NCBI RefSeq assembly: GCF_900167465.1 | Contig: NZ_FUWR01000007.1 | Span: 1-64,000 of the forward strand | Origin: Trichlorobacter thiogenes | GTDB taxonomy: Bacteria > Desulfobacterota > Desulfuromonadia > Geobacterales > Pseudopelobacteraceae | DNA: 64,000 bases | Direction: 5' to 3' | Shown here: positions 1 to 64,000 of the stretch, piece by piece | Layout of the letters: every line of letters starts with the position of its first letter | Numbering within the stretch: position 1 is the first letter of the stretch | The notes under the pieces: generated by a model | The model's database searches: none | What the model was told of the DNA's origin: nothing | Seen by the model: only the letters and a program-made list of their open reading frames with translations | Position numbers and translations under genes: made by a program

Positions 1-243
1 GTGTTGAGTATTCCACCGAAGTACAGTGTTTCGATGGTGATAGGGTATTTGAAAGGCAAGTCGGCAATTCATATTCACCGTAAGGCCGAAGGGGTCAAGA
101 AAGGTTTTATCGGTCGGCACTTTTGGTCACGTGGTTACTGTGCCAGCACTATCGGCCTGGATGAAGAAATGATCCGGGCGTATGTAAGAGATCAAGAACA
201 TCTGGACAAACAAGAGGAGTTGGACTTCACCCAAAACCCTTAG
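1..243 (+). mobile_element. tnpA: IS200/IS605-type Y1 transposase (TnpA), 3' part only
   Basis: C-terminal portion of a small HUH/Y1 single-strand transposase. The frame is open to the window edge, so the apparent GTG start is probably internal and the His-hydrophobic-His metal-binding motif lies just outside. What is visible is typical of the family: an IPPKYSVS stretch, a GYLKGKSA helix, a GRHFWSRGY segment, and the YxxxQ motif (Tyr61, Gln65 in this frame) that carries the catalytic tyrosine. The stop codon runs directly into two hairpins that resemble the right end of such elements. No TnpB-like gene follows. Whether the full element is intact cannot be judged here. Confidence 0.85.
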
Positions 244-286
244 CCCCTTTTAGGGGCTTTCCTCAAGCCACCGGCTCTGCCGGTGG
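242..286 (+). repeat. Right-end hairpins of the IS200/IS605 element
   Basis: Two consecutive perfect hairpins follow the transposase stop. AGCCCCT-ttt-AGGGGCT is at 242-258 and CCACCGGC-tct-GCCGGTGG at 268-286. Subterminal imperfect palindromes recognised by Y1 transposases sit in this position in the family, so the pair probably marks the element's right end. The first could also act as a terminator. The exact element boundary, probably within about 290-300, cannot be fixed without an empty site. Confidence 0.7.
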
Positions 287-334
287 TCATGACTTTAATG
301 AAGATTGCTTGGCGAGCCGTGTCTGAGCAGAACC

Positions 335-363
335 TTGACCATGATGCCATCACAGGGTATATA
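335..363 (+). promoter_or_regulatory. Probable sigma-70 promoter of valS
   Basis: TTGACC at 335-340 and TATATA at 358-363 are separated by 17 bases, about 45 bases upstream of the valS start. The promoter lies just beyond the IS hairpins, so the insertion did not remove it. I saw no T-box-like leader. Confidence 0.55.
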
Positions 364-406
364 ACTATATTCACGCAAAAACAGGTAAAGGCAGGGTTGC
401 TACGTA

Positions 407-3100
407 ATGTCAAACAAAGAGCTGGCTAAGGGGTATGAACCCTATGAAGTAGAAAAGAAATGGTACGACGAGTGGCTTGGCAAGGGCTACTTTCATGCTG
501 ATGAAGCTTCCCCGCGTACACCGTACAGTATCGTCATCCCCCCCCCAAACGTAACCGGCGCTCTGCATATGGGGCATGCCCTCAACAATACCCTGCAGGA
601 TATCCTCTGCCGCTGGAAGCGGATGACCGGTCACAGCGTGCTCTGGATGCCCGGCACCGACCATGCCGGTATTGCCACCCAGAACGTGGTGGAGCGTCAA
701 TTAGCAGCAGAAGGCAAGGATCGTCACGATCTGGGGCGCGAGGCGTTTATTGAGCGGGTCTGGCAATGGAAGGCTGAGTCGGGCGGACAGATCATCGGTC
801 AGCTGAAGCGGCTGGGTGCCTCCTGTGACTGGGAGCGTGAGCGTTTTACCATGGATGCCGGTCTGTCCAAGGCGGTCCGCACCGTGTTTGTCAAGCTGTA
901 CGAAGACGGGCTGATCTACCGTGATAACCGGTTGATCAACTGGTGTCCCCGCTGCCATACCGCTCTTTCTGATATCGAGGTTGAGCACGAAGAGAAGAAG
1001 GGGCATCTCTGGCATATCCGTTACCCGGTGGTTGGCCAGCCGGGCCGTTTTGTAACCGTTGCCACCACCCGTCCTGAGACCATGCTGGGTGATACTGCGG
1101 TGGCGGTCCATCCTGAAGATGAACGCTATGCTGACCTGCACGGCGCCAAGGTGCTGTTGCCGCTGGTGAACCGTGAGATTCCGGTGGTTGCGGATGAGTA
1201 TGTGGACCGCGAGTTCGGCACCGGTGTGGTCAAGATTACCCCGGCCCATGACTTCAACGACTTTGAGGTGGGGGCACGTCACGGTCTGGACAAGATCAAT
1301 GTCTTTGACGAGTCGGGTATCATCAATGCTGCCGGACATCAGTATGAAGGGCTGGATCGTTTTGCTGTCCGTACAAAGATTGTAGAGGATCTGGAGGCCG
1401 CCGGGCTGCTGGAAAAGATCGACGATCACGGTCTGTCTGTGGGAGGCTGCTATCGCTGCAAAACTGTGGTGGAGCCGTATCTGTCTCTGCAGTGGTATGT
1501 CAAGGTTGGCCCGCTGGCTGAGCGTGCCCTGCAGGCGGTCAAGGATGGTCGCACTCGGATTCTGCCCAAGCAGTGGGAAAATACCTATTACGACTGGATG
1601 GAGAACATCCGAGACTGGTGTATTTCGCGCCAGATCTGGTGGGGCCACCGGATTCCGGCCTGGTTCTGTGATCACTGCGGTCATATTACCGTGTCCATGG
1701 ACGATCCAACTGCCTGTAGCCAGTGTGGAAGTGACGAGATACGTCAGGAAACCGATGTGCTGGATACCTGGTTCTCATCAGCGCTCTGGCCGTTTTCCAC
1801 CATGGGCTGGCCAGACAAGACTCCTGAGCTGAAACAGTTCTATCCCACCGCTACCCTGGTAACCGGTTTTGATATCCTCTTCTTCTGGGTGGCCCGGATG
1901 ATGATGATGGGGCTGCACTTTATGGATGAGGTGCCGTTCAAGGATGTCTATATCCATGCCCTGGTGCGGGATGCCCATGGTCAGAAGATGTCCAAATCAA
2001 AGGGCAACGTGATTGATCCGCTGACCGTGATCGATCAGTATGGCACCGATGCGTTCCGTTTTACCCTGGCTGCCTTTGCTGCCCAGGGCAGGGATATCAA
2101 GCTGGCTGAAGAGCGGATCTCCGGTTACCGTAACTTCTGTAACAAGGTCTGGAATGCAGCCCGTTTCACCATGATGAATCTGGAAGGGTTTGAACCGGAT
2201 GCGCTGGTTTTTGAGGATTTGCGCCTGAGCGAGTCAGATGAGTGGATTCTGCATCGCCTGAATGAAACAGCCCGCGCAACCAATCAGGCATTGGAAGAGT
2301 ACCGCTTTAACGAAGCAGCCATGACGCTGTACCAGTTTACCTGGAGCGAGTTCTGTGACTGGTATCTGGAGCTGTCAAAGCAGGAGCTGTACGGTGATGA
2401 CCCGATACGTCGTCGCACCACCCAGTACGTGCTCTGGACCGTGCTGGAACACCTGCTGCGGTTGCTGCACCCGATCATGCCGTTTATCACGGAAGAGATC
2501 TGGCAGACCCTGCCCAAGGGGGATCGCTGCAGCCTGCGTGGTTCCGGTGGTGATTGGCAGCCTTCCATCATGTTGGCCCCTTATCCGCAGGCCCGTGAAG
2601 ACTGGCAGTTTGAAGATGCGGCCAACCGGATGGAGCAGGTGATGGAGGTGATTTCTGCCATCCGTACTATCCGTGGCGAGATGGAAGTACCCCCATCCCG
2701 AGAAATAACGGTCATCCTTTCAACCGGCTCTCAGCATGCACAGGATCTGGCCTGTCTGTTTGAGTCAAAGATCAAAAGCATGGCCCGCGTGGGGCAGCTG
2801 ACCATCGGGCGTGATTTGCCAAGGCCGGAAGATGCTTCTGTGCAGCCGGCAGGTGAGTTCCAGGTCTTTGTGCCGTTAAAAGGGTTGGTGGATGTGGCTG
2901 AAGAGGAGAAACGGCTACTGAAAGAGATCGGTAAGCTGGATAAAGAGATCGAGCAGTTCTCGAAAAAGCTTGAAAACCCCAGCTTTGTTGACCGTGCTCC
3001 GGCTGATATTGTTGCCAAGGAAAAGGCAAAGCTGGCTGATGTTACCGCAAAGAAGGCGGTACTGGAAGAAAGTCTGGAGAAGATTAAAAAGCTGAAATAG
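407..3100 (+). CDS. valS: Valyl-tRNA synthetase
   Basis: Class I aminoacyl-tRNA synthetase that charges tRNA-Val in the cytoplasm and edits misactivated threonine. The 897-residue length is normal. The HIGH signature appears as HMGH at residues 54-57 after PPPNVTG, and the KMSKS loop is at 527-531. The large CP1 editing insertion lies between them. Two pairs of CxxC-type cysteines (CPRCH near 185, and CDHCGH with CSQCG near 425-445) suggest zinc-binding knuckles. The C-terminal 70 residues are rich in Lys and Glu and form the coiled-coil arm typical of ValRS. The ATG is preceded by a weak AGGG. The next gene begins 14 bases after the stop, suggesting co-transcription. Confidence 0.98.
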   Translation: MSNKELAKGYEPYEVEKKWYDEWLGKGYFHADEASPRTPYSIVIPPPNVTGALHMGHALNNTLQDILCRWKRMTGHSVLWMPGTDHAGIATQNVVERQLAAEGKDRHDLGREAFIERVWQWKAESGGQIIGQLKRLGASCDWERERFTMDAGLSKAVRTVFVKLYEDGLIYRDNRLINWCPRCHTALSDIEVEHEEKKGHLWHIRYPVVGQPGRFVTVATTRPETMLGDTAVAVHPEDERYADLHGAKVLLPLVNREIPVVADEYVDREFGTGVVKITPAHDFNDFEVGARHGLDKINVFDESGIINAAGHQYEGLDRFAVRTKIVEDLEAAGLLEKIDDHGLSVGGCYRCKTVVEPYLSLQWYVKVGPLAERALQAVKDGRTRILPKQWENTYYDWMENIRDWCISRQIWWGHRIPAWFCDHCGHITVSMDDPTACSQCGSDEIRQETDVLDTWFSSALWPFSTMGWPDKTPELKQFYPTATLVTGFDILFFWVARMMMMGLHFMDEVPFKDVYIHALVRDAHGQKMSKSKGNVIDPLTVIDQYGTDAFRFTLAAFAAQGRDIKLAEERISGYRNFCNKVWNAARFTMMNLEGFEPDALVFEDLRLSESDEWILHRLNETARATNQALEEYRFNEAAMTLYQFTWSEFCDWYLELSKQELYGDDPIRRRTTQYVLWTVLEHLLRLLHPIMPFITEEIWQTLPKGDRCSLRGSGGDWQPSIMLAPYPQAREDWQFEDAANRMEQVMEVISAIRTIRGEMEVPPSREITVILSTGSQHAQDLACLFESKIKSMARVGQLTIGRDLPRPEDASVQPAGEFQVFVPLKGLVDVAEEEKRLLKEIGKLDKEIEQFSKKLENPSFVDRAPADIVAKEKAKLADVTAKKAVLEESLEKIKKLK

Positions 3101-3114
3101 CCAGAGGAATAGTG

Positions 3115-4350
3115 ATGGGTGAGCTGGAAAGAATACTGCGTGAAGGCGCCGCATTGCACGAAGCCGGGCGGTTTGATGATGCCCTGGCCCTGTACGATGA
3201 CGCTGTAGGACGCTGGCCCACCCTGGCGCTGCTTTGGAACAACCGGGGTAATACCCTGCTTGAACTTGGGTTTCTGGATCAGGCAAGCAAAAGTTATCAG
3301 CAGGCCTTACAACTTGCCCCTTCTCTGCATGATAGCCGTGTGGCGTTGGCTACCTGTCTGCAGATGCAGGGAGAGGTACAGCAGGCCCTGGTTGAGTGCG
3401 CAAAGGTGCTAAAGGTTGCACCTGAACATGCTGAGGCCCATTGGAACTATGCCCTGTTGCTGCTGTTACAGGGGAACTATACTGCCGGTTTCAGAGAGTA
3501 CGAGTGGCGCTGGAAAAAGCGCCGCTTTACCTCGCCACTACGGGAGTTCTCCCAGCCACGCTGGCATGGCGGTGACATTTCCGGCAAGACAATCCTGGTC
3601 TACGCGGAACAAGGATTTGGCGATACCCTGCAGTTCTGCCGTTATCTGCCGTTATTGGTAGCCCGCGGGGTAAAGGTGCTGTTTGAATGCCATCAACCGC
3701 TGGTTGCTCTTATGCAGAGTCTTGGCATCGGCATCTCCGTGCTGCCGTTTGGCCACCCCCTGCCGGACTTTGACTTCCATCTGCCTCTGCTTTCGCTGCC
3801 CTACATGCTTGGCAGCAGCCTTGAGACTATTCCTTGTCAGACGCCTTATCTTGCTGCCCCGGAACAGGTTTTACCTTTTTGGCAGAGCGTTATGCCGATC
3901 TGTACAGGCCACAAGGTAGGACTGTGCTGGGCAGGTAAATCATACCCTGATCCAGGTCGGCGCTGTCCGCCTGGCTTTCTGGCACCGTTATCCGACCTTC
4001 CGAATGTAACCTGGGTTTCTCTGCAGATAGCAGAAAAAGAGTTTCGGCAACCGTTTCCTCTGCTGGATCTGACCATGCTGGTGCAGGATTTCGCTGACAC
4101 AGCAGCCCTGCTTGAGCAGCTTGATCTGGTGATAACCATTGATACGGCTGTGGCACATCTGGCCGGAGCGCTTGGCAAGCAGACCTGGCTGTTGCTGCCG
4201 TTTGCACCGGATTGGCGTTGGGGGTTGGAACGGAGTGATTGTCCCTGGTATCCGACCATCCGTCTTTTCAGACAGCAGGAAGCTGGTGACTGGAGCCAGG
4301 TGGTGGCAGAGGTTTCCTCAGGGTTGAACAGATTGATCTGCAGACATTAG
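3115..4350 (+). CDS. TPR protein with GT9-like (heptosyltransferase-fold) C-terminal domain
   Basis: A 411-residue cytoplasmic protein. Residues 1-125 hold about three tetratricopeptide repeats (NRGNTLLELGFLDQASKSYQ and following). The remainder resembles the glycosyltransferase family 9 / ADP-heptose transferase fold found in many TPR proteins, with YAEQGFGDTLQFCRYLP, GLCWAGK and ITIDTAVAHLAGALG, the usual nucleotide-sugar pocket segments. The substrate is unknown; protein or envelope glycan glycosylation is an inference. A GTG three bases upstream is also possible, but AGAGGA at 3103-3108 is better spaced for the ATG. The gene sits 14 bases behind valS and converges on the Kunitz gene, the two stop codons overlapping by four bases. 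Confidence 0.8.
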   Translation: MGELERILREGAALHEAGRFDDALALYDDAVGRWPTLALLWNNRGNTLLELGFLDQASKSYQQALQLAPSLHDSRVALATCLQMQGEVQQALVECAKVLKVAPEHAEAHWNYALLLLLQGNYTAGFREYEWRWKKRRFTSPLREFSQPRWHGGDISGKTILVYAEQGFGDTLQFCRYLPLLVARGVKVLFECHQPLVALMQSLGIGISVLPFGHPLPDFDFHLPLLSLPYMLGSSLETIPCQTPYLAAPEQVLPFWQSVMPICTGHKVGLCWAGKSYPDPGRRCPPGFLAPLSDLPNVTWVSLQIAEKEFRQPFPLLDLTMLVQDFADTAALLEQLDLVITIDTAVAHLAGALGKQTWLLLPFAPDWRWGLERSDCPWYPTIRLFRQQEAGDWSQVVAEVSSGLNRLICRH

Positions 4351-4847
4351 TCAAACATGACCTGCGGATTCAGTTCTGCCGGTGTCTTCCAGTCAATGCT
4401 GTACTTCTGCAGTAATATCCGCTTCTTTGTCTCCCAGATCAGATGTACGAACCCCATGCTGCCACGCTGTGGATGGTTGGCAAGCGTCTCTTTGACCTCA
4501 GCATCAATCTTTCCAAATACCTCAGTATAACGCGGGTCATCCTCAACCGGGTCATAGTACAGGCCAGAGGCGCGCTTTTTCAGTACCGGTTGTGTCGCTT
4601 CACACAGCTGTTGGCACGCGTGCAGGCTGTCAAAAGGCACCACCGGGCCACAACCGTCGTAAAAATAGGCAACGCATTTCCCGCTGGCCTGATCAAATCT
4701 GAATTTTTCAATCATCGCCTTGCAACGGCCATTAACCGGTTTTTGACGACATTTTTTCGGTAGATCGTTGCCAAAGGCTAACGCTGTAAGACTGAGTAGG
4801 GTCAAGAGAATCAATAAGCTGCTAAGAATAAGGCGAACAAGGGACAT
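4347..4847 (-). CDS. Secreted Kunitz/BPTI-domain protein (putative protease inhibitor)
   Basis: A 166-residue exported protein with a clear Kunitz (BPTI-like) domain, a fold mostly known from animals. A hydrophobic signal peptide (about residues 4-26) is followed by six cysteines at 33, 42, 58, 66, 78 and 82. Their spacing of 9-16-8-12-4 differs from aprotinin's 9-16-8-13-4 by one residue. Lys43 directly after the second cysteine occupies the P1 position, as in trypsin inhibitors (GRCKAM against GPCKAR), and AYFYDGC matches the TFVYGGC segment. An 84-residue tail of unknown function follows. The start at 4847 is chosen because GAGGT lies 8 bases upstream; the ATG at 4859 has no such site. The gene is divergent from the caspase-fold operon. 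The domain call is strong; the inhibitory role and its target are inferred. Confidence 0.88.
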   Translation of the reverse strand: MSLVRLILSSLLILLTLLSLTALAFGNDLPKKCRQKPVNGRCKAMIEKFRFDQASGKCVAYFYDGCGPVVPFDSLHACQQLCEATQPVLKKRASGLYYDPVEDDPRYTEVFGKIDAEVKETLANHPQRGSMGFVHLIWETKKRILLQKYSIDWKTPAELNPQVMFD

Positions 4848-4911
4848 GGCTGACCTCATTTCGTGTTGGTACCTGAACTATAACAGCATCAGATGAATCT
4901 GCAACACGAGC

Positions 4912-4939
4912 ATGACACCGATCAGTTGTGTGGTAAAAT
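4912..4939 (+). promoter_or_regulatory. Possible promoter for the membrane protein and caspase-fold genes
   Basis: ATGACA at 4912-4917 and TAAAAT at 4934-4939, 16 bases apart, lie in the gap between the divergent Kunitz gene and the gene starting at 4986. The -35 box is imperfect, so this is a moderate call. Confidence 0.4.
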
Positions 4940-4985
4940 AGAAATCAAGAATGTAAGTAGTGCCAGCTGTGAGGGAGAACTGTTT

Positions 4986-5291
4986 ATGCGCATTGCAATG
5001 CTGGTTGTCTTTCTCTGCTGCACTCTGTTCAGCCTGGTGACAGCCTACTTGGTAATCAATGCAGGGCAGTCTGGTAGCGCAATTCTCTTTCTCTCCTTTG
5101 GACTCTTGTTTGGTTGCCTGACCGGTGCACTTCTACAAGGAATGCGACGAGAGAAAATTACTGCTGAGGCTGGCCCTGTAGAGATGAAAAGAGAACAGAC
5201 GACCTTTGTCCCGCACTGGTTTGTGATGACTACTCTGTTGGTGACGGTTGTTATGGTGCTGGGCAGCATATTCTGGCGTGTCATACGGTGA
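4986..5291 (+). CDS. Small three-helix membrane protein of unknown function
   Basis: A 101-residue protein I do not recognise. It has hydrophobic segments at about residues 3-22, 29-50 and 77-97, with a short charged loop (MRREKITAEAGPVEMKREQ) between the second and third. This predicts an inner-membrane protein with the charged loop probably cytoplasmic. The start at 4986 is supported by GAGGGAGAA at 4971-4979; an upstream frame extension lacks a ribosome site. It lies between the Kunitz gene (divergent) and the caspase-fold gene (same strand, 114-base gap), so a role connected with that locus is possible but unproven. Confidence 0.65.
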   Translation: MRIAMLVVFLCCTLFSLVTAYLVINAGQSGSAILFLSFGLLFGCLTGALLQGMRREKITAEAGPVEMKREQTTFVPHWFVMTTLLVTVVMVLGSIFWRVIR

Positions 5292-5405
5292 CGCCCGTGG
5301 CGCTACAGGCATTATCTTCTTGCTGACTGGCGAGGTGCTTTCAGAAGGGATTGTATTGGAGTACGGGCGAGAGTACACCTGAAAGAACTGGAAGAGGTAA
5401 CGAGT

Positions 5406-6965
5406 ATGCGATGTCGATCTCTGTTGGTCATTCTGGCGTTACTCTGTATTGGGGGGACACATGTCCTGGCAGCACCTGTTCAAAGATCGCAAGGAAACAT
5501 GCGAGGCCTGCAGGTGCAGCCAAAGCCGGTGACAGACAATCGTCAGCGCGTGGCGCTAGTGGTCGGTAACAGCAGTTACACCTCATCCCCGCTTAAAAAT
5601 CCTGCCAATGATGCCCGTGCCATGGCTGTCAGTTTACGGCGGCTGGGGTTTGTGGTGGACGAGCGCATCAACTTGAACTATCTGGAGCTAAACAAGAGTA
5701 TTGAGGCCTTTGGGAAGAAGCTGAAAAGCGGCGGCATTGGGCTGTTCTACTACGCCGGCCACGGTATGCAGGTGCAGGGCAACAACTACCTGATTCCGGT
5801 AGATGCACAGATAGACGATGAGAATGAAGTTCGTTTCAAGGCGGTTGATGCCGGTCTGGTGCTGGCCAAGATGGAACAGGCGAGAAGCGATGTCAATATT
5901 GTCATCCTGGATGCCTGTCGAGATAACCCGTTCTCGCGTTCCTTCCGTTCAACTAGCCGCGGCCTGGCCAGTATGGATGCCCCCAGTGGCACCTTCATCG
6001 CCTATGCCACCGCGCCGGGCAAGACCGCTGCCGATGGTGGCGGCAGTAACGGTCTGTATACTGCTGAACTCATAAAAGTTCTGCAGACCCCAAGTCTCAC
6101 GCTGGAGCAGGTGTTCAAACGAACTCTCAAAGCGGTGCGCGAGAAATCGGGTAACAAACAGACCCCCTGGATGGCCTCGAACCTGGAGGGGGAGTTCTAC
6201 TTCGTGCCTCCTGCAGTCGTCAGTGATCCGAGGTCGTCATCCCTGCAATCAACGTTACCGCCTCCTCAGGTGGCGCAGCAACCGACGACCTTCTCAAACC
6301 CCCTCACCGACACCTTCACCGGTATGGAGTTTGTTTCTGTACCTGCAGGCTGTTTCACGGTAAACGGCGGACCGGTTTGTGTTGATGCCTTTAGCATCGG
6401 CAAGTTTGAAGTTACACAGAGCCAGTGGAAGAAGGTGATGGGTAACAACCCCTCACATTTTACCGAATGCGGTGACAGTTGTCCGGTAGAAGAGGTGAGC
6501 TGGCATGATGTTCAACAGTTTATTCAAAAGTTGAGTGCCCATACCGGTATGAACTATCGACTACCCACAGAGATAGAGTGGGTGTATGCCTGTAAAGCTG
6601 GCGGCAACCATGCATACTGTGGCAGCAACAACGTTAATGCAGTGGCATGGTATGGAGCTTACGGAGGCAGTAAGAAAGGTACCAGCAGAGAAACTACTAA
6701 CCCTGTTGGTCAGAAACAAGCGAATGCTTGGGGGGTGTACGATATGTCTGGCAACGTCTGGGAATGGGTACACGACTGGTATGGGGATAGCTATCCGTCC
6801 AGTTCTAAAAACCCGCAAGGCCCATCATCAGGGACGCAGCGAGTGATTCGAGGTGGTAGCTGGTACTCGAATCTACCGTATCTGCACACATCGTTTCGTC
6901 AGTATGAGGCGCCCGAAAGCCGATTGAATTTTTTGGGATTGCGTTTGGTTGCTCCAGTTAAGTGA
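5406..6965 (+). CDS. Exported caspase-fold (peptidase C14-like) protein with C-terminal SUMF/FGE-like domain
   Basis: A 519-residue fusion. Signal peptide at about 1-22. A caspase-like domain spans residues 46-265 and has the expected dyad, His119 in YYAGHG and Cys171 in LDACRDNP, preceded by RVALVVGNSSY and KNPANDA. A short Pro/Gln-rich linker near 275-300 leads to a formylglycine-generating-enzyme-like domain (about 306-519) recognisable by YRLPTEIEWVYAC, NVWEWVHDWYG and RVIRGGSW. I do not see the paired catalytic cysteines of true FGE, so this part is probably a binding (C-type-lectin-like) module. It is expected in the periplasm or outside the cell. It leads a tight operon, 21 bases ahead of the YdjM-like gene. 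Peptidase activity and substrate are inferred. Confidence 0.85.
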   Translation: MRCRSLLVILALLCIGGTHVLAAPVQRSQGNMRGLQVQPKPVTDNRQRVALVVGNSSYTSSPLKNPANDARAMAVSLRRLGFVVDERINLNYLELNKSIEAFGKKLKSGGIGLFYYAGHGMQVQGNNYLIPVDAQIDDENEVRFKAVDAGLVLAKMEQARSDVNIVILDACRDNPFSRSFRSTSRGLASMDAPSGTFIAYATAPGKTAADGGGSNGLYTAELIKVLQTPSLTLEQVFKRTLKAVREKSGNKQTPWMASNLEGEFYFVPPAVVSDPRSSSLQSTLPPPQVAQQPTTFSNPLTDTFTGMEFVSVPAGCFTVNGGPVCVDAFSIGKFEVTQSQWKKVMGNNPSHFTECGDSCPVEEVSWHDVQQFIQKLSAHTGMNYRLPTEIEWVYACKAGGNHAYCGSNNVNAVAWYGAYGGSKKGTSRETTNPVGQKQANAWGVYDMSGNVWEWVHDWYGDSYPSSSKNPQGPSSGTQRVIRGGSWYSNLPYLHTSFRQYEAPESRLNFLGLRLVAPVK

Positions 6966-6986
6966 GCTATGGGCTGAGGAGTCAGT

Positions 6987-7556
6987 ATGAACCCGGTTAC
7001 CCATCTGCTGCTGGGCTGGACTGTTGCCAATGTCGATACCAGTCTGAACCGGAGAGAGCGTACCGTCATTACGCTGGCCGGTGTAGCGCCTGACCTTGAT
7101 GGTCTTGGGCTGGTGGCTGAGGTGCTGACCCGTGGCAGCAAACATGAACTGCTTTGGTGGTCAAACTATCACCATACCGCCCTGCATAACATCAGCTTTG
7201 CTGTGCTGGTTGCCATTGTCGCCTTTCTGGTCACTGGTCGGCGTTGGCGGGTGGCCCTGCTGGCGTTTGCCAGTTTCCATATCCATCTGCTGGGTGATCT
7301 ACTGGGGGCGCGGGGGCCTGAAAACGATCACTGGCCGATACCATATCTGACGCCGTTTTCAGACCGTTGGCAGTGGATCTGGGACGGCCAGTGGGAATTG
7401 AATGCCTGGCCCAACTTCGTGATCACCGGCGTGTTGCTGGCTTTGACGTTCTATTGGGCCTGGAAACGTGGCTATTCGCCGTTGGAGATGGTTTCCTGCC
7501 GGGCTGATCAGGCCTTTGTGCAGACACTTAGGGAGAGGTTTCCCATCAGGAGGTAA
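6987..7556 (+). CDS. YdjM-like membrane-bound metal-dependent hydrolase family protein
   Basis: A 189-residue membrane protein resembling the YdjM/DUF457 family of predicted inner-membrane metal-dependent hydrolases. It has MNPVTHLLLGW at the start, APDLDG near residue 35, HHTALHNISFA near 60 and HIHLLGDLLG near 100. These conserved His and Asp residues are interleaved with hydrophobic helices (about 70-100 and 138-156). Activity for the family is poorly established. A GAGGAG precedes the ATG. The TPR-CHAT gene begins four bases after the stop, so this gene is translated between two caspase-fold proteins and probably shares their transcript. Confidence 0.7.
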   Translation: MNPVTHLLLGWTVANVDTSLNRRERTVITLAGVAPDLDGLGLVAEVLTRGSKHELLWWSNYHHTALHNISFAVLVAIVAFLVTGRRWRVALLAFASFHIHLLGDLLGARGPENDHWPIPYLTPFSDRWQWIWDGQWELNAWPNFVITGVLLALTFYWAWKRGYSPLEMVSCRADQAFVQTLRERFPIRR

Positions 7557-7560
7557 CTGC

Positions 7561-10500
7561 ATGACCAGTCGCGTTGTTATACCCGTTCTTTCCCTACTGT
7601 TGCTGGTCATCTTCTGTTCGCCCGGCTTTGCCGGTAAGAATGAGGCTGAAAACCTCTGGGAGGCGGGGAGTAAAGCTACTGAAACCAAGCGCTACCCGGA
7701 TGCGATCAGGCTGTTTGAACGTTCACTTGCTCTATGTGGTAATGATGTTGACTGTCGCTGGGCCAACCTGAACGGCCTGGGGGTGGTCTATGATGCCCTT
7801 GATCAGAATGAACGTGCGCGCAGCTATTACGAACAGACCCTGCAGCTGAGCCGTCAGCGTAATAATCCGGATGATCTGACCAGTGATCTGCTGAATCTGG
7901 GCGCGCTGTTGTACAAGGGGTTGGAGCAGCATCAGCGGGCCTTGCCGTTGCTGGAAGAATCACTGACCCTGGCACGCAGGTCAGGTAAGCAGGAAGATAT
8001 GGCGTTGCTGCTGTTTCATATCGGCACCGTCAAGACAACATTGGGGCGTTACCCTGAGGCGATCCGCGAGCTGCAGGAGTCGCTTGCCATCAACCGTCGT
8101 CTGAAAAACGATGCAGGGATTTCAAATGCTCTGGCAACCCTGGGCCAGGCCCATAATATGTCCGGCCAGTATAGCCAGGCTGTCGGATTTTATGATGAGG
8201 CGGTCGCTATCCAGCGTCGTGGCAAGCTGGATGAAGACCTTTGTTCAAGCCTAAACCGTAAAGGATTGAATGAGTTTGACCTGCGCAGGATTCCCAACGC
8301 CTTGACAACGTTTGATGAGGCATTGAGGCTTGCCAGACGCCTGGGGGATAAACGGCAGGAGGCGAATATCCTTAATAGCATCGGCGTGGTTCAAAAAAGT
8401 GCTGGACAGTATGAACAGGCTCGAAACTACTATCAGCAGACCTTGATCCTGGCCCGGCAGTTGGGGCGTAAAGGGATGCAGGCGGTGGCAAATAATAATA
8501 TTGGGGATGTCTATGCCGCCCTGGGCCAGCAGGACAGGGCGCTGTCTTTTTATCAGGAGTCATTACGGATTAATCGGGAGATCGGCGCCCGGCAGGATAT
8601 GGCGACCAATCTGAATAATATAGCCATGGTGTATTATCAAACCAAACGCTATGACGATGCAATCCGCTGGCATCAGCAGGCCCTTGAGCTGAAACGTAGT
8701 ATTGGCAACAAACTAGACATCGCCTTGGGCTTGAGTAACCTTGCTGCAGCCTATCTGTTTAAGGGGGATCTTGGCACAGCGGAACAGCTGCTGGATGAGC
8801 GCAGGCGTCTGCAGATCAGTACGAGCGGGGTCCACCTGCGACATCCCGGTCTGGTGGAGGTCTACCTGCAGACCGGTCGCTATGATCAGGCTCTGTCGCT
8901 CTTGCAACAGCAACCGCCAGCAACTCTGGCAGGAGAGCAAGTGGTGGCTGAGCATGAGATGCAGACCGGTCGGGCCTTGATGGGGCGTGGCGAGTATGCC
9001 GGGGCAAGCCGACATCTGCTGAAATCCTACCAGTTGTTGGAGGAGTTGCGTTCCGCAGTCGGCGAGCGTGGCTCATTCCTGACCGCAGGAGGTGGTGGTG
9101 GACGGTTTCGCACCTATCGTGCCCTGACTGCCAGCGTTGTAGAGCAGGCCTTGCGTGGTGAGTCGATTGTGCCGGAGCTGCGGAACTATGGCGGCAATAA
9201 TGCAGCTGCAGGCTTTTATTTTGCCGAGGCAAGCAAGGCCAGGACACTGATTGAGCGTGTGGCCGAGAGTGGGCGCAGTTCTGTGGCAGCGAGCGGTCTG
9301 CCGACTGCGCTGCGTGAAGAGGAACTGCAGCTCCGCCAGCAACTGGCTGCCCTGGATGCCGGTCGTGATCAGGCCGTGCGTGGCGGGGCAGCAGCTTATA
9401 GCCGGTATCAGCAGCAACGTCAGCCCCTGCGTCAGCAGCTTGATCGGTTGGCAACCCGCCTTCAGCGGGAGTATCCCCTGTATGCAGCCATCAACTACCC
9501 TCGTCCGATTGCGGCGGAACAGTTGCCATTGGCAGCCAATGAACTGCTGCTGGCCTATGCCCTGGGGGAGGATGCCAGCTACCTGTTTGTGGTCAGGAAA
9601 GGCGGTGTGCAACGGCTGGTGCGGATACCATTGAAGCGGACTGTGCTGGAAGAGAAGGTTAAGCGCTTTCTGGAACCGCTTACCAACCGCCATCAGCAGG
9701 ATTTTTCCCAACAGCAGGCTGCTGAATTGTACCGGCTGCTGTTGTCTGAAGCTCTGTCCGATGCACGCCCCACAGATCGGCTGATCATTGTGCCGGATGG
9801 TATCCTTGGTACCCTGCCGTTTGAGATCCTGGCTATGCCTGGCACTGCCTCCATCAAAGAGGCCAGCTATCTGGGGGATCGCTATGCGGTCTCCTACTAT
9901 CAGTCTGCCAGTCTGTTGGCGCTGAAACGGACCCTGCCGGCTGGGCAGCCGACCCGAACCCTGTTTGCCCTTGGAAATCCTGACTTTGGGACAACATCGG
10001 GAAGCCAGCAAGGCTTCCGTGGCCTATCAATAGTGCCGAAGCAGTACGGACAGCAAATCTTGTTTCCTTCTCTGCCTGAGACCGAGACCGAGGTGCGCAG
10101 GATTGCAGCCTTGCTGGGTACGGCGGTTCAACCGCCTGACATCCTGCTGGGACAGCAGGCCACAGAGGCGATGCTGAAACAATCGCCGCTGGGGGAGTAC
10201 CGTTACCTGCACTTTGCCACCCATGCCTCGCTACCGGGCATGATTCAGGAGGTGAATGAGCCGTTCATCCTGCTGAGCCAACGGGACAAGCGGAGCGGAA
10301 GCGATGGCTTCCTTACCCTGAGTGAGGTGCTTGATCTGAAGCTGAATGCTGAAATGGTGATGCTATCTGCCTGTGTGACTGGAGTAGGTAAAGAGGTGGA
10401 AGGAGAAGGTGTGGCCAATTTTGCCCGGGCCTTCCAGTCGGCCGGTGCGGGCAGTGTGGTGGTCAGCCTGTGGGAAGTGGCCTCGGAACCGGCGGTGGAG

Positions 10501-10638
10501 TATGTGGCGCTCTTTTACAGCTATCTCAAGCAGGGCAAGCCCCACGCTCAGGCACTGAAGCTGGCACGTGAGCAGATGCGCAAGAAGTATCCCAACCCGT
10601 TTTACTGGGGTGTGTTTGTGCTGCACGGAGAAGGGTAA
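7561..10638 (+). CDS. Exported TPR-CHAT protein (caspase-fold)
   Basis: A 1025-residue protein with a signal peptide (about 1-25). An array of ten or so tetratricopeptide repeats (about 25-450) has recurring ALSFYQESL, ARNYYQQTL and AIRWHQQAL helices. After a helical linker comes a C-terminal CHAT domain (about 700-1025). The CHAT dyad is visible: His888 in HFATHAS and Cys938 in LSACVTG. The last 60 residues contain the expected VVVSLWEVAS and PFYWGVFVLHG strands. The start at 7561 follows a perfect AGGAGG at 7548-7553, so an overlapping upstream start is rejected. CHAT proteins are related to separase and caspases. Here export suggests an envelope role; TPRs probably bind a partner. Substrate unknown. 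Confidence 0.88.
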   Translation: MTSRVVIPVLSLLLLVIFCSPGFAGKNEAENLWEAGSKATETKRYPDAIRLFERSLALCGNDVDCRWANLNGLGVVYDALDQNERARSYYEQTLQLSRQRNNPDDLTSDLLNLGALLYKGLEQHQRALPLLEESLTLARRSGKQEDMALLLFHIGTVKTTLGRYPEAIRELQESLAINRRLKNDAGISNALATLGQAHNMSGQYSQAVGFYDEAVAIQRRGKLDEDLCSSLNRKGLNEFDLRRIPNALTTFDEALRLARRLGDKRQEANILNSIGVVQKSAGQYEQARNYYQQTLILARQLGRKGMQAVANNNIGDVYAALGQQDRALSFYQESLRINREIGARQDMATNLNNIAMVYYQTKRYDDAIRWHQQALELKRSIGNKLDIALGLSNLAAAYLFKGDLGTAEQLLDERRRLQISTSGVHLRHPGLVEVYLQTGRYDQALSLLQQQPPATLAGEQVVAEHEMQTGRALMGRGEYAGASRHLLKSYQLLEELRSAVGERGSFLTAGGGGGRFRTYRALTASVVEQALRGESIVPELRNYGGNNAAAGFYFAEASKARTLIERVAESGRSSVAASGLPTALREEELQLRQQLAALDAGRDQAVRGGAAAYSRYQQQRQPLRQQLDRLATRLQREYPLYAAINYPRPIAAEQLPLAANELLLAYALGEDASYLFVVRKGGVQRLVRIPLKRTVLEEKVKRFLEPLTNRHQQDFSQQQAAELYRLLLSEALSDARPTDRLIIVPDGILGTLPFEILAMPGTASIKEASYLGDRYAVSYYQSASLLALKRTLPAGQPTRTLFALGNPDFGTTSGSQQGFRGLSIVPKQYGQQILFPSLPETETEVRRIAALLGTAVQPPDILLGQQATEAMLKQSPLGEYRYLHFATHASLPGMIQEVNEPFILLSQRDKRSGSDGFLTLSEVLDLKLNAEMVMLSACVTGVGKEVEGEGVANFARAFQSAGAGSVVVSLWEVASEPAVEYVALFYSYLKQGKPHAQALKLAREQMRKKYPNPFYWGVFVLHGEG

Positions 10639-10648
10639 GTCATTATGC

Positions 10649-11851
10649 TCAGGTTAAGCTGAGTACCTTTTTCATCTCCTTAATCAGCACATCAACCTCC
10701 ATCGGCTTGGGAACATAGCCGTCAAATCCTGAATTAAGTAGCTGTTTCTTTTCCTCCTGCAGGGCGTGGGCTGTCAGGGCGATAATCGGTATGTGCTTCT
10801 CTGCGTTGCCTTCTTCTTTCCTGATGGTTTCAGTTGCGGCAATGCCATTCAACAGTGGCATCTGGATATCCATCAGGATCAGATCAAAACTCTTTTCCCG
10901 CCAAAGCTGCAGCGCTTCTTTGCCATTGTTGGTACTGGTGACCTGATGTCCCATCCGCTCCAGGATGGTGACCGCAAACTTCTGGTTGATAGCGTTGTCT
11001 TCTGCCAGAAGGATCTGTAATGCCGGGCCTTCCCATTGTGAAGAGAGGGTGTCACGTTCTTCCTCTGCATCGAATGCAGCGGTTCTCCGTGCAACAATAA
11101 ACGGCAGGGCCAGATAAAAAGTGCTACCGGTCCCAACGGTGCTTTCGGCCCAGATTCTTCCGCCCATCAGTTCGACCAAGCGTCTGCTGATAGAAACTCC
11201 CAACCCTTTTGCACCCAGTGGCCTGTCTATAGTTTTTTTCTTCTGCTGGAACGGCTTAAAGAGTTTGGCCAGTTCTTCAGCGTCAATACCGGTACCGGTA
11301 TCGCTGATACTGAGTTGTAGCAGGACCTGGTCGTCATGTTGCTCCATTATGCCAACGGTAATTCGAACGGTTCCTTTGGCTGTGTACTTAATGGCATTGC
11401 CCAGCAGGTTGAGGATGACCTGTTTGGTGTGTAGCTGATCCCCCCTGAGGGAGTCTGGAACCGTGTGGGGGATGTCGATCAGCAGATCCAGGCCTTTGAG
11501 GTGAAGGTCTGAATGTTGGGTCTTGATGATGTTGTTGATGGTGCCGCGCAGACTAAAGTCAACCTCTTCCAGTTCAACCTGACCATCTTCAATCTTGGAG
11601 AAGTCAATAATATCGTTAATCAGATACATCAGGCTTTTGGCAGAGGTCTCAAGGCAATCAAGATACTCTTTTTGAGTGTTGTCCAGCGGTGTGGTGCGCA
11701 GAAGTTGAGCCATACCGATTACCCCGTTCATCGGGGTACGGATCTCGTGGCTCATGTTGGTTAAAAACTCGTTCCGTGCTACACGGGCCTGTTCTGACGA
11801 ACTGGTGGCCAGGCGTGCGGGTTTTTTGCTGTTTCTGCGGGCAGGCGCCAT
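10649..11851 (-). CDS. Hybrid sensor histidine kinase without a sensor domain
   Basis: A 400-residue soluble protein. The HisKA domain has His35 in NMSHEIRTP. The HATPase domain has the N-box GNAIKYTAKG (Asn152), DTGTGID and GAKGLGVSISRRL. A receiver domain (about 278-398) has phosphoacceptor Asp328 in LILMDIQMP. No transmembrane, PAS or GAF segment precedes the HisKA, so input must come from a partner, or the gene has lost its sensor. Starts at 11851 and 11896 are both possible. A start at 11959 is unlikely because it lies inside the lysC terminator. The gene converges on the TPR-CHAT gene with a 10-base gap. Its output partner is not in the window. Confidence 0.85.
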   Translation of the reverse strand: MAPARRNSKKPARLATSSSEQARVARNEFLTNMSHEIRTPMNGVIGMAQLLRTTPLDNTQKEYLDCLETSAKSLMYLINDIIDFSKIEDGQVELEEVDFSLRGTINNIIKTQHSDLHLKGLDLLIDIPHTVPDSLRGDQLHTKQVILNLLGNAIKYTAKGTVRITVGIMEQHDDQVLLQLSISDTGTGIDAEELAKLFKPFQQKKKTIDRPLGAKGLGVSISRRLVELMGGRIWAESTVGTGSTFYLALPFIVARRTAAFDAEEERDTLSSQWEGPALQILLAEDNAINQKFAVTILERMGHQVTSTNNGKEALQLWREKSFDLILMDIQMPLLNGIAATETIRKEEGNAEKHIPIIALTAHALQEEKKQLLNSGFDGYVPKPMEVDVLIKEMKKVLSLT

Positions 11852-11943
11852 AACAATATCCAATGTGGTACAAGTAGTGACTACGGTTTTAAGCATACCA
11901 TGCTCTACACCATAGGCAAGCGGTCTGAACGGAATTGCCTGAA

Positions 11944-11983
11944 AACAGAAAAGGGACACCGGTATGGTATCCCCTTTTCTGTT
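11944..11983 (-). terminator. Intrinsic terminator after lysC
   Basis: Perfect 12-bp arms (AACAGAAAAGGG at 11944-11955 and CCCTTTTCTGTT at 11972-11983) enclose a loop that can extend the stem further. On the minus strand the stem ends in a T-rich run. It closes the long minus-strand series ending with lysC. Confidence 0.8.
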
Positions 11984-12000
11984 ACGTCATATACGGCTGT

Positions 12001-13215
12001 TTATCCCTGCAGGCCGAACTCTTCGTGGAGAACCCGTACAGCCAGTTCGGTGTATTTCTCGTCAATCACCACAGAAACCTTGATTTCAGAGGTGGAGATC
12101 ATGCCGATGTTGATGTTGTTCTTGGCCAGCACAGCAAACATACGGGTGGCAACACCGGCATGGCTGCGCATACCCAGGCCGACGATGGAGATCTTGCTGA
12201 TGTTTTCATCAGCCTGAACCTCTTTAGCCTGAATCTCTTTGGCTGCTTCGTTGGTGATCAGCAGGGCCTGTTTCAGGTCGGCCTTGGTGACGGTGAAGGT
12301 GAAGTCGGTCAGGCCGTCATGGCTGACGTTTTGAACGATCATGTCGACTGAAATAGCCGCATCGGAAAGCGGGGTGAGCAATTTTGCTGCAATGCCGGGC
12401 TTGTCAGGCACTCCCAGTACGGCAATCTTGGCTTCATTCTTGTCGTACGCAACTCCGGAAACGAGAATCCCTTCCATATCCTTATCCTCCCTGGTAACCA
12501 TGGTACCGGTGTTTTCATTCAGGCTAGAGCGGACATGAATGTCCACATTAAATTTCTTGGCAAACTCAACCGAGCGGATCTGCAGCACCTTTGCACCAAG
12601 GCTGGCCAGTTCCAGCATCTCGTCGTAGGAGACCTTTTCCACCTTGCGGGCCTCTTTACAGACGTTGGGGTCAGTGGTGTAGACGCCGTCTACGTCGGTG
12701 TAGATCTCGCAGACATCAGCCTTGAGGGCAGCAGCAAGGGCAACGGCAGAGGTGTCTGAGCCGCCGCGACCAAGGGTGGTCAGGTTGCCGTCTTTGTCCA
12801 TACCCTGGAAGCCAGCCACCACCACAATGTTGCCAGCCTTCAGATCGGCACGCACCTTGGTGTCGTCAATGCTTTCAATCCGGGCCTTGGAAAAGGTGCT
12901 GTCGGTGATGATCGGTACCTGCCAGCCCATGTATGACTTGGCTTTGTACCCCAGGGATTTCAGGTACATTGACAACAGGCCGATGGTGACCTGCTCGCCG
13001 GTTGCAACCACCACGTCATACTCACGGTTGTCAGGGATATCCATCATCTCATTGGCCAGGGCCACCAGCTTGTTGGTCTCCCCTGACATGGCAGAAACAA
13101 CTACCACTACCTCGTTACCCGCCTCGTAGGTCTTGATGATCCGCTTGGCGACGTTCTTGATTCGGTCTGTGGTGCCGACCGAGGTCCCTCCATATTTCTG
13201 GACTACCAGTGCCAT
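12001..13215 (-). CDS. lysC: Aspartate kinase
   Basis: Phosphorylates aspartate, the first step toward lysine, threonine, methionine and diaminopimelate. At 404 residues it is the monofunctional type with two C-terminal ACT domains (about 265-404) that bind feedback inhibitors. The amino-acid-kinase signature KYGGTSVG begins at Lys7; GRGGSDTSAVALAAAL and TDVDGVYTTDP are also present. GGAG lies ahead of the ATG. It is the last gene of the minus-strand cluster, 42 bases after tsaE, with no lysine riboswitch visible in that short gap. Regulation is therefore likely by ACT-mediated feedback. Confidence 0.97.
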   Translation of the reverse strand: MALVVQKYGGTSVGTTDRIKNVAKRIIKTYEAGNEVVVVVSAMSGETNKLVALANEMMDIPDNREYDVVVATGEQVTIGLLSMYLKSLGYKAKSYMGWQVPIITDSTFSKARIESIDDTKVRADLKAGNIVVVAGFQGMDKDGNLTTLGRGGSDTSAVALAAALKADVCEIYTDVDGVYTTDPNVCKEARKVEKVSYDEMLELASLGAKVLQIRSVEFAKKFNVDIHVRSSLNENTGTMVTREDKDMEGILVSGVAYDKNEAKIAVLGVPDKPGIAAKLLTPLSDAAISVDMIVQNVSHDGLTDFTFTVTKADLKQALLITNEAAKEIQAKEVQADENISKISIVGLGMRSHAGVATRMFAVLAKNNINIGMISTSEIKVSVVIDEKYTELAVRVLHEEFGLQG

Positions 13216-13257
13216 ACTGTTACTCCTTCACAGAACAGATCAAAGATGAAAGGGCTA

Positions 13258-13788
13258 TTAAATATCAGAACAGTGTTCCTCAGACAAGGACTTTTTACAA
13301 AAATCACCAGTAGTGGCCAGCTGTTCAACCATTTTTATACCCCGACAGCCGTGGGGGGAAAAGGTGATGCAACGCCGGGTCTCATCAGAATATTCAAACA
13401 ACACCTCAAGACGGTCATCCGGCAGAATGGCTGCTATCCGTTCCGGCCATTCAATCAGGCAGACGGCATTTCCGGAAAGTTGTTCTTCAAACCCCAATTC
13501 CACGGCATCGTCACTGCCACGTAGACGATAACAGTCATAGTGCAGCACCGCTGGTTGCCCCGGATACTCGTTGAGGATGGCAAAGGTGGGGGAGGCCACC
13601 AGATCTTTACTGGCTGGGGCCAGTGTGGCAACTACGCCCCGCACGAAACAGGTCTTGCCGCCCCCCAGTTCGCCGGACAAGGTCACCACGTCACCTGGCT
13701 CAAGCAGCGTGCCCAGCCTGTTTCCCACCGCCTCGGTCTGTTCGGGAGAGTCGGTTTCAATGACCAGTGAGGTGACAGGATGGGTCAT
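13258..13788 (-). CDS. tsaE: tRNA threonylcarbamoyladenosine biosynthesis ATPase TsaE
   Basis: Small P-loop ATPase (176 residues) that works with TsaB, TsaC and TsaD in making the t6A37 modification of ANN-decoding tRNAs. Walker A GELGGGKT lies near residues 39-46, followed by FVRGV. SPTFAILNEYPG, HYDCYRL and EWPERIAAILP are family landmarks. It is slightly longer than usual at the C terminus (cysteine-containing tail after residue 145). It lies between the CBS-domain gene and lysC with short gaps, so it is probably co-transcribed. Confidence 0.93.
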   Translation of the reverse strand: MTHPVTSLVIETDSPEQTEAVGNRLGTLLEPGDVVTLSGELGGGKTCFVRGVVATLAPASKDLVASPTFAILNEYPGQPAVLHYDCYRLRGSDDAVELGFEEQLSGNAVCLIEWPERIAAILPDDRLEVLFEYSDETRRCITFSPHGCRGIKMVEQLATTGDFCKKSLSEEHCSDI

Positions 13789-13796
13789 GATTTTTC

Positions 13797-14246
13797 CTAC
13801 ACCAGCAGGGTACGGATGATGTCGATACGGGCTACAATCCCCACCAGCTTGCCGTTGTCCAGTACCGGTAAGGCATTGGTGTGGTGGGCGCTCATCAGGT
13901 CAGCCGCCTCACTAAGCGATGCGGTTGGTGCTATGGAGACCGCTTCCGGCTGATAGATATCGGCAACGGTTCTGCCCCCCATCTTCTTCAGCTCTTTTTC
14001 CAGGGTCTTTTCTGACTCAAGGTAGATTACCCAGTCAAACAGGCTGATTACTGTTGGCAGGTGTACGCTTTTGCTCTGCTCCACTAGATCGGATTCAGTC
14101 ACAATACCGAGCAGTGCCCCGGAGGCATCAACCACCGGTAATGAACTGATCCGGTGAGTGACAAACAGTTCGGCAAGGTCACGGATGGTGGTTTCAGTAC
14201 CTACGGTGAACAGTTCTTTGGTCATGATCTCGGCAACAGTTTTCAT
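13797..14246 (-). CDS. Tandem CBS-domain protein
   Basis: A 149-residue protein made only of two CBS domains (about 8-62 and 92-148), with GIVTESDL and GIVARIDII as the characteristic second halves. Such pairs form a Bateman module that binds adenine nucleotides and usually reports energy or nucleotide status to a partner. No catalytic domain is attached. It lies 15 bases after the nnr gene and 8 bases before tsaE, so it is co-expressed with nucleotide-repair and tRNA-modification genes. The partner and ligand are unknown. Confidence 0.88.
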   Translation of the reverse strand: MKTVAEIMTKELFTVGTETTIRDLAELFVTHRISSLPVVDASGALLGIVTESDLVEQSKSVHLPTVISLFDWVIYLESEKTLEKELKKMGGRTVADIYQPEAVSIAPTASLSEAADLMSAHHTNALPVLDNGKLVGIVARIDIIRTLLV

Positions 14247-14261
14247 GGGTCGCTCCTTGGA

Positions 14262-15836
14262 TTAAGCGGGTTGATGATAGTTTGCAGGAAGGTTCAGGAG
14301 CCGGTTTAATGCCAGCGGAATACGCTTTATGAGGTCAGTGGCGGTCATGCCTATTTCACCCTGTTCCATAGCCACCAGATCACCGGCCAGGCCATGGATG
14401 AAGACCCCCAGGCGGCAGGCGTTCCAGGTTGAGTAGCCTTGCCCCAGTAACGAGACAATGATGCCGGTCAGTACATCCCCCATGCCGCCGCTTGCCATGC
14501 CGGGGTTGCCACTGCCGTTAATGGCAGCCATGCCGTTTGGAGCGGCAATAATGGTACGGGCCCCTTTCAGAACCACATAGACCCCGTAGGTGCGGGCAAA
14601 TTCCTGGGCAACCGAGATCCTGATGGCGGCCACGTCAGGGATTGCTGAACCCAGCAGACGGGACATCTCGCCAGGGTGGGGGGTCAGGACGATGTTTTGT
14701 GAACGGCGACGATGCAGGATCGAGGTGTCTTCGGCCAGGGCGTTCAGGCCGTCGGCATCAATGACCATTGGAATGGATACGGTTTCAATCAGGGTCTGCA
14801 CCACAGTAACGCTGGCAGGGCGGCGATCAATGCCAGGGCCGATGGCAAGGGCATCCTTGCCGGATAAATGCTTTTCAAGGGCCACAAGGGAGTGAATGGT
14901 CAGGTGTCCACTACCGGCATCAGGTAGCGGCAAAGTCATCGCCTCGGTGGTCTTCATTTCAAGGATCTGATTGAGGCTTTCCGGTACTGCCAGGGTAACC
15001 AGTCCGGAGCCGGTCCGAACCGCGCTGTTTGCAGCCAGGGCTGCTGCTCCGGTCTTGCCGGTTGATCCGGCAATAATCAGGCAGTGGCCATAGGTCCCTT
15101 TGTGGGCCTGACGGTCACGTCGCTTGACCAGCGGGGCCATCAGTTTTTCATTCAGAAAGTCGTAGCCAACCGCTTCGTCCATCAGTAGTGGCGGGATACC
15201 GATATCCACAATAACCAGTCTGCCCACATGCTCGGCAGCGGGGTAGAGTACATGACCCAGTTTGGCCACTCCAAAGGTAACGGTCATGTTGGCATGCACG
15301 GTTTGGCCCAGAATCCGGCCGGTGGTGCCATGAATGCCGGTGGGAATATCTACGGCCACTACTTTGCCCGGCGCACTGTTAATCAATTCAACCGCTTCCA
15401 GATAGACCCCGGTCAGGTCGCTGCGCAGACCGGTTCCCAGCAGGGCATCCACCAACACGTCGGCCTGCTGGAGGTCGTCGGCATGTTTCTCCGTCAGCTC
15501 CCCTTCGCCGGGACAAAAACTTACGATCTCTTCCGGCAGCCGTACCAGGTTGGTCTCGGCATCACCACTGATGCTGTCCCGGTCAGCCAGCACAATGACC
15601 AGCACCTGCCACTCTTTTTCCAGCAGGTAGCGGGCAATCACATAACCGTCGCCGCCATTGTTACCTTTGCCGGAGAGAATCACGACCCGTTTACTCTTCC
15701 GGGTGCCATAGGCCGCCAGGATATGATCGGCACAGCCACGACCGGCCTGTTCCATCAGGTCGCGACTGGGGATCCCGAATTCTTTAATGGCGCGGCGATC
15801 AAGCTCCTGCATGGTATGGGCGGTAACGATCTTCAT
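14262..15836 (-). CDS. nnr: Bifunctional NAD(P)H-hydrate epimerase / ADP-dependent dehydratase
   Basis: Repairs hydrated NADH and NADPH. The N-terminal YjeF epimerase domain (about 1-215) converts R to S hydrates, with GKGNNGGDGYVIAR as the conserved loop. The C-terminal ribokinase-like dehydratase domain (about 230-515) uses ADP, with NPGMASGGMGDVLTG as the catalytic signature and LTPHPGEMSRL upstream. The 524-residue fused arrangement is usual in bacteria. The start overlaps the acpS stop by four bases, indicating translational coupling. Confidence 0.95.
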   Translation of the reverse strand: MKIVTAHTMQELDRRAIKEFGIPSRDLMEQAGRGCADHILAAYGTRKSKRVVILSGKGNNGGDGYVIARYLLEKEWQVLVIVLADRDSISGDAETNLVRLPEEIVSFCPGEGELTEKHADDLQQADVLVDALLGTGLRSDLTGVYLEAVELINSAPGKVVAVDIPTGIHGTTGRILGQTVHANMTVTFGVAKLGHVLYPAAEHVGRLVIVDIGIPPLLMDEAVGYDFLNEKLMAPLVKRRDRQAHKGTYGHCLIIAGSTGKTGAAALAANSAVRTGSGLVTLAVPESLNQILEMKTTEAMTLPLPDAGSGHLTIHSLVALEKHLSGKDALAIGPGIDRRPASVTVVQTLIETVSIPMVIDADGLNALAEDTSILHRRRSQNIVLTPHPGEMSRLLGSAIPDVAAIRISVAQEFARTYGVYVVLKGARTIIAAPNGMAAINGSGNPGMASGGMGDVLTGIIVSLLGQGYSTWNACRLGVFIHGLAGDLVAMEQGEIGMTATDLIKRIPLALNRLLNLPANYHQPA

Positions 15837-16213
15837 GGCGTCTCCAGTATAACCTGAGCAACCGCATGACCACCATCATGGGACAGTGACAGGTGTGCTG
15901 TTGCAGTACCACGTTCCAAAAACAGCTGAAGGGCGCGACCAGACAGTTTTAGGGATGGCTTGCCCAACAGATCATTGATTACTTCAATCTCGGTCCAGCA
16001 GATGCCATCACGCAGGCCGGTCCCCATCGCCTTGACAAACGCCTCTTTTGCGGCAAAACGGGCAGCCAGACAGGAGGCTGCCTGTTTCCTGGGGCGGCAG
16101 TACTCCTGTTCAGCAGGGGCAAAGAGCCGGTTCAGCAAGGCCTGGTTGCCTTCATTCAGAAAACGCTGAAAACGTGCGATTTCCACCGTGTCTATACCGA
16201 TGCCCAGGATCAT
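15833..16213 (-). CDS. acpS: Holo-[acyl-carrier-protein] synthase
   Basis: Transfers 4'-phosphopantetheine from CoA to the serine of apo-ACP. At 126 residues it is normal for the trimeric AcpS class. Key motifs are [12 protein letters not shown] at the N terminus, with the metal-binding Asp8, and [15 protein letters not shown] near residues 52-66. The start overlaps the pdxJ stop and its stop overlaps nnr, so the three genes form a tightly coupled run. The pdxJ-acpS order is common in bacteria. Confidence 0.95.
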
Positions 16214-16929
16214 GGCTGACGGATCAGTGCCACCATCTCACGCACAGCCCGGTCAAGGCCCACCAACATGGCGCGGGAGATAATGCTGTGGCCGATATTA
16301 AACTCTTCAATACCGGCTAGTCTGGTCAGGGGGATGATGTTGACGTAATTCAGCCCATGTCCGGCATGGACCGTTAATCCCAGTTCATTACCCAGTCTGA
16401 TCGCCTCACGGATCGCAGCCAGCTCATGGTGCCGGGACTGTTCATCACGGGCCTCGGCATACCGGCCGGTGTGGATCTCGATCGCATCAGCGCCGCTTTC
16501 CTTTGAGGCCCTGATCTGTTCTGCGGTTGGATCAACAAACAGGCTGACTACAATCCCTGCCTCGTGCAGCCTAGTGGTTGCCTTGGTGATGGCGGCCAGG
16601 TTGCCAAGCACATCCAGTCCGCCTTCGGTGGTCAGTTCCTGACGTTTTTCCGGTACCAGGGTACACTGTTCCGGCTTGATCCGGCAGGCGATCCCCACCA
16701 TCTCATCGGTGGCGGCCATTTCAAGGTTCAGCTTGGTTTTGACGGTCCTGCGCAGGATCTCAAGGTCACGATCCTGGATATGGCGGCGGTCTTCCCGCAG
16801 GTGGATCGTGATTCCTTCAGCACCGGCCAGCTCACCCATGGCTGCAGCGGTGACCGGGTCCGGTTCCGTGCCGCCCCGTGCCTGCCGTACCGTGGCGATA
16901 TGATCAACATTCAGGCCCAACTTTGCCAT
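16210..16929 (-). CDS. pdxJ: Pyridoxine 5'-phosphate synthase
   Basis: Condenses 1-deoxyxylulose 5-phosphate with 3-amino-1-hydroxyacetone phosphate to give pyridoxine 5'-phosphate, the ring-closing step of DXP-dependent vitamin B6 synthesis. The 239-residue TIM barrel has the diagnostic N terminus [17 protein letters not shown], then HLREDRRHI near residues 43-51 and VHAGHGLNY near the C terminus. One base separates it from the glmM stop. Confidence 0.97.
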
Positions 16930-16930
16930 G

Positions 16931-18289
16931 CTACTTCTCTCCTATCTGTTGCTTGACCAGATCAGCAATCTCGTTGGCCCATCCGGTAATTTCGTATTTG
17001 TCCTGACCTTCCAGCATGATCCGCAGCAGTGGCTCAGTACCGGAATAACGGATCAAAACCCGGCCTTCGTTGCCCAGCTTTTCCTCAACCCCTTTAATGG
17101 CAGCAGCAACGGTGGGGATGGTCATAATATCCTGGCGTTCCCTGACCCGTACGTTGACCAGCACCTGGGGCAGGGGGATCATCACCTCTGCCAGTTCAGA
17201 GAGCGGTTTTTCCTGACGGCGCATGACCGCCAGCAGTTGCAGGGCAGCCAGTACCCCGTCACCGGTTGTGTTGTTGTCCAGAAAGATCAGGTGGCCGGAC
17301 TGCTCGCCCCCAAGATTATACCCCCCTTTACGCATTTCCTCCACCACATAGCGATCACCTACGGCGGTCTTGATGATCTTGCCACCAACCTTGCGCAGGG
17401 CGATGTCCAGGCCCATGTTGCTCATGACCGTGGCCACCAGGGTCTTCTTTTTCAGCTGTTTGCGGGCGATCATGTCGGTGGCGCAGATCGCCATGATCTG
17501 ATCACCATTGACCTCATTGCCAAACTCATCACAGACGATTACCCGGTCAGCATCACCGTCCAGGGCAATGCCGATATCAGCCCGGTGCTGTTTAACCGCC
17601 TCGCTGATCACCTCCGGGTGTAGTGACCCGCAACCGGCGTTGATGTTGGTGCCGTTTGGCTTGACCCCCAGCGGGATAACCTCGGCCCCCAGTTCTTCAA
17701 ATACTGCCGGTGCAACCTTGTAGGCAGCACCATTACCGCAGTCCAGCACAATCTTCAGGCCTGTCAGATCCAGCTCAGGAGGGAAACTGTTTTTAAGAAA
17801 CACGATGTAACGCCCGGCAGCATCATCAATCCTGAACGCCTTGCCTACTTCTGTGGCAGTGGGGCGTAGCGCCTCGATCTTCTTGGAATCAAGTAGCTTT
17901 TCCATCTTCAGCTCAATTTCGTCCGGCAGTTTGTAGCCATCTGCAGAGAAGAACTTGATCCCGTTGTCCTGAAACGGGTTATGGGAGGCAGAGATCACCA
18001 CACCGGCATCAGCCCGCATGGACTTGGTGATGTTGGCAATCCCTGGGGTCGGCAGTGGTCCCACCAGCAGCACATCCACCCCCATGGAGCAGATCCCTGC
18101 CACCAGGGCACTTTCCAGCATGTAGCCGGAAAGACGGGTGTCCTTGCCGATCACGATCCGGTGGCGTCGTCTGCTGTTGCTCTTAAAGATATAGGCAGCG
18201 GCCCGCCCCAGTTGCATGGCGGTTTCGGTGGTCATGGGGTGGATATTGGCAACGCCGCGAACGCCGTCGGTGCCGAACAGTTTTTTCAT
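16931..18289 (-). CDS. glmM: Phosphoglucosamine mutase
   Basis: Interconverts glucosamine 6- and 1-phosphate for UDP-GlcNAc synthesis, feeding peptidoglycan and lipopolysaccharide. At 452 residues it shows the GlmM start [11 protein letters not shown], catalytic phosphoserine Ser102 in ISASHNP, the metal loop DGDADR near 243-248 and the sugar-binding GEQSGHLIF. The RYSGTEP phosphate-binding loop is near the end. It lies 24 bases after cdaA. In many bacteria cdaR sits between these two genes, and it is absent here. Confidence 0.97.
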
Positions 18290-18313
18290 GGGGATATGCT
18301 CCTTTAGGGTGCC

Positions 18314-19060
18314 TCAGCCATGGTGTGCCATGGCCTTTTTTAATAGTTTTTTCAGGTCTGTCATGTCGATATCATAGGTAATCTTGCTGTCATGGACCGC
18401 CGAGATCTTGCCGGTCTCTTCGGAAACAACCAGTATCAGGGCGTCAGATAATTCCGAGAGCCCCAGGGCTGCCCGGTGGCGGGTGCCAAAGCTCTTGGAA
18501 ATATCAGGGTTGTGGGAGAGGGGCAGCAGGCAGCCGGCCCTGGTGATCTTGCTCTGGTGCAGGATTACCGCGCCATCGTGGATCGGCGAGTAGGGCAGAA
18601 AGATTGAGTTGAGCAGCTCACTGGTTACCTTGGCATCAATGTCGGTTCCCACCTGAATCAGGTGTTCAATCGGCTGCAGTCTGACCACCACAATCAGGGC
18701 GCCGATCTGGCGGCTGGCCATATCGGACAAAGCCCTTAAAACTTCGTCCACCGCCCCATCATCGGCCGGTTGCTCAGTGGTTTGATGCTGACGTTTGCCC
18801 AGCATCAGCAGGGCGCGGCGCAGATCATTCTGGAAGATGATCGCCAGCACAACCGGCGTGGAGAGGATAATCACGTCAATGACACGGATAAGGGGAGCAA
18901 AGCGACTCAGGCGGGCAATCAGGGAAAAAGCCACCAGTATCCCCATCACCCCCAGCAGGCGCAGGGCAACGTCACGCCGGATCAGCAGGGAGAAGAGATA
19001 GATCAGGGCAGCCAGGATAATGCTGTCGCTGATACCGGTCAGGTCGATGGGGCAGCTCAT
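18314..19060 (-). CDS. cdaA: Diadenylate cyclase CdaA (c-di-AMP synthase)
   Basis: Membrane-bound DisA_N-domain enzyme that makes cyclic di-AMP from two ATP. About 248 residues. Hydrophobic segments fall at about 14-27, 33-50 and 58-77, followed by the cyclase domain with the DGA motif at 162-164 (SPIHDGAVILH) and RHR at 194-196 (TRHRAALG). The neighbours fit the classic locus, folP upstream and glmM downstream, and GlmM is a known binding partner of CdaA elsewhere. The usual regulator gene cdaR is missing. c-di-AMP in this group is presumably tied to osmolyte or potassium control; that is inference. Confidence 0.94.
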   Translation of the reverse strand: MSCPIDLTGISDSIILAALIYLFSLLIRRDVALRLLGVMGILVAFSLIARLSRFAPLIRVIDVIILSTPVVLAIIFQNDLRRALLMLGKRQHQTTEQPADDGAVDEVLRALSDMASRQIGALIVVVRLQPIEHLIQVGTDIDAKVTSELLNSIFLPYSPIHDGAVILHQSKITRAGCLLPLSHNPDISKSFGTRHRAALGLSELSDALILVVSEETGKISAVHDSKITYDIDMTDLKKLLKKAMAHHG

Positions 19061-19084
19061 GAGTCGTCTCGGAGACTGAAGGAT

Positions 19085-20326
19085 TTACTGGCTGTTGATG
19101 GCGTGGGCCATCAGGGCAACATCTTTCATGGCCTGCACATCATGCACCCGTACAATTCTGGCGCCTGATGTTACGGCATGGGCTACGGTTGCTGCGGTAC
19201 CGAACAGGCGGTCTGCTGCTGCTTCCCGTTGCAGGGTTTTACCGATAAAGGATTTACGTGATGTCCCCACCAGCAGCGGATACCCCAGGCTGCACAGTTC
19301 CGACAGGCGGCGCAGTAGTTCCAGGTTTCCGTGCAGATCCTTGGCAAATCCGATGCCAGGGTCCAGGGCAATCTGTTCATGTGCAATACCAGCGGACCGG
19401 GCGGATGCAGCTGACTGTAACAGGCTGGCCGTGACCTCGCCCATCAGGTCTGTGTAAGCGGTATCCTGTTGCATCTGCTGGGGCGTGCCCCTGGTATGCA
19501 TCACAACCAGACCGGCCTGGTGTCGGGCAATCACCTCTGCCAGGGCCGGATCAAAGTTCAGGCCGCTGATGTCGTTGATGATCTCTGCCCCTGCTGTCAG
19601 GCAGGCATCAGCCACGCTGCTTTTCCAGGTGTCAATTGAGATCGGGATGGAGAGCCGGTTGGCAAGTGCCTCAATCACCGGCAGTACCCGTTCTTGCTCT
19701 TCTTCTGCTGAAATCAGCGGGGCTCCTGGACGGGTGCTTTCACCGCCGATATCAAGCAGGTCTGCCCCTTCAGCCTCCAGTTGCAGGGCCCGCTCAACAG
19801 CCTGTTCAACCGTAGAATAGCAACCGCCATCGGAAAAGGAGTCCGGGGTGACATTCAGGATGCCCATGATCAGCGGGCGCTCCAGAGAGAGCTGACGTCT
19901 GGAGGTCTGCCAGATGGTTGGTGGCTGCTGAACAGTTTTCAAAAACAGGGCAAGCTGTGAGGCCAGGGTTTTAAGGCCAAAAGGTTGTCCTGTCAGTTTG
20001 TTGCAGAGGGTCAGTAGCTGTTTCCGGGTGCCGATCAACAGTACATCAGTGCTGCTGACTGAACAGGCCACGGTGCCCCGCGCCACCGCAGCATCCCCCC
20101 CCAGGGAGAGCATCTCCTGTTTCAGGATGTTGGCTGCTGCTGCCCGTACCTGCGGTACCAGCAGGGCATGCTGTTCCAGCTTGGGCAGCATGTGGTTGAT
20201 TCCAGCCGGATCAACCCCGATCCGTTCCAACTCTTTCTGTGCAGCTGCAGGGGAGATGAGACAGAGGGCGCGAATCTGATATTCGCGCCCTGGTATCATT
20301 GCACCCTGGTCCTGCTCTTTGGTCAC
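19085..20326 (-). CDS. folP: Dihydropteroate synthase with N-terminal extension
   Basis: Joins p-aminobenzoate to dihydropterin pyrophosphate in folate synthesis. The catalytic TIM barrel starts at about residue 150: [15 protein letters not shown] at 154-168, [11 protein letters not shown] near 192-202, and TSRKSFIG and RVHDV near the end. An extra 145-residue N-terminal domain is present, making 413 residues against about 280 for typical FolP. It has a [16 protein letters not shown] segment and a predicted alpha/beta character; its role is unknown. The ATG overlaps the ftsH stop by four bases, supporting this start and so the reality of the extension. Confidence 0.93.
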
Positions 20327-22218
20327 GCCTGAATATCCACCGGTTTTGGGGCTTCTTCGGTGGTCTCGGTAGCGGTCTCTGCCGGTGTATCGGCCTTTTT
20401 ACCGCTGCAGACCGGGCCGTTGCCGGCGATGATATCGTCAACCTCGGCGCCGCTAAGGTTTTCCTTCTCAATCAGGCACATGGAGAGCTGATGCAGGTGG
20501 TCTTCATGCTCCCGCAGGATTGTGATGGCACGGGTGTAGCTCTCATCCACAATCCGCTTGATCTCTTCATCAATCTTGATGGCGGTCTCTTCGCTGAAGT
20601 TCTTGTGCATGGCCATGTCGCGGCCCAGGAAGATTGACTCATCCTTCTTGCCCAGTGAAACCGGCCCCATCAGATCGCTCATACCCCATTCACAGACCAT
20701 TTTGCGGGCCATTTCGGTGGCACGTTCAATGTCGTTACCGGCACCGGTGGTAAAGGTCTTGAAGATCAGTTCTTCTGCAGCACGGCCGCCCATCAGCACG
20801 GCAATCCGGCCCAGCAGGGATTCACGGTTGTAGCTGTGTTTGTCTTCAATCGGCAGCTGCATGGTAACCCCCAGAGCACGACCACGGGGGATGATGGAGA
20901 CCTTGTGAACTGGATCGCTGCCCGGCACCATCTTGGCCACCAGGGTATGACCGGCCTCATGGTAGGCGGTGCTTTTCTTCTCTTCGTCAGAGATGACCAT
21001 GCTGCGGCGCTCGGCACCCATCAATACCTTGTCCTTGGCAGCATCAAAGTCCTGCATATCCACTGATGTCTTGTCATTACGGGCCGCCAGCAGGGCCGCC
21101 TCGTTGACCAGGTTGGCCAGGTCAGCGCCGGAGAAACCGGGGGTGCCACGGGCAATCACCCCGAGGTCAACCTCGGGGGTCAGCGGCACCTTCTTGGCAT
21201 GCACGGTCAGGATTTGTTCCCGTCCCTTGACATCCGGGCGTGGCACCACTACCTGACGGTCAAACCGGCCGGGACGCAGCAGGGCCGGGTCAAGTACGTC
21301 AGGACGGTTGGTGGCGGCGATCAGGATCACCCCTTCGTTGGACTCAAAGCCGTCCATCTCTACCAGCAGCTGGTTCAGGGTCTGCTCACGCTCATCATGG
21401 CCACCACCCAGACCGGCGCCACGATGACGACCGACGGCATCAATTTCATCAATAAAGATGATGCAGGGTGCGTTTTTCTTGCCCTGCAGGAACAGGTCAC
21501 GCACCCGGCTGGCACCAACACCTACAAACATCTCCACAAAGTCGGAACCGGAGATGGAGAAGAACGGCACCCCGGCTTCACCGGCTACCGCACGGGCCAG
21601 CAGGGTCTTGCCGGTACCAGGAGGACCCACCAGCAGCACCCCTTTGGGGATCTTGCCACCCAGGGCGGTAAACTTCTTGGGCTCTTTCAGAAAGGCGATG
21701 ATCTCTTCCAGCTCTTCCTTGGCCTCTTCAATGCCAGCCACATCCTCAAAGGTGATTTTACCTTGGGATTCTGTCAGTAGCTTGGCGCGGCTCTTACCAA
21801 AGGACATGGCCTTGCCGCCTCCCATCTGCATCTGGCGCATAAAGAAGATCCAGATGCCAACCAGCAGCAACAGCGGGAACCAGGAGATGAAGATTGAGAA
21901 CCAGGAGACCCGTTCCTCTTCCGGCTTGGCCTGGATGGTGATCTTCTTTTCCAGCAGTTTTTCAGTCAGGTCAGCATCAAAGGTGGGCTTGTAGCTGCGG
22001 AACGCCTTTTCCTTGTTGTCCTTGTCCAGATATTTACCGGTCAGGTCATTGCCCTGCAGGACAACTGATTTGATCCGGTTGTCATCAATCTGGGTCATCA
22101 GTTCGCTGAAGCTGAGTTTGTCTTCAACAACGCGTGGTTTCTGGAACATGTTGAACAGCATGATCATCATCAGGCTGATGACCAGCCACAGGGCGAGATT
22201 CTTGTAGAACTGGTTCAA
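20323..22218 (-). CDS. ftsH: ATP-dependent zinc metalloprotease FtsH
   Basis: Membrane-anchored AAA+ protease that degrades misassembled membrane proteins and regulators. Of 631 residues, two membrane helices (about 8-24 and 108-127) flank a short periplasmic domain. Walker A GPPGTGKT is at 198-205, Walker B FIDEIDA near 255-261, the second-region-of-homology arginines around 315-320, and the zinc site HEAGH at 420-424. The C-terminal 35 residues are Ala/Glu/Thr-rich and probably disordered. It stands between tilS and folP, a common order. Confidence 0.98.
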
Positions 22219-22334
22219 GAGTTAATCCTCCAATAGCGGGACTGCAGTATATTCGAGTGTCTGGCGAAATTGAGGAAAATTAACATACTTTATGCTTCAA
22301 CGACAAGGCTTTTAAGAATTGGAGGCCAGGGGAA

Positions 22335-23744
22335 TCAGGGGAACAGGGGGAGCTGATCCTGGCCGGAGAGGGTGATGCGGATTGTCTGTTGCTGGTCAGG
22401 ATTGACCAGGGCATGGCGGCTGCGGCGGATACCGGCCAGCCAGAGCGGCCGATTGTCCTGGCAGATCAGCGGCAGGCAGGGGCGCAGGTAACGGGGGATC
22501 TTCAGGTCGGTCAGTAGATCCTGAAGAGAACGGCTGCCTTTGCTTCCCAGCAGTTCCAGGCGGTCGCCGGGGGCAATCGGGCGGACCTGCCAGGGGAAGG
22601 GTGCCTGAACCGGGTCAACGTAGCTGGTTGTTCCGTTCAGCCCTTGCCATGATAGCGGTGGTTGGGTCTGCTCAATCGTCAAGGTCAGTCCGTTGCCAAG
22701 CTCATACCTGCCGGGGCCGTCAATGGTGCCGCTGCAGGGGGGGGCTGGCTGCAGCAGTGCCTGGGGGGCAAACAGCAGCTGGTCAGCGGTCAGCATGGCG
22801 ATCAGTCTGCAGGGCAGGTTCAGGCTGGCACCGGTGCTGCTTTCCAGCAGCAGGTTGTCCAGCAGCTGGTAGTGGCGCAGTTCAAAACGATGCAGGTTGC
22901 CCAACAGGGATTCTATGGCCTTGCGGTACAGCCGCTGTCTGAGTGGGCGAGGCTGTTGTCTCAGCCCTGACAGCGACAGGGCGTTCCAGCCGCTGCCGCT
23001 GCGGGATAGTTGTTGAAAGGTTGTGGCTGTGCAGTGGGCCAGCAGTGTCTCGTCTTCCCCCAGCAGGCTGGCGGTTGCTGATAACCGCTGGGCAATTGCC
23101 GGGTTATACTCCTGTAAAAGCGGCAGCAGTTCATGGCGGATCCGGTTGCGCAGGTAGGCCTGATCACTGTTGCTACTGTCCTCCCGGAAGGTCAGTCGGC
23201 GATCTGTCAGGTGCTTCCGTAGTTCCTGGCGGCTGATTCCAAGCAGTGGCCGGATAATCCCAGCCGGATTGACTGGCGCCATGGCAGCCAGTCCGGTGGT
23301 GCCTGCGCCACGCAGCAGCCTCAGCAGCAGGGTCTCGGCCTGGTCATCAACATGGTGGGCGACCGCTACGGCACTGGCACGGTATTTGGTCCGCAGCTCA
23401 TTGAAAAAAGCATAGCGCGCCGTACGTCCGGCTTCCTCCAGAGAGCTCCGCTGCTGCTGGGCCAACTGTCTGACATCAGAGCGGCGCAGCTCGCAGGGCA
23501 GCTGATAATGGGCTGCCAACTGCTGCACAAACTGCTGGTCGCCATCGCTTTCATCTCCCCGCAGGCAATGGTTCAGGTGGGCCACAATCAGGTGCAGCGG
23601 GAAGTCGGGCAGGGTTGCCAGCAGATCCAGCAGCGCCACTGAATCAGCGCCACCTGACACCCCGACAATCAGGAAATCACCGGGTTGGCACAGCTTGAAC
23701 TGTTGAATGGCATCCAGTGTTTTTTGGTGGATTGCTGCAGGCAT
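22335..23744 (-). CDS. tilS: tRNA(Ile)-lysidine synthase
   Basis: Converts the wobble C34 of tRNA-Ile(CAU) to lysidine so that it reads AUA. With the start at 23744 the protein has 469 residues, and the PP-loop SGGADS is at 30-35 in an N-terminal ATP-pyrophosphatase domain. HHVDDQAETLLLRLLRG is the conserved second motif. The C-terminal part carries the substrate-binding domain (KIPRYLRP near 420). An in-frame start 34 codons upstream would overlap corA and adds a non-conserved peptide. Ribosome-site support is weak, but the gap to corA is only 11 bases, so coupling is likely. Confidence 0.93.
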   Translation of the reverse strand: MPAAIHQKTLDAIQQFKLCQPGDFLIVGVSGGADSVALLDLLATLPDFPLHLIVAHLNHCLRGDESDGDQQFVQQLAAHYQLPCELRRSDVRQLAQQQRSSLEEAGRTARYAFFNELRTKYRASAVAVAHHVDDQAETLLLRLLRGAGTTGLAAMAPVNPAGIIRPLLGISRQELRKHLTDRRLTFREDSSNSDQAYLRNRIRHELLPLLQEYNPAIAQRLSATASLLGEDETLLAHCTATTFQQLSRSGSGWNALSLSGLRQQPRPLRQRLYRKAIESLLGNLHRFELRHYQLLDNLLLESSTGASLNLPCRLIAMLTADQLLFAPQALLQPAPPCSGTIDGPGRYELGNGLTLTIEQTQPPLSWQGLNGTTSYVDPVQAPFPWQVRPIAPGDRLELLGSKGSRSLQDLLTDLKIPRYLRPCLPLICQDNRPLWLAGIRRSRHALVNPDQQQTIRITLSGQDQLPLFP

Positions 23745-23755
23745 GGGTAGGTAGT

Positions 23756-24829
23756 TTACAGCCACTTTCTGTGCTTGAAGTAGAAGACCATCCCCACGGT
23801 CATGAGGGCCATCAACCCCAGTACGGCAAAGTAGCCGTAGTGCCACTCAAGCTCCGGCATGTACTTGAAGTTCATGCCGTAGAGGCCAACCACAAAGGTC
23901 AGCGGGATGAAGATGGTGCCGATGATGGTCAGGAACTTCATGATCTCGTTGGTGCGATTACTGAGGCTGGAGAGGTAGAGATCCAGCATGCCGGAAAGCA
24001 GGTCCCGGAAGGTTTCAACCGTATCAATGGTCTGCACCGCATGGTCATGGACATCCCGCAGGAACAGACGGGTGGCATCACAGATCAGGTCGGTATCGTC
24101 CCGTTCCAGAAACGACAACACCTCACGCAGCGGCCAGGTTGACTTGCGCAGGTAGATCACCTCTTTTTTCAGGTCATTCAGCTGCACCAGGGTGCGGGGA
24201 TGGGGGTGCATGGCAACCTCTTCCTCTATGTTGACCAGCCGCTCTCCAAACCCTTCCAACACGGTAAAATAGCGGTCAACCACCGCATCCAGCAGGGTGT
24301 ACAACAGGTAGTCAGCCCCCAGGGTACGAAATTTACCCTTGGCAGAACGAATCCGCTCCCGGACCGACCCAAAGGCATCGCCCCGAATACCTTCCTGAAA
24401 GGTCAGCACATACCCCTTGCCCAGAATCAGACTCAACTGTTCAGCCGCAAAATCGCCATCCGGCAGGGGCAATAGCATCTTGACCACCACAAACAGGTAG
24501 TCATCATAATCCTCAACCTTGGGGCGCTGGAGTGTACTGACGATATCTTCCAGCACCAGGGGATGCAGGTTGTAGGCCTCACCCAGGCTGCGGATGGTTT
24601 CAACCTGATGTATCCCTTCCACATCCACCCAGACCACGCCTGATGGTTTGGGTGAGATAAGGCTGAGGTCAAGGGTTTCTGAACAGGTCTCCTGCAGCCC
24701 CTGTTCGTTATAGGAAAAGACCGAGATGCTGACCGCATCTGCCGGTGCTTCACCAATGTGGATCAGGCTGCCAGGGGGTAGACCTTCCTTGGAGGCACGG
24801 GTTCTGAACAGTCTTTTGGGCCGTTTCAT
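23756..24829 (-). CDS. corA: CorA-family magnesium/cobalt transporter
   Basis: Pentameric divalent-cation channel of the inner membrane. With the start at 24829 it has 357 residues. A cytoplasmic funnel domain (about 1-290) is followed by two C-terminal helices, the first ending in the signature YGMNF that lines the selectivity filter, then the MPELEWHYGY loop and the last helix. An upstream alternative start would overlap the preceding phosphofructokinase stop. It lies four bases after pfkA and 11 bases before tilS, an unusual association that appears to be operonic rather than functional. Confidence 0.95.
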   Translation of the reverse strand: MKRPKRLFRTRASKEGLPPGSLIHIGEAPADAVSISVFSYNEQGLQETCSETLDLSLISPKPSGVVWVDVEGIHQVETIRSLGEAYNLHPLVLEDIVSTLQRPKVEDYDDYLFVVVKMLLPLPDGDFAAEQLSLILGKGYVLTFQEGIRGDAFGSVRERIRSAKGKFRTLGADYLLYTLLDAVVDRYFTVLEGFGERLVNIEEEVAMHPHPRTLVQLNDLKKEVIYLRKSTWPLREVLSFLERDDTDLICDATRLFLRDVHDHAVQTIDTVETFRDLLSGMLDLYLSSLSNRTNEIMKFLTIIGTIFIPLTFVVGLYGMNFKYMPELEWHYGYFAVLGLMALMTVGMVFYFKHRKWL

Positions 24830-24833
24830 GGTC

Positions 24834-25796
24834 TTAAATTCCCAGAATATCTGCCATACGCAGCAGATCTTCATTCAGCTTTTTCTGGCCGCCTTTTACC
24901 ACCATCTCCAATAGGGTCGTGGTCAAAGAGTTGGCTGACAGGCCCACCATCACCCCTTTGGTGCCGGACAGCAGCAGCTCAACTGATTTTCTGCCAAAGC
25001 GGCTGCCCAGCAGACGGTCAAACACCGAGGGAGCCCCGCCCCGCTGATAGTGACCCAGCACGGTCACACGGGTTTCAAACCCCACTGCATCCTTGATCCC
25101 ATCAGCAATAGACTGGGCATGACCAGCACCTTCAGCCATGATGATCAGGGCATTGGTGCGCCCTTCTTCGTAGCGCCGCCGCAGCTGGTGGCACATCTCA
25201 GTCAGGTCCAGCTCCACCTCTGGCACAATGGCAAACTCAGCCCCGGTGGCAATGGCAGCGGTTGAGGCTAGGTAACCGGAGTTGCGACCCATCACCTCAA
25301 CAATAAAGGCCCGGTCATGGGATGAGGCGGTGTCCTTGATGCAGTCCACCGCATAGATGATGTTGTTCAGGGCCGTATCCACCCCCAACGCCATGTCGGT
25401 GTAGGCGATGTCATTGTCAATACTGGCCGGGATGCCGATTACTGGAAAGCCCATCTTGTCCAAGGCCAGGGCGCCGGACAGCGAGCCATCTCCACCCACC
25501 ACAATCAGCCCTTCTACCCGTTCCTTCATCAGGTTATCCAGGGCTTTTTTGCGCCCCTCTTCAGTGCGGAACTCGGCAGAACGGGCTGATTGCAGAAACG
25601 TGCCGCCCCGCTGCAGGGTGCCTGATACTGCCAAGCTGTCCAGCACGATAAACTCGTTCTTCAGCAGCCCGGCATACCCCTTGCGGTAGCCGATCATCTC
25701 CACATCATTGGCAATGGCGGTGCGGGCAGCCGCACGGATGGTGGCGTTCATGCCGGAACAGTCACCGCCGCTGGTCAGAATGGCAAGTCGTTTCAT
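24834..25796 (-). CDS. pfkA: ATP-dependent 6-phosphofructokinase (classic bacterial type)
   Basis: Phosphorylates fructose 6-phosphate in glycolysis. It has 320 residues, the length of the E. coli PfkA class. The N-terminal GGDCSGMNATIR binds nucleotide, GGDGS is at 101-105, and the catalytic loop ASIDND at 124-129 has Asp127 at the standard position. A small residue at 124 (Ala) together with Gly at the GGDGS glycine indicates ATP rather than pyrophosphate as donor. MGRNSGYLA follows near 167. The CTCCT-complement ribosome site precedes the ATG. It heads the minus-strand series with corA. A second, divergent paralogue lies 1.7 kb away. Confidence 0.95.
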   Translation of the reverse strand: MKRLAILTSGGDCSGMNATIRAAARTAIANDVEMIGYRKGYAGLLKNEFIVLDSLAVSGTLQRGGTFLQSARSAEFRTEEGRKKALDNLMKERVEGLIVVGGDGSLSGALALDKMGFPVIGIPASIDNDIAYTDMALGVDTALNNIIYAVDCIKDTASSHDRAFIVEVMGRNSGYLASTAAIATGAEFAIVPEVELDLTEMCHQLRRRYEEGRTNALIIMAEGAGHAQSIADGIKDAVGFETRVTVLGHYQRGGAPSVFDRLLGSRFGRKSVELLLSGTKGVMVGLSANSLTTTLLEMVVKGGQKKLNEDLLRMADILGI

Positions 25797-25910
25797 GGGG
25801 CCTCCTCAAATGAATGACATCTATTTGTTTGTTTTGTGACATGAACGATAGCGCGGTTATGGATGGTACGCAAGCGGGGCACGATAATTTTTCATTGTCG
25901 TAGCAAATGA

Positions 25911-26003
25911 TCAATGCGGTTTGAGAACATCGGTGCGTTGTTTTGTGACAAAACCGATGGTCAGGCCAAACGGGGCAGCTACTTTTTCCAGCGTCTCCAA
26001 GGT
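25911..26003 (-). pseudogene. Relic of an XRE/HigA-type antitoxin C terminus
   Basis: A 30-codon frame on the minus strand reads TLETLEKVAAPFGLTIGFV and then TKQRTDVLKPH before a TGA. The first part is the C-terminal motif of many XRE antitoxins (compare SLSTLRKYAHALGCRLEL in the intact antitoxin next door). An in-frame TAA sits directly before the first threonine (26004-26006), and I find no intact helix-turn-helix upstream. It is best read as decayed debris of a toxin-antitoxin pair. The rest of 25797-26131 holds no gene that I recognise. Confidence 0.5.
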
Positions 26004-26131
26004 TTACGAGATAACCGGCTGGCGATGCCGGAGCGGTGCTGCTTGACCAACCTGCCAACTGATGACTGAGGAACTGGTGAAATTCAGCGCAGCCCCAGCC
26101 AGTCCAAGTTGATTGGGCCGTTAGACCCGTG

Positions 26132-26422
26132 TTAGTGGGCTTCGTGAACCAACTTCAATTCAAGACGGCAGCCTAGGGCATGGGCGTATTTGCGCAGCGT
26201 AGAAAGCGAAGGAGAATGTTTGCTGTTGAATGATTCAAGGCGTGCAATGGCTGACTGCGTAGTGCCGATACGTTTAGCAACCTCTGTTTGAGACATGCCT
26301 GCGGCGGCTCTAGCTTTGAGGAATTCGTCAAGAATAGCGAACTCCTCATCAAGGCTGTCATATTTAGTTTTCACGTCTGCACGATTGAGGGCTTTTGCTT
26401 TAAGTTCTTTATGGGTTAGCAT
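26132..26422 (-). CDS. XRE-family antitoxin (HigA-like)
   Basis: A 96-residue helix-turn-helix protein. The HTH is SQTEVAKRIGTTQSAIARLE (about 44-63), and the family-typical tail SLSTLRKYAHALGCRLELKL follows. It should bind and neutralise the toxin encoded just upstream and repress their shared promoter. Its start overlaps the toxin reading frame by 14 bases, the toxin-first order usual for HigBA. A patch with attC-like features directly follows its stop. Confidence 0.9.
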   Translation of the reverse strand: MLTHKELKAKALNRADVKTKYDSLDEEFAILDEFLKARAAAGMSQTEVAKRIGTTQSAIARLESFNSKHSPSLSTLRKYAHALGCRLELKLVHEAH

Positions 26423-26741
26423 TTTTTATCTCCTTCATCCTGCGCTTGGCTGTAGAAAGCTCTCTGGCAGGAGTCTTGTCTGTTTTCTTTGTAAACTGGT
26501 GCAACATAACGATTTTATTGCCCACTACGGTACAATAGAAAACCCTTGCAATACCTTCTGATGATTTTAGGCGCAGTTCAAATAGGCCGTCACCCATTGC
26601 ACGAGTATGAGGCATGCCCAAGTCTGCTCCGTATACCTCCATTCTGTCTGAATAGCGGAGGTAGCGAGCAAGAAAGCCTGATGGAAGTGCAAGTATTTCT
26701 GCCTGCACTGAGTCGCTGTAGTAGGTGATTGTCCAGTTCAT
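26409..26741 (-). CDS. HigB/RelE-superfamily toxin (Gp49-like)
   Basis: A 110-residue protein of the phage-derived Gp49/HigB branch of the RelE fold, ribosome-dependent mRNA interferases. LPSGFLARYLRYSDRMEVYG, MGDGLFELRLKSSEGIARVFY and MLHQFTKKTDKTPARELSTA are the family landmarks, including the Arg and Lys residues thought to contact mRNA. It is translated before its XRE antitoxin with a 14-base overlap. A 6-bp inverted repeat immediately upstream of the ATG is a likely autoregulatory site. Host-killing activity is inferred. Confidence 0.9.
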   Translation of the reverse strand: MNWTITYYSDSVQAEILALPSGFLARYLRYSDRMEVYGADLGMPHTRAMGDGLFELRLKSSEGIARVFYCTVVGNKIVMLHQFTKKTDKTPARELSTAKRRMKEIKNANP

Positions 26742-26751
26742 GTTGAGGATG

Positions 26752-26767
26752 ATAGCATATTTGCTAT
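26752..26767 (-). promoter_or_regulatory. Operator-like dyad upstream of higBA
   Basis: ATAGCA-tatt-TGCTAT forms a perfect inverted repeat whose nearest edge is ten bases before the toxin ATG. On the minus strand it overlaps a TATGCT -10-like hexamer. This arrangement suits autorepression by the XRE antitoxin. Confidence 0.5.
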
Positions 26768-26807
26768 GAATGGTCTACGGATAGTTTGTTGTAAGGTCTG
26801 ACGGGGC

Positions 26808-26861
26808 GCCCGGTTCACCCGCTTCGCCCAGCCTTTCCGGGCGTGGCGGTGTGCAACCGGC
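26808..26861 (-). repeat. Imperfect long hairpin (attC-like structure)
   Basis: Outer arms GCCCGGTTCACCCGC (26808-26822) and GCGGTGTGCAACCGGC (26846-26861) pair with bulged bases, and inner arms GCCC (26826-26829) and GGGC (26839-26842) pair again. It starts at the stop of the 165-residue orphan gene and ends ahead of the higBA promoter. Position and bulged structure resemble integron attC sites, but the outer core boxes match only imperfectly. It could equally be a terminator or REP-like element. Confidence 0.35.
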
Positions 26862-26864
26862 TGG

Positions 26865-27362
26865 TTATCCATTCATTTCGGTTTCAAAAGGTGACTTATG
26901 CACAGTTTCTACAAAGTTCAGAAGCCTGCTGATATTCTCAAGGGCATATTCTCTGGTGTCTCGTCCTTCCCATCTGTTTTCAAAGTATTTTTCAAGAAAC
27001 GGATATTCCGGCTCACCATCTACGTCATAGCGGCAATACTCTTTCCATGCTTCATCAAATTTTTCTCTTTTGTCGGCGGGGAGGTACAGGCGAAAGCGCA
27101 GCATAGCCTTAATCTGCTGAGGGAATGTTCTGTTGAGAATGTAGTATACTTTTCCGATTCTATTTTCGTCGGGGTCGGGGTTTTCTCGGCAGTAGTACCT
27201 TTGGTCGAGACTCATCAAAGCGTCAAGAAAAGCCTCATGAAAATCGATAGCCGCTTTCTGCATTTCTTTTCGGTCGGAAACCTTTACGGCGTTGAGGTAG
27301 CCGATAAGACCTCCAATGGCTGTTCCGAGCAACGTATAGATAGCGGGGTGAATGTCAGGCAT
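26865..27362 (-). CDS. Hypothetical protein with N-terminal membrane anchor
   Basis: A 165-residue protein I cannot assign. A short hydrophobic helix (about residues 8-24, IYTLLGTAIGGLIGYL) is followed by a charged, mainly helical soluble domain rich in aromatic and acidic residues (WKEYCRYDVDGEPEYPFLEKYF). The ATG is preceded by AGAGGAAGA. It lies in the accessory patch between the two phosphofructokinase genes, next to a toxin-antitoxin pair and structured repeats, so horizontal acquisition is plausible. No partner gene is evident. Confidence 0.6.
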   Translation of the reverse strand: MPDIHPAIYTLLGTAIGGLIGYLNAVKVSDRKEMQKAAIDFHEAFLDALMSLDQRYYCRENPDPDENRIGKVYYILNRTFPQQIKAMLRFRLYLPADKREKFDEAWKEYCRYDVDGEPEYPFLEKYFENRWEGRDTREYALENISRLLNFVETVHKSPFETEMNG

Positions 27363-27470
27363 AGCTCTTCCTCTTGGTCAACGAGCGATCACGTAGGCGC
27401 AATTTTAGGAATTGTCGCTGGTGGTATCTTGGTTCATTTCATCTTTTCTCGATTTGGATAACTTACTATT

Positions 27471-27504
27471 GAGCGGTTCACGCGCGCACGCACGTGAACC
27501 GCTC
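27471..27504. repeat. Perfect 12-bp inverted repeat downstream of the second phosphofructokinase gene
   Basis: GAGCGGTTCACG at 27471-27482 and CGTGAACCGCTC at 27493-27504 enclose a 10-base GC-rich loop. It lies 24 bases beyond the stop of the minus-strand phosphofructokinase. It could terminate transcription, but no T-run follows on either strand, so a transposon or cassette border is also possible. Confidence 0.6.
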
Positions 27505-27527
27505 ATCCCTCCAAAGAGGGTGGTTGA

Positions 27528-28622
27528 TCAATCCCCGAAGCAGATCCCGATATCCCGTGCGGTAAGGATAGTGTCACCATCTGTCCTGACCCGTTTTTCT
27601 ATGCCCAATGCCTCGGCCAGCGGAACCAGGGCGATATCCGGTGATTTGAGCGCAACCATATGATCAAATTTGCCCGCTTCAATGGCCCGCACTGCTGCTG
27701 CACCAAAGCGCAGTGAAAGTAGCCGGTCAAAGGTGGTGGGGGAGCCGCCCCGCTGCAGGTGGCCCAGCACCATGGAGCGGGAATCCTTGCCGGTGCGCTT
27801 GCTGATCTCTTTTGCCACATAGTCAGCAATGCCGCCCAGCACCACATGCTGGCGTCCGGCCTCACCTTCTCCTTTGCTGATCGCTTCGCCATCTTTGGGC
27901 ACGGCTCCTTCAGCCACCACGACAATGGCATACTTGCGGCCGTTTAACTCATTTTCCATCAGCTTGTCGCAGACCTTTTCAATATCAAAGGGGATTTCAG
28001 GAATCAAAATCACATCGGCATTGCCGGAGATGCCGCTATTTAAGGCGATGAAACCGGCATTGCGGCCCATCACCTCCACCACCATGACCCGGTCGTGGGA
28101 TTTGGCGGTTGAGTGCAGGCGATCAATCGCCTCGGTGGCAATGCTTACCGCCGTATCAAAACCAAAGGTGATGACAGTACCACCCATGTCATTGTCAATG
28201 GTCTTGGGAACCCCCACCACCGGCATCCCTTTTTCTGCAAATTGGTGGGCAATCTCCAGGCTGCCATCACCACCCACCGCCACCAGGGCATCAAAACGCA
28301 ACCGCTTGAAATTGTCCATGACTCTGTCGGAGACATCGCGCAACTCGCATTCGCCGACAGCGTTGCAGACCGGCATGGAAAAAGGGTTGCCCTTGTTGGT
28401 GGTACCCAGAATCGTACCGCCAATGCTGGCGATACCGTCCACTTTTTCAGGTGTCAGGCGGATGATTTCGTCGGTATTAAGCAGGCCGGTATAGCCGGAT
28501 TTAATGCCGTACACTTCCCATTGGCGGTTGTAGGCGGCCATGGTAACCGCTTCGATCACCGCGTTCAGGCCGGGCGCATCGCCGCCGCCGGTATTGATGC
28601 AGATTTTCATCCGTTTTGACAT
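27528..28622 (-). CDS. Second 6-phosphofructokinase paralogue (group III-like)
   Basis: A 364-residue phosphofructokinase distinct from PfkA, longer by about 44 residues. NTGGGDAPGLNAVI binds nucleotide, GGDGS is at 117-121, and PKTIDND at 139-145 provides the catalytic Asp. The lysine of PKTIDND is the residue found in pyrophosphate-using and group III enzymes, whereas glycine in GGDGS is the residue of ATP users. From family rules this combination suggests ATP dependence with possibly different regulation. MGRNAGFIALNSG follows. It stands alone, divergent from the CopG-RelE pair. Donor specificity is not certain. Confidence 0.9.
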   Translation of the reverse strand: MSKRMKICINTGGGDAPGLNAVIEAVTMAAYNRQWEVYGIKSGYTGLLNTDEIIRLTPEKVDGIASIGGTILGTTNKGNPFSMPVCNAVGECELRDVSDRVMDNFKRLRFDALVAVGGDGSLEIAHQFAEKGMPVVGVPKTIDNDMGGTVITFGFDTAVSIATEAIDRLHSTAKSHDRVMVVEVMGRNAGFIALNSGISGNADVILIPEIPFDIEKVCDKLMENELNGRKYAIVVVAEGAVPKDGEAISKGEGEAGRQHVVLGGIADYVAKEISKRTGKDSRSMVLGHLQRGGSPTTFDRLLSLRFGAAAVRAIEAGKFDHMVALKSPDIALVPLAEALGIEKRVRTDGDTILTARDIGICFGD

Positions 28623-28651
28623 GGGTGACTCCTTACGTAGGTTTTAATTGG

Positions 28652-28680
28652 TTGACGTTGTGGTGTCGTAACGTTAAAAT
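28652..28680 (+). promoter_or_regulatory. Promoter of the CopG-RelE operon
   Basis: TTGACG at 28652-28657 and TAAAAT at 28675-28680 are spaced 17 bases apart, and a GGAGG follows before the ATG at 28701. The -10 overlaps the palindrome TAACGTTA (28669-28676), a possible autoregulatory half of an operator for the ribbon-helix-helix antitoxin. Confidence 0.65.
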
Positions 28681-28700
28681 TCACATGGAGGTAATTGATT

Positions 28701-28934
28701 ATGAATACTGCTGTTAAACGAGCTACGGTGTATTTTGATCCTGCAATGCATCAGGCCTTACGTCATAAATCATTTGAAACATCACGAAGTCTTTCAGATC
28801 TGGTGAACGAGGCTGTACGCCAGTCATTGGCTGAAGATGCAGATGATCTGGCAGCCTTTGCCGAGCGTGTGCATGAACCGTTGGTCAGTTATGAAACCAT
28901 TCTGAAAGAACTCAAGGCTGATGGCCGTCTATAG
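28701..28934 (+). CDS. Ribbon-helix-helix (CopG/RelB-like) antitoxin
   Basis: A 77-residue protein. The N-terminal strand KRATVYFDPAMHQALRHKS and helix SRSLSDLVNEAVRQSL form a ribbon-helix-helix DNA-binding unit. The acidic tail (AEDADDLAAFAERVHEPLVSYETILKEL) is the toxin-binding part. GGAGG at 28687-28691 favours the ATG at 28701 over the TTG six bases earlier. The reading frame overlaps the toxin start by 14 bases. Confidence 0.9.
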   Translation: MNTAVKRATVYFDPAMHQALRHKSFETSRSLSDLVNEAVRQSLAEDADDLAAFAERVHEPLVSYETILKELKADGRL

Positions 28935-29178
28935 TATCTTTTTCAAAGAGTCGGTTCGGAAAGACTTGTCTGGTATTGCAAACCATGACCTGAAGCGGAT
29001 TATGGAACGCATTTCCGCACTTTCAGAGAATCCTCACCCTGCCGGTTCTGAAAAGCTGGTCGGGCAGGATCGTTATCGAATCCGTCAGGGGAACTACCGT
29101 ATCGTATACTCTGTTCAGGATACCGAGTTGACCGTGTGGGTGGTCAAAGTCGGCCACCGCAAAGAGGTGTATCGGTAA
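28921..29178 (+). CDS. RelE/ParE-family toxin
   Basis: An 85-residue toxin of the RelE fold. FKESVRKDLSGIANHDLKRIMERI, EKLVGQDRYRIRQGNYRIVY and VVKVGHRKEVYR are the standard segments. The arginine-rich central strand and terminal HRKEVYR fit mRNA-cleaving RelE proteins rather than ParE, although the distinction is uncertain from sequence alone. It is coupled to the antitoxin by a 14-base overlap. Confidence 0.9.
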   Translation: MAVYSIFFKESVRKDLSGIANHDLKRIMERISALSENPHPAGSEKLVGQDRYRIRQGNYRIVYSVQDTELTVWVVKVGHRKEVYR

Positions 29179-29197
29179 TGCCAGGTCTGTATGGGGA

Positions 29198-29437
29198 TTA
29201 TTGATCCTCAGTACCGTTCCAAAGGGCCTCACTAAAGCCAAGACCACGGGCAGCATACTGCTCCTGCTGGTTCAGGTCGCTCCATTCCTTGTCAGAGCTT
29301 GCCGGTGCGTTGTTGTCATCCCAACGATCCTGATCCCACCCCAGTGCGCTCCACAGTTGCTGCTCTGTGGCACTCATGTCCTCCCAGCCTAACTGCTCCC
29401 AGATATGTGGATTACTCTGCATATTTCGGACACTCAT
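29198..29437 (-). CDS. Small tryptophan-repeat protein (W-x2-L ... LG[WFY]-x4-W motif)
   Basis: A 79-residue acidic soluble protein with seven tryptophans. Two or three imperfect repeats are visible: HIWEQLGWEDM, then SATEQQLWSALGWDQDRWD, then EWSDLNQQEQYAARGLGFSE followed by ALWN. The last has the form W-x2-L-x3-EQ-x-AA-x2-LGF-x4-W, a motif I recall from assorted bacterial and algal proteins without a firm function. AGGAGG stands ahead of the ATG at 29437; an upstream start extends into rarA. The gene follows rarA by 26 bases on the same strand. It has no signal peptide or membrane segment. Function unknown. Confidence 0.7.
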   Translation of the reverse strand: MSVRNMQSNPHIWEQLGWEDMSATEQQLWSALGWDQDRWDDNNAPASSDKEWSDLNQQEQYAARGLGFSEALWNGTEDQ

Positions 29438-29463
29438 AATGGCCTCCTTGTGTTCGTCTGAGT

Positions 29464-30771
29464 TTATTCTTTCTTTCCCATCTTCTTCATCCACTCCATC
29501 CGCTCCAGAATATTCTTTTCATAGCCGTGCCCTTTGGGGGCATAGAACTTCCGGCCCTGCAGCCTTTCCGGCAGGTATTCCTGCTGTACATAGCCGCTGC
29601 TAAAGTCATGGGCATACTGGTAGCCCCCGTGGTAGCCCATCTCTTTCATCAGCTTGGTGGGGGCGTTGCGGATATGCAGCGGCACCTCCAGTGCGCCGGA
29701 TTTTCTGACTTCTGACAAGGCTTCGTTGATCCCCATGTATGAGGCGTTGGATTTGGGGGCGGTGGCCAGGTAGGTGACCGCCTGACCCAGGATAATCCGG
29801 CCTTCCGGCATCCCCACCATCTGAAAGGCCTGCAGGGCTGAGACCGCCATCTGCAGGGCGCGGGGGTCGGCGTTGCCGATATCTTCAGAGGCCAGGATGA
29901 TCATCCGGCGCAGGATAAAGAGCGGGTCTTCCCCTGCCTCCAGCATCCGGGCCAGCCAGTAGAGGGCCGCATCGGGATCGCTGCCCCGCATGGATTTGAT
30001 AAAGGCGGAGATGACGTTGTAATGTTCTTCGCCACCCTTGTCATACAGCAACGCCTTCTGTTGCATCGCCTCCTGGGCGACCTCAAGGGTGATCACGCTA
30101 TCCAGCGTCAACCCTGCTGCCACTTCAAGGGTGTTCAAGGCCTTGCGGCCATCACCCTGGGCTGCTTCAGCCAGAAAGGCAAGGGCATCGTCTGCAATGG
30201 CAAGCTGCAGGCTTCCCAGGCCCTTGTCAGTGTCCTGCAGTGTCTTGCGGAGCAGTGCGGCAAGCTCGTCTGCCTCAAGTTGCTTCAGGCGCAGGACCCG
30301 GCAGCGGGAGAGCAGGGGGGCGATGACTTCAAAGGAGGGGTTTTCTGTGGTGGCGCCGATGATGGTGACCAACCCTTTTTCCACGGCGGGCAGAAAGGCG
30401 TCCTGCTGGGCCTTGTTGAAGCGGTGGATCTCATCCACAAACAGGATAGTGCGGGTGCCGCTGCTGGCGTGGGTCTCGGCATCCTTAAAGATTTCGCGGA
30501 TCTCCTTGACCCCGGCCATGATGGCGGAGAAGAAGACAAAGCGTGAGCTGGTTTCATGGGCAATGATATGGGCCAGGGTGGTCTTGCCGCAGCCCGGCGG
30601 CCCCCAGAAGATCATGGAGGGCAACCGGTCTGCCTCAATCATGGTGCGCAGGGATTTGCCTGGACCAAGCAGATGTTCCTGACCGCAGAATTCTGCCAGG
30701 CTGCGGGGACGCATCCGTTCTGCCAGCGGTGGCGTCAGTGACTGATCAAAAAGAGCGGATTGATTGTTCAT
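29464..30771 (-). CDS. rarA: Replication-associated recombination protein A (AAA+ ATPase)
   Basis: RarA/MgsA clamp-loader-like ATPase that acts at stalled replication forks. It has 435 residues. Walker A GPPGCGKT is at 57-64, Walker B ILFVDEIHRF near 105-114, and sensor 1 ATTENPSFEV near 130-140. LSRCRVLRLKQL follows. The C-terminal tetramerisation part includes HYNVISAFIKSMRGSDPDAALYWLARM. The ATG overlaps the glgP stop (TAATG), so translation of the two is coupled, a combination I would not predict from function. Confidence 0.95.
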   Translation of the reverse strand: MNNQSALFDQSLTPPLAERMRPRSLAEFCGQEHLLGPGKSLRTMIEADRLPSMIFWGPPGCGKTTLAHIIAHETSSRFVFFSAIMAGVKEIREIFKDAETHASSGTRTILFVDEIHRFNKAQQDAFLPAVEKGLVTIIGATTENPSFEVIAPLLSRCRVLRLKQLEADELAALLRKTLQDTDKGLGSLQLAIADDALAFLAEAAQGDGRKALNTLEVAAGLTLDSVITLEVAQEAMQQKALLYDKGGEEHYNVISAFIKSMRGSDPDAALYWLARMLEAGEDPLFILRRMIILASEDIGNADPRALQMAVSALQAFQMVGMPEGRIILGQAVTYLATAPKSNASYMGINEALSEVRKSGALEVPLHIRNAPTKLMKEMGYHGGYQYAHDFSSGYVQQEYLPERLQGRKFYAPKGHGYEKNILERMEWMKKMGKKE

Positions 30772-33239
30772 TACCAGTGGCGGATTCCTTTGAGTTCTAC
30801 CGGTTGCGGTTTAATGCCCCAGATGTCGCGGGCATACTCGCCAATGGTGCGGTCACTGGAGAATTTGCCCATGCTGGCGGTGTTCAGGATTGATTTTCTG
30901 GCCCATTCATCCGGTATCATGTAGAGCCGATCCACATCTGCCTGGGCATCCATGTAGCTGTCAAAATCAGCCAGCAGCAGGTAGTAGTCGCTGTTCAGCA
31001 GGTTGTCCACCAGGGGACGGAACAGTCCCTGGTTGCCGGGGGAGAACATGCCGGATGAAATCTGGTCCAGTACGGTCTTCAGTTCCGGCAGCTGGTAGTA
31101 GTAATCCTGCGGGCGATAGCCGGATGAGCGCAGCCCCACTGCCTGCGGGGTGGTCAGACCAAAGATGAAGATGTTTTCTTTGCCCACCTCTTCCATGATC
31201 TCGATATTGGCGCCATCCAGGGTGCCGATGGTCAGGGCGCCGTTTAAGGCATACTTCATGTTGCCGGTGCCGGAGGCCTCGGTACCGGCGGTGGAGATCT
31301 GTTCAGAAAGGTCTGCAGCCGGGAAGATCTTTTCTGCCAGTGAAACACTGTAGTTGGCCAGAAAGACCACCTTCAGCTGTTGATTCACCGCCGGGTCATT
31401 GTTGATTACGTTACCGACTGAGTTGATCAGTTTGATGATCAGTTTTGCTGTGGCGTAGGAAGGGGCTGCCTTGCCGCCAAAGATCACGGTGCGGGGTGGC
31501 AGTTCCAGGCCGGGGTATTCCTTGAGCCGGTTGTAACGGGCAACTACCTGCAGGATGTTCAGCAGTTGGCGCTTGTATTCGTGGATCCGCTTGGTCTGGC
31601 AATCAAACAGCGAATCCGGCGAGACCTGTATGCAGTTGCGCTGGTAGATATGCTCTGCCAGTTTCTGCTTGTTCATCCGTTTAATATCCATCCAGCGTCT
31701 GCGGAATTCACTGTCTTCAGCCAACGGCTTCAGGTTCTGCAGTTGATCCAGATCAGTGGTCCATTTGTCGCCGATCGCCTCGCTGATCAGGTCTGACAGG
31801 TGCGGGTTGCAGTGGCGTAACCAGCGACGCTGGGTGATGCCGTTGGTCTTGTTGTTGAAACGCTCCGGCCAGACTTCATAGAAGTCGTGGAACAGGTCAT
31901 CCTTCAGAATTTCACTGTGCAGGGCAGAAACGCCATTGACTGAATGGCTGGCAACAATGGCAAGATAGGCCATCCGCACCTGCTTTTCGCCACTGTCATC
32001 AATGATCGACATCCGCTGCAACCGGGCGGTATCGCCGGGGAAACGGCGTTCCACCTCTTCCAGGAAGCGGCGGTTGATCTCAAAGATAATCAGCAGATGG
32101 CGCGGCAGCAGGCGACCAATCATCGGCAACGGCCATTTTTCCAGCGCCTCTTGCAGGATGGTGTGGTTGGTGTAGGCAAAGGTCTTGGTGGTGATCTCCC
32201 AGGCTGCCTCCCAGGTCAGTTTGCGTTCGTCAATCAGGATCCGCATCAGCTCCGGGATGGCCAGCACCGGATGGGTGTCATTCAACTGGATCGCCACCTG
32301 ATCCGGCAGTTCTGCCAGGTTGTCATGCTTTTTGGCAAAGCGGTAGAGGATGTCCTGCACCGTAGCGGAGGCCAGGAAATATTCCTGCCGTAGACGCAGT
32401 TCCTTGCCCTCCAGCATATGGTCGGCAGGGTAGAGTACCTTGGAGATGTTCTCGGTCTTCATCTTGGATTCAACCGAGCCGATGTAGTTGCCCTGGTTGA
32501 AGAAGTTCAGGTCAAAATCCCGGCTGGCCTTGGCGCTCCAGAGTCGCATGGTGTTGACGGTGTTGTTTTTATAACCCGGTACCGGGAAGTCATAGGCCAG
32601 GGCCATGACCTCATAGTAGTCCACCCAGGAACAGCGCTTGGAGCCGTCCCGGTCGGTAAATTCCACCACCCGGCCTTCAAAGCGGATCGGGTGCAGGTGC
32701 TCCTGACGGTCAAATTCCCAGGGGTTCTGGTAGCGCAGCCAGTTGTCCGGCACCTCATGCTGGCCGCCATCTTCAATTTTCTGGTAGAACATGCCGTATT
32801 CATAGCGGATGCCGTAGCCGTAGGCCGGCAGTTGCATGGAGGCCATTGAATCAAGGAAACAGGCGGCAAGGCGCCCAAGACCACCGTTACCCAGGCCGGC
32901 ATCCCACTCCACTTCCTGCAGGTCTTCGATATTCAGCCCCAACTCCTTCAGGGCCATATCCCATTCCTCCATCACCCCCAGGTTGATCAGGGCATTGCCC
33001 AGGGTGCGCCCCATCAGGAACTCCATTGAAATGTAGTAGACCCGCTTGGAATCATTGATGTAGTAGGATTGCTGGGTGTCTATCCAGCGGGTGGCCAGCA
33101 GGTCACGCACGGCATAGGCCAGGGCCAGGTACATATCAGCCTTGGTGGCCGAGTACTTGTCTTTAACCAGGGTATGCTGCAGATGGTAGATAAATGACTT
33201 TTGCAGATCCTTGACGGTTGGTTGTGCTACCTGGTCCAT
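30771..33239 (-). CDS. glgP: Glycogen/maltodextrin phosphorylase
   Basis: PLP-dependent enzyme releasing glucose 1-phosphate from alpha-1,4-glucans. With the start at 33239 it has 822 residues, near the usual 800-840. EWDAGLGNGGLGRLAACF and the PLP segment TEASGTGNMKYALNGAL, with the Schiff-base lysine at about 662, are diagnostic. QLNDTHPVLAIPELMR and KRIHEYKRQLLN are further family blocks. GAGGGC precedes the chosen ATG; the extension to 33290 lacks homology. No other glycogen genes are nearby. Confidence 0.96.
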   Translation of the reverse strand: MDQVAQPTVKDLQKSFIYHLQHTLVKDKYSATKADMYLALAYAVRDLLATRWIDTQQSYYINDSKRVYYISMEFLMGRTLGNALINLGVMEEWDMALKELGLNIEDLQEVEWDAGLGNGGLGRLAACFLDSMASMQLPAYGYGIRYEYGMFYQKIEDGGQHEVPDNWLRYQNPWEFDRQEHLHPIRFEGRVVEFTDRDGSKRCSWVDYYEVMALAYDFPVPGYKNNTVNTMRLWSAKASRDFDLNFFNQGNYIGSVESKMKTENISKVLYPADHMLEGKELRLRQEYFLASATVQDILYRFAKKHDNLAELPDQVAIQLNDTHPVLAIPELMRILIDERKLTWEAAWEITTKTFAYTNHTILQEALEKWPLPMIGRLLPRHLLIIFEINRRFLEEVERRFPGDTARLQRMSIIDDSGEKQVRMAYLAIVASHSVNGVSALHSEILKDDLFHDFYEVWPERFNNKTNGITQRRWLRHCNPHLSDLISEAIGDKWTTDLDQLQNLKPLAEDSEFRRRWMDIKRMNKQKLAEHIYQRNCIQVSPDSLFDCQTKRIHEYKRQLLNILQVVARYNRLKEYPGLELPPRTVIFGGKAAPSYATAKLIIKLINSVGNVINNDPAVNQQLKVVFLANYSVSLAEKIFPAADLSEQISTAGTEASGTGNMKYALNGALTIGTLDGANIEIMEEVGKENIFIFGLTTPQAVGLRSSGYRPQDYYYQLPELKTVLDQISSGMFSPGNQGLFRPLVDNLLNSDYYLLLADFDSYMDAQADVDRLYMIPDEWARKSILNTASMGKFSSDRTIGEYARDIWGIKPQPVELKGIRHW

Positions 33240-33311
33240 GGTGCCCTCGTTGTCTTGGAATATGAATGCAGAAGTATACCGCCCAACCATTGATTGTTCA
33301 AGGCGGGCAGT

Positions 33312-33343
33312 GAAAAAAGAAGGGGGACCTGATTGGTCCCCCT
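33312..33343 (-). terminator. Intrinsic terminator downstream of the chemoreceptor gene
   Basis: AGGGGGACC (33321-33329) and GGTCCCCCT (33335-33343) form a 9-bp stem with a 5-base loop. On the minus strand it is followed by TTCTTTTTT. It would stop transcripts from the chemoreceptor gene before glgP. Confidence 0.85.
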
Positions 33344-33383
33344 CTGGTTTTGTACTCTGCTTGATTAATCCATAAAAATCAGT

Positions 33384-33519
33384 TCACGCGGAGAAGCGGA
33401 GACGCGAAGAAAGAAAACAGGCTATTACGGCATCATATCGTTTCATTTCATTAGTAGGGTTGTCCCTTGTTCCTATGAAATTATTGGATTTTCTCCGCGA
33501 GCTTCGCGACTCCGCGTGA
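33384..33519. repeat. Intergenic inverted repeat with GCGGAGA-type heptads (copy 1)
   Basis: The left part begins TCACGCGGAG, AGCGGAG, ACGCGAAG; the right part ends TCGCGACTCCGCGTGA, and the ends pair perfectly over 10 bp (33384-33393 with 33510-33519). The arms are built of roughly 7-8-base units. A similar element with ACGCAGAG units lies at 54570-54677. The stretch 33240-33549 contains no gene, only this element and the terminator. Confidence 0.65.
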
Positions 33520-33549
33520 GTAATGCCGTTTTCGGGATTAAAACCCTGC

Positions 33550-36006
33550 CTACAGTTTAAACCAGCCCACCATCTGCTGCAGTTCATGGGCCAGCTGATC
33601 AAAGGCCTCAGAGGTCTGCTTGATCTGCTCAATCGAGCTTGAGAGCTTGCCGGTGATCTGATGGATGGCAAGCATGGAGCGGTTGACATCCTCGGCTGTG
33701 GCTGACTGTTGTTCGGTGGCTGTGGCAATGGTCTGCACCATTTCAAAGACCTGCTCCACGTTGCCCACAATCTGATCCATGGCGATCTGGGTGCTGTCAA
33801 CGGCAGCCACGATCTTGTCAATCGCCTCCCGCTCATGCTGCATGCTGGTTATGGATGAGGCTACTTCAACCTGCATCCCTTTAACCGTGGCAGCGATTTC
33901 ATCGGCAGATTCTGTGGTGCGCTGGGATAACTGGCGGACACTGTCGGCAACCACGGCAAAACCACGTCCGCTGTCACCCGCTCTGGCTGCTTCAATGGCT
34001 GCATTCAGCGCCAGCAGGTTGGTCTGATCAGCGATATCCTTGATCATGTTGACGATCTCGTTGATGGCGGCAGATCGTTCTCCCAGTGCTTCAACCCGGG
34101 CAACCGACTGTTTGACAATTTCAGCAAAGTCACCCAGCTCACGGGAGGTAAGGTCAAGGGATTGTTTGCCTTCTGTGGCCAGGTTTTTCATTCTGCCTGC
34201 TGCATCAGAGGTGGCCAGTGCATTCTGGGAAACATCCTGAATGGTCTGCACCATTTCGGTCATGGCAGTGACCGATTGTTCGATCTGCGTGGTCTGGCTG
34301 GTGGAGTCGTTTTCAAGCTCTCCGGCGGTGTTGGCCAGCTCATCAGCGCTGTTGGCAACCGTTGCGGTTGACCGGGAGATCTTGCCTGCCATCTCCCGCA
34401 GGTTGGTAACCATGGTCCCCATGGATGACAGCACCTTGCCAAACTCATCCTTGGTGGAGCGCAGTTGCACCTCTTTCAGATCACCTCCGGCAACATGGTC
34501 GGAAACCGTGATCAGCTGGGCCAGCGGTGCTGATACGGATTTAAAGACCCAGGCACCAATTACGATACCGGCAACTGCAGCAGCAATACTGATGATCACC
34601 AGCAGGGTAATGCTGGTCTTGACGATCTTGTTGACCGAGGCGATCGCCTTTTCCTGCTCGCCGCGGGCCGTTGAAACCGACTCCTTGCCTTTTTCTGCCT
34701 GCTTGATGACGATCTCACGCAGCTTCAATGCTGACTGGACCGCCTTCTGTTCCATCTCGAACCGTTTCTTCAGGGTGGCTACAATACCGCTTTCACTCAA
34801 CAGCATCCCCTGGATGCCGGTCAGCGCGCCAGCTGCACTGCGCAGCATCTGCAGTTCTCCCTTAACCCCCAGTTTGATCAGGTCTTTTTCCAGCTGCGCA
34901 ACTGACTTGGATGATTTGGCAAACTCTGCCCGGATGGCCGGTGTTGCCGCATCAATCTCCTGAATGGATTTCAGGGTGAACAGTCTGGCTGAGCCGGCCT
35001 CAATGGCCAGACCCTGGCTCATCAGTTCCGAGTTGGCGATCAGAATGCTGTTGGCCTGATTGGATTGGCCAAACATAGTGCCCTGGCGGGCAGCCTCCGC
35101 CGTGTACTTTTCTCCAGCCAGGATGGCATCCTGTTCAATAGAAAGGAAGAGGGCGCTCAGCTTTTCGCTGATCTCTCGGCTGGCTGTATCAACTTTGCCT
35201 TTGGTGGCGTCATCCTTTTGGGTCAGCCAGGTGCCCTGCAGCTTTTGCAGCTCATCCAGACGCTCTGCCAACAGTTTGATTTCAGTCGCAGAATTCTTTG
35301 AGTTTTTGAGATGCTCATTCTGACTCAGCTTGTTGATTGCAGCATTGACCTTGCCCCGGGCAATCAGCAGGGTTGGCCGCTTCTGGGCATTCTGTACCTC
35401 GTAAAAGGCCAGTTGCAGGTCTTTCAGCTGCAGACGTGCTGCCTCTACACCACGCAGACGGCTGGAGATCTTGCCTGACTCATCCAGGGCGTTGCTGAAT
35501 GCCCCTGTACGATTGCCCTGCAGTGCCCGGATCTTACTGTCCAACTGGCGCAGTTTTGCGGTTGCCTCAGCCATCCGTTTGTTCAGATCAATAGAGGCCT
35601 TGGCAGCATCATCCTGTGCCTTCAGTTTGCCGTCTGATATTTCAAACAGTTCAGACGCAACTGTGCGTAATGATTCGTGGGTATCCAGCTTGGCGCCACT
35701 TGCTGTCAGGCTTTCCAGCTGTTCCTGGGCTGCCTTGACATCAGACAGCGCCTTTCCCGCCTCTGTCTTGAAACTCTGCAGTTCCTGGGGAGTGGCTGCG
35801 GCGTTTATCTTGAACAGGGTGGCGGTGGCCCCCTGAATCTCACGCTGGAACTCCAGGGTACGCATCTGGTACGGAGTGCTTTTCTGGGTCAGGTAGGAGA
35901 GTTTGCCGCTGATAAAGCGCATCCCGAAAATACTGGTCACCACTACAGTCGCCACGATGCCCAGCACAATGACAATATTAAGGGTAAGTTTGGTTTTTAT
36001 GGTCAT
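33550..36006 (-). CDS. Methyl-accepting chemotaxis protein with long helical sensor region
   Basis: An 818-residue chemoreceptor. The first membrane helix is about 10-28 and the second about 462-485, so the sensor region between is roughly 430 residues, far larger than the usual 150. It is strongly helical and Ala/Lys/Gln-rich, suggesting an elongated helical bundle. HAMP follows, then the signalling domain with the hairpin tip [20 protein letters not shown] near 650-680, [19 protein letters not shown] after it. No pentapeptide tether for CheR is seen. The gene is 41 bases after a PstS-like binding-protein gene on the same strand, suggesting the binding protein presents a ligand to the receptor. 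Confidence 0.93.
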
Positions 36007-36047
36007 AACGTGAGATACCCTTTTAGCATAAAAGCCATAGAATACAG

Positions 36048-36809
36048 TTACTTGATCAGTTTAGCGCCGTCACCCTTGATGAATCCTATCAGTTTCTGGA
36101 TCTTGGCTGAGGGAGCCCCTTTGGTCAGCAGGGTGATGTCACGGGCAACTTCCGGTGATTTAGGCGACCAGATGCTGTCGTCAACAATGGCTGCCGGGCC
36201 GATGCCGATCGCTTCAGGGTTGCTCTTGACCTTGTCTTTCACATCTTCAGCAGTGGTTGCATCAAGCACTTCTTTGGTGACCGCAGTGCCACCCAGGGCA
36301 ACCTTGCTGAACATGCTGTTGGTGCCGGGGATCAGGCTGCCCCAGACCAGCAGAATCGGCATATCCTTGCCGCCCACATCCTTCCAGTTTTGGGTCTTGC
36401 CGCTGAAGATCCCCTGCAACTGCTCTTTGGAAAGGGCAGGGATCTTGTTGTCTTTGTGGGTAATGACGACTACGCGGTCCTTGCCGATTACCAGTCCCTG
36501 ATAGGCGCCGGGGTTTGCCACTGCTACGCCCTCTTTTTTAAGCAGTGTCCACCAGTCATCCAGGGCAAGCCCTGCAGCTGCTGCATCAACGGTCCCTTTG
36601 TCCAGTTCAATAAAGGCCTGCTTGGGGCCGTTGGAGATGGTGTTAAGGGTAATGCCACTGGCCTTTTCAAAGGCGGCCCGGATCGGCTTCAGAATGTTTT
36701 CTGTCGGGGCAGCTCCAGCTCCGATGCGGATATCTTCGGCAAAGGCGGTGCCAGCAACAAGGGTGAGTGCCATGGCGGTAACAATTCGTTTCACAAGAGA
36801 AAAATGCAT
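36048..36809 (-). CDS. PstS-like periplasmic substrate-binding protein
   Basis: A 253-residue exported protein with signal peptide at 1-25 ([13 protein letters not shown]). It has the type II periplasmic binding fold of phosphate and oxyanion-binding proteins: [40 protein letters not shown] and [21 protein letters not shown], then a [10 protein letters not shown] loop where PstS proteins hold phosphate. AAGGAG supports the ATG at 36809. No ABC permease or ATPase genes are nearby. It lies upstream of a chemoreceptor gene, which argues for sensing rather than uptake. The ligand is uncertain. Confidence 0.85.
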
Positions 36810-36962
36810 GGTGTACGTCTCCTTTCGTGGTTGGTGTGAGATTGTTGATTGTTTGAATTGTTTAATAAATCTTAAATAAAACAGCATGTTGTATTTGAGA
36901 TTACCATATCTGCGCTGCATTTGAATAGCAAATTGCTGATGAACATGGTTGTGAATCATCGG

Positions 36963-37000
36963 TTGACACCGCAAGCATGAATATATTAGTGTTCATGCTT
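36963..37000 (+). promoter_or_regulatory. Probable ilvD promoter with operator-like dyad
   Basis: TTGACA at 36963-36968 is followed by a 9-bp inverted repeat, AAGCATGAA (36973-36981) and TTCATGCTT (36992-37000). The -10 is ambiguous (TTAGTG at 17-base spacing or TATTAG at 15) and lies inside the dyad. A repressor at this site, or a hairpin in the leader, could control the ilv operon. The remainder of 36810-37054 is AT-rich and holds no gene. Confidence 0.5.
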
Positions 37001-37054
37001 CTTCCAACCGCTTGATTTGACGATAACAAACAAAGTTTTTGCAGGAGGCTGTGC

Positions 37055-38716
37055 ATGCGTAGTGATATGATTAAGAAGGGTCTGGAGCGTACACCGCACC
37101 GGGCATTGCTGAAGGCAACAGGAATTCCCCAGAGCCAGATGGACCGCCCTTTTATCGGGGTTGCCACCAGCTTTACCGACCTGATCCCCGGCCATGTGGG
37201 GATGCGTGATCTGGAGCGTTTCATAGAGAAGGGTATCCACAGTGGAGGCGGTTATGCTCAGTTTTTCGGGATCCCCGGTGTTTGTGACGGTATCGCCATG
37301 GGCCACAAGGGGATGCACTACTCCCTGCCGACCCGCGAGCTGATTGCCGATATGGTTGAATCAGTGGCAGAGGCCCATCGTCTGGATGGTCTGGTGCTGC
37401 TGACCAACTGCGACAAGATCACCCCCGGCATGCTAATGGCAGCTGCCCGTCTGAACATCCCCTGTATCATTGTGACTGCCGGTCCGATGATGAGCGGCAG
37501 GGGGGTAGAAGGACGTGCCTATTCCTTTGTGACCGATACCTTTGAGGCGATGGCCCGTTACAAGGCCGGTGTGATTGACGCCAAGGAACTGCAGGTTTGT
37601 GAGGATAATGCCTGTCCCGGCATGGGTTCCTGCCAGGGGCTGTTTACTGCCAACACCATGGCGATCCTGACCGAGACCCTGGGGATGTCGCTGCCCCGTT
37701 GCGGTACAGCCCTGGCGGTTTCTGCCATGAAGCGGAGGATCGCCTTTGCCTCAGGTGAGAAGATTGTTGAGCTGGTACACAATGATGTCAAGCCACGGGA
37801 CATCATGACCCGGGCTGCCTTTGAAAACGCCATCCGGGTTGATCTGGCCCTGGGCGGTTCTTCCAACACCGTCCTGCATCTGCTGGCCATTGCCCGCGAG
37901 GCCGGTGTGGAGCTGCCGCTGGAGACCTTTGATGTCCTGGCTAAAGAGACCCCGCAGCTGGCCTCCATGAACCCGGCAGGTAAGCACTTTATGGAAGATC
38001 TGGATATTGCCGGTGGTGTCTGTGGTGTACTGAAGCAGCTGGGTGACAAGATCATTGATACCCAGACCCTGTTCGGCCTGACCACCCGCCAACTAGCGGC
38101 AAGTATTGAAAATGTTGATGAAGAGGTGATTCGTCCCCTATCGGCGCCGGTTAAGAAGGAGGGCGGCATTGCGGTGCTGTTCGGTTCCATCGCGCCGAAG
38201 GGGGCGGTAGTCAAGCAGTCAGGTGTGTCGGACAAGATGATGCTGTTTGAAGGCACGGCCCGCTGCTTTGATTCTGAGGAACTGGCCATGGCAGCCCTGA
38301 TGGATGGAACCATTAAGGCCGGTGATGTGGTGGTTATCCGCTATGAAGGCCCCAAAGGCGGGCCTGGTATGCGGGAAATGCTGGCCCCCACTGCTGCCCT
38401 GATGGGACTTGGCCTGGGTGATTCGGTTGCCCTGATCACTGATGGCCGTTTCTCCGGTGGTACCCGCGGCCCCTGTATCGGCCATGTCTCACCTGAAGCT
38501 GCTGAAGGCGGTCCGATCGCCCTGATTCAGGATGGTGACCGGATTCTGCTGGATATCCCGAATCGCAAGCTGGATCTGCTGGTTGATGGGGCAACCATTG
38601 AGGCCCGTCGCGTCCAGTGGACAGCGCCGGAGCCAAAGATCAAGACCGGCTGGCTGGCCCGTTACGCCAAAGTGGTTACCTCTGCCTATACCGGCGCAGT
38701 GACCACTGCTGACTAG
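37055..38716 (+). CDS. ilvD: Dihydroxy-acid dehydratase
   Basis: Iron-sulfur enzyme dehydrating dihydroxyisovalerate and its homologue in valine, leucine and isoleucine synthesis. It has 553 residues. Cluster-ligand regions are [12 protein letters not shown] near 110-121 and [14 protein letters not shown] near 184-197. [20 protein letters not shown] near the C terminus is the second signature (reads [11 protein letters not shown] here). AGGAGG lies ahead of the ATG. It starts the ilv cluster, followed unexpectedly by a lipoprotein gene before ilvB. Confidence 0.98.
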
Positions 38717-38766
38717 GAAACGTTATCCGTTTCCCTACTAACCATTGATTGAAGGAGGAACCTGCC

Positions 38767-39180
38767 ATGAAACGTCTGCTCTCTCTCGCTGCTGCCGCTG
38801 TTCTGGCTTTAACTGTCACCGCTTGCAAGACCGATGAATCGGCCCTGCGTGATTCCAGCTCAACCCTGCTGGGTGCCAGAGAGGTCAAAGAGCTTCTGGT
38901 CGGTAATACGGTTACTGCAGCAAACGGTGATACCTATTATTTTGACCGTGGCGGTGTCGTGATCGGCAAAGGTTCCTATGGTGAGAAGAATAAAGGCAAC
39001 TGGAACATCACCCAGGAAGGGCAGCTTTGCTTTAGCAACTGGAATGCAAATTTTGCCCCCAGTGCCTGCTACAAGGTGTTTTTTGACAATGTCAGCCAGC
39101 AACGCAAGCTGGTTGATGGTAACGGTGATGTGAAATATACGGTTATTAATATTATAACCGGAAATCCAAATAATTTTTAG
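38767..39180 (+). CDS. Putative lipoprotein (DUF995-like) inside the ilv cluster
   Basis: A 137-residue protein with a lipoprotein signal ending LTVTAC (Cys20), so probably lipid-anchored in the envelope. The mature part resembles small DUF995-like proteins: LVGNTVTAANGDTYYFDRGG, then KGNWNITQEGQLCFSNW and SACYKVFF. Two further cysteines may form a disulfide in the periplasm. GGAGG precedes the ATG at 38767; the extended frame starting earlier would disrupt the signal peptide. It sits 50 bases after ilvD and 17 bases before ilvB. A direct role in amino-acid synthesis seems unlikely. Confidence 0.7.
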   Translation: MKRLLSLAAAAVLALTVTACKTDESALRDSSSTLLGAREVKELLVGNTVTAANGDTYYFDRGGVVIGKGSYGEKNKGNWNITQEGQLCFSNWNANFAPSACYKVFFDNVSQQRKLVDGNGDVKYTVINIITGNPNNF

Positions 39181-39197
39181 ACTTTACGAGGTTTTGC

Positions 39198-40898
39198 ATG
39201 AAAATGAATGGAGCACGTATCCTGCTTGAAAGCCTGAAGCGTGAAGGGGTGGATCTGGTATTCGGCTACCCCGGCGGCACGGTGATCAATCTGTATGATG
39301 AACTGATGAATGTGCGGGAGATCCGCCATATCCTGCCTCGCCATGAGCAGGGCGGAACCCATGCGGCTGACGGCTATGCCCGTGCCACCGGCAAGGTCGG
39401 TGTGGCGATTGCCACCTCCGGTCCCGGCGCCACCAATACCATTACCGGTATTGCCAATGCCTACATGGATTCAATCCCGATGGTGATTATCACCGGCCAG
39501 GTCCCCACGCCGCTGATCGGCAATGATGCCTTTCAAGAAGTGGATATCATCGGTATTACCCGCCCGATCACCAAGCACAGCTTTCTGATCCGGCATGCCA
39601 AGGATATCCCGACCATTGTGCGCAAGGCGTTCTATATTGCCCGTTCCGGTCGTCCCGGTCCGGTGCTGATCGACTTTCCCAAGGATGTTCAGATCAGCCA
39701 GGCTGAATTTAAATGGCCCGAGTCAGTCGAGATCCGTGGCTACAAGCCGAACCTGGAAGGTCACCAGAAGCAGGTTGAAAAAGCGGTTGATATGCTGTTT
39801 GTTGCCCGTCGTCCGGTTATGTATGTGGGGGGCGGGGTCATTCTTGCCAATGCGGCAGCGGAGTTGACCGAGCTGGCTCGCACCCTGCAGTTCCCGGTTA
39901 CCACCACCCTGATGGGGTTGGGAGCTTTTCCTGAGAACGATCCGTTGGCGCTGAAGATGCTGGGAATGCATGGCGCCTATGCCGCCAACATGGCCATGAC
40001 CCACTCAGATCTGATCCTGGCGGTCGGTGCCCGTTTTGATGACCGGGTAACCGGCAAAATCGCCACCTTTGCGCCCCACGCCAAGATTATCCATATCGAC
40101 GTAGATCCTACCTCAATCCGCAAGAACGTGCGGGTTGATCTGCCGATCGTAGGTGATACCAGGGACGTTCTGGTCAAGATGATTGATTGCCTGAAAGGGC
40201 AGACCGAGAAGGTAACTGCCCAGCACAGCGCCATGGAAGCCTGGCATGAGGATATCAGTGGCTGGAAGGCAAAGCATCCGATTTCCTACAAGCAGAGCAC
40301 CAGCGTGATCAAGCCCCAGTATGTGATTCAGAAGCTGCGCGAACTGTCTGAGGATGATGCCATCATGGCTACTGACGTGGGGCAGCATCAGATGTGGACC
40401 GCCCAGTTCTTTGAGTTTAACCAGCCCCGCACCCTGTTGACCTCCGGCGGTCTGGGTACCATGGGTTTTGGTCTGCCGGCTGCCATGGGGGCACAAGCTG
40501 CCTATCCCAAGCGCCAGGTGATCTGTGTCTGCGGTGATGGTGGCGTGCAGATGAACATGCAGGAGCTGGCCACCCTGGTGCAGCATCGTCTGCCGGTCAA
40601 GATTGTTGTGTTGAACAACAATTTCCTGGGGATGGTGCGTCAATGGCAGGAGCTGTTCTTTGATAAGCGCTACTCCCAGACCTGCCTTGAACTGCCGATG
40701 GACTTTGCCAAGATTGCCGAGGCCTATGGCGCCAAAGGACTGAAGGCAGATAAGCCGTCCGAGGTTGAGCAGGTCATTAAAGATGGCTTTGCCCATGACG
40801 GTCCGGTGATCATGGAGTTCAAGATCGCCCGGGAAGAAAAGGTGTTGCCGATGGTCCCTGCAGGGGCGTCGCTGAATGAAATGGTGTTAAACGCCTAG
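39198..40898 (+). CDS. ilvB: Acetolactate synthase, large catalytic subunit
   Basis: Thiamine-diphosphate enzyme that condenses pyruvate with pyruvate or 2-oxobutyrate. It has 566 residues. The N-terminal FGYPGGTVINLYDEL includes the glycine-rich PYR-domain loop. The catalytic glutamate is in RHEQGGTHAADGYARATG. FAD-binding regions lie in the middle, and the ThDP motif GDGGVQMNMQELATLVQHRL with NNNFLGMVRQWQ is near 445-480. It is paired with ilvN 21 bases downstream. Confidence 0.97.
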   Translation: MKMNGARILLESLKREGVDLVFGYPGGTVINLYDELMNVREIRHILPRHEQGGTHAADGYARATGKVGVAIATSGPGATNTITGIANAYMDSIPMVIITGQVPTPLIGNDAFQEVDIIGITRPITKHSFLIRHAKDIPTIVRKAFYIARSGRPGPVLIDFPKDVQISQAEFKWPESVEIRGYKPNLEGHQKQVEKAVDMLFVARRPVMYVGGGVILANAAAELTELARTLQFPVTTTLMGLGAFPENDPLALKMLGMHGAYAANMAMTHSDLILAVGARFDDRVTGKIATFAPHAKIIHIDVDPTSIRKNVRVDLPIVGDTRDVLVKMIDCLKGQTEKVTAQHSAMEAWHEDISGWKAKHPISYKQSTSVIKPQYVIQKLRELSEDDAIMATDVGQHQMWTAQFFEFNQPRTLLTSGGLGTMGFGLPAAMGAQAAYPKRQVICVCGDGGVQMNMQELATLVQHRLPVKIVVLNNNFLGMVRQWQELFFDKRYSQTCLELPMDFAKIAEAYGAKGLKADKPSEVEQVIKDGFAHDGPVIMEFKIAREEKVLPMVPAGASLNEMVLNA

Positions 40899-40919
40899 GG
40901 ACTTGGAGGAAACGAGCTA

Positions 40920-41411
40920 ATGCAACATACCATATCGGTTGTGGTTGAAAATGAATTCGGCGTTCTGGCCCGGGTTGCGGGCCTGTTTTCCGGCAGGGGA
41001 TTTAATATTGACTCGCTTTCGGTTGCGCCAACCAGCGATGAATCCCTTTCCCGTATAACGATTGTCACTAGAGGAGACGATGCGGTCCTTGAGCAGATTA
41101 CCAAGCAGCTGAACAAGCTGGTGGATGTAATCAAGGTGCTTGATTTCAGCGAGGATAACGCCATTGAGCGTGAGCTGGCACTGATCAAGGTGGCGGCTGA
41201 GGACGAAAGCCGGGCTGAAGTCCTAAGGATTGTTGATATCTTTAGGGCAAAAATCATTGATGTTACCCCTAAATCCTACACCATTGAGGCTACCGGCGCC
41301 CCGGCCAAGATCAATGCCATCCTTGATCTGTTGCGCCCGTTGGGGCTGAAGGAGTTGGTACGCACCGGTTCGGTTGCCATTGGTCGTGGTGCCAAGGGCT
41401 GGAAAGGGTAG
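40920..41411 (+). CDS. ilvN: Acetolactate synthase, small regulatory subunit
   Basis: A 163-residue regulatory partner of IlvB. The N-terminal ACT domain (about 3-75: HTISVVVENEFGVLARVAGLFSGRGFNIDSL) binds valine for feedback inhibition. The C-terminal domain (about 80-160) activates the catalytic subunit. GGAGG precedes the ATG. After its stop an independent promoter for ilvC appears. Confidence 0.97.
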   Translation: MQHTISVVVENEFGVLARVAGLFSGRGFNIDSLSVAPTSDESLSRITIVTRGDDAVLEQITKQLNKLVDVIKVLDFSEDNAIERELALIKVAAEDESRAEVLRIVDIFRAKIIDVTPKSYTIEATGAPAKINAILDLLRPLGLKELVRTGSVAIGRGAKGWKG

Positions 41412-41428
41412 CAGTGGGCAGGCGTCGA

Positions 41429-41491
41429 TTGACAGCAGCAGGTAGCTGTAGTATTGTACGCCGTATTTCTTTAACAAGAATACCTGTTAAA
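41429..41491 (+). promoter_or_regulatory. Promoter and dyad ahead of ilvC
   Basis: TTGACA (41429-41434) and TATTGT (41452-41457) are 17 bases apart, a good sigma-70 match between ilvN and ilvC. Downstream in the leader, TTTAACA (41470-41476) and TGTTAAA (41485-41491) form a 7-bp dyad that might bind a regulator or fold in the mRNA. This allows ilvC to be expressed separately from ilvBN. Confidence 0.6.
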
Positions 41492-41495
41492 TTAG

Positions 41496-42539
<1,044 letters not shown>

Positions 42540-42564
42540 CCTGCTGTTGTGATTGTACTTTAGA

Positions 42565-42591
42565 CCCCGCTCTTACTGGGAGCGGGGTTTT
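42565..42591 (+). terminator. Intrinsic terminator after ilvC
   Basis: CCCCGCTC (42565-42572) pairs with GAGCGGGG (42580-42587) around a 7-base loop, followed by TTTT. It separates ilvC from psd, so psd needs its own promoter. A TATAAT at 42602-42607 lies just downstream but lacks a recognisable -35. Confidence 0.85.
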
Positions 42592-42616
42592 CTACGTTAT
42601 GTATAATGGACTATTC

Positions 42617-43276
42617 ATGCGCCCATCCAATGCCCTGATAACCCCTGAAGGATACCCGTTTATCGCCTATAGCGTCGGCCTGTTTCTGCTTCTTGCTGCA
42701 GGCACGCTACTGCTAAATTCAGCTGTTTTAGCGTTTCCTGCTGGAATTGCGTTCCTGTTGGTCTTGTTTGTTATTTCCTTTTTTCGTAATCCCGAGCGGA
42801 CGCCGCCGGTTGATACAACGCTGCTGGTGGCCCCTGCTGATGGCACGATTGTCTATGTTGGGCCGGCAACCCAGGAACATCTGGGGGCCTGTCAGAAGAT
42901 CAGCATCTTCATGTCGGTCTTTAACGTCCATGTCAATCGCGCCCCCATCACCGGCAAGGTGGTGGAACGTTTTTACAAGCAGGGTAAGTTCTATGATGCC
43001 CGCCATGCCGATGCCTCCTGCGAAAATGAGCAGTGCGGTCTGGTAATGGAGCAGGAAAACGGCGTGCGGGTGGCGTTTGTGCAGATTGCCGGATTGATCG
43101 CCCGCCGGATTCTCTGTTATGCAGAGGTAGGCGAACAGCTTGAGCGGGGGCAACGCTACGGTATGATCCGTTTTGGATCACGGGTTGATGTCTATCTGCC
43201 GGAAGGTCTGGAACCTCTGGTTGCAGTGGGGCAGACAACGGTTGCAGGTGAAACCGCCTTGGTCAGGTTGGGATAG
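42617..43276 (+). CDS. psd: Phosphatidylserine decarboxylase proenzyme
   Basis: Forms phosphatidylethanolamine from phosphatidylserine at the inner membrane. It is the short PSD type (219 residues from 42617). A hydrophobic N-terminal segment (about 16-56) is followed by FFRNPERTPP, FNVHVNRAPITGKV and the self-cleavage site in RFGSRVD, where the serine after glycine becomes the pyruvoyl group. The alternative ATG at 42599 adds six residues, with little ribosome-site support for either. pssA, the preceding pathway step, follows 22 bases later. Confidence 0.93.
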   Translation: MRPSNALITPEGYPFIAYSVGLFLLLAAGTLLLNSAVLAFPAGIAFLLVLFVISFFRNPERTPPVDTTLLVAPADGTIVYVGPATQEHLGACQKISIFMSVFNVHVNRAPITGKVVERFYKQGKFYDARHADASCENEQCGLVMEQENGVRVAFVQIAGLIARRILCYAEVGEQLERGQRYGMIRFGSRVDVYLPEGLEPLVAVGQTTVAGETALVRLG

Positions 43277-43298
43277 TATCAATAAGGAGCCGACAGCT

Positions 43299-44126
43299 AT
43301 GGAGACACCTGAGCAGATAGAGGCGCAGCCTGCGGAAAAGTCTGAAAATATCAGGCGGGGTATCTATATCCTGCCGAACCTGATCACTGCCGGTAGTCTG
43401 TTTGCCGGATTTTACAGCATGGTAGCGACCCTGAACGGCAACTACAGTTCAGCTGCGATCTGGATCTTTATCTCGGCCATCTGTGATGGTCTGGATGGCA
43501 AGGTTGCCCGGATGACCAATAGTACCAGCCAGTTCGGGGTTGAGTTTGATTCTCTGGCTGACCTGGTGGCCTTTGGTGTGACACCGGGCCTGATGATGTA
43601 TGCCTGGGCCTTGAAGCCATTCGGTCGTTTGGGCTGGTTGGCGGCATTCCTGTTTGTGGTCTGCGGTGCACTGCGGCTGGCCCGCTTCAACGTGCAGGTC
43701 AATACGGTTGAGAGTAAGCGTTTTGTCGGCCTGCCGATACCGGCTGCAGCCAGTATGGTTGCCTCCACCGTACTTCTGTTTAACCATTTCGGCTGGCCAA
43801 GTTCTTACAAGAAACTGGCTATTCTGGCCCTGATCTATCTGTTGGCCTTCCTGATGGTCTCCAGCGTCAAGTATTACTCCTTTAAAGATCCCGAACTGAT
43901 TAAAAGGCAGCCGTTTGGCTTTTTGGTGCTGGCCGTGGTGTTGCTGATCATCATCGTCGCAGAACCAGCCGTGATGATGTTTGTGATCATGCTCAGCTAT
44001 GTGCTTTCCGGGCCAATAGGGCTGTTGCTTTCCCTGCCCAGGCGCAGGAGGCTTGAAAAGGCGATTCACAAGGGGCATGAAGAGTTATTGCATGATCCGG
44101 TGGTTAAAGCAGGGGATGAATCGTAG
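43299..44126 (+). CDS. pssA: CDP-diacylglycerol-serine O-phosphatidyltransferase
   Basis: Makes phosphatidylserine, the substrate of the decarboxylase encoded just upstream. It is an integral membrane enzyme of 275 residues with about eight hydrophobic helices. The CDP-alcohol phosphatidyltransferase motif DG-x2-AR-x8-G-x3-D-x3-D appears as DGLDGKVARMTNSTSQFGVE and continues FDSLAD. AAGGAG supports the ATG at 43299. The tail after 250 is basic and cytoplasmic. Its 3' end overlaps the converging phosphodiesterase gene by 23 bases. Confidence 0.95.
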   Translation: METPEQIEAQPAEKSENIRRGIYILPNLITAGSLFAGFYSMVATLNGNYSSAAIWIFISAICDGLDGKVARMTNSTSQFGVEFDSLADLVAFGVTPGLMMYAWALKPFGRLGWLAAFLFVVCGALRLARFNVQVNTVESKRFVGLPIPAAASMVASTVLLFNHFGWPSSYKKLAILALIYLLAFLMVSSVKYYSFKDPELIKRQPFGFLVLAVVLLIIIVAEPAVMMFVIMLSYVLSGPIGLLLSLPRRRRLEKAIHKGHEELLHDPVVKAGDES

Positions 44127-44577
44127 CGGTACTGCCGGTTTCGGTTATTTCCAGGATAGCATAGGACTTGAAAGGTACCGGAGCAGCCAGGGTGCCGGGG
44201 TTAACCAGCAGCAGACCTTCCTGTTCCACTGATTGGGCAAGATGGGTATGGCCGTACAGGACCACATCGACCGCTGCGGCGTGTCCCCGCTCAATCAGCC
44301 GTGACAGCCCTGATTTAACACCATAACGGTCACCATGGCAGAGCAGCAGGCGTGCCGTACCAAATTCACAGAGCAGCTCACGTGGCGTGGTTGAGCCAAG
44401 GTCGCAGTTGCCAGCAACCTGAAACAGCTGGATCTGATCGTCAACCGCCTCCAGCACCTGAGTATCCTGCTCACCATCACCAAGGTGGATGACCGCGTCA
44501 CAACGGCCAGCTGCTTCGTGGGCCTGTAACAGGGCGGTCTGATTGCCATGGGTATCTGAAACAAGTAGTATTCGCAT
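44104..44577 (-). CDS. YfcE/MJ0936-family metallophosphoesterase
   Basis: A 157-residue calcineurin-like phosphodiesterase. Metal ligands occur in VSDTHGN (Asp8, His10), HLGDGEQD, GNCD near residue 60, CHGDRYG near 80 and YGHTHLA near 110. Enzymes of this family hydrolyse small phosphodiesters in vitro, and the natural substrate is not settled. It converges with pssA (overlap of 23 bases) and is divergent from sppA. Confidence 0.92.
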   Translation of the reverse strand: MRILLVSDTHGNQTALLQAHEAAGRCDAVIHLGDGEQDTQVLEAVDDQIQLFQVAGNCDLGSTTPRELLCEFGTARLLLCHGDRYGVKSGLSRLIERGHAAAVDVVLYGHTHLAQSVEQEGLLLVNPGTLAAPVPFKSYAILEITETGSTATIHPLL

Positions 44578-44624
44578 TGTGTTAATCTGCCTCGGAAGGC
44601 GGCGGCTGCCGCAGGAGTTTTTGT

Positions 44625-45515
44625 ATGTCTACGAAAAAGGTTCTGTTGATTGTAGGCGGTTGTTTCCTTGGTCTGGTACTGCTTTTTGCAGGCAGTATGC
44701 TTTTTGCCAAACTGCTCTTTAGTGACAAGGACAAGGGTTTTGTCACAGGACCTGGGATCGGACTGGTTGAGGTCAAAGGGATGATTGTTGACTCAACTGA
44801 ACCGATCAGGCAGCTCCGCCATTTTGCTAAAAAAGATTCGGTCAAGGCAGTTGTGCTGCGGATTGACTCCCCTGGCGGGGTGGTTGGCCCTTCACAGGAA
44901 ATTTATGAAGAGGTCCGCAAGCTGGCTGCCAAGAAGAAGGTTGTCGTTTCCATGGGTAGTCTGGCTGCCTCAGGCGGCTACTACATTGCAGCGCCTGCCT
45001 CGGTTATCTATGCCAATCCCGGTACCATTACCGCCAGCATCGGGGTGTTGATCAAATTCTCCAATCTGGAAGGACTGTTTGGCAAGCTGGGGGTCAGCTC
45101 CACCACCATTAAAACAGGTGCTTTTAAGGATGCCGGTGCGCCGGATCGACCGCTTTCTCCTGAAGATCGGGCCATGTTCCAGGCCTTGATTGACAGTACC
45201 CATGAGCAGTTTATCAAGGCAGTGGCTGAAGGGCGTAAACTGCCGGTTGACGAAGTACGCAAGATTGCCGATGGCCGGGTCCTTTCAGGTGAACAGGCCA
45301 AGGCACTCAAACTGGTGGATAAACTGGGTAATCTACCCGATGCCGTTGAAGAGGCTGGCCGACTGGCCGGTATCTCCGGTGAACCATCACTTATCCTGCC
45401 CCCAAAGAAAAAGGTTAATTTCCTTGAGATGCTGGCTGAAGGGGCAGAGGAGAAATTTAACGGTGTGCTGAGTAAGGCGGCGGTCGGACGAGGCCTCCAA
45501 GTCACCTACGAATAG
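44625..45515 (+). CDS. sppA: Signal peptide peptidase SppA (short type)
   Basis: Membrane-anchored serine protease that degrades cleaved signal peptides. It is the single-domain form (296 residues). One N-terminal membrane helix (about 6-31) places the catalytic domain in the periplasm. RIDSPGGVVGPSQEIYEEV precedes the nucleophile Ser116 in SLAASGGYYIA; the general base is probably Lys168 in GAFKDAG. GRVLSGEQAKALKLVDKLG is the family C-terminal block. The ATG follows AGGAG. The stop enters a large inverted repeat. Confidence 0.93.
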   Translation: MSTKKVLLIVGGCFLGLVLLFAGSMLFAKLLFSDKDKGFVTGPGIGLVEVKGMIVDSTEPIRQLRHFAKKDSVKAVVLRIDSPGGVVGPSQEIYEEVRKLAAKKKVVVSMGSLAASGGYYIAAPASVIYANPGTITASIGVLIKFSNLEGLFGKLGVSSTTIKTGAFKDAGAPDRPLSPEDRAMFQALIDSTHEQFIKAVAEGRKLPVDEVRKIADGRVLSGEQAKALKLVDKLGNLPDAVEEAGRLAGISGEPSLILPPKKKVNFLEMLAEGAEEKFNGVLSKAAVGRGLQVTYE

Positions 45516-45636
45516 GAGCGGTTCTTTTCCGTTCTGGCTGTGTCAACCTGCGGGATACTTTGTGCGGCGTACTACCCCGTACGCCTCCGCAGTATCCCTT
45601 GTTTGCCGCACCAAGAACGAAAAATTCCGCGCTCCT
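45514..45636. repeat. Large complex inverted repeat between sppA and aroF
   Basis: An approximately 123-base imperfect palindrome fills the gap between two converging genes. Outer arms AGGAGCG (45514-45520) and CGCTCCT (45630-45636) pair. Near the middle GGGATACT (45552-45559) pairs with AGTATCCC (45591-45598), enclosing GCGGCGTAC and GTACGCCTCCGC. It could act as a two-way terminator or be a miniature mobile element. Confidence 0.65.
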
Positions 45637-45658
45637 TCAGCTATGGTTCTTGTTTTGC

Positions 45659-46711
45659 CTACTTCCGTTTCTGCAGCCGTTTGTGGGCCTCAAGCAAGAT
45701 AGTCTCCGTGGTTTCCCAATTGATACAGGCATCAGTGATGGATACACCATATTTAAGCTGTGAATGGTCAGCCGGTACCTTCTGGTTGCCTTCCTCAAGG
45801 TTGCTTTCGATCATCAGGCCGGAGATTGACTGGTTGCCGGCCACCACCTGATCAATGATCTGCTCCAGCACCTCTGGTTGCTTACGGAAATCCTTGTTTG
45901 AGTTACCGTGGCTGCAGTCAACCATGATGGTGGGGGTGAGGTTATTCTTTTTCAGGCTTTCTTCAGTGTGGATGATATCTTCAGGCAGATAGTTGGGCTT
46001 GCGTGAGCCACCCCGCAGGACAATATGTACATCAGGGTTGCCGGTGGTCTGTACAATGGAGGCGCGGCCTTCACGGTTGATGCCGAGGAAGCTGTGGGGA
46101 GCACGGGAAGAGATCATGGCATCAATGGCGATCTGCAGATTGCCGTCGGTGCCGTTTTTGAAACCGATCGGGAAGGAGAGGCCGCTGGCAAGTTCCCGGT
46201 GGGTCTGGGATTCGGTGGTGCGGGCACCGATGGCACCCCAGGAGATCAGGTCTGCCACATATTCCGGGGTAATCGGGTCAAGCATCTCGTTGGCCACCGG
46301 TACTTCAAGATCGGTCAGGCGGCAGAGCAGGCCGCGGGCAATGCCCAATCCCTTTGAAATGTTGTGTGAACCATCCATGCCAGGGTCATTGATCAACCCT
46401 TTCCAGCCTACCGTGGTGCGGGGTTTTTCAAAATAGACCCGCATAACCAGCAGTAACTGGTCATCAACCTTGCGGGAAAGAGCGGAAAGCCGCTTGGCAT
46501 ACTCAACCGCTGCTTCGGTGTCATGGATTGAGCAGGGCCCAACCACCACCATTAGACGACGATCACGGCGTTGCAGGATTTCTTTGATTCTTTCACGGCT
46601 ACGGGAGACAAACTCCCGACCGGTGTCTGACATGGGGAAGACCTGGCGCAGATCAGCCGGGGCAATAATAGGGGTAATGCCTGAAACTTTCAGGTTGTTG
46701 GTCTTGATCAT
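45659..46711 (-). CDS. aroF: 3-Deoxy-7-phosphoheptulonate (DAHP) synthase, class I
   Basis: First enzyme of the shikimate pathway, joining phosphoenolpyruvate and erythrose 4-phosphate. It has 350 residues, matching the AroF/AroG/AroH type Ia class. VVGPCSIHDTEAAVEYA, MRVYFEKPRTTVGWKGLINDP and GARTTESQTHRELASGLS are diagnostic, as are VDCSHGNSNKD and SLEEGNQ (SNLEEGNQ here). The N-terminal part should confer aromatic-amino-acid feedback. The ATG at 46711 has GAGG upstream and is preferred over a TTG at 46729. Which E. coli isozyme it resembles in regulation is not clear, so the symbol denotes the class. Confidence 0.95.
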   Translation of the reverse strand: MIKTNNLKVSGITPIIAPADLRQVFPMSDTGREFVSRSRERIKEILQRRDRRLMVVVGPCSIHDTEAAVEYAKRLSALSRKVDDQLLLVMRVYFEKPRTTVGWKGLINDPGMDGSHNISKGLGIARGLLCRLTDLEVPVANEMLDPITPEYVADLISWGAIGARTTESQTHRELASGLSFPIGFKNGTDGNLQIAIDAMISSRAPHSFLGINREGRASIVQTTGNPDVHIVLRGGSRKPNYLPEDIIHTEESLKKNNLTPTIMVDCSHGNSNKDFRKQPEVLEQIIDQVVAGNQSISGLMIESNLEEGNQKVPADHSQLKYGVSITDACINWETTETILLEAHKRLQKRK

Positions 46712-46774
46712 GGCAACGCCTCGCAGCAAGGAAAATGATAAACAAGTACTCTTTCTACTGGATTGGAGTAAAGC

Positions 46775-47350
46775 TTGTCAAATTCAAACAGGTTTCATGG
46801 TACTAAACAGGCGGTGTTTCTTGATCGTGATGGCACGATCAATGTTGAAAAAGAGTACCTCTACCGGGTGGAGGAGTTTGAGTTTACCCCCGGTGCGGTG
46901 GAGGCGATCAAGCTGCTGAATCAGGCAGGCTATCTGGTGGTGGTGGTCACCAACCAGTCCGGTGTGGCGCGGGGCTACTATGCTGAAGAGGATGTGAAGC
47001 AGCTGCATCTTCATATTGATGCAGTACTTGCATCTCACGGGGCCCGGGTGGATGCCTGGTATTACTGCCCCCATCATGAGCAGGGCCAGCCCCCCTATAA
47101 TCAGGAGTGCGACTGCCGCAAGCCAATGCCCGGCATGTTACTGCAGGCTGCAGCTGACCATGCAATTGATCTTACCCGTTCCTGGATGGTGGGGGATAAA
47201 ACGGCTGACATTGAGGCCGGGCAGGCTGCCGGATGCAAACCGGTGTTGGTAATGACCGGCTATGGGGCTGAAGTGGCCGATGAGGTGTCTTCTCAGGTAA
47301 CGTGCTGTGCAGACCTACTGGCTGCAGCCCACCTGATTGTGGCTGTTTGA
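46775..47350 (+). CDS. gmhB: D-glycero-beta-D-manno-heptose 1,7-bisphosphate 7-phosphatase
   Basis: HAD-superfamily phosphatase in ADP-heptose synthesis for the lipopolysaccharide core. It has 191 residues. The nucleophile motif FLDRDGTINVEKEYLY, VVVVTNQSGVARGYY, the zinc-binding CPHHEQG...CDCRKPMPGML and VGDKTADIEAG are all present. The start appears to be TTG at 46775, supported by TTGGAG seven bases upstream, because no ATG in frame lies before the nucleophile motif. It precedes mreC, linking outer-membrane and wall genes. Confidence 0.93.
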   Translation: MSNSNRFHGTKQAVFLDRDGTINVEKEYLYRVEEFEFTPGAVEAIKLLNQAGYLVVVVTNQSGVARGYYAEEDVKQLHLHIDAVLASHGARVDAWYYCPHHEQGQPPYNQECDCRKPMPGMLLQAAADHAIDLTRSWMVGDKTADIEAGQAAGCKPVLVMTGYGAEVADEVSSQVTCCADLLAAAHLIVAV

Positions 47351-47459
47351 CAGGGGGTAAGACCCTGTGCTAATGCTATTTTTTTAAATTTATGAAATGA
47401 AACCTTGTATGCTCCTGACTTCCTGGAAGAGGAAGTGGCAGAAGGGTGCTCCTTTACCT

Positions 47460-48284
47460 ATGTTTGATTTTTTTCGTAAATATTCATTGCCTATTCTGGT
47501 TGTTGTGGGGCTACTCGTCGCACTGATCACCTATTCACTGAATCTGTCCCGGACACGTCAGGCAAACCTGCTTGAACGGGGTGTTAATGGTGCGCTCGCT
47601 CCGGCCCAGAAACAGGCAACCCGCAGCGGCGGCCTGTTGGGTCGAATCTGGCATGATTATATTGATCTGGTGGACCTGAAGCAGGAAAACAGCCGTCTCA
47701 AGGGCGATATAAAACAGCTGAACAGCGCTTTGGCCGCTGCTGGCGAGGCGCTGCGTGAAAATGAGCGTCTGACTCATCTGCTTGACCTGCGCAAGACGGT
47801 TAAGGAACCGACCGTTGCTGCGATGGTAATTGGTGAGGATGTCACCCCCTGGTTTCGCTCGCTGACGATTGATCGTGGTTCCGAGAACGGGATCAGAGAG
47901 GGAATGCCGGTCCTTGCAGCCAACGGGGTGGTGGGGCAGACCGTCAAGGTAACGGCCAACTCCAGTCGGGTACTGTTGTTAACCGACCATGCCAGCGGCA
48001 TTGCCGCCATGATACAGCGTTCCCGTGCCCGCGGGGTGGTCAAGGGACGCGGCGACAACCTCTGCTCACTGGAATTTACCATGCGTGGCGAAGATGTGCA
48101 GGTGGGTGATCAGGTGGTCAGCTCTGGCATAGGCGGTATCTTTGCCAAGGGCCTGCCGATTGGTGAGGTGGCCATGGTGAAGAAGGGCGAGTATGGCATC
48201 TTCCAGACGGTAACCATCCGTCCCACGGTCAGTACAGCCCATCTTGAAGAGGTGCTGGTGGTTCTGCGAGTACCACGTGATTAA
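47460..48284 (+). CDS. mreC: Rod shape-determining protein MreC
   Basis: Bitopic membrane protein organising the elongation (Rod) complex in the periplasm. With the ATG at 47460 it has 274 residues: a membrane helix at about 9-27, a coiled coil near 65-105 (LKQENSRLKGDIKQLNSALAAAGEALRE) and the paired beta domains of MreC (TIDRGSENGIREGMPVLAANGVVGQTVKV and following). An upstream in-frame ATG at 47397 would add 21 unconserved residues. It is followed at 12 bases by mreD. No mreB gene is immediately upstream in this window. Confidence 0.93.
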   Translation: MFDFFRKYSLPILVVVGLLVALITYSLNLSRTRQANLLERGVNGALAPAQKQATRSGGLLGRIWHDYIDLVDLKQENSRLKGDIKQLNSALAAAGEALRENERLTHLLDLRKTVKEPTVAAMVIGEDVTPWFRSLTIDRGSENGIREGMPVLAANGVVGQTVKVTANSSRVLLLTDHASGIAAMIQRSRARGVVKGRGDNLCSLEFTMRGEDVQVGDQVVSSGIGGIFAKGLPIGEVAMVKKGEYGIFQTVTIRPTVSTAHLEEVLVVLRVPRD

Positions 48285-48296
48285 GGGTACGCAGTC

Positions 48297-48785
48297 ATGA
48301 CCGGTTTTTTGAAGGGGGCACTGGTGGTGTTGGCGCTGGTGGTGCTGCAGACATCAGTGTTGCCCCAGTATCTGACCACACTCTATAAGCCTGACCTGCT
48401 GCTGATTCTAATGGTCTTTCTTGCCCTGCGGGCGCCTGTCAGCACCAGCCTCCCGGCTGCGTACGGTCTCGGCCTGTTAAAAGATTGCTTAAGCGGTCTC
48501 TACCTTGGTTTAAATGCCTTTTCGTTTTTAATTGTGTATCTGGTGTTAAAAGCCCTTTCTGACCGCCTTTATGTTCAGAATGCACTGTTACTGGTCTTGA
48601 CGGTTTCTCTCTCCACCCTTGCCACCATGCTGATCAATACCGTCCTGCTGACAATTTTCTCAGAGGCCAGCGGCATATTTTCATCAATGTTGACCGCCAT
48701 GTTACCGCACCTGTTGATGAATGCCTTTATCGCATCTCTGGTGGCGGTATTTCCTGAATTTGGTCGAGTCAGGATAGCCAAATGA
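48297..48785 (+). CDS. mreD: Rod shape-determining protein MreD
   Basis: A 162-residue integral membrane protein with five or six helices, part of the Rod complex. Low sequence conservation is normal for MreD. The call rests on KPDLLLILMVFLAL, the GLLKDCLSGLYLGLNAF segment typical of the family, and position between mreC and mrdA. The mrdA ATG overlaps its stop (ATGA). Confidence 0.9.
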   Translation: MTGFLKGALVVLALVVLQTSVLPQYLTTLYKPDLLLILMVFLALRAPVSTSLPAAYGLGLLKDCLSGLYLGLNAFSFLIVYLVLKALSDRLYVQNALLLVLTVSLSTLATMLINTVLLTIFSEASGIFSSMLTAMLPHLLMNAFIASLVAVFPEFGRVRIAK

Positions 48786-50698
48786 TCAAAGGACAGCGCT
48801 ACGTCAGGGAGCTTGCCCAGCCACGGCAGCGCACTATTCCATTGGCTATCGTGGTGACGGTGCTGTTCTTTCTGCTGTTGTTGCGCCTCTGGTACCTGCA
48901 GATTATCAAGGTTGATGACTATCGGACCATGTCAGAGAATAACCGGCTGCGTTTTCTGCCGGTAGCCGCCTCCCGCGGTGCCTTGATGGATCGCAACGGA
49001 ACGGTAATGGTTAATAACCGTCCCTCCTTCAGTCTGTCGATCATTCCGCAAGAGGTTAAGGATGTCGAAGGAATGCTTGACCGGCTGGCCGCGCTTCTGA
49101 AGCTTGACCGGGCTGAGCTGCAGGAACGCTGGGAGAAAACCAAGGGGCGCGCCCGTTACTATCCGGTGGTGATTGCGGTGAATATCACCCAGGACCAGGT
49201 TGAGATAGTGGAAGAAAACCGGTTGCGCTTGCCTGGGGTAGAGGTCAGTGTCAAGCCGATCCGGGAATATGCCTTTCAGAATTCAGCTGCTCACCTGCTG
49301 GGGTATATTGGTGAGGTCTCTGATAAAGAGTTGGATGCTCCTGCCTACAGTGACTATAACCCAGGTGACTATGTTGGCAAAAACGGCATTGAAAAAGCCT
49401 GGGAAAAAGAGTTGCATGGCAGTGATGGCGGTCGGCAGCTTGAGGTTGATTCCAGAGGCCGCGTATTGCGGGTGCTGAGCGAGAGCAGTCCGACCGTTGG
49501 CAACAGTCTGGTCCTGACAGTGGACAGCCGGTTACAGCGGACAGCAGAGCAGGCGTTTGGGGGGCAGGCTGGTGCTGCGGTGGTGATGAATGTGAACAAT
49601 GGGGAAGTGCTGGCCTTTGTCAGCAGCCCTACCTTTGACCCCTCGCTCTTTGCCGGGCGTATTCCGGCAGATATCTGGAAGAAATATCTTGAAGATAAAC
49701 GTCATCCCCTTGAGAACAAGGCCTTAGCCGGCCAGTATCCACCCGGCTCAACCTTTAAGATGTTGACTGCTCTGGCAGGCCTTGAAGCAGGAGTCATCAA
49801 TGAAAATACAACGGTACATTGCGATGGCGCCTATGAAATGGGAGGCAGTAAATTCCGCTGCTGGAGCAAGTCCGGTCATGGTAGTGTTAACCTGCGAAAA
49901 TCGTTGAAGGAGTCCTGTGACGTCTACTATTACCATCTGGGCGAAAAGCTGGGGGTTGACCGTATTGCGGCGATGGCCGAGCGTTTTATGTTGGGAAAAG
50001 AGCTGGGTATAGGGCTGCAAAATGAAAAGAAAGGGTTGGTTCCCAGTACTGCCTGGAAGTTGAAGCGCTTTGGTAAAAAATGGTTTCCCGGTGAGACCCT
50101 GCCGGTGGCCATTGGGCAGGGCTATGTCCTGATGACACCGATTCAGCTGGCCTCCATGGTGGCGACGGTTGCCAATGAAGGGACCATTTACCGGCCACAT
50201 CTGGTCAAGAAGGTGGTTGATCCTGATGGCAAAACCATTAAGGAATTTACTCCTGAAACCATTGGTACCACCGGTATAGCTCCGGCCTCGTTCAAAAAAG
50301 TGAAGCAGGGCCTCTACGCTGTTGTCAATGATCCTGGTGGAACCGGTGCCAATGCCCGTTTATGGGATCAGAAGGTGGCTGGCAAGACCGGTACATCCCA
50401 GGTCGTAAAACTGGGGGAAGACCGTAAAAAAGCCCGCAAGTATGAACATATGGATCATGGTTTGTTTGTGGCCTTTGCCCCCTACGACAAGCCGGAGGTT
50501 GCCGTGGCCGTGGTGGTGGAACATGGCGGTGGTGGCGGTGCGGTAGCAGCTCCGATTGCCGGCAAGATCCTGCGTAGCTACTTTGATCTACAGAAACCGC
50601 CTCCAAAACAGAAACCCGCCGAGAAGGAAGAGCAAGAACCGGCAGAAACGCCTGTCAAACGGCAGGAAATGCCGGCTGAGAGAGAGACTGAAGAGTGA
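48782..50698 (+). CDS. mrdA: Penicillin-binding protein 2 (Rod-complex transpeptidase)
   Basis: Peptidoglycan DD-transpeptidase for lateral wall growth. It has 638 residues. A membrane anchor at about 20-42 is followed by the pedestal dimerisation domain and the transpeptidase domain with STFK at 323-326, SCD (in ESCDVYYY) near 380 and KTGT at 535-538. The last 40 residues are Pro/Glu/Lys-rich and probably disordered. The stop overlaps the rodA GTG start, so the partner polymerase is translationally coupled. Confidence 0.96.
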   Translation: MIKGQRYVRELAQPRQRTIPLAIVVTVLFFLLLLRLWYLQIIKVDDYRTMSENNRLRFLPVAASRGALMDRNGTVMVNNRPSFSLSIIPQEVKDVEGMLDRLAALLKLDRAELQERWEKTKGRARYYPVVIAVNITQDQVEIVEENRLRLPGVEVSVKPIREYAFQNSAAHLLGYIGEVSDKELDAPAYSDYNPGDYVGKNGIEKAWEKELHGSDGGRQLEVDSRGRVLRVLSESSPTVGNSLVLTVDSRLQRTAEQAFGGQAGAAVVMNVNNGEVLAFVSSPTFDPSLFAGRIPADIWKKYLEDKRHPLENKALAGQYPPGSTFKMLTALAGLEAGVINENTTVHCDGAYEMGGSKFRCWSKSGHGSVNLRKSLKESCDVYYYHLGEKLGVDRIAAMAERFMLGKELGIGLQNEKKGLVPSTAWKLKRFGKKWFPGETLPVAIGQGYVLMTPIQLASMVATVANEGTIYRPHLVKKVVDPDGKTIKEFTPETIGTTGIAPASFKKVKQGLYAVVNDPGGTGANARLWDQKVAGKTGTSQVVKLGEDRKKARKYEHMDHGLFVAFAPYDKPEVAVAVVVEHGGGGGAVAAPIAGKILRSYFDLQKPPPKQKPAEKEEQEPAETPVKRQEMPAERETEE

Positions 50699-51795
50699 TT
50701 GACCGTCGTCTTGTAACCAACTTTGACTGGACCCTGATCGGTCTGGTCAGCGCCATCTGCCTGATGGGGGTGCTGAATATCTACAGTGCCTCGGCAGCCT
50801 ATAAACTGGGCGGCGCGCCCTACTACATCAAACAGCTGAACTGGATGGCCTTTGGACTGCTGCTGTCACTGGTGGTGGCAAGTCTTGATTATCATATCCT
50901 TGAAGACTTCTCCTACTGGTTCTACGGTTTTCTGGTGCTGCTCCTGATTGCGGTGCTTTTGGTGGGCAAACGCTCATTGGGGGCAACCCGCTGGCTTAAC
51001 CTCGGTTTTTTTACCATTCAGCCCTCAGAATTGATGAAGATTGTCATTGTGATCACCTTTGCGCGCTTCTTTAACAATTTTCATTCGGTAGGGGGGCTGA
51101 CGGTCAAAGAGATGCTGATCCCGCTGGGGTTGCTGGCTCTGCCTACCCTGTTGATCATGAAACAACCTGATCTTGGCACTGCCACTCTGGTGGTGATGAT
51201 TGCTGTTTCCATGGCTTTCTTCATCGGGTTCCGCTGGGCCACCATCGTCACTTTTGCCTTGGTTACGGTGCCGCTTTTCTGGTTTACCTGGGCTGTCTAC
51301 ATGAAGCCGTATCAGAAAAACCGGGTGCTTGATTTTATCAATCCCGAGCGTTCCCGGTTGGGCAGCGGGTATCATATTATTCAAAGCAAGATTGCGGTTG
51401 GTTCCGGCGGTTTCTGGGGCAAGGGCTATGTCAAAGGCACCCAGGCCCAGCTGCGTTTTCTGCCAGAGCAGCATACTGATTTTGCCTTTTCTGTCTTTGC
51501 AGAAGAATGGGGCTTTTTCGGCACCTTGATCCTGATCTTGCTCTACCTCTGTCTGATCCTTTGGGGGCTGAATATCGCCCGGCGCTGCAATGATCGACTT
51601 GGCGGCCTGCTTGCCGTGGGGGTCACGGCAATGCTGTTCTGGCATGCGGTAATCAACATCGGCATGGTGATCGGTCTCTTTCCGGTGGTGGGGGTGCCGC
51701 TGCCGTTCTTTTCCTATGGTGGCACCTCCATGATTACTTCCATGGTCGGTGTCGGAATTTTACAAAGTATCAGCATGCGACGGTTTATGTTTTAA
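50695..51795 (+). CDS. rodA: Peptidoglycan glycosyltransferase RodA (SEDS family)
   Basis: Multi-pass polymerase (366 residues, about ten helices) partnering PBP2 in cell elongation. LGATRWLNLGFFTIQPSELMKI, MKQPDLGTATL and the loop YHIIQSKIAVGSGGFWGKGY are SEDS signatures, as are FLPEQHTDFAFSVFAEEWGF and GVPLPFFSYGGTS near the end. The start is GTG at 50695, overlapping the mrdA stop. It closes the mre-mrd cluster. Confidence 0.97.
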   Translation: MIDRRLVTNFDWTLIGLVSAICLMGVLNIYSASAAYKLGGAPYYIKQLNWMAFGLLLSLVVASLDYHILEDFSYWFYGFLVLLLIAVLLVGKRSLGATRWLNLGFFTIQPSELMKIVIVITFARFFNNFHSVGGLTVKEMLIPLGLLALPTLLIMKQPDLGTATLVVMIAVSMAFFIGFRWATIVTFALVTVPLFWFTWAVYMKPYQKNRVLDFINPERSRLGSGYHIIQSKIAVGSGGFWGKGYVKGTQAQLRFLPEQHTDFAFSVFAEEWGFFGTLILILLYLCLILWGLNIARRCNDRLGGLLAVGVTAMLFWHAVINIGMVIGLFPVVGVPLPFFSYGGTSMITSMVGVGILQSISMRRFMF

Positions 51796-51858
51796 TATTT
51801 TTGTGGTAAAGTTCATCGGTTTCACCATCCACACGTCATAAAAACCTGGAGATACACA

Positions 51859-54558
51859 ATGATCAGCAGTCTGATTCGCAAGGTTATCGGCAGTAAAAAC
51901 GAACGTGAACTGAAACGGCTTTGGCCGATTGTTGCCAAGATAAACAGCCTTGAACCACAGATGCAGGCTCTGTCCGATGAGGCTCTGCGGGGTAAGACCG
52001 CCGAGTTTAAAGAGCGTTACAGCAAGGGCGAGTCTCTGGACTCCATGTTGCCCGAGGCGTTTGCGGTCTGCCGTGAAGGTGGCCGTCGTGAACTGGGGAT
52101 GCGCCATTTCGATGTGCAGCTGATCGGCGGTATGACCCTGCATAATGGCAAGATCGCTGAAATGAAGACCGGTGAAGGTAAGACCCTGGTGGCAACCCTG
52201 GCGGCCTACCTGAATGCCCTTTCCGGTAAAGGCGTCCATGTGGTGACGGTCAACGACTACCTGGCACGGCGTGACTCGGAATGGATGGGGCGGCTCTATG
52301 GTTTTCTGGGGCTGACCACCGGTGTGATCCTGCATGGCCTGACCGATGAAGAGCGGCGTGAAAACTACGCTGCGGATATCACCTACGGCACCAACAACGA
52401 ATTCGGGTTCGATTACCTGCGTGATAACATGAAGTTCTCGCTGGAGGATTATGTGCAGCGTGGCTTTAACTTTGCCGTAGTTGACGAGGTTGACTCGATC
52501 CTGATCGACGAAGCCCGTACCCCGCTGATTATCTCCGGCCCCACGGAAGAATCCACGGACAAATACTACGTCATCAACCAGATTATTCCCCGCCTGGTTC
52601 TGGGCGAGGTCAAAGAGGTTGAGGCCAATACCATCTCCGGTAAGAAAAAGACCTACACCGGCGATTACACCATTGATGAAAAGGCCAAGAGTGCCACCCT
52701 GACGGAACAGGGTGTTTCCAATGTTGAAAAACTGCTCAAGATCGAAAACCTGTACGACCCGCGCAATATCGAGACCTTGCACCATGTTAATCAGGCTCTG
52801 CGTGCCCACGCCATGTATAAGCGGGATGTGGATTATGTGGTCAAGGATGGCGAGGTGCTGATCGTTGATGAATTTACCGGCCGTCTGATGCCTGGCCGTC
52901 GCTGGTCAGATGGTCTGCACCAGGCGGTTGAGGCCAAGGAAGGGGTGCGGATCGAGAGTGAAAACCAGACCCTGGCCACCATTACCTTCCAGAACTATTT
53001 CCGGATGTATGCCAAGCTGTCCGGCATGACCGGTACGGCTGATACTGAAGCAGAAGAATTTCACAAGATCTACAAGCTGGATGTGACGGTGATCCCCACC
53101 AACCGTCCGCTGCTGCGCCCAGACTACCCTGATGTGATCTACAAGACTGAACGTGAAAAGTTTGACGCGGTTATCAAGGATATCAAGGAACATTACGAAA
53201 AAGGGCAGCCCTGTCTGGTGGGTACCATTTCCATTGAAAAATCAGAGGTGCTGTCCGAGCTGCTGCGTAAGCAAGGGGTGCCACACTTTGTCCTGAACGC
53301 CAAGCAGCATGAGAAAGAGGCAGAGATCGTTTCCCAGGCCGGCCGCAAACAGGCGATCACCATTGCCACCAACATGGCGGGCCGTGGTACCGATATCGTG
53401 CTGGGTGGTAACCCAGACAGCCTGCTGAAACAGTGGAAACTGACCAACCCAGAGGTCACTGAAGAGCAGACAACCGCCATGCTGGCGCAGTTTAAGCAGC
53501 AGTGTGCCACTGAGCATGATGAGGTGGTGGCCCTGGGCGGTCTGCATATTATCGGTACCGAGCGCCATGAATCACGCCGGATTGACAACCAGTTGCGGGG
53601 CCGTTCCGGTCGTCAGGGGGACCCCGGTTCATCACGGTTTTACCTCTCACTGCAGGATGACCTGCTGCGGATCTTCGGTTCCGAGCGGGTTGCCAAGATC
53701 ATGGACTTCCTCAAGATTGAAGAGGGAGAGGCGATCACCCACAGCATGATCAACAAGTCGATTGAAAATGCCCAGAAAAAGGTGGAAGCCCACAACTTTG
53801 AGATCCGTAAGCACCTGATCGATTACGATGACGTCATGAACAAGCAGCGTGAGGTGATCTACACCCAGCGTCGCGAAATCCTGGCTGGTGAGGATATCCG
53901 CGAGAGCTTCCTTGAGATGCTGGATGACACCATCGGTGATATCGTCAAGGCCTATGCCTTTGAAAAGGATGCACCGCTTGAGTGGGATTGGGAGTCGCTG
54001 TCCGAGACCGTCTTCCGCTGCTTCTCGCTGCAGTTGGAGCTGACTCGTGAGATGATCGCCCGCCTGAATGCCGATGGCCTGCAGGCCATGCTGAAGGAGC
54101 AGGTCCACGCCATTGTCAACCGCAAGGCTGAAGACCTTGGCGATGAGCTGATGGATCATCTGATCCGGGTGGTGATGCTGCAGGCGATTGACGTACACTG
54201 GAAAGACCACCTGCTGAATATTGACCATCTTAAAGAAGGGATCGGCCTGCGCAGCTATGGCCAGAAGGATCCCAAGCAGGAGTACAAGAAAGAGGCCTTC
54301 CACCTCTTTATGGAGATGATCATCCGTATCCGAGAGGAAACGGTTGAGAAGGTCTTCTGGGTTCAGATTGAGAAAGAAGAAGATATTGATGAGCTGGAAG
54401 AAGAACAGGTGGAGCGTAGCCGCAAGATGTTCCAGGCCATTACGGTTAATGACGATGAGCATCCTGCCGAGCCCGCCAAGAGCAAGAAAAATGCGGGTCG
54501 TAATGAGGCGTGTCCCTGTGGTAGTGGCAAAAAGTACAAGAAATGCTGCGGCAAGTAA
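51859..54558 (+). CDS. secA: Preprotein translocase motor SecA
   Basis: ATPase driving post-translational export through SecYEG. It has 899 residues. Walker [14 protein letters not shown] is near 102-114, [20 protein letters not shown] near 208-227, [10 protein letters not shown] near 390, and [13 protein letters not shown] near 502-514. A C-terminal zinc-binding SEC-C motif [14 protein letters not shown] (last 16 residues) serves SecB or ribosome interaction. CTGGAG precedes the ATG. An inverted-repeat element follows the stop. Confidence 0.98.
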
Positions 54559-54569
54559 TAAAAAGGTGA

Positions 54570-54677
54570 TTTAACGCAAAGACGCAGAGATGCAGAGAAC
54601 CCTGAAACTGAAAGAATCTATAAAAATGAGTTGTTTTTCTCTGTGCCATTGCGTCTCTCTTTTTTCTTTGCGTTAAA
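54570..54677. repeat. Intergenic inverted repeat with ACGCAGAG-type heptads (copy 2)
   Basis: TTTAACGCAAAGA at 54570-54582 and TCTTTGCGTTAAA at 54665-54677 are perfect 13-bp terminal inverted repeats. Inside, ACGCAGAG and ATGCAGAG units on the left face TCTCTGTG and GCGTCTCTC on the right. It resembles the element at 33384-33519 in size and design. It separates secA from argJ. Confidence 0.7.
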
Positions 54678-54707
54678 AATTGGGTCTTGATTTTTTAGGG
54701 GTTGATG

Positions 54708-55886
54708 ATGCTCAAAGGTTTTCAGTTTTCTGCTGTTGAGGCGGCTATAAAAAAGCCGGGTCGTAAGGATCTGGCCCTGATCTTTTCCGAGGCTCCGGCA
54801 ACGGCTGCAGCGGTCTTTACCACCAACGCGGTCAAGGCGGCCCCGGTGCTGCTCTCTGCTGAACGGATTGCCGGTGGTAAGGCCCAGGCACTGGTGGTTA
54901 ACAGCGGTAATGCCAATGCCTGTACTGGCGCCCAGGGGATGCTGGATGCCCAAAAGACCAGTCAGATACTGGCAGCAGGGTTAGGCATTGCAGAAGAACT
55001 GGTGCAGATCTCTTCCACCGGCGTGATCGGTGTGCCGTTGCCGATGGATCGCCTGACCGCTGCCATTCCCGCTCTGGTGGCTGGTTGCGGCAGTGCGGGA
55101 ATTGATGACCTGGCTGCAGCCATCATGACCACTGACACCTTTCCCAAGGTTGCCCAGCGGAGCGGCAGTGCAGGCGGTGTCAGCTATACCGTGGCCGGGG
55201 TTGCCAAGGGGGCTGGTATGATTATGCCCAACATGGCCACCATGCTCTCCTTTGTGTTGACTGATGCGGCGATTGATCCTGCCCTGATCGACCGTATCTT
55301 CCGTTCCAGTGTTGATCGCTCCTTTAACGCCATTACCATTGATGGTGACACCTCTACCAATGATACCTGTCTGCTGATGGCCAACGGCGCTGCCGGAACG
55401 CCGGTAATCGCTGCAGGGACACCTGAGGCTGAACAGTTTGCAGGATTGCTTGATGAAGTGCTGTTGGATCTGGCCAAGCTGATTGTCAAGGATGGGGAAG
55501 GTGCCACCAAGTTTGTGGAGATCCGCATCAGCGGTGCTGAGTCTGATGCCGATGCCAAGCGGGCTGCCATGGCGGTTGCCAACTCATCGCTGGTCAAGAC
55601 CGCCTTCTTTGGGCAGGATGCAAACTGGGGCCGGATCTTTGCTGCCGTGGGCTATTCTGGCGCCAAGGTCAACCCTGATCTGCTGGCACTCTGGTTTGAT
55701 GATGTCTGTATGGCAAAATCCGGTATCTTCAGCGGCGGTGATGCCGAGGCCAGAGGTACTGAAGTGTTGCGTAAAAAAGAGTTTAGCGTGCAGGTTGATC
55801 TTGGACTGGGGCAGGGGAGTGCAACGGTTTACACCTCAGACCTGTCCCACGAATACGTCAGTATCAACGCTGATTATCGTACCTGA
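54708..55886 (+). CDS. argJ: Glutamate N-acetyltransferase / amino-acid acetyltransferase
   Basis: Transfers acetyl from N-acetylornithine to glutamate in the cyclic arginine pathway, and may also use acetyl-CoA. It has 392 residues. The VVNSGNANACTGAQG motif and the autocleavage site in PNMATMLSF, where Thr178 becomes the N-terminal nucleophile of the beta chain, are clear. NSLVKTAFFGQDANWGR is represented by SSLVKTAFFGQDANWGR. AGGGG at 54697-54701 best fits the ATG at 54708, although 54705 is possible. Confidence 0.97.
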   Translation: MLKGFQFSAVEAAIKKPGRKDLALIFSEAPATAAAVFTTNAVKAAPVLLSAERIAGGKAQALVVNSGNANACTGAQGMLDAQKTSQILAAGLGIAEELVQISSTGVIGVPLPMDRLTAAIPALVAGCGSAGIDDLAAAIMTTDTFPKVAQRSGSAGGVSYTVAGVAKGAGMIMPNMATMLSFVLTDAAIDPALIDRIFRSSVDRSFNAITIDGDTSTNDTCLLMANGAAGTPVIAAGTPEAEQFAGLLDEVLLDLAKLIVKDGEGATKFVEIRISGAESDADAKRAAMAVANSSLVKTAFFGQDANWGRIFAAVGYSGAKVNPDLLALWFDDVCMAKSGIFSGGDAEARGTEVLRKKEFSVQVDLGLGQGSATVYTSDLSHEYVSINADYRT

Positions 55887-55907
55887 TTCCCTACGGGAGG
55901 TAGCACG

Positions 55908-56303
55908 ATGAAGAAGCTGCTATCGGTTCTGTTCGCACTGCTTGTGGTTGCCATGGCTGTCCCGCTCTGGGCCGGATCGCTCAGTATCACGGAGTTGGCA
56001 GTCACCACCAAGGTGTCAAAGGGCAAGCCGATTGACGCAGTTCATCGTATTTCCCACCACACGGTCAAGACCCTGTACTGCTTTACCCGTACGGTAAGCG
56101 ATGACTCTGGTGAAACTAGTATTAAGCATGTCTGGCTGCGTGGTGGTCAGGTGGTTAAGGAAACTACCCTGCCGATTAAAGGAAAACGGTGGAGAACCTA
56201 CAGTTCTCTGCCTGTTGATGCCTCAACGGTTGGCAACTGGCGGGTTGAGGTACGGGACGCAGCTGGTGTCCTCATAAAAACAGTGGAGTTCAGGATACAG
56301 TAA
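55908..56303 (+). CDS. Exported DUF2914-family protein
   Basis: A 131-residue protein with a signal peptide (about 1-22, ending VPLWAG). The mature part matches the DUF2914 pattern as I recall it: ITELAVTTKVSKGKPIDAVH, LYCFTRTV, IKHVWLRGGQVVKE, TYSSLPVDASTVGNWRVEVRDAAG and LIKTVEFRI. It suggests a small beta-sandwich; function unknown. GGGAGG precedes the ATG. A terminator begins 24 bases after the stop, inside the next reading frame. Confidence 0.82.
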   Translation: MKKLLSVLFALLVVAMAVPLWAGSLSITELAVTTKVSKGKPIDAVHRISHHTVKTLYCFTRTVSDDSGETSIKHVWLRGGQVVKETTLPIKGKRWRTYSSLPVDASTVGNWRVEVRDAAGVLIKTVEFRIQ

Positions 56304-57527
56304 ATGATGATCAATACCGTAATTTCAAGCCGCCTGCTGGGCGGCTTTTTTCTGCGCCTTAGCCTGAATATTCTGATGCTGCTCAGTTGTAGTCTGGCTG
56401 TCGTTGCTGTTGAAACAGCCCATGCAGAGCAGGATCTGCTTCAGGAACTAGGGCGTACTGCAGTGCTTGATACCATGCTGCAAAATGCGGTCAGACAGGG
56501 GTTGATCAGTGGCGCAGTGGTGCTGGTGGGCAATCAGAATGGTACGCTCTATACCCATGCCGCAGGGCGTGCCGGTTTTGAATCCGCTTCCCGTCCGCTT
56601 ACGGTTGGGACGGTATTTGATATCGCCTCCCTGACCAAGGTCTTTGCCACGACACCAGCAGTTGTCAGACTGATGGATCAGGGCTCGCTTTCGTTGCTGG
56701 ATCCGCTTTCCCGTTGGTTTCCTGAGTTTGCGGGCAAGGAGATAACGGTATTGCACCTGCTGACCCATACCTCGGGCTTGCATGACGGTATGCTGGATCC
56801 GTCTGCGCCGCTGGAAAGTGCCATCAGTCGCGCAGCCTCACAGTCATCTGACAAGCCAGGTACCCGCTTTCAGTATGCTGATATCAATTTTATCCTGCTG
56901 GGCAACCTGGTGCGCAGGATCAGCGCCTTTGGTCTGGACAGTTACTGTCAGGACGCCTTCTATCAGCCTTTAGGCATGGTACATACAGGATTTAACCCGG
57001 CAGCAAATGGCAATACTGCAGCAACCCTGGGGGGGCGCAACGGCGTCCTGAAAGGCGTTGTCCAGGATCCGAATGCCCGCTTGTTGGGAGGGGTGGCCGG
57101 ACATGCGGGGCTGTTCAGTACGGCAGAAGATCTGGGGCGCTTTGCCAGAATGCTGTTAAATGGTGGTGTGCTGGATGGTCGCAGGGTGCTTTCATCACGG
57201 GCGGTTGCCCAGATGACCGCCCCCTATTTTTTTAGAAACGGGAAGATTGTACGCGGGCTTGGGTGGGATAGAGAGTCACCCTTTTCTGCACCCAAAGGTG
57301 CACTTTTTTCTGAGGTTTCCTACGGACACACCGGCTACAGCGGCTCTTCGGTCTGGATTGACCCGGAAGCAAATCTGTATGTTGTGCTACTGACAACCAG
57401 GCTGGATTACCGTAACAGGCGTGGTTTTAACCGGTTGCGTAGTGACATCTCGACCCTTGCAGCAGCCCTGTTTGCGCGGCATGAAAAGGCGGCTGCTGCA
57501 CAAATGCCCCAAAATACTGGGCCTTGA
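56304..57527 (+). CDS. Exported serine hydrolase (beta-lactamase class C fold)
   Basis: A 407-residue protein of the beta-lactamase/DD-peptidase-like family. A long N-terminal hydrophobic signal (about 10-41, ending ETAHA) implies export. The nucleophile motif is Ser109-x-x-Lys112 (ASLTK), the tyrosine motif is Tyr191-Ala-Asp (QYADINF) and the third element is HTGYSG near 345. THTSGLHDGM is typical. The substrate may be a peptidoglycan fragment or an ester. The ATG directly follows the DUF2914 stop, and an intrinsic-terminator-like hairpin lies within codons 9-16, so expression may be attenuated or the start may be further downstream. Confidence 0.85.
   Translation: MMINTVISSRLLGGFFLRLSLNILMLLSCSLAVVAVETAHAEQDLLQELGRTAVLDTMLQNAVRQGLISGAVVLVGNQNGTLYTHAAGRAGFESASRPLTVGTVFDIASLTKVFATTPAVVRLMDQGSLSLLDPLSRWFPEFAGKEITVLHLLTHTSGLHDGMLDPSAPLESAISRAASQSSDKPGTRFQYADINFILLGNLVRRISAFGLDSYCQDAFYQPLGMVHTGFNPAANGNTAATLGGRNGVLKGVVQDPNARLLGGVAGHAGLFSTAEDLGRFARMLLNGGVLDGRRVLSSRAVAQMTAPYFFRNGKIVRGLGWDRESPFSAPKGALFSEVSYGHTGYSGSSVWIDPEANLYVVLLTTRLDYRNRRGFNRLRSDISTLAAALFARHEKAAAAQMPQNTGP
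56327..56351 (+). terminator. Terminator or attenuator inside the serine hydrolase 5' end
   Basis: AAGCCGCC (56327-56334) and GGCGGCTT (56340-56347) form an 8-bp stem with a 5-base loop, running into a T-tract to about 56351. It has every feature of an intrinsic terminator for the DUF2914 gene but overlaps the next gene's coding start. Confidence 0.65.
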
Positions 57528-57615
57528 CACCTGCTGGACCGTATGTTAGTGTCTTCCACGTTTTGTGCCAATTCTTCTGTAGCGCATCATCAGCAATCCT
57601 TGCGGGGAGGGACCG

Positions 57616-58710
57616 ATGGGCAGCATCTCAATACTTCTGGCCGATGACAGTATTACTATCCAGAAAGTCGTCGGAATTATTTTCGGGTCTGACGACTATA
57701 CCCTTACCGTTGTTGATAACGGCAAGGCAGCCGTGCAGAAAGCACAGGAACTTCAGCCAGATGTATTGCTGATAGATGCCCTGATGCCGGGCATGAGCGG
57801 CTACGAAGTCTGCGAGGCAATCCGTAAGGATGCCGCCCTTGCTTCCAAGCCGGTTCTGCTTTTAACCGGATCCTTTGAGCCGTTTGATGAGGATAAGGCC
57901 CGTCAGTGTGGTGCTGATGACCATATTGTCAAGCCGTTTGAATCCCAGCAGATTGTGGCCAAGGTTCAGGAACTGTACCAGCTTGGTCTTAATCGTGCTG
58001 GTGGCGTTGCAGTTGCTGCCCCGGAGGTTGCGCCTGCTGTTTCTCCGGTTGAAGCAACCATCGCGGAAGAACCGTTTGCCTTTGAACAACCGGCCTCACC
58101 CTTTGCAGACATTCCTCCTGTGGCTGAGCCTGTGGTCGCCTTTGAACCGCCTGCTGCATCCTTTGCCGCCCCTGCGTTTGAACCTGAGCCAGTTCGTTCA
58201 CCGGATGATCCCTGGGGTGCCTTTACCCAGCAGCCTGCTGCTGTAACTGCGGTTGAGGAAACGTTTGTTGCTCCTTCTGAGCCAACTCAACCTTTTGTAG
58301 CTGAAGTAACTGCTGCAGCACCTGCAGTGCAGCCTCAGGATGACAATATCGGTGCTTCATGGGTACCGGTTGAGGAACAAACCTTTGAGTTCCGTGAAGA
58401 GCCTGCAGAAGAGGTGTCAGCACCTGCTGCCGCTTTCACTGCTGCTGCCTTTGAACCGGTAACCGCCGTTGAACCAGTTGTTGAGCCGGTTGCTGAACCG
58501 CCTGTCCTTGCTGCTGCTCCCGAGATCGCTCCAGAACTTCCGGCTATTGTTCCTGCTGCCGGTGCTGTTACTCTGACTGATGAACAGTTGAAGGAGGCCC
58601 TTATGGCTGCATCAAAAGAAACTATTGAGCGGATTGTCTGGGAAGTGGTGCCTGATTTGGCAGAGGCGATGATCAAAGAAGCCATTAAGCGGATCACTGA
58701 AGCTAAATAA
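57616..58710 (+). CDS. Response regulator with long Pro/Ala/Glu linker and conserved C-terminal tail
   Basis: A 364-residue protein. The receiver domain (about 4-122) has phosphoacceptor Asp54 in LLIDALMPG, acidic pair Asp10-Asp11 and Lys109 in HIVKPF. A 190-residue low-complexity linker rich in Pro, Ala, Glu and Val follows (EPVVEPVAEPPVLAAAPEIA). The final 45 residues are a conserved amphipathic helix region, LTDEQLKEALMAASKETIER then IVWEVVPDLAEAMIKEAIKR. This plan resembles FrzZ-like and AglZ/FrzS-type regulators of gliding or polarity in related bacteria, an inference. It has no DNA-binding domain. GGGAGG precedes the ATG, and a strong terminator follows. Confidence 0.85.
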   Translation: MGSISILLADDSITIQKVVGIIFGSDDYTLTVVDNGKAAVQKAQELQPDVLLIDALMPGMSGYEVCEAIRKDAALASKPVLLLTGSFEPFDEDKARQCGADDHIVKPFESQQIVAKVQELYQLGLNRAGGVAVAAPEVAPAVSPVEATIAEEPFAFEQPASPFADIPPVAEPVVAFEPPAASFAAPAFEPEPVRSPDDPWGAFTQQPAAVTAVEETFVAPSEPTQPFVAEVTAAAPAVQPQDDNIGASWVPVEEQTFEFREEPAEEVSAPAAAFTAAAFEPVTAVEPVVEPVAEPPVLAAAPEIAPELPAIVPAAGAVTLTDEQLKEALMAASKETIERIVWEVVPDLAEAMIKEAIKRITEAK

Positions 58711-58731
58711 GCGTGAACATATACTGGTTGT

Positions 58732-58763
58732 AAATGGGGATGGCAACATCCCCATTTCTGTTT
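58732..58763 (+). terminator. Intrinsic terminator after the response regulator
   Basis: AAATGGGGATG (58732-58742) and CATCCCCATTT (58747-58757) form a perfect 11-bp stem with a GCAA tetraloop, followed by a T-rich run. It lies 22 bases before the trpD start. Confidence 0.9.
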
Positions 58764-58779
58764 GAAGAGGAGAGAGCAG

Positions 58780-59829
58780 ATGATCAGACAGGCCATCGCT
58801 AAAGTGGTTGAACTACATGATCTGGGTGAAGGAGAGATGATCGAGGTGATGAACCAGATCATGTCCGGTGAATGTACCCCTGCCCAGATCGGATCTTTTA
58901 TCACGGCCCTGCGGATGAAGGGTGAAACCATAGAAGAGATCAGTGGCGCTGCCCGGGTCATGCGGGAGCGGGCCACCCCGATCCGGGTTGGCCGCAACGT
59001 GCTGGATATTGACCGCGACGATATCAACCTTGATCAGGAAACCATTCTTGATGTGGTCGGTACCGGCGGTGACGGCACCAACACCTTTAACATCTCCACC
59101 ACCGTATCCTTTGTTGTCTCGGCCTGCGGCATCAAGGTTGCCAAGCATGGCAACCGTTCCGTCTCCTCTGCCTGTGGTAGTGCCGATGTCCTTGAAAAAC
59201 TTGGTATTAACCTGGATGTCACCCCGGAGCAGGTTGAGTGTTGTATCAATGAGATCGGTATCGGCTTCCTGTTTGCCCCGGCCCTGCACGGTGCCATGAA
59301 ACATGCCATCGGCCCCCGCCGTGAGATCGGCATCCGCACCATCTTTAACATCCTGGGGCCGTTGACCAACCCAGCCAATGCCGATTGTCAGGTGATGGGG
59401 GTATATCGGGAAGAGCTGGTTGAAAAAATGGCCGGTGTGCTGCACCGCCTTGGCTGCAAGCGCGGTTTTGTGGTGCATGGAAGGGATGGTATGGACGAGA
59501 TCACCCTGACTGGTGAAACCGCCGCTGCGGAAGTCACCTCTGAAGGTGTCAGGCTGTTTACCATCAGCCCTGAAGAGTTCGGCTTTACCCGCTGCAGCAT
59601 GCAGGCGCTGAAAGGGGGCGATGCCGTTGCCAACGCCGCCATTGTCCGCTCCATTCTTGCAGGAGAAAAAGGGCCACGGCGTGAGATTGTCCTCTTAAAT
59701 GCAGGCTTTGCTCTGGTGGCTGCCGGTCGTTGTGCCACGGTAGCTGAAGGCATACACCTGGCTGCTCATGCCATTGATTCCGGCGCTGCCGGCATACAGC
59801 TGGAGAAGCTGGCCACACTCACCAATTAA
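58780..59829 (+). CDS. trpD: Anthranilate phosphoribosyltransferase
   Basis: Attaches phosphoribose from PRPP to anthranilate in tryptophan synthesis. It has 349 residues from the ATG at 58780, which follows [28 protein letters not shown] is the PRPP-binding signature, with [21 protein letters not shown] and GPLTNPA following. trpC begins 10 bases after the stop, forming a trpD-trpC-lipid kinase operon. I saw no leader peptide rich in Trp. Confidence 0.97.
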
Positions 59830-59839
59830 GAGGGACACG

Positions 59840-60640
59840 ATGAGCTCTACCCCTGATATCCTGAAAACCATTGTAGCCCACAAACAAGAAGAGGTCGCAG
59901 CAGCACGTCTGACAGCCTCACTGGATGAGCTGAAGATCAGGATCTCTGACCTTGAAGATACCCCCCGTGGCTTTGAACGGCACCTGCGGGAAGCGGTTGC
60001 TTCGGACTGGACCGCCATCATTGCCGAGGTTAAAAAAGGCTCCCCCAGCAAAGGAATCATCCGCGAGGATTTTGATCCGCTGGAGATCGCCGAGATTTAT
60101 CAGAACAACGGCGCCACCTGTCTTTCCGTCCTGACCGATGAAAAGTTCTTTTTAGGCCATCTGCGTTTTTTGGCCCTGATCCGTGAACAGGTCGGTCTGC
60201 CGATGCTGCGAAAAGACTTCATTATTGATCCGTTTCAGGTCTATGAAGCCCGTGCCGCCGGTGCTGATGCTATCCTGCTGATCGCCTCTATCCTGGAGCC
60301 GCAACAGATTGTTGATCTGGCCGGTATTGCCCGTTCCGTTCATCTGGACATTCTGCTGGAAGTCCATGACGAAGCGGAGATGGAGGTCGCCTGCAGCACC
60401 GACATCGGTCTGATTGGTGTCAATAACCGCAACCTGCGCAGTTTTGTCACTGATCTGGGTACCACCGAGCGTCTGGCAAAAATGCTGCCTGCCGGGCGTC
60501 TGTTGGTGGCTGAAAGCGGCATCAACAACCGGGCTGATATTGAACGTCTGCAGGCTGGCGGCGCCGGTGCCTTCCTGGTGGGTGAATCCCTGATGCGGGA
60601 AGACGACATCGGTGCAAAATTGCAAGAGCTGCTCTCCTAG
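59840..60640 (+). CDS. trpC: Indole-3-glycerol-phosphate synthase
   Basis: Ring-closing enzyme of tryptophan synthesis. The 266-residue TIM barrel has IIAEVKKGSPSKGIIREDFDP near 55-75, SVLTDEKFFLGHL, RKDFIIDPFQVYEARAAGAD and GVNNRNLRSF. VAESGINNRADIERL near the C terminus completes the phosphate site. The ATG at 59840 overlaps none of trpD; an in-frame start 24 codons earlier would overlap trpD and is rejected. Confidence 0.97.
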   Translation: MSSTPDILKTIVAHKQEEVAAARLTASLDELKIRISDLEDTPRGFERHLREAVASDWTAIIAEVKKGSPSKGIIREDFDPLEIAEIYQNNGATCLSVLTDEKFFLGHLRFLALIREQVGLPMLRKDFIIDPFQVYEARAAGADAILLIASILEPQQIVDLAGIARSVHLDILLEVHDEAEMEVACSTDIGLIGVNNRNLRSFVTDLGTTERLAKMLPAGRLLVAESGINNRADIERLQAGGAGAFLVGESLMREDDIGAKLQELLS

Positions 60641-60650
60641 TAACTGCACC

Positions 60651-61520
60651 ATGTCGATTGTTCACGTTGTCTTCAATCCAACTTCAGGCAGCTACTCCTC
60701 CCGTAAGGCAGAACAGATCCTCACCCAACTCAGGGCTGTCGGGCTTGATCCGCAGCCCCTGCTTCCCCAAACATTAGCCGAATCCATGCAGGCGGTTGCA
60801 GAACTCTGTAAACAGGCCATACCACCTACCATCATCGCTGTCGGTGGTGATGGAACGGTCAACACCGTTATCAACAGCATGCCCCAAGGCAGTGCTACCC
60901 TGGGTATCATCCCATTGGGCACCGCCAATGTCATGGCCCGAGAACTGGGCATCCGTTCGCAGCAGGATGCCATTCAACGGATAGCCCGTGGCACGGTACG
61001 GCCTTTCTCTGTAGGTGAAGCCAGCTCAACTGCCGGAGTCAGGCGTTTTGTGCTGATGGCCGGTATTGGTGCAGATGCAGCAGCCGTGGCAGATGTCCGC
61101 TCCTCTGAAAAACGGTTGCTGGGCAAGGGTGCCTATGTCCTGGCAGGCCTGCGTCGCTGTCTTGATTGGGATAACCGCCTGATAACCGTTAGCTGCGGCG
61201 GACAAACACGCCGCTGCAACAGCCTGATAGTTGCCAATGCCTCCCACTATGCCGGTCCCTATCGTCTGGTTCCCCAGGCGGGTCTGTTTAACCCTCAGCT
61301 GATGGTTGCGCCTCTGCCTTTTAGCGGTCCGCTGGGTATGCTTCGTTTTACTGCCGCCCTTTTTCTGCGGGGCAGCTATGCAGCACCAGATGCTTTTGCC
61401 AGCGGGGGAGACACAATCAGTATTACCGGCGATAAACCGGTGCAGCTGGATGGTGATTCCTTTGGCGCTGCACCGCTCACCATCCGCCTGATACCTGACT
61501 TTAATAACCTGATCGTGTAA
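60651..61520 (+). CDS. Diacylglycerol-kinase-family lipid kinase
   Basis: A 289-residue protein with the DAGK catalytic domain at its N terminus. FNPTSGSYSSRKAEQIL resembles the first strand, and IIAVGGDGTVNTVINSM is the nucleotide-binding loop, followed by GIIPLGTANVMARELGI. The C-terminal beta-sandwich half includes KPVQLDGDSFGAAPL. The lipid substrate (diacylglycerol, undecaprenol or a sphingoid-like base) cannot be told from sequence. It starts 10 bases after the trpC stop and ends just before a terminator. Confidence 0.9.
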   Translation: MSIVHVVFNPTSGSYSSRKAEQILTQLRAVGLDPQPLLPQTLAESMQAVAELCKQAIPPTIIAVGGDGTVNTVINSMPQGSATLGIIPLGTANVMARELGIRSQQDAIQRIARGTVRPFSVGEASSTAGVRRFVLMAGIGADAAAVADVRSSEKRLLGKGAYVLAGLRRCLDWDNRLITVSCGGQTRRCNSLIVANASHYAGPYRLVPQAGLFNPQLMVAPLPFSGPLGMLRFTAALFLRGSYAAPDAFASGGDTISITGDKPVQLDGDSFGAAPLTIRLIPDFNNLIV

Positions 61521-61530
61521 CACCATTCAG

Positions 61531-61558
61531 CCCGTCATCCAAAAATGACGGGTTTTTT
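61531..61558 (+). terminator. Intrinsic terminator of the trpD-trpC-kinase operon
   Basis: CCCGTCAT (61531-61538) and ATGACGGG (61545-61552) form an 8-bp stem with a 6-base loop, followed by TTTTTT. Confidence 0.9.
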
Positions 61559-61614
61559 CTTAACCTGATTTCAAAATGACATATTTGGTCGTACTGCTAT
61601 GGTAGGGTGAAGCT

Positions 61615-61776
61615 ATGGAAAGAATTGTTGTTGTAGATACTGAAACCACCGGCCTTTCAGTCAGAAACAAGGACTGGTTCTGGATGTTTCCAGTGTCGAA
61701 ATCGCCAGGAGCGCCCGTCCCACGTGGGCGGGCGAGGATTGAAAATTCCGGGCGCCCGGAATTATTGCCTAACTAA
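61615..61776 (+). pseudogene. Frameshifted N-terminal relic of a DnaQ-like 3'-5' exonuclease
   Basis: A 53-codon frame starts MERIVVVDTETTGLSVRNKD, where DTETTGL is the ExoI motif of DEDD exonucleases. It then loses similarity. In another frame from about 61675 the DNA reads GLVLDVSSVEIARSARP before a stop, which matches the expected next strand of the fold, so a frameshift near 61670-61680 is likely. No further exonuclease sequence follows; palindromic repeats take over. Probably non-functional. Confidence 0.6.
61744..61763. repeat. Perfect 20-bp palindrome in the exonuclease relic
   Basis: AATTCCGGGCGCCCGGAATT is exactly self-complementary. A second near-palindrome, GCCCGTCCCACGTGGGCGGG, lies at about 61711-61731. 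Such dense palindromes suggest a repetitive-element end rather than coding DNA. Confidence 0.8.
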
Positions 61777-61908
61777 CCGATTTGTAATTAATTGTTCTTA
61801 AAACGGTCCTGTTTTTTTGCTGCGGGGTAGTTCCATGATGTCTCGGATGGATGTTACTGGAAACGCTGTCAGCGCTTGTAGAGATTGAAAGGGTTTGCAG
61901 CGAAAGGC

Positions 61909-61943
61909 AAATCCCCCCTGGCCCCCCTTTGCCAAAGGGGGGA
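61909..61943. repeat. C-rich/G-rich dispersed-type hairpin repeat
   Basis: The segment starts AAATCCCCCCTGG and contains CCCCCCTTT-gcc-AAAGGGGGG (61922-61942), a perfect 9-bp hairpin. I recall near-identical CCCCTTTGCCAAAGGGG elements as dispersed repeats in many bacterial genomes. The span 61777-62053 otherwise holds no gene, only this repeat and the mazEF promoter. Confidence 0.6.
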
Positions 61944-61989
61944 ACTGTTAATGACCGGCATCGTTTGCATTGGAGGAGCAGCAAGTAGC

Positions 61990-62038
61990 TTGACTTTTTA
62001 ATCTTTTATTAGGTAGTCTGTAACTACATTGTAGTTAC
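61990..62038 (+). promoter_or_regulatory. Promoter and operator of the MazEF-like operon
   Basis: TTGACT (61990-61995) and TAGTCT (62014-62019) are 18 bases apart. Immediately after the -10 is a perfect 19-base dyad, GTAACTACATTGTAGTTAC (62020-62038), covering the expected transcription start and ending 15 bases before the antitoxin ATG. Autorepression by the MazE-like antitoxin at this site is the natural reading. Confidence 0.7.
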
Positions 62039-62053
62039 GTGGAAGGGGGGTAT

Positions 62054-62299
62054 ATGCTTGCACAACTTGTTTCCATAGGAAATTCAAAAGGTGTACGAAT
62101 ACCTGCAGCATTGCTACGCCAATACGGTTTAAGCGACATGGTTGAGCTGCTGCCGGGTAAAGATGAGATTACCATTCGTCCGGTACAAGGCTCGCCCCGT
62201 GAAGGCTGGGATCAGGCTTTTGCCGCCATGCATACTGCTGGAGATGATGTGCTGTTACTTGACGATATGCTGGATCAGGAGGACTGGGAATGGAGCTGA
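62054..62299 (+). CDS. MazE/AbrB-type antitoxin
   Basis: An 81-residue protein. The SpoVT-AbrB swapped-hairpin domain is visible as VSIGNSKGVRIPAALLRQYG and LSDMVELLPGKDEITIRPV. The tail (about 50-81), rich in Asp, Glu and Trp, should wrap around the toxin. GGAAGGGGGG lies just upstream of the ATG at 62054. The reading frame overlaps the toxin start by 10 bases. Confidence 0.9.
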   Translation: MLAQLVSIGNSKGVRIPAALLRQYGLSDMVELLPGKDEITIRPVQGSPREGWDQAFAAMHTAGDDVLLLDDMLDQEDWEWS

Positions 62300-62613
62300 A
62301 ACAGTACCATGTCTATCTGGTCAATCTTGATCCAACCATTGGCCATGAAATTCAGAAGACACGGCCTTGCTTGATTATCTCTCCTGATGAAATGAACCGG
62401 CATCTGCAGACTGTTATGATTGCCCCCATGACCACTAAATCCCATAATTACCCAAGCCGCGTATCGCTTACTTTTACCGGTAAACAAGCCTGGATCGTGC
62501 TTGATCAAATCCGTACGGTAGACCGCAGGCGCTTGGTGAAAGAACTGGGTAAGATAACCGCCCCGCAGACTCAGAAGGTGAAGGCTGTTCTCAAAGAAAT
62601 GCTGGTTGATTAA
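62290..62613 (+). CDS. MazF/PemK-type endoribonuclease toxin
   Basis: A 107-residue toxin. YHVYLVNLDPTIGHEIQKTR is the family N terminus, with PCLIISPDEMN and MIAPMTTKSHNYPSRV as the following strands. The conserved Arg (KTRPC) and Thr (APMTT) are the expected catalytic residues for mRNA cleavage. VLDQIRTVDRRRL near 80 completes the fold. Cleavage specificity is unknown. Confidence 0.92.
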   Translation: MELKQYHVYLVNLDPTIGHEIQKTRPCLIISPDEMNRHLQTVMIAPMTTKSHNYPSRVSLTFTGKQAWIVLDQIRTVDRRRLVKELGKITAPQTQKVKAVLKEMLVD

Positions 62614-62679
62614 CGCAAACATTAGTCCCCCCTCTGTTCCTGTACGTTCGGCGAAATTCGTTTTTTTGAGGTCAATCCC

Positions 62680-63438
62680 ATGTTCAACAAGCAACTTCTT
62701 ATCAACCGTCCCCGTTTGATGCTGATCATTCTGGTCTGTATTTCAAGTCTGATCTATCTGGTTGATTATCTGGTGGATGGCAGCCTGAAGGAGGTTACCA
62801 CCAGCTTCCTGGGGAACCTGGCCTTTCTGCCGATCTACATTATTGTGGTGACGTTGACCATGGAGCAGTTGTTAAAGGAACGTGAACGCCAGACCCTGCG
62901 CCGCAAATTGAACATGGTGATCGGTGTCTTTTTTAGTGAGGTGGGAACACGTCTGTTTCGTGAGCTGGCAACTGCGGTGGTGCATCATGAACAGTTACGG
63001 GCTTCATTGCTGGTGACGCCGCAATGGAAGGATACGGATTTTACTGCGGCTCTTGCATTTCTTGGTTCGCACGATATCAGGATTGATGCTGCTGGTTCTG
63101 GTCTGGATATTGAACAGCTGAAACAGTTTCTGGTGGGGAAGCGCAGTTTTCTGGTGGGGTTGTTGGAGAACCAGAACCTGCTGGAGCATGAGGCGTTTAC
63201 CGACCTGCTCTGGGCGGTATTTCACCTGGTTGAGGAACTGGATGCCCGCGAATCTCTGGTGGAAATTCCTCAGGCAGATGTTGAGCATTTGAATGGCGAC
63301 ATTAAGCGTGTTTTTGGCTATCTTTCCCGTGAATGGGTGTTGTATATGCAGCATCTGAAGCTGGATTACCCCTACCTTTTTTCACTGGCCGTGCGGATGA
63401 ATCCGATGGCTGAGCAGGTTTCGCCCCACCTTTATTGA
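62680..63438 (+). CDS. Conserved-looking two-helix membrane protein of unknown function
   Basis: A 252-residue protein I cannot name. Two membrane helices (about 12-32 and 43-61) are followed by a large cytoplasmic helical domain starting MEQLLKERERQTLRRKLNMV, with GVFFSEVGTRLFREL, FLVGLLENQNLLEHEAFTDL and YLSREWVLYMQHLKLDYPYL. The charged region after the second helix predicts the C terminus inside. GAGG precedes the ATG. It stands between the MazEF-like pair and the Fur-family gene, with no evident operon partner. Confidence 0.7.
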   Translation: MFNKQLLINRPRLMLIILVCISSLIYLVDYLVDGSLKEVTTSFLGNLAFLPIYIIVVTLTMEQLLKERERQTLRRKLNMVIGVFFSEVGTRLFRELATAVVHHEQLRASLLVTPQWKDTDFTAALAFLGSHDIRIDAAGSGLDIEQLKQFLVGKRSFLVGLLENQNLLEHEAFTDLLWAVFHLVEELDARESLVEIPQADVEHLNGDIKRVFGYLSREWVLYMQHLKLDYPYLFSLAVRMNPMAEQVSPHLY

Positions 63439-63452
63439 CCTGCATCAAGTTA

Positions 63453-63469
63453 TTGAAAGTCGTTTTCAA
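63453..63469 (+). promoter_or_regulatory. Fur-box-like dyad upstream of the Fur-family gene
   Basis: TTGAAAGTCGTTTTCAA has 6-bp inverted arms around five bases and resembles TTGAAAATNATTTTCAA-type Fur sites. It is followed by TTGACC (63476-63481) and TATTGA (63499-63504) 17 bases apart, a plausible promoter. The arrangement suggests autoregulation. Confidence 0.5.
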
Positions 63470-63530
63470 AAGGCCTTGACCATGCATGTCCATTCTGCTA
63501 TTGATAACAAAAGTCAGATGGGGGCGTGTC

Positions 63531-63971
63531 ATGATCCTGGAAAAGAAAAAAACGTTTAATGCCTTTGCCGCCCGGCAAGGGCTGCGTTCAACTCGCCAAC
63601 GAGATGTTATTCTGGATGTCTTTCTTGCTACCCATGAACATTTAAGTGTTGAAGAGCTGTATCTGAAGGTGAAGGCCTCCCAGCCCGGCATCGGTCAGGC
63701 CACGGTCTATCGTACCCTGAAGCTGTTTGTGGAGGCCGGGCTGGCCCGTGAGATGATGCTGCCGGATGGGCAGACCCGCTATGAACATCAGCTGGTGGGC
63801 GAGCATCATGATCACCTGATCTGTACCGGCTGTAACGCCATTATTGAGTTTGAGGATGAGCAGATTGAGCAGTTGCAACGGGATATTGCCAAGCGCCACG
63901 GGTTTAGCCTGACGGCCCATAAGATGCAGCTGTACGGGCTCTGTCCAACCTGTTTACGTGCAACGGCGTAA
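63531..63971 (+). CDS. fur: Fur-family metal-responsive transcriptional regulator
   Basis: A 146-residue regulator with the winged helix at about 10-85 (LRSTRQRDVILDVFLATHEH, QATVYRTLKLFVEAGLA). The dimerisation/metal part has GEHHDHLICTGC near 88-99 and the structural zinc cysteines CTGC and CPTC. This pattern fits true Fur better than Zur or Nur, but PerR-like roles cannot be excluded from sequence. The ATG at 63531 is preferred to an upstream GTG-type extension lacking conservation. It is complete within the window. Confidence 0.88.
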   Translation: MILEKKKTFNAFAARQGLRSTRQRDVILDVFLATHEHLSVEELYLKVKASQPGIGQATVYRTLKLFVEAGLAREMMLPDGQTRYEHQLVGEHHDHLICTGCNAIIEFEDEQIEQLQRDIAKRHGFSLTAHKMQLYGLCPTCLRATA

Positions 63972-64000
63972 AGTTTTATCGGCTTGATGAAAATGGCTTT

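Follow-up and report, generated by a model that had tools for sequence, protein, structure and literature searches.

Bacterial metacaspases and orthocaspases (C14) have in common a p20 fold, a His/Cys dyad and an acidic S1 pocket, and a 2012 survey describes members fused to a WD40, TPR or FGE-sulfatase domain as well as operons that hold several of them, occasionally up to three (PMC3501461). CHAT proteases (PF12770) such as Csx29 of type III-E CRISPR combine a TPR array with a C-terminal CHAT domain that carries His and Cys, and Kunitz/BPTI trypsin inhibitors are secreted proteins with six cysteines and a Lys-Ala reactive site. Members of all three families meet in one island of the window, by which we mean the whole 64,000-nucleotide stretch of DNA analysed here. 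The protein families themselves are known; what is new is a fixed site at which a conserved TPR-CHAT gene and a Kunitz gene stand together with between one and five caspases of exported type whose sensor domains are interchangeable, and a search of the open PMC literature found no paper describing this island. Unlike Csx29, the TPR-CHAT protein of the window is predicted to be exported; a clear relation to Csx29 was not found when the CHAT part was compared by phmmer (E 0.16), and there are no type III-E CRISPR-Cas genes among the neighbours scanned with Pfam (3112-11959). The Kunitz protein, whose inhibitory activity is predicted, differs from the BPTI-type inhibitors in being bacterial and in having a conserved helical C-terminal extension. 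The role and triggers of bacterial caspases are largely an open question, and the island constitutes a natural allele series at one site in related bacteria, in which the exported CHAT protein is conserved, the sensor-caspases can be swapped and some relatives are free of the island, so that its function could be approached by deleting or exchanging genes.

First, the genes are laid out as an earlier note on this DNA had described them, with a secreted Kunitz protein encoded opposite a small membrane protein, C14-SUMF, a YdjM-like protein and TPR-CHAT (Table 1). Its spacings of 21 and 4 bases are correct if TPR-CHAT starts at ATG 7561; the longest ORF begins at GTG 7468, inside the YdjM-like gene, and the ATG start preserves the 4-base gap. 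Its proposal that both proteases are exported agrees with hydropathy and our reading of the sequence, which suggest N-terminal signals in Kunitz, C14-SUMF and TPR-CHAT, and the dyads that it called intact are His119/Cys171 in C14 and, located by codon count, His888/Cys938 in CHAT. The promoter and terminator scans did no better than shuffles (two promoter-like sites in 4300-10800 against 4.0 expected, and seven terminator-like sites against 6.3), which counts against the explanation that we favour below.

Table 1. Features of the locus and its flanks, with positions in the window
Feature	Position	Strand	Remarks
valS	407-3100		upstream of left-flank TPR/glycosyltransferase gene
TPR/glycosyltransferase-9-like protein (left flank)	3112..4350	+	4-base overlap, convergent with Kunitz; conserved flank
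Kunitz protein, secreted, 170 aa	4347..4859	-	PF00014 E 8.7e-10
Promoter-like site, 5' of small membrane protein	4912..4939	+	weak evidence
Small membrane protein, 101 aa	4986..5291	+	about 3 hydrophobic segments
C14-SUMF, predicted exported	5406..6965	+	PF00656 E 6e-40, PF03781 E 2.2e-38
YdjM-like membrane protein	6987..7556	+	PF04307 E 1.2e-11
TPR-CHAT, predicted exported, 1025 aa	7561..10638	+	PF12770 E 9e-61, many TPRs
Terminator-like hairpin, 3' of TPR-CHAT	10646..10665	+	weak evidence
Histidine kinase-receiver (right flank)	10649..11959	-	followed by lysC
lysC	12001-13215		beyond right-flank histidine kinase-receiver

Second, the arrangement of the locus is more than chance, because orthologous loci are found in sister species. 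Among 15 genomes of Trichlorobacter-like Geobacteraceae, the genus set used here, the island occupies a fixed chromosomal site between valS-TPR/glycosyltransferase and lysC. TPR-CHAT has an orthologue in seven of the 15 (72-89% identity to that of the window) and Kunitz in six, all of which are among the seven; the seventh is G133, which is 53% complete. The two genes lie on a single contig in four of the six genomes and on separate contigs in two, with Kunitz at one island end and TPR-CHAT towards the other. Upstream of TPR-CHAT, a C14 gene is present in 6/6 readable genomes (G000, G126, G129, G130, G135 and G133, in which it is a C-terminal fragment); G138 is outside this count because a contig end cuts the stretch. 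One to four exported caspases separate Kunitz from TPR-CHAT, and the C14 caspases beside TPR-CHAT number from one to five; they change between species, including WD40-C14, C14-SUMF, PDZ-S41-C14 and PDZ-thioredoxin-WD40-C14 forms, and those with a readable start appear to bear export signals. Thus, when gene order was compared as the earlier note had suggested, the locus and the pairing of Kunitz with TPR-CHAT were found to be kept, whereas the four-gene set was not conserved as a unit: C14-SUMF and YdjM can be exchanged or are in decay, and other caspases substitute. In the genus set YdjM is otherwise present only as remnants, and relatives (41-47% identity) occur in another genus of the order.

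TPR-CHAT is the island's conserved core. Its His and Cys are kept in 18/18 CHAT rows, it is under strong purifying selection (dN/dS 0.10-0.11 in three comparisons), and its tree has the topology of the left-flank tree (6 shared species). In G126, however, the synonymous distance to the window is lower for TPR-CHAT (dS 0.62) than for the flanks (1.12 and 1.10), and some exchange of TPR-CHAT is therefore possible too. These data also bear on the idea, which we regard as rather unlikely, that the genes are functionally unrelated and gathered in a permissive space that separates two convergent genes, a hotspot of insertion, deletion and recombination. Such a site would account for the turnover of the middle genes, for the decay of YdjM to mere remnants in two sister genomes (G135 and G138), for a Kunitz tree that conflicts with the TPR-CHAT tree and does not follow that of the flanking genes, for the absence of the island from the same site in most other genus genomes, and for the deletion scars in G134, which retains only the last 12 and last 22 Kunitz codons at two sites. 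It would account less readily for an exported-type C14 that always lies between Kunitz and TPR-CHAT in readable islands, for the purifying selection on TPR-CHAT and its flank-like tree, and for the proximity of CHAT and C14 genes at a second genus locus and in Nitrospirota.

This proximity was examined by the co-occurrence statistics that the earlier note had called for, and CHAT and C14 genes were indeed closer together than under uniform placement: 8/19 genus CHAT matches have a C14 within 10 kb, where about 0.36 would be expected. The eight include the second locus, at which a different, lipoprotein-type CHAT lies beside an ankyrin-C14 in G128, G132 and G133; the other 11 have no C14 within 10 kb, although some lie at contig ends and one (G133:C35) has a C14 fragment missed in the count. 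Outside the genus, the examined flanks of 3/12 relatives of TPR-CHAT include a C14, against 0.39 expected (Poisson P 0.007), a result confirmed by a genus-only model; this count leaves out 8 of 20 extra-genus loci (L169-L176, more distant or short matches), and a scan of all 20 returned the same three. No C14 was found in the examined flanks of the other 9/12, so the CHAT protein is able to do without a linked caspase. Because the counted genomes are related, the proximity counts are not independent.

Third, the C14 caspases are predicted to cleave after Arg or Lys. The C14 domain of the window (approximately residues 46-265) has MALT1 as its nearest solved fold, and in our alignment reading its S1 aspartates Asp69 and Asp169 match MALT1 Asp365 and Asp462, which lie in an Arg pocket (PMC4357240). 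It is the two aspartates together with the dyad that lead to this prediction, and all four residues are kept in 31/31 genus C14 domains examined (of 32 matches) as well as in three Nitrospirota C14 domains; being shared by every genus domain examined, the aspartates do not single out the island. The predicted specificity and the lysine in the Kunitz reactive site provide direct biochemical handles. C14-SUMF falls below the cut-off for the EACC1-associated caspase (NF047832; 63.8 vs 140 bits). Its fused C-terminal SUMF/C-type-lectin-like domain resembles Treponema TvpA, a variable protein of the C-type-lectin/FGE type associated with a retroelement, and has the Treponema denticola variable protein 2y3c as best solved match (E 1.1e-29); as the SUMF half of the structure model was poor, only the C14 half was used. 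An FGE enzyme reading was rejected since no Cys follows the RVIRGGSW stretch of the window protein, and we take the FGE catalytic cysteine pair to sit in the C-terminal part of the domain. A diversity-generating retroelement was likewise rejected, with no reverse transcriptase (PF00078) matches in the genome from which the window comes.

Taken together, we tentatively favour, at somewhat less than even confidence, an extracytoplasmic caspase-type protease module, in which an exported TPR-CHAT core would work with exchangeable sensor caspases and Kunitz would shield against outside proteases. The window block would be one allele of a chromosomal hotspot, and the module would be periplasmic or at the surface. 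Outside the cytoplasm, each sensor-caspase may recognise a ligand that is damaged, foreign or derived from the cell itself, cut after Arg/Lys and work together with the common TPR-CHAT protease or by way of it; the TPR array of the latter might bind substrates or partners. Accessory roles would fall to YdjM and the small membrane protein. The regulated proteolysis module of the earlier note survives in part, in the pairing of Kunitz with TPR-CHAT, the caspase in 6/6 readable islands and the closeness of CHAT and C14 genes, and finds no support in the four-gene set and little in the tie between Kunitz and the proteases. Fast turnover at a fixed site is also a property of defence hotspots, and the sensor domains of the island behave alike. 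In addition, caspase-type, CHAT and C-type-lectin/FGE-type domains are named in putative bacterial conflict systems (PMC10907252), which would suit an anti-phage or anti-predator suicide system whose sensor caspases detect envelope attack and whose TPR-CHAT kills the cell. We nevertheless consider this unlikely: PADLOC-DB 2023 holds no matching protein set for the five island proteins, whose matches were limited to part of a 'caspase' profile, a TPR profile of generic kind and two weak ones; seven proteins scanned with Pfam (3112 to 11959) include no nuclease or STAND NTPase; and no reverse transcriptase match for sensor diversification is present in the genome. Phage-sensing systems, moreover, act mostly in the cytoplasm, and the window proteases, like the readable island caspases, have putative export signals.

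Finally, in the reading that we favour, Kunitz more probably protects against proteases from outside than belongs to the switch. Its reactive site is Cys46-Lys47-Ala48, with the P1 place presumed from BPTI, and the six cysteines and Lys-Ala are kept in 10/10 orthologues. This invariant P1 lysine, facing the two S1 aspartates of the genus C14 domains, would suit a dedicated brake: lodged in the acidic S1 pockets, the lysine would hold the caspases (or CHAT) inactive for as long as Kunitz stays in place. Such a brake, which we judge improbable, would also be consistent with the presence of TPR-CHAT in 6/6 genus genomes with Kunitz and with the lack of a stand-alone trypsin in the window's genome (two PF00089 matches, both PDZ-bearing HtrA-type). 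However, four extra-genus genomes have a Kunitz orthologue without an orthologue of the window TPR-CHAT; G024, G063 and G092 have no C14 match at all, the single match in G123 is weak, partial and located elsewhere, and in G063 Kunitz lies next but one to a serpin, on the same strand as YdjM and the serpin. The link of inhibitor to proteases suggested in the earlier note is thus weak, and its other suggestion, an inhibitor that may be directed at enzymes from outside, is a better fit than a module of Kunitz and caspases because Kunitz is found elsewhere without caspases. Serine proteases are, as a rule, the targets of Kunitz inhibitors, and the acidic pocket is common to genus caspases outside the island. 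The Kunitz domain is predicted with low confidence in the same structure model that gives confident helices for the conserved C-terminal extension (approximately residues 91-170; no convincing PDB fold match, best E 0.63). In favour of the brake, Leishmania metacaspase activity was reduced by a peptide similar to a serine protease inhibitor of the ecotin-like kind (PMC5386556). We think it very improbable that Kunitz was recruited across catalytic classes as a cysteine-protease inhibitor for a caspase cascade outside the cytoplasm, running from Arg/Lys-specific sensor-caspases through TPR-CHAT. As a shield, Kunitz, on its divergent transcript, would most likely block outside trypsin-like proteases as the bacterial protease inhibitor ecotin does (PMC9904509); it would share the hotspot without being indispensable to the switch. 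Taken over its whole length, the Kunitz gene showed no positive selection (dN/dS 0.11-0.23 in three comparisons, that for G135 resting on nearly saturated dS), and a plasmid origin (no plasmid match) and a viral one (no relative in viral contigs) were rejected.

For the small membrane protein the most probable start is 4986, an ATG after an AGGGAGA stretch, and a start at 4893 was dropped in its favour. The resulting protein is 60% identical to the same-place protein in G126, its one relative among the loci compared for it. In G126, a 1094-residue ORF overlaps the gene for this protein, and its true start lies downstream, at a signal-like stretch.

Re-examination confirmed the gene set described within the window, its coordinates and the gaps of 21 bases between the C14-SUMF and YdjM genes and 4 bases between the YdjM and TPR-CHAT genes. 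Hydropathy and reading predict hydrophobic N-terminal export signals on the Kunitz, C14-SUMF and TPR-CHAT proteins. An earlier note had proposed that these genes form one envelope system, and this idea is supported in altered form: the site is fixed and the exported TPR-CHAT protein is conserved, but the caspases are swappable and the Kunitz gene is separable. Our comparisons support a unit composed of TPR-CHAT and exchangeable caspases, of which Kunitz is a frequent but separable neighbour. The sensor-caspases would then act together with TPR-CHAT, outside the cytoplasm. In the 3.57 Mb genome to which the window belongs (G000), a DUF4384 protein adjoins a second C14 caspase of exported type, 1088 aa long.

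Coordinates of the genes and loci discussed (G, genome; L, locus; C, contig)
Feature	Location	Coordinates	Strand
Kunitz gene	window	4347-4859	-
Small membrane protein	window	start most likely 4986	
C14-SUMF	window	5406-6965	
YdjM	window	6987-7556	
TPR-CHAT	window	7561-10638	
Second exported-type C14 caspase and neighbour	L186 (G000:C38)	3471-8160	
PDZ-S41 protease-C14	L089	6889-9285	
PDZ-thioredoxin-WD40-C14	L091	6946-9996	
143-aa protein	L095 (G129)	3870-4301	
143-aa protein	L096 (G133)	263-694	
Kunitz remnant, 12 codons	L112 (G134)	1053-1088	
Kunitz remnant, 22 codons	L180 (G134)	3872-3937	
CHAT/ankyrin-C14 locus	L107 (G128)	2462-6264	
C14 array	G147:C68	86406-100256	
C14 array	G148:C39	12180-21697	
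C14 array	G144:C212	18277-26744	
Serpin-YdjM-Kunitz run	L097 (G063:C232)	4265-6692	

Four of the window proteins served as queries against 141 genomes of the order, and the 15 genus genomes, G000 included, were searched for the left flank, C14 and CHAT. Close TPR-CHAT relatives lay on contigs named Trichlorobacter sp., Geobacter sp. and Geobacteraceae MAGs. Within the genus, TPR-CHAT orthologues occur in 7/15 genomes and Kunitz in six, all among those seven, with remnants in G134; G133, which has TPR-CHAT without a Kunitz orthologue, is 53% complete and its contig breaks off soon upstream. The island lies on a single contig between valS-TPR/glycosyltransferase and lysC in G000, G126, G130 and G135, and its halves occupy separate contigs, each ending within the island, in G138 and G129. 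A histidine kinase precedes lysC in G000, G126, G138 and G135, the last with two further ORFs and another WD40-C14 gene between TPR-CHAT and the kinase; an MFS transporter and additional ORFs take this place in G130.

Sister genomes share the site, but the content between Kunitz and TPR-CHAT differs. Read by Pfam scan from Kunitz towards TPR-CHAT, it comprises the small membrane protein, C14-SUMF and YdjM (G000); the small membrane protein plus a C14 protein that matches propeller profiles weakly (G126); C14 (953 aa) and PDZ-thioredoxin-WD40-C14 (G130); WD40-C14, two C14-SUMF, a YdjM remnant and PDZ-S41-C14 (G135); an N-terminal WD40 part and, on another contig, a C-terminal WD40-C14 part ahead of a 143-aa protein (G129); and a C14 end followed by a similar 143-aa protein (G133). 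Upstream of TPR-CHAT, G138 has a YdjM remnant alone up to the contig end. These gene contents, read genome by genome, place C14 in 6/6 islands readable upstream of TPR-CHAT. Multi-caspase operons and such domain fusions are already known (PMC3501461). The exported-type PDZ fusions are unusual. The 143-aa proteins between caspase and TPR-CHAT have one hydrophobic segment and gave no match in the Pfam scan.

Elsewhere in the genus, lysC adjoins the left flank with 0 or 1 ORF between (G127, G136, G137, G132, G125), or other neighbours stand beside it (G128, G131; best left-flank match in G131 just 46% identical). On one G134 contig the left flank is next to the histidine kinase and the last 12 Kunitz codons remain in the correct place, and the last 22 persist on another contig, also beside the left flank gene; we infer from these likely deletion scars that Kunitz was once present and then deleted.

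For TPR-CHAT, dN/dS is 0.10-0.11, and for the six shared species its tree does not differ in topology from that of the left flank. Between G000 and G126 its dS (0.62) is below that of the flanks (1.12 and 1.10; lysC 0.43), so some exchange of TPR-CHAT, or a rate difference, is possible. Unlike these topologies, the Kunitz tree pairs G000 with G126 (support 0.997), the two genomes found to have the small membrane protein in common. The G135 Kunitz dS is 2.67, near saturation, versus 0.67 for the flank gene and 0.61 for TPR-CHAT, and synonymous sites are saturated between the window C14-SUMF and its positional counterpart in G135. The island looks like a mosaic with TPR-CHAT mostly vertical and the caspases and Kunitz end exchanged.

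Co-occurrence was borne out in part, in that CHAT-C14 linkage exceeds expectation but many CHAT loci lack a linked C14. Within the genus, C14 lies within 10 kb of 8/19 CHAT matches (~0.36 expected under uniform placement), a count from related genomes whose observations are not independent, and 11/19 have none. The eight comprise five island loci and three cases of a second locus, in which a different, lipoprotein-type CHAT (~770 aa) accompanies ankyrin-C14; G136 carries this CHAT without C14. Gene order at the second locus varies among genomes (L107; L178 in G133; L179 in G132). Outside the genus, TPR-CHAT relatives were found at 20 loci. The count covers the 12 closer relatives, which are 36-56% identical in their best segments and in some cases fragmentary; the other eight were excluded. 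C14 occurred in the flanks searched of 3/12 and in none of the other 9/12, where the C14 density of these genomes predicts 0.39 (Poisson P 0.007). It lies directly upstream in L167, and at a distance of ~4 kb in L158 (same strand) and ~5 kb in L163 (opposite strand); a C14 model of genus domains only recovered these three again across all 20 loci. Arrays of several C14 domains per ~8-14 kb were seen in G147, G148 and G144, reached via TPR-CHAT relatives.

The dyad His119/Cys171 and Asp69/Asp169 are kept in all 31 C14 domains (of 32 genus matches) that could be examined for catalytic and pocket residues, and likewise in three Nitrospirota domains. The top match of the C14 part by sequence and fold is MALT1, described in PMC4357240 as an Arg-specific paracaspase with Asp365 and Asp462 within its S1 pocket; positively charged residues precede orthocaspase cleavage sites, according to PMC6426788. 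This pocket recurs in every genus C14 domain examined and so cannot set the island apart. The CHAT His and Cys are kept in 18/18 rows aligned. The SUMF part is nearest to a Treponema variable protein and lacks the cysteines of the C-terminal FGE motif, and G000 gave no reverse transcriptase match; for these reasons it would most simply be a binding domain.

All 10 Kunitz orthologues, G138 included, keep six cysteines, a reactive-site Cys-Lys-Ala and a C-terminal extension. The trypsin-family search of G000 revealed no classical endogenous target, since both matches are HtrA-type with PDZ domains. Close Kunitz orthologues also occur in four extra-genus genomes, of which G024, G063 and G092 gave no C14 match and G123 one that is weak and partial. 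In G063 a serpin, a YdjM-like gene and Kunitz follow in order on a single strand, so YdjM and Kunitz also meet outside the island. Kunitz might be a brake on basic-specific caspases; a peptide resembling an ecotin-like inhibitor reportedly lowers the activity of a metacaspase (PMC5386556). We favour this less than shielding from trypsin-like proteases of outside origin, because Kunitz occurs elsewhere without C14 and beside a serpin, and no classical endogenous trypsin was matched. The earlier note had suspected protection against outside enzymes, and a shielding role of this kind has been proposed for ecotin (PMC9904509). The G063 run is itself a candidate bacterial protease-inhibitor operon.
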